DNA of 41,445 bases from an uncultured Ectothiorhodospiraceae bacterium (lineage in GTDB: Bacteria > Pseudomonadota > Gammaproteobacteria > S012-40). This document shows, piece by piece, positions 1 to 41,445 of this stretch. The notes beneath the pieces are model-generated. The model did not search any database. It had not been told where the DNA came from and saw only the letters and a list, made by a program, of their open reading frames with translations. Position 1 is the stretch's first letter. Every line of letters starts with the position of its first letter. The DNA lies in the NCBI GenBank assembly GCA_945787715.1, contig CALZJE010000024.1:1-41445 (forward strand), in the 5' to 3' direction. The translations under genes were made by a program, and so were the position numbers.

Positions 1-1003
1 CTTTATCATTACTCCAAGCTTTTTTATAACTTCTTTCACTCGTTAGTGCATCGAACACATCGGAAACAGCAACAATTCTAGCCTCCAGAGGTATCTCAGT
101 CGATTTTTTTCCGTCAGGATATCCTGAACCATTAACAGCCTCATGATGGCTTAATGCGATATTCCGCAATATATCAATGCTGCTCACATGACTAAGGCCA
201 AAGTTTTCCACAATACCGTCAATCATCTCTCGCCCTTTTGCGGGGTGGGTCTGCATTATTTCACGCTCATCACTGGTCAAAGCACCAGGTTTTAGTAATA
301 TTTTATCCGGGATGGCTATCTTCCCAATATCATGTAGTGGAGCAAACATAAACACATGTTCAATATAATCATCATCAAGATCATATTTCTCAGCAAGTAC
401 GCCTGCAATCAATCGACTATAACGAGACATCCTCTCTAGATGAGCGCCTGTTTCAGGATCCCGTAAATGCATCATTCCACTCGTCGTTTTAATTGCAGCC
501 CCCATCACTTTAACCAATGCAAGCTCATTAGTTATCGTTGCGGATATCAAATGAGCAAACACGTCGATATCGTTTAATACCTGCTCGCAATATACGTTTG
601 GTTCATAGGAATTGAAAAAGAGAAAGCCAAAAAAATCATTATTATGGAACATTGGCAATGTATAACTCGCCGCATAACCCTGTTGGCGAATTTTTTCCGT
701 ATGCTCTTTTTTACATGGATCAAGCCCAGCTAATTGATTTATTACTCTGGGCTGTCTGTTTTTTACAATCTCCAGTAGTGATTGCGAGTCATCTAGCAAT
801 GCTTGGTATTGCTTAATAGGATTATCATCTCCACTACTATGTAAAAATGTTTTAAGGACTCTAGTTTCCGAATCAAAAATAGTTACCGCAATACGAGCAA
901 TAAAAGCATATCTATTTTTTAAAACGGTGTGAATTGATAATAATTTATCTTTCAATGATAAATTGTCATTAATTGATGCGAGGTTATCGGAATGATCAAA
1001 CAT
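1..1003 (-). CDS. HD-GYP domain protein with N-terminal sensor region (partial, C-terminus outside window)
   Basis: About 334 N-terminal residues are visible; the gene runs off the left edge. The first ~180 residues look like a GAF-type sensor region (inference from pattern). The C-terminal part is an HD-GYP domain: HDIGKIAIPDKIL around residue 223, then HHEAVNGSGYPDG around residue 285, then the usual ARIVAVSDVFDALTSERSYK segment. HD-GYP proteins are cyclic-di-GMP phosphodiesterases. In the family signature HHExxDGxGYP the Asp is usually present; here it is Asn. The ATG at 1003 is chosen because an in-frame TAA lies about 9 bases upstream. No signal peptide or membrane segment is visible, so it is probably cytoplasmic. 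It follows bioD on the same strand but 330 bases away, so it is probably a separate unit. Confidence 0.85.
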   Translation of the reverse strand, partial: MFDHSDNLASINDNLSLKDKLLSIHTVLKNRYAFIARIAVTIFDSETRVLKTFLHSSGDDNPIKQYQALLDDSQSLLEIVKNRQPRVINQLAGLDPCKKEHTEKIRQQGYAASYTLPMFHNNDFFGFLFFNSYEPNVYCEQVLNDIDVFAHLISATITNELALVKVMGAAIKTTSGMMHLRDPETGAHLERMSRYSRLIAGVLAEKYDLDDDYIEHVFMFAPLHDIGKIAIPDKILLKPGALTSDEREIMQTHPAKGREMIDGIVENFGLSHVSSIDILRNIALSHHEAVNGSGYPDGKKSTEIPLEARIVAVSDVFDALTSERSYKKAWSNDK

Positions 1004-1333
1004 AGAACGTTATTGCACTCTTTTTGATAAGGAATGGATACAACCGATATATCTTGAACAAAAATGATACAGCTTTAAAATATAGCAAGATAAAAACCGT
1101 AAACATACGTACTACTTGAAAAATATTAGCTTATAAATAATTAATTACAATCTAAGACAAAACATTTAAGGATAAGAGATCGATAATATTCCGATATTTT
1201 ACTTTATATCAAATTCACTATTTACACCATGGGAAGTATATGACAAATATTTTTTCGGGTGTTGGGTAAATTGCTGGCGAGATTCAAACCTTTCATTGAT
1301 CGCAATTTAAGCGCTTGCTGGAAACGAAACTGT
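1004..1333. other. Intergenic gap between HD-GYP gene and bioD
   Basis: This AT-rich gap lies downstream of bioD and upstream of the HD-GYP gene. It must hold the HD-GYP promoter, but I see no convincing -35/-10 pair. No intrinsic terminator for bioD and no ORF with a ribosome binding site was found. Confidence 0.5.
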
Positions 1334-2020
1334 TTATAAACGAGCTGTTGTGCTAAGTAGTGAAAAATCGATATGCTCTATTGCGGTATCATCTTCTTTT
1401 AAATAAGGAACAACTCCAAGCAACGGCGCTTTTATTACACTGCCAATATAATCAATAATTTCGGAAATATTATCAACGTTGCTGTCTATTGTATTTGCAA
1501 CCCAACCAACAAGCTTATTTGGCCCATTGATAATATCTAAATAGCTTAAAACAGCGTGATTTATACAGCCTACCCGAAGCCCAACAACTAATATCACTGG
1601 GCATTCCAAAGTTCTCACCCAATCAGCTAAGGACTCTTCCCTATTTAGAGGCACTTGCCAACCACCTGCGCCCTCAATAACAACTAAATTACTTTGCAAT
1701 GAAAGTGACTTAAGCTTTTCCATCAGTAAAGTACTGTAAATTGGATTACCAGTTTTCTCGGCTGCAATATGTGGAGCAATAGGCTCCTCATAAATAAATG
1801 GATTGATATCAGCATAAGAATAGTGACTTTTAGACGCCGACAAAAGTTGCACAGCATCACTATTCCGCAACCCCTGTTCAGTCTGTACGGCTCCCGCTGC
1901 GACAGGTTTAAATGGAGCCACCTTCACACCCTGAGCAACATAGTATTCAATTAATGCGCACGAAATAACTGTTTTACCAACGTCTGTATCTGTTCCTGTG
2001 ACAAAAACAACACTATCCAT
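1334..2020 (-). CDS. bioD: Dethiobiotin synthetase BioD
   Basis: ATP-dependent carboxylation of 7,8-diaminopelargonate to dethiobiotin, the penultimate step of biotin synthesis, in the cytoplasm. The P-loop VTGTDTDVGKTV lies at residues 7-18, the family's fingerprint, and VIEGAGGWQVPL is the second conserved block. Two starts are possible. An ATG at 2032 overlaps the bioC stop (ATGA), but the ATG at 2020 has GAGGTGG about six bases upstream and gives a start like E. coli BioD (few residues before VTGTDT). I prefer 2020, giving 228 residues. Last gene of the bioF-bioH-bioC-bioD operon, translationally coupled to bioC. Confidence 0.95.
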   Translation of the reverse strand: MDSVVFVTGTDTDVGKTVISCALIEYYVAQGVKVAPFKPVAAGAVQTEQGLRNSDAVQLLSASKSHYSYADINPFIYEEPIAPHIAAEKTGNPIYSTLLMEKLKSLSLQSNLVVIEGAGGWQVPLNREESLADWVRTLECPVILVVGLRVGCINHAVLSYLDIINGPNKLVGWVANTIDSNVDNISEIIDYIGSVIKAPLLGVVPYLKEDDTAIEHIDFSLLSTTARL

Positions 2021-2028
2021 TGGCCACC

Positions 2029-2919
2029 TCATTGAGAACGAACGGGTATGGGAAAACCGTTTTCTAACTTCGACGGACGCACACCCTGCTCAGGAACCCA
2101 AGCATGGCCATACACAATTTCATACGTGGCAGGCAATACATCATCTTTTCTATATTGTTCATAAGCGGCAATCATATTGTTGATTTTTTGCTTACCCATC
2201 AGGCCTGCCTGCCTACCTTGAAGCGCATTCCGCGAGCCTAAATGTTTTAAATCTTTCATCAATGATTTTACTGACGAATAAGTCAATGTAATATTCTCCA
2301 CATCCATAACGGGATCTGAAAAACCTGCTCGTAATAACGCATCGCCAATATCATGCATATCAATAAATGCGTTTACGTGAGCGTATTCATCAACTGTTTT
2401 CCAGCTTTCTCGTAGTTCCTTTAAGGTATCAGGCCCCACGGTAGAAAACATCAGCAAACCACCTGGCTTTATTACTCGTCGGATGTCGTTAAATGTTTTA
2501 TCTAGATCAAAGCACCATTGCAACGCAAGACTGGAAAAAACCATGTCGCAAATTTCATCTTTGAGCGGAATTAACTCTGCATCGCCGCAAAGATACTTTT
2601 TTTGACTACGAAGTTTTTTTAAAAAGCCATCTTTAGATTTAGCATATTTCAACATGCCGTGTGAAATATCAAACGAATAGATCGGCGTTTTCTTGAACCT
2701 GTGCTCAAGCAAATCGCTACAATAACCAGTACCAGAGCCGAGGTCCAAAATCGATTTTGGCGATAATTGAATGTACTCCAAGCGAGCAAACAATCGATTC
2801 GCCACTTCCCTTTGCAGAACTGCAGCATTGTCATAGGTAGTCGCAGCATTGGCAAAGCTTTGGCTTATCCACGCTTTATGAATTTTATAGGCTAGTTCAG
2901 ACTTTTGACTTTTACTCAT
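2029..2919 (-). CDS. bioC: Malonyl-ACP O-methyltransferase BioC
   Basis: Methylates malonyl-ACP with S-adenosylmethionine so that a disguised substrate enters fatty acid synthesis for the pimelate moiety of biotin. The class I SAM-binding motif ILDLGSGTGYCSDLL lies near residues 57-71, and LALQWCFDL is the conserved BioC segment further on. At 296 residues it is longer than E. coli BioC (about 250); the extra part is a C-terminal tail that contains YEIVYGHAWVP, a block I recognise from longer BioC proteins. It lies 34 bases after bioH and its stop overlaps the upstream ATG of bioD. Paired with BioH, it defines the BioC-BioH pathway for pimeloyl-ACP. Confidence 0.95.
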   Translation of the reverse strand: MSKSQKSELAYKIHKAWISQSFANAATTYDNAAVLQREVANRLFARLEYIQLSPKSILDLGSGTGYCSDLLEHRFKKTPIYSFDISHGMLKYAKSKDGFLKKLRSQKKYLCGDAELIPLKDEICDMVFSSLALQWCFDLDKTFNDIRRVIKPGGLLMFSTVGPDTLKELRESWKTVDEYAHVNAFIDMHDIGDALLRAGFSDPVMDVENITLTYSSVKSLMKDLKHLGSRNALQGRQAGLMGKQKINNMIAAYEQYRKDDVLPATYEIVYGHAWVPEQGVRPSKLENGFPIPVRSQ

Positions 2920-2953
2920 GGGTATAAATTGATTCTCTTTGTTGCTGCATTAT

Positions 2954-3721
2954 TCATAGACCGACAAACGCTTCCAAGACATCAGTAAACTCATCTATAT
3001 GAGAAATAAATGGTGCATGGGCTGCATGTTCAAACTGATATAGTTGACCATCTGATAATCGTTTTAACATTTCATTACCTGAAGAAGCTGGGACCAAAAC
3101 ATCGAGCCGCCCTTGCATAATTAATGTAGGTAGTTCTAGCCGACTCAAACTATCGATGAAGCTGGTGTTTTGTAACAGTTGCAATCCACTCGAAAGCGCT
3201 TGTTGATCGGGTTCTCCATGCTCAAAAAGACGTTGCTTCATCTCTCGTACGGTCTCTCGCATGTTTTCTCCGCCTCGTGCTTGCAACATGAGAAAGCGGT
3301 GCAAAGTTGTTTTAAAATCTTCTCGCAGATTATTTGAAAAGGTATTTAATACATCTGCGCTAATCGCCCAAGGCCAGTTTGAGTCAGCAATAAATTTGGC
3401 ATTGCATGCGAGCAATACCAGCTTTTTCACTTTTTCAGGATAATCCAGTGCAATCTGCTGAGCGATTATCCCTCCCATTGACCAACCAATCAGAACACTC
3501 TCACCATCAATAATACGTACAATATCTTTAGCAAGCAAAGACGGTTGATAATCGGATACATGTTTTGCACTGCGACCAAAACCTGGGAGATCAACAACAG
3601 TCACTTCGTAGCGATCTTGAAGTTTGTCTACCAACTGGTGCCAAATGGCCCCATTAAACCCCCAGCCGTGTAGCAATACGATTTTGGGGCCAGCACCAAA
3701 TCTTTCAAAATGTAAACTCAT
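2954..3721 (-). CDS. bioH: Pimeloyl-ACP methyl ester carboxylesterase BioH
   Basis: Hydrolyses pimeloyl-ACP methyl ester, ending chain elongation before BioF acts. Alpha/beta hydrolase: HGWGFNG oxyanion region near residue 19, nucleophile Ser81 in GWSMGG, Asp207 in QGRLDVLVP and His235 in HAAHAPFISH. The Asp and His numbers match those I recall for E. coli BioH and the Ser is one residue off. The length of 255 residues is normal. Its ATG overlaps the bioF stop (ATGA), so translation is coupled. Cytoplasmic; no signal sequence. Confidence 0.95.
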   Translation of the reverse strand: MSLHFERFGAGPKIVLLHGWGFNGAIWHQLVDKLQDRYEVTVVDLPGFGRSAKHVSDYQPSLLAKDIVRIIDGESVLIGWSMGGIIAQQIALDYPEKVKKLVLLACNAKFIADSNWPWAISADVLNTFSNNLREDFKTTLHRFLMLQARGGENMRETVREMKQRLFEHGEPDQQALSSGLQLLQNTSFIDSLSRLELPTLIMQGRLDVLVPASSGNEMLKRLSDGQLYQFEHAAHAPFISHIDEFTDVLEAFVGL

Positions 3722-4872
3722 ACTAGTTTTGCTAATAATTTTATCAATGTTGAAACATCTTCTTTGCTGTGTGCTGCAGAGAACGTTATTCGTAATCGAG
3801 AAGTCCCTATCGGAACAGTAGGCGGCCGAATTGCCTTAACCAATACACCATGATCTCGCAAATAGTCACTCCATTCGAGTGCCTTTTTTTCTTCGCCAAC
3901 GATAATGGGCTGAATCGGCGTTAGAGAAGGCATTAGTGATAATCCAATTTTTTTCACTTCATTTCTAAAAAATGTTATTAAATCGGTTAAATGCTCACGC
4001 CGATAATTTTCTTTTTGGATGATCTCTAAGCTTTTAATGCTCGCCGCTGCTAATGAAGGTGGCATTGCTGTGGTGAAAACATACATTCTTGACTGTTGAA
4101 TCAGCCATTCAATCAGATTTTCACTACCCGCGATAAAAGCCCCGAACACGCCAAAGGCTTTCCCCAGTGTTCCCATTATAATGGGCTCATCATCTTTTAT
4201 TAGTGAAAATTGTTCACAGATACCACCACCACGATTTCCTAAGACACCAAAGCCATGAGCATCATCCACAAAAACATCAGCTTGATATTTTTTCGCTAAT
4301 TTCATGATCAACGGCATCGCAGCAATATCACCATCCATACTAAAAACACCATCTGTCACTATCAGTTTGTTAGTTTCAACTGACTTTGACAAAATTGCTT
4401 CTAGATTTTCCATATCGCTATGTTTATAACGTTTGAATTTTGCATCCGAGATCAATCCACCATCAATAAGTGAAGCATGGTTAAGCTTGTCTTCAACAAC
4501 CAAATCACCTTTGCCGCACAAAGCACTAATAGCACCGACATTCGCCATGTAACCGGTGGAATATAGCAAGGCTCGCGATCGGCCCGTATGCTGCGCTAAC
4601 ATATCTTCTAATTGATGATGTAAATAAGAATGTCCGGTGATTAAATGTGCGGCACCACTACCAAGACCATAATGTCGAAGTGCATCAATAGATGCTTCAA
4701 TAATCCGAGGATCATTAGCCAAGCCCAGATAATCGTTACTGGAAAATGAGAGATACTGTTTGCCGTTTAACCGGATGCGAACAGATTGTGGTGATTGCAA
4801 AACTTCGCGATGCCGATATTGATTATTATCGCGTTTGTTTTGCAGCTGTTGTTCAAATGATTTCATTGTCAT
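3718..4872 (-). CDS. bioF: 8-amino-7-oxononanoate synthase BioF
   Basis: PLP-dependent decarboxylative condensation of pimeloyl-ACP with L-alanine to 8-amino-7-oxononanoate. The PLP lysine is Lys238 in GTLGKAFGVFGAF; FVDDAHGFGVLG near residue 201 holds the cofactor Asp and the SFSSNDYLGLA block near residue 42 is typical of the family. 384 residues, normal length. The start is the ATG at 4872; a second ATG lies two codons inside, and the ribosome binding site is weak for both. First gene of the operon here; bioB, which usually stands ahead of bioF, is not present in the gap to divergent comF. Confidence 0.95.
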   Translation of the reverse strand: MTMKSFEQQLQNKRDNNQYRHREVLQSPQSVRIRLNGKQYLSFSSNDYLGLANDPRIIEASIDALRHYGLGSGAAHLITGHSYLHHQLEDMLAQHTGRSRALLYSTGYMANVGAISALCGKGDLVVEDKLNHASLIDGGLISDAKFKRYKHSDMENLEAILSKSVETNKLIVTDGVFSMDGDIAAMPLIMKLAKKYQADVFVDDAHGFGVLGNRGGGICEQFSLIKDDEPIIMGTLGKAFGVFGAFIAGSENLIEWLIQQSRMYVFTTAMPPSLAAASIKSLEIIQKENYRREHLTDLITFFRNEVKKIGLSLMPSLTPIQPIIVGEEKKALEWSDYLRDHGVLVKAIRPPTVPIGTSRLRITFSAAHSKEDVSTLIKLLAKLV

Positions 4873-5122
4873 ACATTGTATCCAAAATAACCGGCTGCTT
4901 GAATCTAAATTATATTACGATATACCGAAAGTCATAATCTGATTATAAATATTCAATGCAGAACTATAAACAACAACAAAACAACGGAAAATATCTCGAC
5001 AAACAATTAACCGAACGTATACAATCGTTTAAGTATTTACTGAAATCAGGGTAATAAATAAAAGCATGGATGCTTTAAAAAAATACTTGTCATTCAACCT
5101 AGAAAAAGCAGGTCAATAAAAA
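4873..5122. promoter_or_regulatory. Divergent bioF/comF promoter region with a 16-base palindrome
   Basis: This 250-base gap separates divergent bioF and comF and must hold both promoters. A perfect inverted repeat, AAAGCAT-GG-ATGCTTT, lies at 5061-5076 on the comF side. I found no sequence like the BirA operator (TTGTAAACC / GGTTTACAA half-sites). The role of the palindrome is unknown; operator is one option. Confidence 0.4.
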
Positions 5123-5830
5123 ATGCAGTTAACCGCAAATTTGGCCAGCAAGCTCTTTGGTGAGATGACCCAAAGCTGTGTTTTGTGTGGAAACTCCTGT
5201 TCTAATAATATCTGTCTATGTAACGCCTGTCTGCAAGAGTTACCTATTATTGAACATGGCTGCAAAACTTGCGGCTTACCAATGCAAATAGAGAACACCC
5301 AGTGCGGCCAGTGCATATCCAACACTCCCCCTATTTCACACTGCATTAGTTTGATGAGTTATGTACCTCCGATTGATCATCTCATCCAAAATATGAAATA
5401 TCACAATCAACTCGCCATTGCAGATCTTCTCGGACAATTGCTCGCAGATAAAATCATTAAAGCGGATTTACCACTTCCAGAACAAATCATCCCCATTCCC
5501 CTACATATAAGCCGTTTACAACGAAGGGGATTTAACCAATCAGTAGAGATAGCGCGTCCGCTCAGTAAAAAACTAAATATCCCACTCAATCTAACTGACT
5601 GCAGTCGCGTTCGAGCCACTAGTCCTCAATTCAACCTGTCCATCCAGGAGCGAGCAGGTAATATGCAAAATGCTTTTGAAGTTTTGAGATCACTCAATGT
5701 AAAACATGTCGCCATTATTGATGATGTTATGACCACTGGAAGCACTGTATGGGAGTTTGCTCGCGTATTGAAAAAAGCCGGTATCGAAACAATTGATGTG
5801 TGGACTTGCGCTCGCGCAACAATTAATTAA
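5123..5830 (+). CDS. comF: ComF family protein (phosphoribosyltransferase-like)
   Basis: ComF/GntX family, implicated in uptake or use of external DNA; the enzymatic reaction, if any, is not established. The N-terminus carries cysteine pairs typical of the double zinc-ribbon: C19/C22, C33/C36, C47/C50 and C61/C64. The C-terminal phosphoribosyltransferase fold ends with the PRPP-binding loop IIDDVMTTGSTV near residue 198, preceded by the conserved RRGFNQ block near residue 134. 235 residues, normal. Start at ATG 5123, with AGG about ten bases upstream. Adjacent to the bio operon, divergent, as in Pseudomonas-type genomes. Confidence 0.9.
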   Translation: MQLTANLASKLFGEMTQSCVLCGNSCSNNICLCNACLQELPIIEHGCKTCGLPMQIENTQCGQCISNTPPISHCISLMSYVPPIDHLIQNMKYHNQLAIADLLGQLLADKIIKADLPLPEQIIPIPLHISRLQRRGFNQSVEIARPLSKKLNIPLNLTDCSRVRATSPQFNLSIQERAGNMQNAFEVLRSLNVKHVAIIDDVMTTGSTVWEFARVLKKAGIETIDVWTCARATIN

Positions 5831-5963
5831 CTGCTTACTGTTTATTTATTCGCTAGCTATTCTACTTGGTTTAACAACCCCCTATAATACCCTTATTCTC
5901 CTTTAATCACTCTATCCCGTAGATTTCAAAAATAATCCAGGATAATTACAGAAAATATTATTA

Positions 5964-6881
5964 ATGCCTCCAGCACTACGTATTGAAAATTTAATGAAAA
6001 TATATCCCAATGGCTTTAGCGCGCTCAAAGGGATAAATCTTACTGTTGAAAAAGGCGATTTTTTTGCCTTACTTGGTCCGAATGGTGCCGGCAAGTCAAC
6101 AACCATAGGTATCATATGTTCTTTAGTTAACAAATCCTCTGGAAAGATATCCGTCTACGGAAAAGATACTGACACAGAGATATCAGAAGCTAAAAGCCAC
6201 ATTGGTTTGGTACCTCAGGAGTTTAATTTTAATATATTTGAACCTATTGAAGAAATTATCATCAATCAGGCTGGCTACTACGGTATAGAACGAAAGACTG
6301 CTGTGGTAAAAACAGAGCAGTTATTAAGACAACTCGGCTTATGGGAAAAACGCAGTGAACAAGCGCGTAACCTATCAGGCGGAATGAAACGCCGATTAAT
6401 GATAGCGAGAGCGTTAGTGCATGAGCCTCAACTACTCATTCTCGATGAGCCTACGGCAGGTGTAGACATTGAAATTCGTCATGGTATGTGGCAATTTTTA
6501 AAAGAGATAAACCAACAAGGCACTACGATTATATTAACAACCCACTATCTTGAAGAAGCAGAAAGCCTTTGTAAAAATATTGCAATTATTGATCAAGGCG
6601 AGATTATTGAAAACACAAGCGTAAAAGCGCTACTGAATGAACTCAACATAGAGACTTTTATTCTCGATTTATTTGAGCCACTACAAGAACCACCTCCTTT
6701 GTCTGAATACTCAATTCGCCTATTGGAAAATTCACAACTCGAAATTGAAGTATTAAAAGAGAACAGTATCAACGACGTGTTTAAACGCTTGGATGAATAT
6801 AACATTCAAGTATCCAGTATGAGAAACAAAGTTAATCGACTTGAAGAGCTGTTCATGCGCATCTTAAATGATAAATCTTGA
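5964..6881 (+). CDS. yadG: ABC transporter ATP-binding protein, YadG type
   Basis: ATPase of an ABC-2 exporter; the substrate is not known for this family. Walker [10 protein letters not shown] at residues 38-46, Q-loop in VPQEF near 83, signature NLSGGMKRR near 136, Walker [13 protein letters not shown] near 157 and H-loop His194. After residue ~215 there is a C-terminal accessory stretch as in other YadG/NodI-like ATPases. 305 residues, as expected. The permease gene follows after 41 bases, so the two form one transporter. Confidence 0.9.
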
Positions 6882-6922
6882 TGCTCAATTCTGATTACGA
6901 GAATTAAAATCACACAATCTCA

Positions 6923-7696
6923 ATGAAACTAAAACATCAATATATTGCATTTAAAACCATTCTCGTTAAAGAGATATTGCGCTTCAGCAGAATCTGGATA
7001 CAAACGATTTTGCCACCGGCAATTACAACGACACTCTATTTCATCATTTTCGGCAATTTAATTGGCTCTCAAATCGATGATATGGATGGCTTCAGTTATA
7101 TGGAGTATATCGTGCCGGGTTTAATTCTCATGGCGATAATCACAAACTCCTATGCAAATGTCGTCAGCTCTTTTTATGGCTCTAAGTTCCAACATAATAT
7201 AGAAGAAATGCTCATTTCCCCAACACCGAATTACATAATATTATTAGGTTTTGTTGCTGGTGGTGTTGCTCGAGGAATAATTGTAGGCGGGGTTGTAACA
7301 CTTGTTTCCCTATTCTTTACCGACTTAAGTATACAACATTATTTTCTGACATCTGTTGTCGTTGTATTGACTGCCATACTATTTTCGCTCGCTGGTTTTA
7401 TCAACGCCATATTCGCAAAAAGCTTTGACGATATATCAATCGTTCCGACTTTTATTTTGACACCGCTGACTTACTTAGGCGGTGTTTTTTACACGATCAA
7501 ATTACTACCAGAATTTTGGCAGGCCGTATCCTTGATCAACCCAATATTGTATATGGTAAATACTTTTCGATACGGTATTATTGGTATTTCGGATATTGAT
7601 ATTACTTACGCGTTCGGAATAATAATGACATTTATCACCCTATTATTTTGGTGGAGCCTTTCCCTGTTAAATCGTGGCGTTGGTATCCGCAACTAA
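6923..7696 (+). CDS. yadH: ABC-2 type permease, YadH type
   Basis: Integral membrane partner of the preceding ATPase. About six hydrophobic segments are visible across 257 residues; the central block with PLTYLGGVFYTIKLLPEFW near residues 182-200 is the ABC-2 permease signature region. An N-terminal amphipathic stretch (KTILVKEILRF) precedes the first membrane helix, as in NodJ/YadH. Substrate unknown. It ends 17 bases before the next small gene. Confidence 0.9.
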   Translation: MKLKHQYIAFKTILVKEILRFSRIWIQTILPPAITTTLYFIIFGNLIGSQIDDMDGFSYMEYIVPGLILMAIITNSYANVVSSFYGSKFQHNIEEMLISPTPNYIILLGFVAGGVARGIIVGGVVTLVSLFFTDLSIQHYFLTSVVVVLTAILFSLAGFINAIFAKSFDDISIVPTFILTPLTYLGGVFYTIKLLPEFWQAVSLINPILYMVNTFRYGIIGISDIDITYAFGIIMTFITLLFWWSLSLLNRGVGIRN

Positions 7697-7713
7697 GAAA
7701 AGAGAAAATACGC

Positions 7714-8055
7714 ATGAATGAAACGCAACTACTGGAGGCAGTTAAATCTCTTCAGGAATCTCAAAAAAGTATAAAAATTACAATTGGCTCAATAATGGGG
7801 CTAGTCCTAATTATTTTCTTCTTCACATTCGCAATGCTTCTTGATAAAGCGCCTCCACTGTTTTTTATTATTGAGACAATAATTACCATCATTATCATTC
7901 CCCTATTTTTCATGCTGAATAAGCTCTCGTTTGTAATATTGAAAATTCGCAAAGGGAAAAAAGAAGAACTTAAAAAAATTATTGCACAAATGAATGCTAA
8001 TGATGTGGATAAAAAAGCAGAAATAGTTTTACAAAAACTGGAAAATACTTTTTAG
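7714..8055 (+). CDS. Small two-helix membrane protein of unknown function
   Basis: 113 residues. A short charged N-terminus is followed by two membrane helices (about residues 26-44 and 48-72) and a lysine-rich cytoplasmic-looking tail. I do not recognise the family. A longer reading frame starts at 7648 inside yadH, but the ATG at 7714 is preceded by AAGAAAAGAG at a good distance and avoids the overlap, so it is preferred. It is likely co-transcribed with the transporter and could be an accessory subunit; that is inference from position only. Confidence 0.7.
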   Translation: MNETQLLEAVKSLQESQKSIKITIGSIMGLVLIIFFFTFAMLLDKAPPLFFIIETIITIIIIPLFFMLNKLSFVILKIRKGKKEELKKIIAQMNANDVDKKAEIVLQKLENTF

Positions 8056-8066
8056 AACCCAATAAA

Positions 8067-8094
8067 AAAAGGGGCAGCGTATGCTGCCCCTTTT
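8067..8094. terminator. Bidirectional intrinsic terminator
   Basis: Perfect 8-bp stem GGGGCAGC / GCTGCCCC with a GTAT loop, flanked by A-tract and T-tract so that it works on both strands. It separates the convergent transporter operon and the giant lipoprotein gene. Confidence 0.95.
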
Positions 8095-8124
8095 CATGTC
8101 ACCATCCTTGGTAACGTTGAGGTA

Positions 8125-11100
8125 CTACTTATTACCTCGACTTCTCATGGCTTTAGAATGAGTCATGGATTGAATTTTCAATCTACTCATATCCTTTTTC
8201 ACTTTCTTCGCACCAGGTTTGTAGTAACCACCTTGGAAACATTCCATGCAGGTATCATTGATAGCTGCATCCATTCCATGGTTCATCCACATTCCAGTAG
8301 CATCTTCACCATCTACCCAGATATTCATCCAATTTGACGCTGCTAAATTTGGCAGTTCACTATTTGCTTTTAAATTCACATCAAAGCTAAATGTGTAATC
8401 ACCATTTGCATTGCCAGTTGGCGTTAGAGTAATTGGAGATGATCCATAAGAAATATCGTTTGGATCAGTAGAGAAGTTCATCCAGCCATCGGACCCATTG
8501 ATACCTGCACCAACACGTGTAGGATTGAATTGACCAGCAGCCGAACCATCACTTGCTTTACCATAGATAGTACCGGTAATCGTAACCACTCCAGATGGCA
8601 TCGCACTAAGATCATTTGAGACAGCAACGAAACGTGGACGCATGTTTCCATTCATTGTTTGAATTTCAACACTCATATGATTCCAATCAGCATCATTAAT
8701 GTTTATCATATTGAAGCCATCATAAACAGTAACATCAAACTCAAACATTCCATCTACAATATCAAATTTCTGAAATGCGCCATCTGAATGCCATTCACCT
8801 TGGCCATCTTGAGTGCTATCCACAGCAACTTCACCTTTAATGGTTACTGTTGTTGCAGTAGTTTCACCCAGATCATATCGAGGCATAGCCCCTATACAAG
8901 GATCACTTGCCACAGATCCATTAGTTCCAGGTTCAGTCATCATAGGATCACCAGACATTGGAGTTTGTAAAACAGCACCATTATACACTTCAACCGCGAT
9001 TGGAGGTGGAGGTAGTGGGCTACTGCTATTAGCTTCCAAATCTATGTTATACCAGTTTTTACCATCGGCAACGTTAATGTTGTTGAAACCTGGATAAACT
9101 GTTACATCAAGAGACCATGGATACAAACCCGCTACAGCTGCAGTAGCAGAAGTGGTAGGAGTGGTTTTCACTTGACGACCACAGGTCCAGATTTCTGCGC
9201 CAATGGAACGACCAGGAACTGTACTAGTACCACTGATTGTTACAGTATCCGCATCCACTGGAGTAAACTTATCCATCTCGGAAATACCCCAGCGTGATCC
9301 AGACTCAACTACAACGTCTTTGTCAGTCCAAGTATATGAGTCAGTTTTAACAAGTGGAGTATCAGTTGTATCCTTGTGCCCAACTACACTGACAACTTCC
9401 AGTTTTGGTGGTGTATAAACGCAGTCACCAGTATTGATGACTTTCACACCCATCCAATTCCAGTTCTTATCGAAAATATCAACAAAATTTTCAGTTTTAA
9501 CTGTTGTGGAAGAGCTTCCCACCAAAGGTACTGTGACAGAGAACTCTGCTTCGCCTGTAGTTTCGTTCATCACTGCTTCAGTGATAACTTCTTCCCAGAA
9601 GAATTCATTCCAATCAACATTACCATTCCAGTTCGCACGAACTTCACCTTCAGCAGCTGTACCACTAATGGTGATTGAACATTGCGTTGTCATATAGTCT
9701 CCGCCAGTATAAGCAACATCTTCGATGTCAGTTATCTCAGGACGAACCGCTTTTTTACCCGCTGAAGTGAAAATATTCAGGTTGTACCAATTATCATTCA
9801 CATCCTGGATGTTTACATAGTTATCACCATTAAAGAGCTCAAGTGTCAAAGAGAAAGAACCATCAAGTGCAACACTTAACCGATCTGACTCCCAACCACC
9901 ATTACTGTTAAAATCGTAACGAGGCTCACGATCTCCTGATGGGTCATCGTGATACTCGAGTACACCAGTGATTTCTATCACATTGCCAACTACTTCAGAA
10001 GCATCCCAACGACCACCGTCACCCCAGTTTTCTCTTTGAGTTAACGCAGTTGTTGTTGCAACATCTATAACAGTCATTTCTGATATTGCTGGAACGTAAA
10101 CACTTCCTGCCGCAGTTTTTACACCGAAGTTAGAGTTGAAGTTTTGACAATCTTCAGGACCACCCGTACCACCAGCAGAATCATTACAGATGTGGCCATG
10201 AACACCAATCCAGTTCTCGCCGTTGAATACTTCTACCTCAACAGAGAAATCACCGTTTGTATGATTGATTTCAACCTTACGACTAGCTCTTGCTTTTGCT
10301 TTGTCATTCCATACATCAAGACGAAGTTCATTCATCATCATGCAATCAATAGCAACACAATCAACGCTACCCATCACTTTGATAGCTACAGCATCTGCAG
10401 ATTCATAGAATCTCCAACCATCATCAACAAGCACTGTTGGTGTTCCTGCCTCATTAACACTTTCAACACTTGAAAGAGTAATGATAGGCGCTATTCCACC
10501 TGTTGTAATTATTTGAAAATGATCTTCTACGAAGTCGTTGCGATCGTTGTCTTCACAAGCACCATTCACCCAACATGGAATACCATCCATCGCACCAATT
10601 TGATTAACACCTTGGTTCAATTCAATATCTACAGAAGCAACACCGCCTGTAAATACTAGGTCATATTCCATGTGTGTATTACCATCAACAAATAACATGC
10701 CGTTGGTTACACCATCACGTGGAGTTGTAACAGTGATTGTTGCTATTGCTGCATCACCCACATCAAAACCGTGAATCATTTCCGAGAAAGTTATTTGTGT
10801 GCCATCAACTTCCACCATGAAATTAAGCTCTTGGTATTCACCAGCAATCTTAAAGCGATAAAGCTCTGAAATTGCAGTAACATCTTTTGGTAGATCAGTT
10901 TGACGTCCGTCCTGAACATTTTTCACTGTATTAGTGCCCAGTGCTGCTACCTGCCAGTAAAGCTCACTACCATCTCTTGGTTCAAAGCCATCAGTAAAGC
11001 CAAAATCTTCACTTACGTCGGCAATAGTTCCAGCATCCATCAAAATATCTATATCTTTAGGAACATCTAGACTAGTCATTGTTGAAGGAAGAATTAATGC

Positions 11101-13167
11101 AAAACCAGATCGAGAGTTACGAGAATCAACAATGATCCACGCATATGCAGCTGCATCTGCCACTTCTGCCCATTCAAATATTACTGAATTTACATCATCA
11201 ATTAAGAGAGGATCACCACCATTTTCTGGAGAAATCAACTCAAGCAAGTTTGCTTGTACAATATCTTGCCCACGAGTATCGATACCTTCAGAAGCACGCT
11301 TGATGTACCAAGCACCATTGATTTTTTCTAGCGTAGCGAATAAAGATTCATCTGGAGCTGCTTCTTTACATTCTTGACTAGTTTTTTCTGTCGTTGCTGA
11401 TAAAGTAAATTCAAAATCCGCTTCACTACCAACTATATTAATATTATCAACGACGTTACCAGTAATCTCAACACCACAATAATCCCAAAATACAAATGCA
11501 TTCGATATCATCGAACCAAATTCTTGAAGATCTTGCATTCCATCACGATTGATATCACTTTCGTCGAAACCATTCGCGGCGTTATACTCCATAAAAAAGT
11601 CACCAGTCATTAAACTTTGCAACTGAGGTAGGTTACGATCGTTGAACGCTCGAACCCATTTACCAAAAACGTCTTTCACATCTGCTTGCGCTTCTGCAGT
11701 TGCAATTTCTTCTGGTGTTGAATCTGCAGTAATCGCAGTTACACCTTCAGTTGTTGCAACAGTTGAAAATGAAACATTGAGTGCATTCATTTTATTACCG
11801 GCTAGATCCTTACCACCCGACACGCTACCATCATATGTTGTACCGAGCTTAAGTGGCTTACCTAAAACAAACTCATATTCATAGAGGTCATCTTCATTTT
11901 TACCAACAAAAAGGACGCCCGGTTGAGCACCAAGGCTTGGATCCATACTTAGTCGAATACCATTCACATCCATTCGCTCGTTTGATGCAATGCGAATAGG
12001 GGTCGTAATTTCAATTGGAGTAGCAGTCTCAGCCAAAGTAGGGCTTGATAGCTGAGCAGTTGGAGATTGAGTATCTACTACAGCATTTACTGGAACACTA
12101 AATGTGCCTACACCAGTTAATTTCAATGATTTACCAAAGATATTGAATGTTGCCAGATCTTCTCCAGTGAATGAAAAGCCATCAACCAATTTTTCAACCG
12201 TAGTATCTGCGCCATAAACAGTTATTGTGTAGGTATCACCTGTTGACCATGATTCTCCGGCGTTCAGGTAGTATGTTGCTGTCAACCAATCAGCTGAAAG
12301 AGTCCAAGTGCCTGCTGGAATAGCAGAACCATTTGTTGATGCGAAATCTAACTCTAGATCTGTTAGCGCTGCACGATTCATAGCCATACTAAATGCAACC
12401 TGAACTGCGGCATTAGGTGCAAGATCTAAATCTACATCACCCCATGTTTGTGTACCATCTGGATTTTTAGCAACACCTAACATTGACGTAATTTTTGGCT
12501 CTGCAGTACTGGTTTGTGCTACAAGGTCTACACCAGAAATTGAACCTGCGAATTGACTAACAACAGATTGGAGAGCAACAAGATATGGGCGTTTAGTTTT
12601 TGGGTGGATGGTATAAGCCAATAACGTATAATTACCACCAGGAATTAGACCACCGTCTTCATAACCGTTACCATTTTTGTCCGCATTGATTAACGTTTGT
12701 AATGTGTAATTACCTTCTGCATCAGTTGTAGCTTTTGCAACAGGATAAACCCACGATGGACGAGAGGCGTTGTAAAGCTCAACAATACCACTTGAAAAAG
12801 CAGCTCCCGCAGCACGTGAAGGCAATGCTCTTTCTTGAGCTACTTTCATGCTAGTTAGTGCTTTTGCAAATGCTTTATTATAAGCTTGAGAACCGGCCTT
12901 GCCACGCTTAAGCGCATGAGAAACAGCCGCTTTCTGCTGAGCTTTGCCACTAATAATGCTTGATAAAGTTACTTTACCGGCAACTGTCGTCGCAGTTGCA
13001 GCGATACCTGTATCAATTCCGTCTTCGTTTAAAACCCCTGTAGTAGTACCATCACCTTGCCCAACTGCTAGGTTATCGCCTACTACACCGTCACTAGAAC
13101 ATCCTGATAGCACAAGCATGATACTTATCATGCAGGCTATCAGTAGTCTAAACCGATGTTTATTCAT
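8125..13167 (-). CDS. Giant modular lipoprotein (1680 residues) with seven C-terminal beta-sandwich-like repeats
   Basis: Lipobox LVLSGC puts lipidated Cys23 after a standard signal peptide, so the protein is membrane-anchored, probably at the outer membrane. Visible regions in order: a carboxypeptidase-regulatory-like part with calcium-like DKNGNGYEDGG (about 150-215); two Ig-like (Big_5-type) regions (about 220-475); an NTF2/SnoaL-like domain (about 495-630) with an EF-hand-like loop DINRDGMQDLQEF; a fibronectin-like segment (about 635-760); and seven related modules from about 770 to 1640. Each module has a strand like VTVYDGFNMINI followed by an N-W motif; these centre near residues 860, 982, 1119, 1236, 1365, 1490 and 1618. 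The modules resemble glucodextranase domain B. The protein ends in a basic tail after CMEC. RBS AGGAGAGG stands at 7 bases. No catalytic residues recognised; adhesion or surface binding is inference. Confidence 0.85.
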   Translation of the reverse strand: MNKHRFRLLIACMISIMLVLSGCSSDGVVGDNLAVGQGDGTTTGVLNEDGIDTGIAATATTVAGKVTLSSIISGKAQQKAAVSHALKRGKAGSQAYNKAFAKALTSMKVAQERALPSRAAGAAFSSGIVELYNASRPSWVYPVAKATTDAEGNYTLQTLINADKNGNGYEDGGLIPGGNYTLLAYTIHPKTKRPYLVALQSVVSQFAGSISGVDLVAQTSTAEPKITSMLGVAKNPDGTQTWGDVDLDLAPNAAVQVAFSMAMNRAALTDLELDFASTNGSAIPAGTWTLSADWLTATYYLNAGESWSTGDTYTITVYGADTTVEKLVDGFSFTGEDLATFNIFGKSLKLTGVGTFSVPVNAVVDTQSPTAQLSSPTLAETATPIEITTPIRIASNERMDVNGIRLSMDPSLGAQPGVLFVGKNEDDLYEYEFVLGKPLKLGTTYDGSVSGGKDLAGNKMNALNVSFSTVATTEGVTAITADSTPEEIATAEAQADVKDVFGKWVRAFNDRNLPQLQSLMTGDFFMEYNAANGFDESDINRDGMQDLQEFGSMISNAFVFWDYCGVEITGNVVDNINIVGSEADFEFTLSATTEKTSQECKEAAPDESLFATLEKINGAWYIKRASEGIDTRGQDIVQANLLELISPENGGDPLLIDDVNSVIFEWAEVADAAAYAWIIVDSRNSRSGFALILPSTMTSLDVPKDIDILMDAGTIADVSEDFGFTDGFEPRDGSELYWQVAALGTNTVKNVQDGRQTDLPKDVTAISELYRFKIAGEYQELNFMVEVDGTQITFSEMIHGFDVGDAAIATITVTTPRDGVTNGMLFVDGNTHMEYDLVFTGGVASVDIELNQGVNQIGAMDGIPCWVNGACEDNDRNDFVEDHFQIITTGGIAPIITLSSVESVNEAGTPTVLVDDGWRFYESADAVAIKVMGSVDCVAIDCMMMNELRLDVWNDKAKARASRKVEINHTNGDFSVEVEVFNGENWIGVHGHICNDSAGGTGGPEDCQNFNSNFGVKTAAGSVYVPAISEMTVIDVATTTALTQRENWGDGGRWDASEVVGNVIEITGVLEYHDDPSGDREPRYDFNSNGGWESDRLSVALDGSFSLTLELFNGDNYVNIQDVNDNWYNLNIFTSAGKKAVRPEITDIEDVAYTGGDYMTTQCSITISGTAAEGEVRANWNGNVDWNEFFWEEVITEAVMNETTGEAEFSVTVPLVGSSSTTVKTENFVDIFDKNWNWMGVKVINTGDCVYTPPKLEVVSVVGHKDTTDTPLVKTDSYTWTDKDVVVESGSRWGISEMDKFTPVDADTVTISGTSTVPGRSIGAEIWTCGRQVKTTPTTSATAAVAGLYPWSLDVTVYPGFNNINVADGKNWYNIDLEANSSSPLPPPPIAVEVYNGAVLQTPMSGDPMMTEPGTNGSVASDPCIGAMPRYDLGETTATTVTIKGEVAVDSTQDGQGEWHSDGAFQKFDIVDGMFEFDVTVYDGFNMININDADWNHMSVEIQTMNGNMRPRFVAVSNDLSAMPSGVVTITGTIYGKASDGSAAGQFNPTRVGAGINGSDGWMNFSTDPNDISYGSSPITLTPTGNANGDYTFSFDVNLKANSELPNLAASNWMNIWVDGEDATGMWMNHGMDAAINDTCMECFQGGYYKPGAKKVKKDMSRLKIQSMTHSKAMRSRGNK

Positions 13168-13722
13168 TAAAAACCTCTCCTAATTGATGTAAAAATTTGC
13201 GTAGTGAGCTACACCCTTCTGTGCTGTTGAGTAACCTTCGCTAAATCACTCAACATTTGACTCACTATGCGTCGACGACCACCTCTATCTGCTGCTGGTA
13301 ACAACGCCAGATGCAAATAGATGTAGTCTCCGGTGGTATCAACAAGGCGTATCGGTTAGCGAAATCCAAGCTTTAATTTGTTTTAAATAGGAAAATCAAT
13401 GACTTAATTAGGCGGTATTATTTTCGTACAAGATAGAAGGGAATAGACCATTTTTTGGCCATCGAATAGTTTAAATATCATTCATTTAGAATGAAGTGTG
13501 TCTTTCTACACAGTTCTTGTAATTTTGCTTGATGTGAAAAGCATTTTTTTAAAACTGTGAAATACTTTTAGACGTGAGGATGATTTGAAATGTTTTCTAG
13601 CATGAATTATTGAAAATTGAAGGGGCTATTGTTTGTAATTTGCGCATTAAAAATATCGAAAAAAATTGCGCTCAAAAATCACAACGATGCTGAAGTAAAG
13701 TTTACTTTTTCTAAAAGCATAT
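13168..13722. other. 555-base gap between tatD and the lipoprotein gene
   Basis: It holds the ribosome binding site AGGAGAGG (about 13174-13182) and the structured leader (13199-13363). The rest, 13364-13722, is very AT-rich and has only minor inverted repeats such as TTCATTtagAATGAA near 13481-13495. A promoter for the lipoprotein must lie just upstream of 13363, but no strong -35/-10 pair was seen. No gene was found. Confidence 0.6.
13199..13363 (-). promoter_or_regulatory. Structured 5' leader with two hairpins and a pseudoknot, upstream of the giant lipoprotein
   Basis: Read on the minus strand. Hairpin I: ACCACC/GGTGGT (13278-13283 with 13332-13337), then an 8-bp stem (13285-13292 with 13313-13320, one G-U), then CTGG/CCAG. 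Hairpin II: outer stem 13199-13208 with 13261-13270 (one mismatch) and inner stem TGTTGAGT/ACTCAACA (13225-13232 with 13248-13255). The loop of hairpin II holds TTAGCGAA (13237-13244), perfectly complementary to TTCGCTAA at the 5' end (13356-13363). A U5 tract follows hairpin II, 23 bases before the start codon. It does not match the riboswitch consensuses I know. Confidence 0.6.
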
Positions 13723-14490
13723 TTAGAATGAAATCTTAAGTACCCGCTCAACATTAGCAGTTGTTGCCTCTGCAATGGCGTCTACGGTGAGGCTCCTGAT
13801 TTCTGCCATTGCTTCTGCTACGTTATAGATCGTTAGCGGCGTATTTCGAGAAAAGGTTGAACCGACAGGTACCATGTCTGGAGCATCGGTTTCCAAAACA
13901 ATAGAATTTATGGGTAAGCTCTTAATGAGTCTTCGTATTTTTTTGGCATTTGGATTTAAGATAACGCCTCCAAACCCAAACAAAAATCCCATTTCATAAT
14001 ACTGTTTTGCTTGTTGTTCGCTTCCATTAAACGCATGCACAATTCCACCACAAATATTTCGATGTTTAAACATTGCCAAAACATCGTCATGCGCTTTTCT
14101 CACGTGGAGAATAACAGGGAGTTGGTATTTCTCAGCCAATAATAATTGACTATCAAAGAGCGTTTTCTGTTTGACACGGTCCAGATTTTTATCATAATAA
14201 TCAAGACCAATCTCTCCTACCGCACAAGGAAGCAAGGTTTTAATCAAATGTTCAAGCTGGGAAATATCATTTGGCGAATGTTGATCAATGAAATACGGAT
14301 GTAGCCCATAGACAGGCGTTATCTCTGAATGTTGCAATGAAATTTGATGAAGTCGATCCCAGTTTTTTGCAGAAACTCCAGGAACGACAAAATTATGTAT
14401 ACCAATTTTGTGACAACGCTCAATTAATTCTCCTCTATCATCATCGAAGTCTGGAAAATCGAGATGACAGTGAGAATCAACCAAGCGCAT
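13723..14490 (-). CDS. tatD: TatD family metal-dependent hydrolase
   Basis: TatD-type nuclease of the amidohydrolase superfamily; family members degrade DNA 3' to 5' or remove damaged ends. The metal ligands are all visible: His7 and His9 (DSHCHLD), Glu93 (VGEIGLDYY), His129, His152 and Asp202 (LETDAPD). 255 residues, normal length. It starts 3 bases after prfC, so the two genes are co-transcribed. It may equally be a YcfH/YjjV paralogue; the pattern alone does not distinguish them. Cytoplasmic. Confidence 0.9.
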   Translation of the reverse strand: MRLVDSHCHLDFPDFDDDRGELIERCHKIGIHNFVVPGVSAKNWDRLHQISLQHSEITPVYGLHPYFIDQHSPNDISQLEHLIKTLLPCAVGEIGLDYYDKNLDRVKQKTLFDSQLLLAEKYQLPVILHVRKAHDDVLAMFKHRNICGGIVHAFNGSEQQAKQYYEMGFLFGFGGVILNPNAKKIRRLIKSLPINSIVLETDAPDMVPVGSTFSRNTPLTIYNVAEAMAEIRSLTVDAIAEATTANVERVLKISF

Positions 14491-14493
14491 GCA

Positions 14494-16071
14494 TTAATGT
14501 TCTCGCGTCGCGAGGAATTGAATATCCGGCCAGCGTTCTTCAGTCAGCGATAAATTAACTCGTGTTGGCGCGATATAGGTAAGATCGTCACCACCATCGA
14601 TTGCCAAATTATCTGCAGCCTTACGTTTGAATTCTTCCAGTTTTTTATCATCATCAGAATAGACCCAACGAGCTGTTGTGACATTGACTGGCTCAAAAAA
14701 ACAATCAACGTTATATTCAGCTTTTAAGCGATGCGCAACAACTTCAAACTGCAACACACCCACAGCACCTAGAATTAAATCGTTGTTTGTTAAGGGGCGA
14801 AAAAGTTGTGTTGCTCCTTCTTCACTGAGTTGAATTAATCCCTTTAATAGTGCTTTCATTTTTAGAGGATCACGCAATCGAGCACGCCTGAAAAGCTCAG
14901 GTGCAAAATGAGGTATCCCGGTGAACTTCAGATCCTCTCCCAAAGTAAAGGTATCACCAATCTGAATCGTGCCATGATTATGCAAGCCAATAATATCCCC
15001 CGGAAAGGCTTCTTCCACATGCTCTCTGTTTTGTGCCATAAAAGTGGTTGCGTTGGCAATTAACACGTTTTTATCAATACGAACATGTTTTATTTTTTTA
15101 CCCTTTTCATAACTACCCGAGCAAACACGCAAAAAGGCAATTCTATCTCGGTGTGCAGGGTCCATGTTTGCCTGGATTTTAAAGACAAAGCCAGAAAATT
15201 TCTCTTCTAATGGATCGATTGTACGAGTCAATGTTTCCCGTGGCTGGGGAGGTGGAGAATACTTAACAATTGCATCCAAAAGCTCTTTAACTCCGAAATT
15301 ATTTATTGCAGAACCAAAATAGACAGGAGTCAATCTACCCGCAAGAAATTCATCATTATCAAATTCGTGACTTGCTCCTCGAACCAACTCGATCTCATCA
15401 CGCCACTCTTCCGCAACATCACCAAGCAATTCGTCAAGTAGAGGATTATCTATCCCTTCGATGACTTGGCCATCCTGTATCTTGCCACCATGCGTGGCAC
15501 TAAATACATGAACTCGATTATTATATAAATCAAAGACCCCTTTGAAGCGCTTGCCCATTCCAATAGGCCAGGTCATAGGTGCGCATTGAATTTTTAAAAT
15601 ACTCTCTACTTCGTCGAGGACATCTAATGGTTCACGACCTTCACGATCAAGCTTATTAACGAATGAAACAATGGGAGTATCTCGCAAACGACACACATCC
15701 ATTAATTTAATCGTTCTATCCTCAACACCTTTAGCAATATCGATAACCATAAGTGCCGAGTCAACCGCTGTCAGGGTACGATATGTATCTTCGGAGAAAT
15801 CTTCGTGACCCGGAGTATCGAGCAAATTGACAATTGCCTCATTATAAGGGAACTGCATAACAGATGACGTTACCGAAATACCACGCTGTTTTTCCAGCTC
15901 CATCCAATCTGAAGTGGCATGTCTTGCCGCTTTACGGCCTTTTACTGTTCCCGCCAACTGTATAGCACCACCGAAAAGTAATAATTTTTCGGTAATTGTG
16001 GTTTTACCCGCATCAGGATGCGATATAATCGCAAACGTTCTGCGCTTCGATACTTCTTTTTCTAACGACAT
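14494..16071 (-). CDS. prfC: Peptide chain release factor 3
   Basis: GTPase that recycles RF1/RF2 from the ribosome after termination. G1 motif SHPDAGKTT at residues 17-25, RGISVTSSV switch region near 64, DTPGH at 86-90 and NKLD at 140-143. The domain after residue ~290 shows the elongation-factor-like beta barrel ([20 protein letters not shown]) that identifies RF3 rather than EF-G or LepA. 525 residues, typical. Fourth gene of the leuA-udg-rimI-prfC-tatD run, 72 bases after rimI. Confidence 0.95.
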
Positions 16072-16143
16072 TTGTTTACCTAAATTAATTCTCGTATTAC
16101 GGCTTTTACAAAATAATTAATTCATAAAAGCCACTACATTTCA

Positions 16144-16617
16144 TTATTCTTGAAATATATCCATTGCAAATATGAGCGCATCTTCGCGACCATTTTTTGC
16201 AGGATAATAATCTTTACGGATACCTACTTCGAGAAAACCGATTTTATTGTACAATTGAATTGCAACTTCATTTGAGGGCCGCACTTCTAAAAAGACTGAT
16301 TTTGCATTTTTCTCTTTCGCTACTTCTAGCAAATGTTCCATCATCTGCAAACCAAAACCTTTTCCTCGATACATAGAAGAAACGCAAACATTAAATATAT
16401 GAGCCTCTTCAACCGCAATAGACATCACACCATAAGCGATAATATCTTTGCCGTTTTTTAAAATTTGGCTGTAATAACCAACACGTAGACAATCTTGAAA
16501 TATTCCGATGCTCCATGGATGAGTATGAGATACATTTTCAACAACCAAAATATCATCCAAATCAGCCTCTGTCATAGTCTGAAAAACTATTTCTTTATGT
16601 GGAGCAGTACTAATCAT
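16144..16617 (-). CDS. rimI: Ribosomal protein S18-alanine N-acetyltransferase RimI
   Basis: GNAT acetyltransferase that acetylates the N-terminal alanine of S18. The acetyl-CoA loop is RGKGFG at residues 84-89, with ENVSHTHPWSIGIFQDCL (residues 27-44) as the RimI-specific N-terminal block and FLEVRPSNEVAIQLYNKIGF near the C-terminus. 157 residues. GAGG five to six bases upstream of the ATG gives a clear ribosome binding site, 13 bases after the glycosylase gene. Other GNAT functions cannot be fully excluded, but the match to RimI is good. Confidence 0.9.
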   Translation of the reverse strand: MISTAPHKEIVFQTMTEADLDDILVVENVSHTHPWSIGIFQDCLRVGYYSQILKNGKDIIAYGVMSIAVEEAHIFNVCVSSMYRGKGFGLQMMEHLLEVAKEKNAKSVFLEVRPSNEVAIQLYNKIGFLEVGIRKDYYPAKNGREDALIFAMDIFQE

Positions 16618-16630
16618 TAATACCTCACTG

Positions 16631-17371
16631 CTATGCAGATATAATTCTTTTGGCTAGCACGAGGTCTTGCCATACTTTTCTTTTTTCCAGTGGGGAACGC
16701 AGTAAATAGGCTGGGTGATATGTCGCTATCACAGGAATATTTGTATCTCGATAAAAATATTTCTCACCTCTAAGACGACCAATCGTTTCTTTTGTTTGCA
16801 ATAAATTTTGTGCGGACACACGTCCAACAGCCAATATGACTTTTGGTTTTATATACCCTATCTGCTGATCAAGAAATGACTGGCAGGCAGCCACCTCTTC
16901 AACATGTGGATCACGATTATTAGGGGGGCGACATTTCAAAATATTCGCGACAAATACCGTTTCTCGAGATAGGCCAATACTGATAAGCATTTGATTGAGC
17001 ATTTGACCCGCTTCACCAACAAATGGTTCACCTTTCACATCTTCATCTACACCTGGCGCTTCACCAATAATCATCCAGCTTGCGTTCGTATCTCCAACAC
17101 CAAATACTGTGTTCTTTCTTGTGCTATGCAAAACGCAAGCTTCGCACGTTTGAACCTGATTTTGTAGTAGCTGCCAATCGATAACAGGAAATTGCTTCTG
17201 CTCTTCCAGTCCTTTTACATCGACAGGATGTTCAGACTGTATTTTAATATCAACACCAATATCTTCAGTAATTTCTGAAGATATTTTTAACTCAGGCACG
17301 TCAAGACGAGTATTCCATAGAGAAACACCCATCGTCTTCAACATCTCTTTTTGCCTAGCGTTAAGTGGCAT
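16631..17371 (-). CDS. Family 4 uracil-DNA glycosylase (4Fe-4S)
   Basis: Removes uracil from DNA. The core carries GEAPGVDEDVKGEPFVG near residue 103 and YHPAYLLRSP near the C-terminus. Four cysteines at 76, 79, 147 and 163 have spacing x2, x67, x15, the family 4 iron-sulfur cluster arrangement. A ~70-residue N-terminal extension precedes the core; such extensions are common in proteobacterial members, and its role is unclear. 246 residues. It lies between leuA (14 bases) and rimI (13 bases), so it is very likely in one transcript with both. Confidence 0.92.
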   Translation of the reverse strand: MPLNARQKEMLKTMGVSLWNTRLDVPELKISSEITEDIGVDIKIQSEHPVDVKGLEEQKQFPVIDWQLLQNQVQTCEACVLHSTRKNTVFGVGDTNASWMIIGEAPGVDEDVKGEPFVGEAGQMLNQMLISIGLSRETVFVANILKCRPPNNRDPHVEEVAACQSFLDQQIGYIKPKVILAVGRVSAQNLLQTKETIGRLRGEKYFYRDTNIPVIATYHPAYLLRSPLEKRKVWQDLVLAKRIISA

Positions 17372-17385
17372 TTTTTATAGCCCTG

Positions 17386-18930
17386 TTATACATCTGCTAA
17401 TTGAGGATGCGCTTTATCATCTGAGTGAAACAACTTGTTAAGTGCATTCACATAAGCTTTTGCTGAAGCAACAACAATATCAATATCAGCACCCTGTCCA
17501 TTGACAATTCTACCCGCTTTTTCGAGCCTTACCGTAACCTCTCCTTGCGCATCGGTTCCGCTGGTAATTGCATTTACCGAGTATAGTTGCAACGTTGTTT
17601 GGCTATTGATAATGGACTCAATAGCTTTAAATGTTGCATCAACTGAACCCGCGCCGGATGAGTTGCCATGCTTCTCTTCATTGTTTACAAGAAGTGTGAC
17701 GTTAGCATTTGGTGTCTCACCGGTTTCTGCGCAAACTTTAACAGAGATAAGCTTTGTAAATTCGTTCGTTGCTTCCTGTCGTGCAACTGTTACAAGCGCC
17801 TGTAAGTCATCATCAAAGATTTCATGTTTTTTATCAGCCAAGTCTTTAAAACGAGAAAATGCTTCATTCAGCTCTGAGTCTGTGTCAAACACCGTCCCCA
17901 ACTCTTTCATACGTGTTTTAAATGCATTTCTGCCCGAATGTTTTCCTAAAACCATACGATTTGCGGTCCAGCCAACATCTTCAGCTTTCATAATTTCGTA
18001 GGTTTCGCGATTCTTCAAAACACCGTCTTGATGGATGCCAGACTCGTGGGCAAAGGCATTTGCACCAACGATTGCTTTATTGGGTTGCACTGCAAAACCC
18101 GTAATACCGGAGACTAATCGAGACGTAGATACAATTTGAGTAGTATCGATATTAGTCTCACATGGAAATATATCTTTTCGTGTTTTAACCGCCATTACAA
18201 TTTCTTCTAATGAGGCATTACCCGCACGCTCACCCAATCCATTAATCGTACACTCCACCTGCCGCGCGCCATTCATCACCGCTGAAAGTGAATTTGCAAC
18301 AGCCAAGCCCAAATCATTATGACAATGCACTGAAAATATTGCCTTATCAGAATTTGGAATACGCTGGATCAAATTATGAATCAAACCACCAAATTGTTCG
18401 GGAACGTTATAGCCTACCGTATCGGGGATATTTAGGGTGGTTGCACCCGCATCAATGACTGCTTCTAGAATTCTGCACAAAAAATCCAGCTCTGAACGAC
18501 CGGCATCTTCGGGTGAAAACTCAACATTATCGGTATATTGTCGAGCCCGTTTGACCGCTCTAACGGCCTGCTCAACAACAGCATCAGGCTCCATGCGTAA
18601 TTTTAACTGCATATGAATCGGCGAAGTGGCAATAAAAGTATGTATACGAGCACTGTTAGCATTTTTCAGCGCCTCACCTGCTCGATCAATATCATTATCC
18701 AGCGCTCGAGCCAATCCACACACTGTACTATCTTTTATGGAATTGGCTACAGCTTGCACCGCTTCAAAGTCGCCAACGCTCGCGATGGGAAAACCCGCTT
18801 CGATAACATCGACTCGCATCTTCTCAAGTGACTTGGCAATACGAACTTTCTCTTCTTTTGTCATAGAAGCGCCTGGACTCTGCTCACCATCGCGCAATGT
18901 CGTATCAAAAATAATCAATTTATCGGTCAT
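17386..18930 (-). CDS. leuA: 2-isopropylmalate synthase LeuA
   Basis: Condenses acetyl-CoA with 2-oxoisovalerate, the first committed step of leucine synthesis. [10 protein letters not shown] at residues 11-20 and [15 protein letters not shown] in the middle are the catalytic and metal-binding blocks; [19 protein letters not shown] follows. The C-terminal part after residue ~390 is the allosteric leucine-binding domain. 514 residues, normal for the long LeuA type. AGGTG stands about seven bases before the ATG. leuB, leuC and leuD are not in the window. A leader ORF and promoter lie upstream (see separate entries), pointing to attenuation control. Confidence 0.95.
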
Positions 18931-19006
18931 GATTGCACCTAATTTATAAATTCTGTCATAGTAATTGTAATTGTATTTGACTGTGCTTTAATCTTGTACC
19001 CTGCAC

Positions 19007-19035
19007 AAAAGGGGAGCGTGTTTATTTATACGCCC
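19007..19035 (-). terminator. Attenuator-like hairpin in the leuA leader
   Basis: The arm GGGCGT begins at the last base of the leader stop codon and pairs with ACGCTC (one G-U), followed by CCC and then T4. The stem is short, so this is a modest terminator. Its 5' arm would be covered by a ribosome paused at the stop codon, and I could not resolve a clear mutually exclusive antiterminator. Confidence 0.4.
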
Positions 19036-19139
19036 TAAGGCAGAAGGATGCTGAGCGGGAGAGATAGGCGGAGGCGCACAACAATACCACGATCATATTG
19101 TGCTGTTATCTTTTTGTGTGCAGCCTTAATTAAAGCCAT
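19035..19139 (-). CDS. Candidate leuA leader peptide (34 residues)
   Basis: ATG at 19139, TAG at 19035. The C-terminal half reads IVVRLRLSLPLSILLP: six leucines in the last twelve residues plus Ile and Val. Codons include CTA and several CTC. It sits between a good sigma-70 promoter and leuA, as a classic attenuation leader would. A GAG about four bases before the ATG is only a modest ribosome binding site. The function is inferred from position and composition; no homologue was compared. Confidence 0.6.
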   Translation of the reverse strand: MALIKAAHKKITAQYDRGIVVRLRLSLPLSILLP

Positions 19140-19173
19140 ATTCTCAAATATTTAGGTGGTGGGGTTTAAGTTT

Positions 19174-19202
19174 ATGATAGCTACTTTATCTTTTGTTGCC
19201 AA
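19174..19202 (-). promoter_or_regulatory. Sigma-70 promoter of leuA
   Basis: TTGGCA (19202-19197), 17-base spacer, TATCAT (19179-19174): five of six matches at each box. Transcription would start near 19167, giving a leader of about 235 bases before leuA. Confidence 0.75.
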
Positions 19203-19207
19203 GTATT

Positions 19208-19233
19208 CTATTTGCAAAAGCATCTGCAAATAG
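19208..19233. repeat. Inverted repeat just upstream of the leuA promoter
   Basis: Perfect 9-bp arms CTATTTGCA and TGCAAATAG separated by eight bases, ending a few bases upstream of the -35 box. There is no U-tract on the correct side for a pssA terminator, so a regulator-binding site is more plausible. The identity of any regulator is unknown. Confidence 0.5.
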
Positions 19234-19256
19234 ATCAAAAAAACAACCCAAGCTCA

Positions 19257-20012
19257 TTAATTACTGTCTTGCCTGCGAGCCTCACGGCGCTGTTTAATCC
19301 CCCAAAGCGTAAGAACAAAACCGGAAAGCATATATATAAAAAACGACCCAAATAGAATTTGCGGTGGATCCAGTGAAATAAACACAATAACCATGACCAT
19401 GACCAATACTGAGAAAAAAGGAACCTTTCCTTTTAAATCAATATCTTTAAAACTATAGTAACGAAAGTTACTGACCATAAGAACGCCGGCAGCTAATGTA
19501 ATTATTAACGCTAAAATAGCAAGATCATCTCCCACCGCACCATAATCAGTGGCAATCCAAACAAGCCCCGCAACGACCGCCGCAGCAGCTGGGCTAGGTA
19601 AGCCTTGAAAGAAACGTTTATCGGCGACATCAACTTGGGTGTTAAAGCGAGCTAATCGTAACGCAGCTCCCGCCGTATAAACAAATGCAACTAGCCAACC
19701 CAACTTACCCAACCCAGAAAGCGCCCACAAATACATAATCAACCCCGGAGCCAATCCAAATGAAACCATGTCAGCAAGACTGTCATACTGAACACCGAAT
19801 TCACTCTCGGTATTGGTTAATCGTGCAACACGTCCATCCAAACCATCCAGCACCATGGCAATAAAAATTGCAGCCGCAGCTTGGTCAAAGTGACCCGAAA
19901 TTGCGGAAACAATTGCGTAAAAACCGCTAAATAAACAGCCTGTTGTAAACAGATTGGGCAACAAATAGATTCCGCGTCTTGGTTTTTTCTTCACTTCTGG
20001 GGCATTCATCAT
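19257..20012 (-). CDS. pssA: CDP-diacylglycerol--serine O-phosphatidyltransferase
   Basis: Makes phosphatidylserine from CDP-diacylglycerol and serine in the inner membrane. It is the membrane-bound (Bacillus-type) enzyme with the CDP-alcohol phosphatidyltransferase motif D59-G60-x2-A63-R64-x8-G73-x3-D77-x3-D81, all residues present. Several hydrophobic helices span 251 residues, and GLPSPAAAAV is conserved in this subgroup. It follows the Psd homologue by 13 bases, so both are probably in one transcript. A phosphatidylglycerophosphate or archaetidylserine specificity is less likely. Confidence 0.92.
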   Translation of the reverse strand: MMNAPEVKKKPRRGIYLLPNLFTTGCLFSGFYAIVSAISGHFDQAAAAIFIAMVLDGLDGRVARLTNTESEFGVQYDSLADMVSFGLAPGLIMYLWALSGLGKLGWLVAFVYTAGAALRLARFNTQVDVADKRFFQGLPSPAAAAVVAGLVWIATDYGAVGDDLAILALIITLAAGVLMVSNFRYYSFKDIDLKGKVPFFSVLVMVMVIVFISLDPPQILFGSFFIYMLSGFVLTLWGIKQRREARRQDSN

Positions 20013-20025
20013 GAACTCACTTTGA

Positions 20026-20694
20026 TTAGCTTGCGTTTTCTACAATTAATGTTGGATCACTAATTAAACTTGTACCCTGCTGATGTACAATATGGGCGAT
20101 AATTGATTCACCTGCGCGCACTGCTGAACCTACTTTCAAATTTAGCGTTGAATTTCCAGGAACTAACAGTTCGACTTGAGCTCCGAAAGGTAAAAAACCA
20201 CAGCGTTGTCCCTGACCAATTCTCTCACCGGGCTGAACATAGCAATAAGTGTGTGTTTTACCACTGAGCAATGCTGTCCAAACAACGTTATCACCTTCAT
20301 CTGTTTGAACCCAATTTGAATATTTAGGTGTGCCATTTTCATCACTACACCATTGTTTGAGCATCTTACCTTCGATAGGACTTCTCACTGAATATACACC
20401 AAAAGCCGCCGTCCTTAGAGAGATTAATAGAGAAAATTCTCCACAAAACTCATTCTCTATGCTTGTGATCGACATTATTTGTCCATCGATGGGGCTAACA
20501 ATACCCAGCGGTGATGGAGGGATTTTTCTCGCTGGATCCCGATAAATAAAGAGTAAAACTAACAATGTAAGAGTGAAAATAGCAGTAAAAGCGAGGTGCA
20601 AAAAGAGAATACTTGAAATTAGAACGAGAAAGCTAATGACTACAAAAAGCCAGCCTTCCCTTGCAATAATTGGATGCTTGTTAGAAACGACCAT
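20026..20694 (-). CDS. Phosphatidylserine decarboxylase homologue lacking catalytic His and Ser (putative pseudoenzyme)
   Basis: 222 residues of the small Psd type: an N-terminal membrane hairpin (about 13-50), FIYRDPARKIPP, SPIDGQI with the triad Asp70 retained, then the region that is FNxHVNRAP in active enzymes. Here it is FGVYSVRSP, with Tyr101 in place of His. The self-cleavage site is normally RFGS, whose Ser becomes the pyruvoyl group; here it is PFGA, with Ala172 (codon GCT). Without these residues the protein should neither process itself nor decarboxylate. The reading frame is intact and sits next to pssA. It could have a binding or regulatory role; that is inference. Confidence 0.8.
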   Translation of the reverse strand: MVVSNKHPIIAREGWLFVVISFLVLISSILFLHLAFTAIFTLTLLVLLFIYRDPARKIPPSPLGIVSPIDGQIMSITSIENEFCGEFSLLISLRTAAFGVYSVRSPIEGKMLKQWCSDENGTPKYSNWVQTDEGDNVVWTALLSGKTHTYCYVQPGERIGQGQRCGFLPFGAQVELLVPGNSTLNLKVGSAVRAGESIIAHIVHQQGTSLISDPTLIVENAS

Positions 20695-20721
20695 TGTTTC
20701 AATACGATATAAGAATTAGAA

Positions 20722-20754
20722 TAAAAATGCGGCCCAACTAATAATCAGGCCGCA
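20722..20754 (-). terminator. Intrinsic terminator after ilvC
   Basis: Minus-strand stem TGCGGCC / GGCCGCA (7 bp, perfect) followed by ATTTTTATT. It closes the ilvI-ilvH-ilvC operon, 20 bases past the ilvC stop, and separates it from psd-pssA. Confidence 0.9.
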
Positions 20755-20773
20755 CCCTAAAAACTCAGATCGT

Positions 20774-21793
<1,020 letters not shown>

Positions 21794-21842
21794 TCACCTC
21801 ACTAAAATATATAAAACTAAAAGGAATTCTTTATTTTTTGAT

Positions 21843-22340
21843 TTATAAGTCGAGGCTTCTATCGCCTCGACCAATACCTGATGAGCCAGAGCGGACCACT
21901 TCAATAACACTGCGATCCCCAAGCGCCTCTAAAAAGCCATCGATTTTGTCACCTGTCCCTGTGAGTTCAACCACATACGACTCAGGTGTAACATCTACAA
22001 TATGGCCGCGAAAGATGTCTGCTAATCGCTTTAATTCGTCCCTATCAATCGCATTGTTTGCACGCAATTTCACTAGGGCCAATTCGCGTTCTATATGGCC
22101 TGCCTCTGTCAAATCAATTAATTTCACAACATCAATTAATTTATTCAGTTGCTTTTTGATTTGTTCAATGATCTCTTCAGACCCCGTTGTCACAATTGTC
22201 ATTCTCGATAACGAGGAGTCTTCGGTAGGAGCAACGGTCAACGATTCGATATTATAACCACGAGCGGAAAATAGCCCTGCAACCCGAGATAAAGCACCGG
22301 ACTCATTTTCCATAAGAATAGATATTATATGCCGCGACAT
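21843..22340 (-). CDS. ilvH: Acetolactate synthase small (regulatory) subunit
   Basis: Regulatory subunit that confers valine feedback inhibition on the large subunit. The N-terminal ACT domain reads SILMENESGALSRVAGLFSA (residues 7-26), and GYNIESLTVAPTED follows. 165 residues, the usual size of IlvH. Its ATG overlaps the large-subunit stop by one base (TAATG), so the subunits are coupled in translation. Confidence 0.95.
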   Translation of the reverse strand: MSRHIISILMENESGALSRVAGLFSARGYNIESLTVAPTEDSSLSRMTIVTTGSEEIIEQIKKQLNKLIDVVKLIDLTEAGHIERELALVKLRANNAIDRDELKRLADIFRGHIVDVTPESYVVELTGTGDKIDGFLEALGDRSVIEVVRSGSSGIGRGDRSLDL

Positions 22341-24061
22341 TACGATAACTCCCTATCAGCAGCCATGCGCATTTCGTGATGCGCTTTACCGGCTTCAATC
22401 ATAGGGTAAACATTTTCCTTGCGATCTGTAATAAAATCTAGAAAAACCAAGCGATCTTTTAACGCTAACGCTTCTTTTAATGCCCCTTCGACATCAGATC
22501 GTTTTTCAATTTTCATTCCTACGTGGCCAAATGCTTCTGTCAATTTTTGAAAGTCAGGCAGCGCTTCCATATAACTCATTGAATATCGCTCTTCATATGA
22601 AAACTCTTGCCACTGCCTAACCATACCAAGATAACGATTATTCAAATTGATTATTTTAATGGGTAATCCATATTGTTTGCAGGTCGACATTTCTTGGATG
22701 CACATTTGGATGCTACCTTCTCCGGTAACACAAGCCACCGTTGCATCAGGATAAGCAAGCTGAACACCCATAGCAGAAGGTAAACCAAAGCCCATGGTTC
22801 CGAGGCCACCTGAATTGATCCAACGTCGCGGCTCATCAAACTGAAAATACTGGGCCGCCCACATTTGATGTTGACCAACATCTGACGTCACGTAAGTATC
22901 ACCACTACCGGTTAATTTGCTCAGTGTTTCTATAACAAATTGTGGTTTGATTACATCACTCTGCCTATCATATTCGAGACATTGCTTGCTACGCCACTCA
23001 TCGATCTGCCCCCACCACTTGGTCTTTGCAGATTCATCAGGCTTCACACTACTCTCTTGTAGAAGTTTGATGAGATCTTCCAGTACTAATTTCACGTCAC
23101 CAACTATCGGTACGTCAACTTTTACGTTTTTAGAAATAGACGCTGGATCAATATCGATATGAACAATACGAGCAGTTGGGCAAAATTCCGCCAGTTTACC
23201 TGTGACTCGGTCATCAAATCGAGCACCGATTGCAATGAGAACATCACACTCGTGCATGGCCATATTGGCTTCATAGGTACCATGCATACCCAACATACCC
23301 ACATTTTGTTTATCTGAAGCCGGATATGCACCTAGCCCCATCAAAGTTTGGGTAATGGGATAGCCTAACAAACGAGTAAATGCCCTCAGCTCGGCTGAAG
23401 CATTACTCAATACCACACCACCACCTGAATAAATCATTGGCCGTTTTGCACTCAAAATCATATCAGCTGCGCGCTTGATTTGAATACTGTGGCCTTTGAT
23501 AACAGGATTATATGATCGCATTTCAACCTTTTTAGGGTAGGAATACGGAATTTTCACCATAGGATCTGTTACATCTTTAGGTATATCCACAACCACAGGA
23601 CCTGGACGGCCAGTTGATGCAATATAAAATGCTTTTTTTAATGTATCAGCGAGCTTGTTAATATCTTTAACGAGAAAGTTATGCTTAACGCATGGGCGTG
23701 TAATACCAATAGAATCAACTTCTTGAAACGCATCGCTGCCGATCACAGGGGTCGGAACCTGGCCTGTAATAACGACCATGGGAATAGAATCCATAAAAGC
23801 AGTGGCAATGCCAGTAACAGCATTTGTTGCACCAGGACCGGAGGTGACTAACACTACACCAGGTTTACCTGTAGCACGAGCATAACCATCTGCCGCATGA
23901 GTCGCGGCTTGCTCATGACGGACGAGAATATGTTTCAATTCGTCTTGGCCATATAACGCATCATAGATATGTAAAACAGATCCACCAGGATACCCAAAAA
24001 CGTATTCAACGCCTTCGTCCTTCAAGAACTGTATTAGAATTTCACCACCACTTAGTTCCAC
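22340..24061 (-). CDS. ilvI: Acetolactate synthase large (catalytic) subunit
   Basis: Thiamin-diphosphate enzyme that makes acetolactate or acetohydroxybutyrate. Catalytic Glu50 in LVRHEQAATHAADGYARATG, the FAD-binding middle region, and the ThDP motif beginning GEGSIQMCIQE near residue 449 and ending NNRYLGMVRQW. 573 residues, normal. The start is GTG at 24061: an in-frame TGA lies two codons upstream and GGGG stands ten bases ahead, so there is no ATG alternative. First gene of the ilvIHC operon. The name could also be ilvB; operon structure and IlvH partner favour ilvI. Confidence 0.95.
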   Translation of the reverse strand: MELSGGEILIQFLKDEGVEYVFGYPGGSVLHIYDALYGQDELKHILVRHEQAATHAADGYARATGKPGVVLVTSGPGATNAVTGIATAFMDSIPMVVITGQVPTPVIGSDAFQEVDSIGITRPCVKHNFLVKDINKLADTLKKAFYIASTGRPGPVVVDIPKDVTDPMVKIPYSYPKKVEMRSYNPVIKGHSIQIKRAADMILSAKRPMIYSGGGVVLSNASAELRAFTRLLGYPITQTLMGLGAYPASDKQNVGMLGMHGTYEANMAMHECDVLIAIGARFDDRVTGKLAEFCPTARIVHIDIDPASISKNVKVDVPIVGDVKLVLEDLIKLLQESSVKPDESAKTKWWGQIDEWRSKQCLEYDRQSDVIKPQFVIETLSKLTGSGDTYVTSDVGQHQMWAAQYFQFDEPRRWINSGGLGTMGFGLPSAMGVQLAYPDATVACVTGEGSIQMCIQEMSTCKQYGLPIKIINLNNRYLGMVRQWQEFSYEERYSMSYMEALPDFQKLTEAFGHVGMKIEKRSDVEGALKEALALKDRLVFLDFITDRKENVYPMIEAGKAHHEMRMAADRELS

Positions 24062-24407
24062 ACCAAATCACCCCAAATCTCTTTGACTTTTAAACGCCGG
24101 AAAACCCAACATATTAACGCATTTCATAAACTCAAGCATCTATTTATTTTATAGTAAGGATATGGATTTGAAGAAAAACCTTATTATAAAAATTACCTAA
24201 ACTAGAATCTTGTAGTAAAATAATCGATCAGGGCAATAAGGCTGTGAATTCATCTGATTTATTCCAATTTCTCACCAGATCTCTCATAGTTTAACGCGTA
24301 ACACATCTTTATTTGGGTTGTCTGTTTAACACGATCAATATAATAATGCTCAGGATAAACCAATACCCATTCAAAATAACCTCATAGGATGAGAGCTAAT
24401 TTCAAGA
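24062..24407. other. Divergent promoter region between ilvI and the DUF3579 gene
   Basis: 346 AT-rich bases. A -10-like TATAAA lies about 90 bases upstream of ilvI on the minus strand, without a clear -35 box. A 23-codon minus-strand ORF ends a few bases before the ilvI start but is not rich in branched-chain residues. No terminator or RNA gene was seen. Confidence 0.5.
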
Positions 24408-24698
24408 ATGACAAAAAAGCAAAAAAAATTTCGAACGCTGATTATTCAGGGTTTAACAAAAGATGGTCGAAAATTTAGACCGAGTGATTGGGCTGAACGA
24501 ATGAGCGGCATGCTATCTAGCTTTGGCGATGATCATCGTATTTACTATTCCCCTCAATTACGCCCGGTTAGCATCGGTGGCGTTAAGTGTATAGCTTTGG
24601 ACGAAGAACTTAAAATTAGCCACCCCGGTATATATCAACAAATCATGGATTTCGCAGCGCGCAATAACTTAGAGATTATCGAAGAAGACTCACCCTAG
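24408..24698 (+). CDS. DUF3579 domain protein
   Basis: 96 residues. The pattern IIQGLTKDGRKFRPSDWAER near the start, the YYSPQLRPVSIGGVKCIALD block in the middle and the DFAARNNLEI end match the small DUF3579 family of proteobacteria. Function unknown. No signal peptide or membrane segment. It stands alone, divergent from ilvI and convergent with ybbP. Start ATG at 24408; the upstream ribosome binding site is weak. Confidence 0.8.
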   Translation: MTKKQKKFRTLIIQGLTKDGRKFRPSDWAERMSGMLSSFGDDHRIYYSPQLRPVSIGGVKCIALDEELKISHPGIYQQIMDFAARNNLEIIEEDSP

Positions 24699-24784
24699 GT
24701 AATTTATCTTGTTTTGCGAATAGCTGATCTACATACCTATATCATCACATCGTTGATATATCGTGTCTTCAATCTAATCAATGA

Positions 24785-24907
24785 AACACTTTATCAATTG
24801 GTATTTCAACCTTGGAGGCGTTTAATATACAAATCATCTATAGCGATGAACTGTATTACGATGCAAAATTATTGAATATTACTGATTACGGATGCTCTGT
24901 TAGATAA
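24785..24907 (+). pseudogene. Possible PilZ-domain remnant
   Basis: An open stretch encodes LEAFNIQIIYSDELYYDAK followed by LLNITDYGCSVR and then a stop. It aligns without gaps to the N-terminal part of the intact PilZ protein at 28980 (Phe-Asn-Ile...Tyr-Ser...Asn-Ile-Thr...Gly against Leu-Asn-Val...Tyr-Ser...Asn-Val-Ser...Gly). No start codon with a ribosome binding site and no continuation after the stop were found, so it looks like a decayed fragment. Chance similarity is possible. Confidence 0.35.
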
Positions 24908-24994
24908 AACAACTTTACATCTTAGGGACGTATTTACGATAAGCGTGTTGTGGCGCATAGGGGTGAGTAGTTACAAATTTTTAAGATAAACCTG

Positions 24995-27493
24995 CTAATT
25001 CGTTAGTGATACTTTTTTAAGCGTCACTAACGGCGGTTGACTCAACACTTTTTTACTCCCCCACATCCCCATAACAGAAACACCGACAGCTCCGACAAAC
25101 AAACCATAAAACCACAAACTTACATTAAAACTCGCTGACATTTGTAATACATAATGAGAGATTATGGCCGCAATAATAGTCGCGAAAATCGCGCCGATTA
25201 ACCCAGCAAGAAATCCTAAAAAGAGAAACTCAGATAACAAAGTTTGCAGCATCTGCTTTTTACGCCCTCCAAGTGTGCGAACAATTGCATTCTCTAACAT
25301 TCGCTCATCATGGGTGGACTGAATGCCAGCAAAGAGCACCATAACACCCGCCATCAAGGTAAATAGAAACACATATTCCACCGCCAGACTCACTTGTCGA
25401 ATTATATTTCGAGCGTGGGATAACACAGTAGCCACATCAATTATGGTAATATTGGGGAATTGGCTAACCAAATTATTCAAAAAGCTGTATTGCGACTCAT
25501 CGAGGAAAAAGGGGGACATGTAGGTTGCAGGAAATCCTTCAAGCAAACCCGGTTTTGCCAGCACGTAAAAATTTGCCCGAAAAGAACCCCAGTCTACTTT
25601 TCGAATACTTGCCACTTTGCCATGAAAATATTGATCCGCAACCTTGAAGCGAACAACATCACCTAGCGAAAGATTTAAGTGTTTTGCCACACTCTCTTCG
25701 ATCGAAATATATTCCAAATTAGGATCTTCATCATCCCACCATTTTCCTTCAATAAGTTCGTTTTTCTCAGCTACATGGAGTGCCCAGCTTAAATTAAGCT
25801 CTCGAGACAGCATCTGTTTTGCTTGAGAATCTTCGAAATTATCTGCTGATGCTTTCTGACCATTTATTTCAACAACACGAGCGCGAACCATGGGATAAAA
25901 CTCGGGAAGATCAATATTACTTGCCCTGAAAAGCGATTGAATATCTTGAACCTGATCTGGGTGAATATTTATCACGAATCGATTAGGCGCATCATGAGGA
26001 ATCGATTGCTGCCACTGATTTAATAGATCTCCGCGAATCAAAGTTAAAATCAGTAACGCCATTATCCCTACACCAAACGCGACGATTTGAACTACGCTAG
26101 TCGCAGGCCGACGAACTAAATTTCTCAACCCATAAAACCAGGCATTTCGAAATTTGTTCTTAAACAAACCGATCAGTGTAAGTAATCCAAAACCACATAG
26201 ACCAAGAAGCACTATAGCCAAAAGAGCACCCAAAACCATATAAAGCCCAATTTTCAGATCACCCGCTTGCCATATCATGATTACCACCAAAGCCCCTATA
26301 CCAAAGGCATAAGAAACGACGTTTGAAGTATTCATGTTGCCAAGATCTCTTTTAAGCACTCGCAATGCCGGCACCTTTTTCAAAGCCATCACTGGCGGCA
26401 AGGCAAACCCAACGAGAATAGCAACTCCTGTTACTAACCCAAACACGATAGGTTTAACCCCTGCAGCTGGCAACTCTACACCAGCAATTGATCCTAATAA
26501 TTCTACCAACACTTCATGCGCAAAGTAGCCCACTATCACACCGAGAAGGCTAGCAATAAAACCAAGTATTAATAATTGACATAAATAAAGCCGAGAAATG
26601 AGAGATTGCGTAGCGCCGACACAACGCATAATCGCACAATGATCCAGATGACGTTGGGTAAAACGGCGTGCTGACAATGCTACAGCTACACCAGAAAGCA
26701 TTAGACTGGTTAACGCAGCTAAACCCAAAAATTGTTCTGCCCTCGTAAGTGCTGCCCGAATATCAGGGCGAGCATCTTGAACACCTTGGACAAGAATACC
26801 TTCCTCATCCTTATTATTAACAACATCACGAAATGCTTGCACAGCTTTGTCGTCACCTGCCACAAGTAGCCCATATCGGACGCGACTTCCGGGCTGTATT
26901 AATTGGGTAGCTGCAACATCGTTAACATGCATTATCACTCGCGGAGCAATATTAAAAAAACCGCCAGCTCTGCCAGGCTCTGTTGTGATAATGGCATCAA
27001 TAACAAATTCTTTCATACCTAGCTGAAGCACATCACCAATATTCAATCCCAACGAACTAACAATTGCAGGCTCAACCCAAACTTTGCCGCGTTCTAAAAA
27101 TTTTTCTGCTTTTTGTTCGGGCTTAAACAGTTCATGGGTAATCCCGACATTCCCTCTCAAAGGAAAATTTTCGTCCACCGCATTCAACCACACCATTTGA
27201 TTTTCATCATTCGCCAACACCATGGTAGGGAAAGTTACTTGTCGAACAGTTTTTAAATCGAACTTTTCTGCCTGCGCATAATAGAACTCAGAAAATTCGC
27301 GATCTCCTTTTAATACAACATCAGCGCCAAGCAATTCATTTGCTTGGTGAAGCAAGGCCTGATTTACACGATCGGTAAAAAAGCTCACTGAACTAATTGC
27401 TGCCACAGCAATAATAATTGAAAGAAACAGGACTTGAAGCTCGCCCGAACGCCACTCACGCAATAGTTGCTTGATTGCTAATTTAATTAGCAT
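24995..27493 (-). CDS. ybbP: ABC transporter permease, YbbP type
   Basis: 832-residue permease of the MacB/FtsX class: one N-terminal helix (about 15-35), a large periplasmic region, then groups of helices around residues 260-420 and 460-490 with a second periplasmic domain, and three C-terminal helices. The C-terminal RTLGGRKKQMLQTLLSEFLFLG is the FtsX-type coupling segment. It overlaps the ybbA ATPase gene by 11 bases. Together with TesA it is the conserved E. coli-like tesA/ybbAP locus. Substrate unknown; lipid- or lipoprotein-related export is only a guess. Confidence 0.9.
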   Translation of the reverse strand: MLIKLAIKQLLREWRSGELQVLFLSIIIAVAAISSVSFFTDRVNQALLHQANELLGADVVLKGDREFSEFYYAQAEKFDLKTVRQVTFPTMVLANDENQMVWLNAVDENFPLRGNVGITHELFKPEQKAEKFLERGKVWVEPAIVSSLGLNIGDVLQLGMKEFVIDAIITTEPGRAGGFFNIAPRVIMHVNDVAATQLIQPGSRVRYGLLVAGDDKAVQAFRDVVNNKDEEGILVQGVQDARPDIRAALTRAEQFLGLAALTSLMLSGVAVALSARRFTQRHLDHCAIMRCVGATQSLISRLYLCQLLILGFIASLLGVIVGYFAHEVLVELLGSIAGVELPAAGVKPIVFGLVTGVAILVGFALPPVMALKKVPALRVLKRDLGNMNTSNVVSYAFGIGALVVIMIWQAGDLKIGLYMVLGALLAIVLLGLCGFGLLTLIGLFKNKFRNAWFYGLRNLVRRPATSVVQIVAFGVGIMALLILTLIRGDLLNQWQQSIPHDAPNRFVINIHPDQVQDIQSLFRASNIDLPEFYPMVRARVVEINGQKASADNFEDSQAKQMLSRELNLSWALHVAEKNELIEGKWWDDEDPNLEYISIEESVAKHLNLSLGDVVRFKVADQYFHGKVASIRKVDWGSFRANFYVLAKPGLLEGFPATYMSPFFLDESQYSFLNNLVSQFPNITIIDVATVLSHARNIIRQVSLAVEYVFLFTLMAGVMVLFAGIQSTHDERMLENAIVRTLGGRKKQMLQTLLSEFLFLGFLAGLIGAIFATIIAAIISHYVLQMSASFNVSLWFYGLFVGAVGVSVMGMWGSKKVLSQPPLVTLKKVSLTN

Positions 27494-28181
27494 GATTAAG
27501 CTCTGTTAGACATCCACCATCGATATGAAATTGACGCTGGCATCGATCAGCTAAATAAGTATCATGTGTCACTAATAATAGTGTTGTATTTTCTTCTTCA
27601 TTGAGAGAAAACAGTAACTCAATAATCTTCTCACCTGTTTTTTTATCTAGATTCCCCGTTGGTTCATCAGCTAATAGAATTTTGGGTTTAACTGCAAAAG
27701 CTCGCGCAATTGCCACCCGCTGCTGCTCCCCGCCAGAAAGCTGTCGTGGATAATGCCCCGCACGATCCAACAGTCCAACACGTTCTAATACTTGTTTTGC
27801 AGTCTCCCGCTGATCATTTAGCGCCAACAATTCCAGTGGCAGCATGACATTTTCAAGTGCTGTTAAACTTGGTAACAACTGAAACGATTGAAAGACAAAT
27901 CCCATCATTCTCCCTCTAAGCTGCGCACGTCCATCTTCATCCATATTGAAGATGTTTTCCTCTTCGAGAATTACCTCACCATTACTCGGTAAATCTAAGC
28001 CTGCAAGTATCCCAAGCAATGTTGATTTACCTGCGCCTGAAGGTCCAATAATCGCAACTGATTCTGATGAATATATCGTAAAATCGATATCCTCAAGCAA
28101 TACCAACTCTCCAGTAGGGCTAGCAACTTTTTTATTGAGTTTATTGACAACAAGCAAAGGGTTTGATTTAGTTTCAGTCAT
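27483..28181 (-). CDS. ybbA: ABC transporter ATP-binding protein, YbbA type
   Basis: LolD/MacB-class ATPase for the YbbP permease. Walker A GPSGAGKST at residues 46-54, signature QLSGGEQQRVAIARA, Walker B ILLADEPTGNLD and H-loop in LLVTHD. The preferred start is ATG at 28181, giving 232 residues like E. coli YbbA. A GTG at 28220 would add 13 residues but would run into tesA. With ATG 28181 the start codon overlaps that of the divergent tesA by two bases. Confidence 0.9.
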   Translation of the reverse strand: MTETKSNPLLVVNKLNKKVASPTGELVLLEDIDFTIYSSESVAIIGPSGAGKSTLLGILAGLDLPSNGEVILEEENIFNMDEDGRAQLRGRMMGFVFQSFQLLPSLTALENVMLPLELLALNDQRETAKQVLERVGLLDRAGHYPRQLSGGEQQRVAIARAFAVKPKILLADEPTGNLDKKTGEKIIELLFSLNEEENTTLLLVTHDTYLADRCQRQFHIDGGCLTELNHAN

Positions 28182-28782
28182 GATTCGAATGTTTATCTTT
28201 ATTTTTTGCTGTTTTATCACACAAAGTGTTTTTGCGGACGCTAAAATTATTGTTCTCGGCGATAGTATCAGTGCTGGCTACGGAATAAAACAAGAGCAAT
28301 CCTGGGTGTCTCTCCTCCAACAACGACTCGCTGAAAAAGAGTACCGATATCAAACGGTAAATGCCAGTATTAGTGGTGACACAACAAGTGGTGGTTTACA
28401 GCGGATCGATAACATATTAACCAATCACGCACCAGCAATTGTCATTATAGAACTTGGGGGAAATGACGGTTTACGCGGTTTAAATCTGAAGGCCACCAAA
28501 AGAAATCTTTTACAAATAATAGAGAAGTGCAAGAAAAACAAGTCGAAAATTCTACTTATTGGAATGCAACTCCCACCAAATTATGGCTATGCCTATACCA
28601 ATCAATTTGCGAGAATTTTTGAGTCACTCTCCAATGAAAAGAACATTGCACTTGTGCCTTTCATGTTAAAAGGTATTGAAAGCAATATGCACTATTTCCA
28701 AAAAGACGGTATTCATCCAACTGCAGCTGCGCAAATAATATTACTCGATAACATTTGGCCTATGCTCGAACCCTTACTATAA
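28180..28782 (+). CDS. tesA: Arylesterase / acyl-CoA thioesterase I, TesA
   Basis: Periplasmic SGNH hydrolase with esterase, thioesterase and lysophospholipase activity in the family. A signal peptide (residues 1-19, cleavage after FA) precedes DAKIIVLGDSISAGYG with nucleophile Ser29. The block III Asn is in ELGGNDGLRG, and the catalytic Asp/His pair is in KDGIHPTAAAQ near the C-terminus. 200 residues, normal. A longer open frame to 27946 is antisense to ybbA. ATG 28189 is a possible alternative start three codons in; neither has a strong ribosome binding site. Confidence 0.93.
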   Translation: MIRMFIFIFCCFITQSVFADAKIIVLGDSISAGYGIKQEQSWVSLLQQRLAEKEYRYQTVNASISGDTTSGGLQRIDNILTNHAPAIVIIELGGNDGLRGLNLKATKRNLLQIIEKCKKNKSKILLIGMQLPPNYGYAYTNQFARIFESLSNEKNIALVPFMLKGIESNMHYFQKDGIHPTAAAQIILLDNIWPMLEPLL

Positions 28783-28979
28783 AAATTTTAGCTTCTCATC
28801 AACCATTTAGTAGACGTTACAACTTCTATATAAAGCTCAGTTCAACGCTTTTCCGCTATGAATTTATTACATATTCCATAATATTGTCTTTCAGCGCCTT
28901 GAATTGCGCCGATATACCGCCTATTTTTTATTAAGTGGCATTATCAAAATTATTTCCACCAACAAATGAGATTAGCTAA

Positions 28980-29288
28980 ATGGAAAACCGTTGGTCCGAA
29001 CGCGCACCTATGCAATTAAATGTATTGATGCACTACAGCCCATTAGGAATAATCAATGGTGTTAGCAAAAATGTATCCAGCAATGGAATGTTTGTTGATA
29101 CTGGTCGGATCATCCTAATTTCTGACGAGCAAATATCACTTCACTTTCGTTACCCGGATCAACTTGAGGGAAATATATACACTGTCGATGCTCACATTAT
29201 CCATACCTCAACAAAAGGTGCCGGTTTAAAATTCCTCAAATTTCAATTCGATGCAACGGAACTACAAGTAAATTACAACGTCTCCTAA
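28980..29288 (+). CDS. PilZ domain protein (cyclic-di-GMP receptor)
   Basis: 102 residues, nearly all PilZ domain. Both ligand-binding motifs are intact: RxxxR (Arg4, Arg8) and NxSxxG (NVSSNG, residues 31-36). Such single-domain proteins sense cyclic-di-GMP and act on motility, pili or exopolysaccharide through partners that cannot be seen here. Hydrophilic, no membrane segment. The start at 28980 is set by an in-frame TAA just before the ATG. Its neighbours do not show a target. Confidence 0.88.
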   Translation: MENRWSERAPMQLNVLMHYSPLGIINGVSKNVSSNGMFVDTGRIILISDEQISLHFRYPDQLEGNIYTVDAHIIHTSTKGAGLKFLKFQFDATELQVNYNVS

Positions 29289-29301
29289 CAAATCCCTAGT
29301 T

Positions 29302-29364
29302 CTCTGATATTAATCCCAAGTACTCTAATATTAATCCCAAGCGCCTTGAATATTCTGGGATTAA
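29302..29364. repeat. Tandem 18-base repeat plus inverted copy
   Basis: Two direct copies (29302-29319 and 29323-29340, one mismatch, period 21) of a sequence containing ATTAATCCCAAG, followed by an inverted copy GGGATTAAT at 29356-29364. Either direct copy can pair with the inverted one as a 9-bp stem. It may end pilZ transcription, but no U-tract follows. Confidence 0.6.
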
Positions 29365-29442
29365 TTTGCAATCAATTAAAAAAATGACGAGAATACAGCA
29401 ATAGATATTTCATATCATCAATTACCAAAAATGGAAGTTTAC

Positions 29443-30111
29443 GTGAAAAAACTGATATTACTTTGCAGCTTATTTATAGTCTCTAGCACTACTATCGCCG
29501 AAGAAATTCGATATGTTTCTGATTCACTCGTTATCACTATGAGAACCGGGCAAGGCACATCACACAAGATCATAAAATCACCAACGACTGGTACTCGCAT
29601 GGTGCTTTTAGAGGAAGACAAAGAATCAGGTTACTCTCTCGTGAAATTAGATAACGGATTAGAAGGTTGGGTGCTATCGCGTTATTTAGTCAATAAACCT
29701 GTCGCAAAAACTCGACTAGTTAAAGCAGAAAAAGAGATAGCTGTACTAAGCAAGCAGGTTCAGGGGTTAAATCAACAACTTTCAACGGTTAGCTCAAACA
29801 AAAATTCTTTACAAAAAAGCAGCTCTCAACTCGAAAAAGCGAACAAGGCACTGGAAAAAGAGCTAACTCATATCAAAGATATTTCATCCAACCAGATTGC
29901 AATTAACGAAGAAAATAAAGAACTGAAAGAAAAACTCCTTACTTTAAAAAGAGATATGCAAACTATTCAACAACAAAATCTATCTTTACAAGATAGCTCT
30001 GCGAGAGATTGGTTTTTAATTGGTGCCGGTGTCTTAGTTATTGGTGTAGTCATGGGTTTAATTGTCCCTAACTTACGCTTTAGAAGAAAGCAAACCTGGG
30101 ATTCCTTGTAA
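29443..30111 (+). CDS. SH3 domain protein with coiled coil and C-terminal membrane anchor
   Basis: A signal peptide (MKKLILLCSLFIVSSTTIA) leads into a bacterial SH3 domain (about 20-85: IRYVSDSLVITMRTGQGTS to LEGWVLSRYLV). A long coiled coil follows (about 95-190), then one membrane helix and a short basic tail RFRRKQ. This is the YgiM/TIGR04211 architecture; role in the envelope is not established. Start: GTG at 29443 has GGAAG upstream and yields a clean signal peptide; ATG 29431 would add MEVY and lacks a ribosome binding site. Confidence 0.85.
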   Translation: MKKLILLCSLFIVSSTTIAEEIRYVSDSLVITMRTGQGTSHKIIKSPTTGTRMVLLEEDKESGYSLVKLDNGLEGWVLSRYLVNKPVAKTRLVKAEKEIAVLSKQVQGLNQQLSTVSSNKNSLQKSSSQLEKANKALEKELTHIKDISSNQIAINEENKELKEKLLTLKRDMQTIQQQNLSLQDSSARDWFLIGAGVLVIGVVMGLIVPNLRFRRKQTWDSL

Positions 30112-30181
30112 AATTGATCAATAATTATGTGAGGTCTACGGGGCTGTTAATCCGGATATTTTAGCAATTTGCAAGTTGTTT

Positions 30182-30775
30182 CTATAACTTTAGGCGTCCA
30201 GAGAACGCTCTTGATAACGTCCCCCTATCTACATACTCCAACTCACCACCTAGCGGCACTCCGTGAGCGATCCGAGTAACCGAAATTTGATACTTATGTG
30301 CAAGACTGGAAATAAAATGCGCTGTCGCTTCGCCTTCAACTGTGGGATTTGTTGCTAGTATCACTTCTGATACTTCATCGCTAGCAAAACGCAACTCCAG
30401 CATATCCAACCCAATATCCTCAGGCCCGATACCATCTAGTGGTGATAACTTACCCATAAGTACAAAATATAACCCCTGATAATCAGCGGCTTGCTCTACG
30501 GCAAGCATATCGGCCGGGCTTTCAACAATACAAAGTAGTCGTGAATCTCGTTTTGGATTACTACAGATGTGGCAAAGCTCGACTTCACTGAAATTTCGGC
30601 ATTTTCGGCAATGACCGATTTTTTCCAATGCTTGAGCTATTTTTTCTGAGAGTTTTTGCGCGCCAATGCGATCACGCTCTAAGATATAAAAAGCCATGCG
30701 CTGCGCTGATTTTGCCCCCACACCTGGCAAACAGCGCAACGCATCCATCAATTCATCCAACAGACCATTGCTCAT
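30182..30775 (-). CDS. recR: Recombination mediator RecR
   Basis: Works with RecO (and RecF) to load RecA on gapped DNA. Helix-hairpin-helix near residues 10-30 ([14 protein letters not shown]), zinc finger Cys56, Cys59, Cys68, Cys71, then a Toprim domain starting [15 protein letters not shown] and a C-terminal Walker B-like part with THIS region [17 protein letters not shown]. 197 residues, normal. 26 bases after ybaB; end of the dnaX-ybaB-recR operon. Confidence 0.97.
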
Positions 30776-30801
30776 ATTGATGCGTTTTTAGTGTCTTTAG
30801 A

Positions 30802-31125
30802 TTAGAATGGAAGCTTCATACCTGGCGGTAATTCCATACCATCGGTAACGCCAGACATCTTATCTTTAGTAGATTGCTCCAGAACACGAACCGCATCATT
30901 AACCGCCGCCGCAAGTAAATCTTCAATCATCTCTTTATCTTCTTCCATAAGAGCTTGATCGATATTCACGCGTTTCAAGTCATGGCGGCCGGTCATTACG
31001 ACAGTAACCATTCCGCCACCAGCAGTACCAGTAACTTCCATGCTAGCGATCTCTTCTTGCGCTTTTTGCATATTTTCCTGCATTTGCTGCGCTTGCTTCA
31101 TCAAATTACCCAAACCACCTTTCAT
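30802..31125 (-). CDS. ybaB: Nucleoid-associated protein YbaB/EbfC
   Basis: 107 residues. [20 protein letters not shown] forms the N-terminal helix, [20 protein letters not shown] the central strand and [13 protein letters not shown] the end, all typical. DNA-binding dimer that compacts DNA. Strong ribosome binding site AGGAGAAGAAG before the ATG. Between dnaX and recR as in most proteobacteria. Confidence 0.95.
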
Positions 31126-31223
31126 CTTCTTCTCCTCATGAAATCAATTTACATTCGCTGATGGGGAATATACCGTTTTGTGACCCCCAAAGAAACTTTT
31201 CCACGGCATTTAATATTCCAAAG

Positions 31224-32885
31224 TTAACTGTTCTTATCCACCAATTTCACTGAACGCGGATCAAGTGTCGCACTAAATGTCTCTTTCATTGCAATAACAT
31301 TAGGATCCGATTCAATAGCCTTCACAGCATCGCTTAGTGCCTCTTCGTGTAGTTGTGCTTTAATCGCCGCCGGAGTTTGTGCTTCTGGCTCACCTTCTTC
31401 AAACTTGACATTAACATCTTCATTATAAAACTGGCTCAATGCCTGTTTTATACGCTCAGAAACAGACGGGCTAATGAGTTTTGCGTTGTTTGCATTCACT
31501 TTAAGCGTGACTACCCCGTTTTTTCTGTGAAGCAATGTGCTATTGGAAATCACTTGTTTCGCCAACCCGGCCAAAGGAAGTTGATTGACGACACTCTCCC
31601 AAGCCAAGTCTTCTGAAGATGTAGGATTTGACCGTGGCACTGCAGCTTGAGCTGGCTGAGATTGCGCACTGGGGCGAGTTGTCAACGCTGGAGTAGTTAA
31701 TCTGGCTTCTGGTTGGTTTTTTGGGCTATTGGCAGCCTGTGACTGCGGAGCACGAGATGCCGCGGGCGTGTGCGGCGGCTTACTCGCCAATTGGCTTTGC
31801 TCAACCGATGAATCTGGAATAAATGCATACATTCTCATTAACACCATTTCGAACCCAGCTCTTGGGTCTGGCGCTAAAGGTAAATCTTTTTGTCCAAGCA
31901 ATGCTATCTGGTAATATAGTTGAATATCTTCAGCGCCTAATTGCTTGGAAAGCTCCAACAAATGGCTATCATCGTCATCAAGAGCCGCCGGAGAAAGTTG
32001 CGCCAGCGCTAGTAGATGAAGTACGGATACTAGCTCAGATAATACGGATGAAAACACGACTCCTTGGCTGGCTAGCCTTTGAACCTGATCTAACAAACCT
32101 TGCGAATCACGCGCTACCAGTGCTTCAATAATACCGACAACATCTCTATTATCAATAGTACCCAGCATCTCTCGCACGGTTTTATCCAATACTTCACCAT
32201 TACCATGTGCTATAGCTTGATCTAATAAACTCAGTGCATCACGCATACTGCCGGTTGCAGAACGAGCAATGAGTTTTAGCGCTGGTGTTTCAGCAGGAAC
32301 CTCTTCTTGTTCAAGCACGTACTGCATGTGCTCAACAATCAATTCTTGAGGTATTGCTTTCAAATTAAACTTCAAGCAACGCGACAAAATAGTGACTGGT
32401 AATTTTTGCGGGTCGGTAGTCGCTAAAATAAATTTTACGTGTGGTGGCGGTTCTTCCAGCGTTTTCAACAAGGCGTTAAAACTATGGGTGGTTAGCATGT
32501 GGACTTCGTCGATGAGATAAACTTTAAAGCGCCCACGAGTTGGTGAATACTGAACATTTTCCAGTAACTCACGAGTTTCATCGACCTTGGTCCGGGATGC
32601 TGCATCAACTTCAAGTAGATCAACAAACCGCCCTTGATCGATTTCAGTACAGGCGGTACAAACACCACAAGGTTTTGCACTAACCCCATTTTCGCAATTT
32701 AATGATTTCGCGAATATACGACCTAATGTGGTCTTCCCTACTCCGCGCGTGCCACTAAATAAATAAGCATGATGCAAGCGGTTATTGTTGAGCGCATTAA
32801 TGAGCGCTTGCAGTACATGTGATTGCCCAACAACTTCTTCAAAAATCCTGGGGCGCCATTTACGAGCGAGGACTTGATAAGCCAA
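31224..32885 (-). CDS. dnaX: DNA polymerase III subunit gamma/tau
   Basis: Clamp-loader ATPase. Walker A GTRGVGKTT at residues 45-52, zinc module Cys64, Cys73, Cys76, Cys79, DEVHML Walker B and an SRC motif in TILSRCLKF. Residues ~370-430 are a proline/alanine/glutamine linker, and ~435-510 is the tau-specific domain V (polymerase-binding). 553 residues. Two A AAA AAC heptamers in frame (31716-31722 and 31518-31524) could allow -1 frameshifting; the second is followed by a -1 stop after five codons. Downstream of ffs, head of dnaX-ybaB-recR. Confidence 0.95.
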   Translation of the reverse strand: MAYQVLARKWRPRIFEEVVGQSHVLQALINALNNNRLHHAYLFSGTRGVGKTTLGRIFAKSLNCENGVSAKPCGVCTACTEIDQGRFVDLLEVDAASRTKVDETRELLENVQYSPTRGRFKVYLIDEVHMLTTHSFNALLKTLEEPPPHVKFILATTDPQKLPVTILSRCLKFNLKAIPQELIVEHMQYVLEQEEVPAETPALKLIARSATGSMRDALSLLDQAIAHGNGEVLDKTVREMLGTIDNRDVVGIIEALVARDSQGLLDQVQRLASQGVVFSSVLSELVSVLHLLALAQLSPAALDDDDSHLLELSKQLGAEDIQLYYQIALLGQKDLPLAPDPRAGFEMVLMRMYAFIPDSSVEQSQLASKPPHTPAASRAPQSQAANSPKNQPEARLTTPALTTRPSAQSQPAQAAVPRSNPTSSEDLAWESVVNQLPLAGLAKQVISNSTLLHRKNGVVTLKVNANNAKLISPSVSERIKQALSQFYNEDVNVKFEEGEPEAQTPAAIKAQLHEEALSDAVKAIESDPNVIAMKETFSATLDPRSVKLVDKNS

Positions 32886-33083
32886 AAACGTCTCCTAATA
32901 ATCGAAACAAATCAAAAAAACACCTCAGAGAGCAAGTGTTATCGCGCAATTTTTAAGCAGCAGTCCTGAAAAGATCAGATAAACGCGAGATTAAAACGAA
33001 TCATTATAACTATTTGATTGGAATAAATCAGCTTAGCGAACAATGAAAGAAAAAAGGTAACACTTTAGGAAAGAGAATTTTGG

Positions 33084-33188
33084 GCGGCTCCCCTCACCAG
33101 CCACACCCCGGCACCCGAGTCCATTGCTGCAGCTGCTCCCTTCCGGGCCTGACTGGGTTCACAATCTATCGTCGCGAGGGGACCAGCG
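33084..33188 (-). ncRNA. ffs: Signal recognition particle RNA (4.5S)
   Basis: The minus strand carries the conserved apical loop AGTCAGGCCCGGAAGGGAGC, close to the 4.5S RNA signature, and matching outer arms: GGTCCCCTCGC near the 5' end and GTGAGGGGAGCC near the 3' end. Length about 105 bases, typical of the small bacterial SRP RNA. It binds Ffh for co-translational targeting. It lies ahead of dnaX, an order known from Pseudomonas. The exact ends are approximate. Confidence 0.93.
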
Positions 33189-33413
33189 AGGGTCACCATT
33201 GAGGGCACGAATTATGCTCGATCTCAGCCGCTTATTCAACAAGAATTTTTCACCCAAATAGAGAAATGCAAAAAGGTGGGGTGTTTACTCAAAAATTAGC
33301 AATGCCAAAGTTGGTAAGAATGGTTAGTTATTGACAAGTGGGCGCTAGTAAAAGTTTGCTAATTTTGTAGGAGACGACGAGCAAAACACCCCAACAACAC
33401 TGGAGATTACTTT

Positions 33414-33551
33414 TTAAGGAATAGACATCAACATACTAATAACATTAACAAGGATAAAAACTGCAACGAGAACAGCACATATCCCTGCACCAACAGAATA
33501 GATTTTCAGAAACTTTTCATCGCGCTCAAACACTGCTTTTGATGAATCCAT
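33414..33551 (-). CDS. Membrane microprotein (45 residues), unknown
   Basis: The ORF has ATG at 33551 and TAA at 33414. A charged N-terminus (residues 1-16, ending FERDEKFLK) is followed by one membrane helix (about 18-40), then SMLMSIP. The ribosome binding site AAGGAGAA seven bases upstream is among the best in the window. Charge, helix and stop codon fit a real single-pass protein. I do not know its family. It lies upstream of ffs on the same strand, and its downstream gap shows no clear terminator. Confidence 0.65.
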   Translation of the reverse strand: MDSSKAVFERDEKFLKIYSVGAGICAVLVAVFILVNVISMLMSIP

Positions 33552-33864
33552 AACATTCTCCTTTACAATGGCGTAAAGCTTTTGACCTAGAAAAAATCAG
33601 ATGAGCATATCAATAAATTTTAATTTATTGATATTCACTTGTTGATTCTGGAATTTAAGGAAACAACATGATTGTTAAAGATAGTGCAGGAAAACCAAAG
33701 TGCAAAAAAAAGATTTCTATGAAGAGGCAGACTTCATGAATTATATTTATACCGACAGGTGTAATTAATAGTTTTTCGAGGAACGCGCCTGATAAAAACA
33801 CAAATGTTTTTAACAACTACATAACGATATAACTTGAGTAATTTCTTTGTATGTAAGCAATACA
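33552..33864. other. Gap with a possible tiny plus-strand ORF
   Basis: 313 AT-rich bases. A plus-strand ORF at 33668-33739 (23 codons) begins with ATG behind AAGG at about seven bases, and contains eight A and one G in a row (33704-33712). A -1 shift there would extend it to 33 residues ending at about 33770. Otherwise there are only AT-rich palindromes near 33608-33633 (TCAATAAATT / AATTTATTGA). Confidence 0.4.
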
Positions 33865-34119
33865 CTATAAGCTTGTCAGCCTCTCAAGCTGCGTCAATAT
33901 TAACATTGCTTGTTCACGGTTTTCTCCGCACACATCGTTCCCAGCCTTAAATGCACTACACACCTTAGGCCGCAACGCACTAGCAAAGATTTTACACTTC
34001 AAATTTTCATCAAGTTGAACGCAATATTCACCCGCCTGTTTTCCTGCGGGCATTCCAGGTATAGAGCTTGTAATACTTGGGCTGATACAACAAGCAGCGC
34101 AAGAATCTCTACACTCCAC
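33865..34119 (-). CDS. YkgJ-family cysteine cluster protein
   Basis: 84 residues with the MECRDSCAACCISPSITS start and Cys33 in YCVQLDENLKC; eight cysteines in all. The family (UPF0153) is thought to bind zinc or iron; the function is not established. The start is GTG at 34119, because MECR is the usual family beginning. It overlaps the gshA stop by 11 bases, so its translation is probably coupled to gshA. Confidence 0.88.
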   Translation of the reverse strand: MECRDSCAACCISPSITSSIPGMPAGKQAGEYCVQLDENLKCKIFASALRPKVCSAFKAGNDVCGENREQAMLILTQLERLTSL

Positions 34120-35713
34120 GATTCATTTCACTCTTCAATGTTTGGCTAAAATAGTGTTTGAGAAATTCATCAAAACTTAATGTGTCGCTTGCTTCGATAA
34201 TTTTTTGTTGCTCAATAGACTTTCGAGAAAGTTGTTCAAAAAAATTAAATTGCGGAGCTGTTAGGCGTCTGCTCTTGAAATAGTCTGCATGTTCTTGCGA
34301 TTTTCGCAGAGAAAAGTGGAAAAAGCCTTCTTTCGACTTCCGCATCTCCTCAATAATTCTCGCAGATGGTGTACAATCTGGATCATCAATATAGGAATGA
34401 TATTTTTTCAGTGCCGCGCTGTAACGCCCATCATTATTTTGACTATCTAACACTTCGCATACTGGCTGCATAAGCGCAAATAGCTCCTCCCCCCAAGACC
34501 GTAACGATATATTCTTATCACCACATCTTAGCAATAATTGGGGGTCACGTCCTTTATGAGCAACGTCAAGCATATTTTTGGAAATTCCGTGATGTTCTTG
34601 ATCTGAGATTGGTGGACTATCCTGTAACAAGCAAAAAAGAACGAATGCTTCAAGAAAATAGAGCGAATCTTCAGACACACCTTCAGGATGATTAGTGTTA
34701 ATATCTAAAGAACGAAGTTCAATGTATGCAACACCTCTCTTCATCAATGCAGAAATCGGCATTTCAAAAGCATCGGCAATCTGCTTAGGGCGCACAGAAC
34801 TGTAATACTCATTCTCTATCTGTAATAAATTAGTATTCAGCTGCTCATATCTACCATTAATTATCACACCTAAGCGTTCGAAATCTGGATGAGGTGTTGT
34901 TATCGCATTTCTCAAGCTATCAATATATTTGTCAAGTGAATTATAGTTTACATGTATTCCAGCACTATCCTCTTTTTTGTTCTGATAACCAATATCACCC
35001 GTTCTTAAAGAGGTTGCATAAGGGTAGTAATATGTCGATTCGTCAAAGTCCACCATATCAGTAGTCATACCACCAAGAAATGATCGGCATACAGCAGGAG
35101 AACTACCAAACAGATAGGGGACTAACCATCCATAACGTTGAAAATTTCGAATCAATTGAAAGTAGGATTTAGAAATAAATACTTGGATATCCTCATTCGA
35201 CTTTTCTAGCGCTTGAAAATAATTCCAAAACGCAGTTGAGAAAGAAAAGTTAAAATGTACGCCAGCAATTACCTGCATCATCCGCCCGTATCGATGTCCC
35301 AAACCACGTCGATAAACTGTTTTCATTTTACCTAAGTTTGAGTCGCCGTATTCCGCAATAGGAATGCTCTGCTCTCCTGACAATACACAAGGCATGCTAG
35401 CTGACCAAAGAATTTCATCATCAGGAAGTTGTGAGTAAACGTAAGTTTGAGCATCCCGCAAAAAATTGAGCAACTCAATCTTGCTGGTATAAGGAGATGT
35501 CACAAACTCTAGTAGAGCTTCTGAATAATCGGTAGTGATATGGGGATGAGTTAGCGCCGATCCAAGCTTCAACGGATGTTTAGTTTGCGAAACTCCGCCT
35601 TGAGCCGCTACTCGGAGACTCTCTTTCTCAAGACCTATTTGACTTTCACTAAATAGATTAGGACTAGCTGAGCGTGCAAACTCAGATATTCTCTGCTCAA
35701 AAACCTGATACAA
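34109..35713 (-). CDS. gshA: Glutamate--cysteine ligase, type 1
   Basis: First step of glutathione synthesis. GLEKESLRV near residue 28 is the ATP/Glu-binding start of type 1 (gammaproteobacterial) enzymes, and LRSLDINTNHPEGV near residue 325 is another conserved block. 534 residues, slightly longer than E. coli GshA (518). No ATG fits; a TTG at 35713 has AAGG eight bases upstream. E. coli gshA also starts with TTG. Convergent neighbours are absent; the YkgJ gene follows in overlap. Confidence 0.95.
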   Translation of the reverse strand: MYQVFEQRISEFARSASPNLFSESQIGLEKESLRVAAQGGVSQTKHPLKLGSALTHPHITTDYSEALLEFVTSPYTSKIELLNFLRDAQTYVYSQLPDDEILWSASMPCVLSGEQSIPIAEYGDSNLGKMKTVYRRGLGHRYGRMMQVIAGVHFNFSFSTAFWNYFQALEKSNEDIQVFISKSYFQLIRNFQRYGWLVPYLFGSSPAVCRSFLGGMTTDMVDFDESTYYYPYATSLRTGDIGYQNKKEDSAGIHVNYNSLDKYIDSLRNAITTPHPDFERLGVIINGRYEQLNTNLLQIENEYYSSVRPKQIADAFEMPISALMKRGVAYIELRSLDINTNHPEGVSEDSLYFLEAFVLFCLLQDSPPISDQEHHGISKNMLDVAHKGRDPQLLLRCGDKNISLRSWGEELFALMQPVCEVLDSQNNDGRYSAALKKYHSYIDDPDCTPSARIIEEMRKSKEGFFHFSLRKSQEHADYFKSRRLTAPQFNFFEQLSRKSIEQQKIIEASDTLSFDEFLKHYFSQTLKSEMNRGV

Positions 35714-35985
35714 ATGAATAACCTTATGGGATAAATTGGAAGACGCGAATTTTGCATCATTTTGATAAATAATTCATGTTTTTCTTGCCAACAACCTTAA
35801 CTCACTGAGTTTATTGCTTTATTCCCCTTTTCAACTGCAGCAAACTTAAAACAACAAGCTATTGATAGTCCTACTTTTTTTTCACATAAAACTCATTATT
35901 ACTAAGATCATGTAAATTTGAACCAAGTCACAATACTCTTTTACCAACACCCGATAAACATCTATAAGAACTCGGAACGCTGGTT

Positions 35986-37134
35986 ATGATTATGAACATA
36001 CAAGATGCTTTAAACCCCATTTCAAACGAATCTCTTGCGGAAGCGCGTAAGAATGAAGCAGATCATCTTTCAACAATGATCAAGCTCTCAGCGCTTATGA
36101 ATTCGTCGCTCGAAATAGCAACCATTCGAGAGAGAGCAATCAGCGCTGCCAGCACACTATTGCACTGCCAAGCTAGCAGCTTATTAATGATTAACGATCA
36201 AACAGGCGGCCTTTATTTTGATGTAGCAACAGGTAAGAATAGTGACATCATTAAAAAGATAGAATTACAAAAAGGTGAAGGAATCGCAGGATGGGTTGCT
36301 GAAAATAAAACCGGCATCATTATCCGAGACGCGCAAAACGATCCTCGGTTTTTTAAAAAAGCCGATAAAAAAAGCGGCTTCATTACTCAGAGCATGGTTT
36401 GCGTCCCCATCCTCAACAAAGATAAAACTATTGGCGTTCTTCAAGCAATTAATAAAAGTGAAGACACGTTCACCAAAGAAGACGCTCGGTTATTGGTTGC
36501 GCTCGCAAACCAAATTGCCGTAGCGTTGGAAAATGCTCGTTTGTACGATGAACTAAAAGAGTCTCTTTATTCTGTTGTCAGTGTTTTAACGAATACCATT
36601 GAAAAACGAGACCCTTACGCTGCAGGCCATTCAAAACGTGTCGCACGTTATGCTGTCGCCATTGGCAAACAATTAGAAATGTCACGTGAAGAATTGGTAA
36701 ACCTTAAACTCGCATCTATATTACACGATGTCGGCATGATCGCTGTTCCTGATAATATTCTTCAGAAAAAAAATCGATTGCTAGATGCTGAAAAAAAAGA
36801 AGTCATGAAGCATATGGGAGTTGGTGAAGAGATTGTGGGTAACATCAAAGCACTAAGACATATTATACCCGCTATAAAATACCACCATGAAAGATATGAT
36901 GGTAAAGGGCATTATCAATTAGAGGGGGAAGGCATTCCACTTATTGCCAGAATAATCGCGGTTGCTGATTCTTTCGACTCAATGACAAACGAAAGACCTT
37001 ATGCACGATTTAAAGGGTACGATGCGGCATTGCAAGAACTTGTCAAACAGAGTGATAAAGAATTTGACCCAATAATCGTGGATGCATTTTTAAAAAGTAA
37101 AGCATACCGACATGCACATCGACATATTAAATAA
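35986..37134 (+). CDS. GAF-HD-GYP protein with altered GYP motif
   Basis: 382 residues. N-terminal GAF domain (about 40-185), then an HD-GYP domain with DPYAAGHSKRVA, His247-Asp248 (LHDVGMIAVP), and HHERYDGKGHYQLEGEGIP at residues 300-318. The metal-binding part HHERYDG is intact, but the GYP signature itself is GHY and one residue is missing compared with HHExxDGxGYPxG. IAVADSFDSMTNERPYA follows normally. It may hydrolyse cyclic-di-GMP poorly or bind another partner; that is inference. No signal peptide. Divergent from gshA. Confidence 0.88.
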   Translation: MIMNIQDALNPISNESLAEARKNEADHLSTMIKLSALMNSSLEIATIRERAISAASTLLHCQASSLLMINDQTGGLYFDVATGKNSDIIKKIELQKGEGIAGWVAENKTGIIIRDAQNDPRFFKKADKKSGFITQSMVCVPILNKDKTIGVLQAINKSEDTFTKEDARLLVALANQIAVALENARLYDELKESLYSVVSVLTNTIEKRDPYAAGHSKRVARYAVAIGKQLEMSREELVNLKLASILHDVGMIAVPDNILQKKNRLLDAEKKEVMKHMGVGEEIVGNIKALRHIIPAIKYHHERYDGKGHYQLEGEGIPLIARIIAVADSFDSMTNERPYARFKGYDAALQELVKQSDKEFDPIIVDAFLKSKAYRHAHRHIK

Positions 37135-37207
37135 TTTTTTTAGATGGAAATCTATGAGAAGTTTGCTTGCAAGCTCTCTCAATCCTGCAAACAAAAATAG
37201 AGAAATA

Positions 37208-38035
37208 CTAGTTTCCGGATGAGTCCAAGATAGACATTCGCGCGAAAAGAAGTGTGTCTCCATCTTTCTTTACCAAACTATCTTCTTCTATAGAAAACCC
37301 ACCATCATCTACTATTTTGTCTTCATACAACACGAGAATCAACTGATCTCCAGCAGACAACTGAGTCACACCTAAACCAACTTTTACTTTTGATTGATGA
37401 ATTGGCAGTATAGATCCTTCTTCATGACGAATCTGTTGACGCCCGACGAAATCACCAAAATTATTTTCAGCGCTTTCATCATATCGATATGCAACTAACC
37501 AAGCGGCGCTCAAACTTATTACTTTTTTAATCTGGATAGTATTATCTCCCGCGCTTGAAATTTGTTGATCAACCGCGGCAATATAAGGAACGGTAGAATA
37601 GCTAACAGCAAAACTCGCCGCAGTGGTTGCTGATTGAGAAATTACACTATCTATATTTGGTTCATAAACTCCAACATCTCCGTCGTCTCTTCGCAGCTCA
37701 GCATAGAGCATTTCTCCATGCGTAACATCTCGATCAAGCGTGACAGTTACATTGTCATATTCCCCAGGATTTAGCATGCGCTGACCTAGTACTTTGTCAC
37801 TTTTTCGCTCTAACAAGGAATCTTGTTCATAGATAACAATCCAAGCATTAGTATTCAACGTCGCATTGGCAATATTAAGCTCATTTAGCTCAACAACCGA
37901 TTGATCTTTTACGGTGATAAAATTGTTTGAATCACCTGTTATTCCACCACCACATGCAATCAAATAAAGCGGCACTAATGCAATAATGGCAAATCGAGAT
38001 AATTTTTTGAATTTGGTATTCAACGTATCAAGCAT
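37208..38035 (-). CDS. Lipoprotein with two DUF7282-like repeats
   Basis: 275 residues with a lipobox ending in Cys28 (YLIAC). The mature part has two ~110-residue repeats. The first contains AWIVIYEQDSL, VLGQRMLNPGEYDNVTVTLD and LYAELRRDDG; the second contains AAWLVAYRYDES and LILVLYEDKIVDDGG. The pattern recalls DUF7282, known to me mainly from haloarchaeal secreted proteins; this is recognition by eye, not a search. Function unknown. It is convergent with the GAF-HD-GYP gene. Confidence 0.75.
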   Translation of the reverse strand: MLDTLNTKFKKLSRFAIIALVPLYLIACGGGITGDSNNFITVKDQSVVELNELNIANATLNTNAWIVIYEQDSLLERKSDKVLGQRMLNPGEYDNVTVTLDRDVTHGEMLYAELRRDDGDVGVYEPNIDSVISQSATTAASFAVSYSTVPYIAAVDQQISSAGDNTIQIKKVISLSAAWLVAYRYDESAENNFGDFVGRQQIRHEEGSILPIHQSKVKVGLGVTQLSAGDQLILVLYEDKIVDDGGFSIEEDSLVKKDGDTLLFARMSILDSSGN

Positions 38036-38160
38036 AACTTAAGGCCTCACAATTTTTCTTCGCAGAGTATATAGCTTATTTATTGAACACATCTTATGAC
38101 GAAGAATGTTATTAAGCGTTTTGAATGCAAAATAAATACAAGGACTTAAATCTAGAAATA

Positions 38161-38186
38161 AAAAAAGCCCTAGACAGGGCTTTTTT
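38161..38186. terminator. Bidirectional intrinsic terminator after ssb
   Basis: Stem GCCCT / AGGGC with AGAC loop, flanked by A6 on one side and T6 on the other, immediately past the ssb stop. Its T tract is on both strands, so it can stop transcription either way, chiefly ssb. Confidence 0.95.
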
Positions 38187-38211
38187 AGCATAATTATCGT
38201 AGAACCAAATC

Positions 38212-38679
38212 TTAGAATGGGATGTCATCGTCAAAATCAGAATAATCTGCAGCTCCGACAGGCTCTGGAGCAGGCCCAGGCGCATTATTATTCGATGACT
38301 GCTGCTGATAACCGCCACCAGCTCCACCCATTGGAGCTCCGGCTCTAGAGTCTAGCATTTGTAGTTCACTACCTACAATTTCAGTCGTGTAGCGATCCTG
38401 GCCATTTTTATCCTGCCATTTACGCGTTTGCAATTTACCTTCGACGTATACCTTAGAGCCTTTTTTAAGATACTCACCGGCAATTTCACCTAAGCGATTA
38501 AAAAAAACAACTCTATGCCATTCTGTGCGTTCCTGTTTCTGACCTGTATTCTTGTCTTTCCAAGCGTCGCTAGTTGCAATTGTTACATTTGCAATTGCAG
38601 CGCCTCCAGCGGTATAGCGAACTTCTGGATCGCCACCTAAATTGCCAACTAAAATTACTTTATTTATGCCGCGTGCCAT
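38212..38679 (-). CDS. ssb: Single-stranded DNA-binding protein
   Basis: 155 residues. N-terminal OB fold starting [20 protein letters not shown], a Gly/Gln/Asn-rich linker ([14 protein letters not shown]) and the acidic tip DFDDDIPF that binds partner proteins. Tetrameric, covers ssDNA in replication and repair. No LexA box was found upstream. It follows yajR on the same strand, 57 bases away. Confidence 0.97.
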
Positions 38680-38736
38680 TTATATAACCTCTCAAACTTA
38701 ATTTTTGTATATGATCTATATCTATTAGTTAGCAAC

Positions 38737-40212
38737 TCACTGACTTTCAACGATTTTTTCTGGCTTACTTGCAGTTTTCGCATCATCTTCTGTAGCGTTA
38801 ATTGTAACGTCCTTACTAAAGGCTAACAAAGCTTTTTTATCTACTGCATGATTATCAACTTTCAAATAAGCGACACCATCTTCAGGAATAACCGTAACTT
38901 CTGCAACACCTTGAATATGCGCAATTTCATTAACCAACTGCTTAGCACGTTCTTCATCCACTTCGCCGACATTTATCATAAAGCTACCCAGGTATTTTGG
39001 ATTTCTCATCGTAAACGCCAAATATGCCCAAAAGAGTAGAGCCAATCCACAAAATCCAAATACGCCTGATATGCCATAAGCACCGTATACAAAACCGCCA
39101 ACTATACCACCAGCAAATGCCCCCAAAAATTGACTGCTGGAATAAACACCCATTGCTGTCCCTTTGATATGTGGGTCGGCTGTCTTAACAATCATAGAAG
39201 GTAAGGTGGCTTCCAATACATTAAACGCAATAAAGAAAATAAGCAGCGCAAAGAAAATGCTGCTGGGCGAATAATGATCGACCATCAATAGGAACTCGGC
39301 CACGGCGAGAACGACAATTGCGCCGGTCATAATTTGCTTAATCCTTCGTCGCTTTTCGGCAACTATGATAAACGGCACCATAACAGCCATTGAAATCATC
39401 AGGACCGGTAGATAAATTTGCCAGTGATCATTGCTTTCCATATGCGCAAAATCTCGCAAGGCAAATGGCATGACAACAAAAGTTGCAGTTAACACCATGT
39501 GCAAGATGAATATTCCGGCATCCAGTCTTAACAACTCTGGATTCTTTAACACATTCTTGAATTGTGATGTAACAGGTTGAGCATCTCGATGAAAACGAGA
39601 TATGCCAGGATCAGGAACTACCTTATAAAGAACGTAAATACCACCAATGGCTAATACTGCCGTTGCCCAGAAGATACCATCCACACCAATCCAAGCATTA
39701 ATTATCGGCCCTGCTATCAATGCGACCGCGAATGATAGACCAATAGTGCCACCAATAACGGCCATCGCTTTTACACGATGCTCTTCCCGTGTTAGATCAG
39801 CCGTCAGCGCCATGATTGCTGCAGCGATCGCTCCTGCCCCTTGCAGAGCTCGTCCGAAGATAACCCCCGCCATTGTATCTGACATTGCAGCAACGACACT
39901 TCCAAGCGCAAATATGACCAGGCCTATCGCAATAATTGGTTTACGGCCAAAACGATCTGATAGCATACCAAACGGAATCTGTAAGGCAGCTTGAGTCAGC
40001 CCGTAAATCCCTATAGCAACTCCTATCAGCAACGGGGTCATTCCATCCAACGTTTCCGCGTACAATGAAAATACTGGCAAAATCATAAATAGACCTAGCA
40101 TTCGCAGGGAGTATATGCCCGCAAGCGATGTTGCTGCCTTACGCTCTCTAGGTGTCATCGCATCTGCGAACGATACATCATCTTTTGGTTTTCGATTAAA
40201 CAAAGAAGCCAT
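38737..40212 (-). CDS. yajR: MFS transporter, YajR type, with C-terminal YAM-like domain
   Basis: 491 residues. Twelve membrane helices with motif A GMLSDRFGRKP near residues 82-92. A soluble C-terminal domain from about residue 410 (FMINVGEVDEERAKQLVNEI and EVTVIPEDGVAYLKVD) has the ferredoxin-like look of the YAM domain of E. coli YajR. It is a proton-coupled exporter by family; the substrate is unknown. Gene order ssb-MFS-uvrA matches Pseudomonas. Confidence 0.88.
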   Translation of the reverse strand: MASLFNRKPKDDVSFADAMTPRERKAATSLAGIYSLRMLGLFMILPVFSLYAETLDGMTPLLIGVAIGIYGLTQAALQIPFGMLSDRFGRKPIIAIGLVIFALGSVVAAMSDTMAGVIFGRALQGAGAIAAAIMALTADLTREEHRVKAMAVIGGTIGLSFAVALIAGPIINAWIGVDGIFWATAVLAIGGIYVLYKVVPDPGISRFHRDAQPVTSQFKNVLKNPELLRLDAGIFILHMVLTATFVVMPFALRDFAHMESNDHWQIYLPVLMISMAVMVPFIIVAEKRRRIKQIMTGAIVVLAVAEFLLMVDHYSPSSIFFALLIFFIAFNVLEATLPSMIVKTADPHIKGTAMGVYSSSQFLGAFAGGIVGGFVYGAYGISGVFGFCGLALLFWAYLAFTMRNPKYLGSFMINVGEVDEERAKQLVNEIAHIQGVAEVTVIPEDGVAYLKVDNHAVDKKALLAFSKDVTINATEDDAKTASKPEKIVESQ

Positions 40213-40295
40213 TCCTTCAACCTGAAATAATCAGTCAAACTGGAGTTATTTCGCAAGCTCTTGCAGCCAACTGATTCTTTTTAGGTTTAATTACT

Positions 40296-40325
40296 TTGAT
40301 TGTTGATGGTGAAACGCATTATATT
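40296..40325 (+). promoter_or_regulatory. Candidate sigma-70 promoter of uvrA
   Basis: TTGATT (40296-40301), 18-base spacer, TATATT (40320-40325), about 30 bases before the uvrA ATG. No LexA-type CTGT-N8-ACAG box overlaps it. Confidence 0.55.
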
Positions 40326-40354
40326 ATCAGGTTCGTTGTTAAGCAGAAAATAAA

Positions 40355-41445
40355 ATGGACTCAATACGTATACGCGGCGTTCGAACGCACAATTTAAAAA
40401 ACATCAATATTGAATTACCCCGCGATAAACTCATCGTTTTCACAGGGCTTTCTGGCTCAGGTAAATCCTCACTCGCATTTGACACAATCTACGCTGAAGG
40501 CCAGCGCCGATATGTTGAGTCTTTATCCAGCTATGCACGTCAGTTTCTTTCTGTTATGGAAAAGCCCGATATCGACCATATAGAAGGTCTCTCACCTGCA
40601 ATATCAATTGAACAAAAATCGACATCACATAACCCTCGTTCTACAGTGGGTACTATAACCGAAATATACGACTATCTTCGCTTATTATTTGCGCGAGCAG
40701 GTGAGCCACGATGCCCTGATCATGACACCATTCTAGAAGCACAAACTATCAGCCAAATGGTTGATCATGTCGTTTCGCTGCCTGAAGGGTCTCGATATAT
40801 GCTACTTGCTCCTGTGATACAAAACCGCAAAGGTGAACACTTGCAGCTCTTAAGTGAGCTTCGAGCGCAGGGGTATGTTCGAGCACGTATCGATGGGAAA
40901 ATAATTGAACTGGATGTTATTCCCGAACTCGACAAGATGAAAAAACACACGATTGAAGTTATCGTGGATCGTTTTAAAGTCCGTGAAGAGTTAAAACAAC
41001 GGCTCGCCGAATCTTTTGAAACCGCTTTGCTCCTTTCTGATGGAATTGCCCTCGCAGCTCCGCTTGATGATGACGCTGAAACTTTGGTTTTTTCTGCAAA
41101 ATTTGCATGCCCTGAATGCGGCTACAGTTTGCAGGAGTTAGAACCACGACTATTTTCATTCAACAATCCCTCTGGCGCTTGTCCGAGCTGTGATGGTTTA
41201 GGCAATAAACAATTTTTTGATCCTGATAGAGTAGTCTCACATCCCGATATGAGTTTGCGTGAAGGCGCTGTTCGAAATTGGGATCGACGAAATTCCTTTT
41301 ATTCGCAACTACTAGAATCTCTTGCAAAACATTACACGTTTGATTTAGACAAACCATTTAAAAAACTGACCAAAAAACAAAAAAATATTGTGCTTTATGG
41401 CAGCGGGAAAGAACTAATAAAATTCAAATATGTGGGTGACAAGGG
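40355..41445 (+). CDS. uvrA: Excinuclease ABC subunit A (partial)
   Basis: Damage-recognition ATPase of nucleotide excision repair; the first ~363 residues are in the window. Walker [15 protein letters not shown] at residues 31-44, [18 protein letters not shown] near 56, [15 protein letters not shown] near 88, and the first zinc module CPECGYSL / CPSCDGLG near residues 253-290. Start ATG 40355 in the family's usual position ([17 protein letters not shown]). Divergent from yajR. The rest lies past the right edge. Confidence 0.97.

Follow-up and report, generated by a model that had tools for sequence, protein, structure and literature searches.

A predicted sigma-28 (FliA) promoter and folded 5' leader upstream of a giant lipoprotein gene in an uncultured Ectothiorhodospiraceae bacterium

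The region upstream of a giant surface-lipoprotein gene in the window (the whole 41,445-nucleotide stretch of contig CALZJE010000024.1 that was analyzed) is, as read from its sequence, probably a promoter of the FliA (sigma-28) class together with the 5' UTR of its gene, with hairpins that are specific to the lineage. The gene, located at 8125-13167 on the minus strand, encoded a protein of 1680 amino acids with the lipobox LSGC and one Big_5 domain, and relatives of this protein were found in 11 of the 13 sampled genomes of the order. The gene order RF3-TatD-lipoprotein was present at the homologous loci L032, L033, L034, L037, and L051, and the order TatD-lipoprotein at L039; no TatD match was found in the available stretches of L035, L036, and L038, and the upstream neighbor was TatD wherever it could be checked. 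RNA polymerase with a FliA-family sigma factor would bind the promoter and start transcription a few bases downstream of it, the leader of the resulting mRNA would form two stable hairpins, followed by a Shine-Dalgarno sequence that is strong and partly accessible, and the lipoprotein would be made along with the late flagellar and chemotaxis genes. The hairpins, if they act at all, would serve as passive 5' structure in mRNA stability and in the spacing of the ribosome site, and their effect on mRNA stability or on translation is probably modest. A promoter with its 5' UTR is ordinary in kind and is a useful regulatory assignment for an uncharacterized giant lipoprotein; this protein is probably made with the motility regulon, which offers an initial clue to the time and place of action of such proteins. 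The candidate riboswitch proposed in a preliminary description of this DNA was dropped and replaced by this testable promoter assignment.

The predicted sigma-28 promoter and the motility genes

A near-consensus sigma-28/FliA promoter, TAAAGCTT-N11-ACCGATAC, was located on the minus strand at 13375-13349 and had been missing from the preliminary description. The -35 element TAAAGCTT (13368-13375) contained the consensus TAAAG exactly, at a position shared with the homologues, the spacer GGATTTCGCTA (13357-13367) had exactly the 11 bases of the consensus, and the -10 element ACCGATAC (13349-13356) contained CCGATA. The sigma-28/FliA consensus is TAAAGTTT-N11-GCCGATAA (PMC2859248), and the same TAAAG -35, 11-base spacer, and CCGATA -10 characterize the class 3 sigma-28/FliA promoters of E. 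coli aer, tar, and tsr (PMC2859248, PMC4183435). The site scored 11.6, compared with a maximum of 10.6 in 200 dinucleotide shuffles of the 450-nt upstream region (0/200 as good). Among the 31 upstream regions compared within the window it ranked first (the other 30 ORFs reached at most 9.5), and it was the only exact sigma-28 motif match in the 41 kb. A sigma-70 promoter for the lipoprotein was rejected because a search of the minus strand between 13100 and 13800 revealed no sigma-70-type site. The transcription start of E. coli aer was mapped 6 bp past the -10 octamer (PMC2859248), and by this analogy we infer that the lipoprotein mRNA starts near 13343.

The promoter was conserved upstream of the orthologous genes. 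Nine lipoprotein genes of the same family (L032-L039 and L051) were read, the 450 nt upstream of each being compared with 200 dinucleotide shuffles, and in seven of them (L032, L033, L034, L035, L036, L038, and L051) a matching element scored better than every shuffle, although the spacer was 12 bases in L035 and the -10 element of L051 had one mismatch. Two homologues count against the assignment to the FliA class: the element of L039 was weaker, with a poor -35 (3/200 shuffles as good), and the sigma-28 motif was absent from the 450-nt upstream region of L037.

As in the E. coli class 3 setting, the genome that carries the window contained FliA, together with flagellin and CheY-like genes preceded by the same motif. 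The fliA gene lay in the order flhA-flhF-fleN-fliA-cheY, and flagellin domains were found at four loci. The motif occurred 114 bases ahead of a flagellin start, 37 bases ahead of a CheY-like gene, and 34 bases ahead of a gene named PilZ-like from a reading of its sequence, without a family search. This genome therefore held FliA, flagellar genes, and other late genes with the motif, and FliA was present in all 13 sampled genomes of the order; FliA dependence of the lipoprotein gene is the reading that these observations suggest. Unlike the E. coli class 3 genes, the giant lipoprotein gene behind the window promoter lay in an RF3-TatD neighborhood, apart from the flagellar clusters, and its predicted 5' UTR was long and structured.

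Two FliA-family sigma factors, 61% identical to each other, were encoded in this genome, L072 at 7742-8485 of contig C28 and L073 at 7532-8260 of contig C8. One of them sits in the flagellar cluster, and the second adjoins an HPF/YfiA-like gene and prkA-SpoVR. Of the 13 genomes sampled from the order, all but two, both of them incomplete, had two FliA-family proteins above the family cut-off (11/13). Either of the two sigma factors may be the reader of the window promoter. At L045 in the same genome (C29:27165-27141, minus strand), a predicted lipoprotein with an LASC box was found just downstream of a sigma-28-like element, TAAAGTCC...GCCGATAG, whose spacer was one base short.

The fold of the leader

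The predicted 5' UTR of the lipoprotein mRNA, from the start placed by analogy with aer, covered 13168-13343 on the minus strand (~175 nt). A folded RNA had been proposed for this strand, and the folding energies agreed, with z about -5 to -6 on the minus strand and a weaker z of -2.2 on the plus strand. A 206-nt minus-strand sequence folded at -69.9 kcal/mol (z -5.3, 0/200 shuffles as good), and the 175 nt from the predicted start folded at -61.4 (z -5.75), with both hairpins retained. In the minimum-energy fold, hairpin I (13273-13332) was long and imperfect, and hairpin II (13199-13270) consisted of an outer stem, 13199-13208/13261-13270, around a 13-bp hairpin at 13225-13255 with the loop AGCGA. 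The repeats reported earlier were all located where they had been placed: GCGTAGTGAG/CTCACTATGC at 13199-13208 and 13261-13270 (9/10 paired), TGTTGAGT/ACTCAACA at 13225-13232 and 13248-13255, and the 8-bp complement TTCGCTAA/TTAGCGAA on the minus strand at 13363-13356 and 13244-13237. The Shine-Dalgarno sequence TAGGAGAGG (13174-13182) was about half accessible in the predicted fold; its AGGAGA was present in nine of the ten leaders read and missing in L033 only.

The pseudoknot that had been built on the 8-bp complement found no support. The TTCGCTAA arm was inside the promoter, in the spacer plus the first -10 base (all but its last base in GGATTTCGCTA), and with a start near 13343 it would therefore be left out of the RNA. 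Perfect 8-mer complements in 165 nt of this composition were expected 0.21 times and seen twice, one of the two being the stem of hairpin II, and the TTCGCTAA/TTAGCGAA match is within chance. The loop of hairpin II was only 5 nt in the minimum-energy fold, so part of TTAGCGAA was already paired. The pseudoknot is thus unsupported, since its 5' arm is the conserved sigma-28 promoter spacer, presumably untranscribed, and the match itself does not exceed chance. Read-through from TatD could yield a longer RNA holding the TTCGCTAA arm.

A switch between termination and expression had also been suggested from hairpin II and the U tract that follows it. The tract AAATTTTT was present (13191-13198), but the terminator-like stem ahead of it had just 6 pairs and no competing fold was found by energy folding, a model that leaves out pseudoknots and ligands. 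Hairpins I and II coexisted in one predicted fold, the tract was not preserved in the homologues, and it would be a weak terminator-like site at best. Forced pairing at the Shine-Dalgarno sequence left the fold unchanged, a result in which the constraint itself may have had no effect.

Homologous leaders and alternative explanations

A z near -6 is high for a structure without function, which counts against hairpins that are only passive. The leader might instead be a regulatory RNA particular to the lineage, one that adjusts the translation of the lipoprotein or the half-life of its mRNA (for instance as a target of CsrA/RsmA, of an sRNA that depends on Hfq, or of an RNase), its hairpins functional and unconserved beyond the genus. 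We regard this as a tentative alternative to a passive 5' structure, favored by the strong fold of the window leader and by the long leader, about 108-250 nt, in all homologues having the promoter. The leaders of L034 and L051 also folded moderately better than shuffles (z -2.0 each), and that of L051 contained a perfect 12-bp hairpin; the leaders of L032, L033, L035, L036, and L038, in contrast, folded no better than shuffles.

Compensatory changes gave no further support to such an element. Across genera the promoter was kept, but the leader between the promoter and the Shine-Dalgarno sequence could not be aligned with confidence, and only the leaders of L035 and L036, from one genus, aligned clearly. 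RNAalifold found no pairs and no common structure in six leaders, and gave -2.3 kcal/mol for three. On the structure of the window leader, which was derived from one alignment row, more pairs were counted than in shuffles. In a stricter comparison that row was omitted, and the other leaders were shuffled and realigned in 100 null sets. Against this null, plain pairing was mildly raised (4/100), and the double compensatory changes that had been put forward as the check were ordinary (20 cells, with about 40-43 of the 100 null sets having as many). A conserved core with compensatory changes was not found in the homologous leaders, which were few and distant. The 248-nt leaders of L035 and L036, two species of one genus, had no Rfam match, were hairpin-rich, and could be aligned with each other over ~75 bases close to the ribosome site.

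It is unlikely, on the sequence evidence, that a structured and lineage-specific 5' UTR regulates the FliA-controlled giant lipoprotein after transcription and so joins the motility state to a second signal. We consider it quite unlikely that the leader is what remains of an inserted element or gene, with an accidental fold. A 48-codon open frame, PIRLVDTTGDYIYLHLALLPAAD...HRRV, ran through the leader on the minus strand (13355-13212), and the window leader had 175 nt compared with 108 nt in the close homologue L032, as a remnant might. The frame, however, began downstream of a stop codon that lies within the promoter, with no ATG near its start, and searches of Pfam, plasmids, and the order returned no related protein, for which reason a hidden protein-coding frame was also rejected. 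The leader was single-copy: at E 0.001 it was not found elsewhere in its own genome or in 36 relatives, with the limit raised to E 1 the order yielded just short chance-like pieces, and plasmids, phages, and relatives shared only chance pieces of DNA with it. GTTGAGT/ACTCAAC resemble the R'/R'' boxes of an integron attC site, a reading that was rejected because the two are in the wrong order.

A new riboswitch or pseudoknotted switch, the original proposal, is very improbable. Like the riboswitch leaders of Rfam (c-di-GMP-I/II, cobalamin, THF), the window leader is predicted to fold in the stretch from its promoter to the ribosome site, and it has a short A/U tract ahead of that site. In line with the preliminary description, which saw no fit to these patterns, neither the window leader nor eight homologous loci matched an Rfam family at gathering scores, and with the cut-off relaxed to E 10 the window leader gave only a chance match to mir-4041. 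Unlike those riboswitch leaders, it and its homologues showed no conserved core; its sequence was not kept in the homologous leaders, double compensatory changes did not exceed the null, and the promoter position of the 5' arm, the chance-level 8-bp match, the failure to find the leader again, and the coexistence of the two hairpins all stand against a switch.

For the predicted 5' UTR of the FliA-class gene, the fold was also set against the rest of the window. A scan of the 41 kb in 472 segments of 175 nt, with only 15 shuffles per segment, gave two other places near -5.4 and a clearly lower z only at the convergent-gene gap at 8051. The segment 8051-8225, between the convergent genes, folded very strongly on both strands (z about -8) and is probably a bidirectional terminator.
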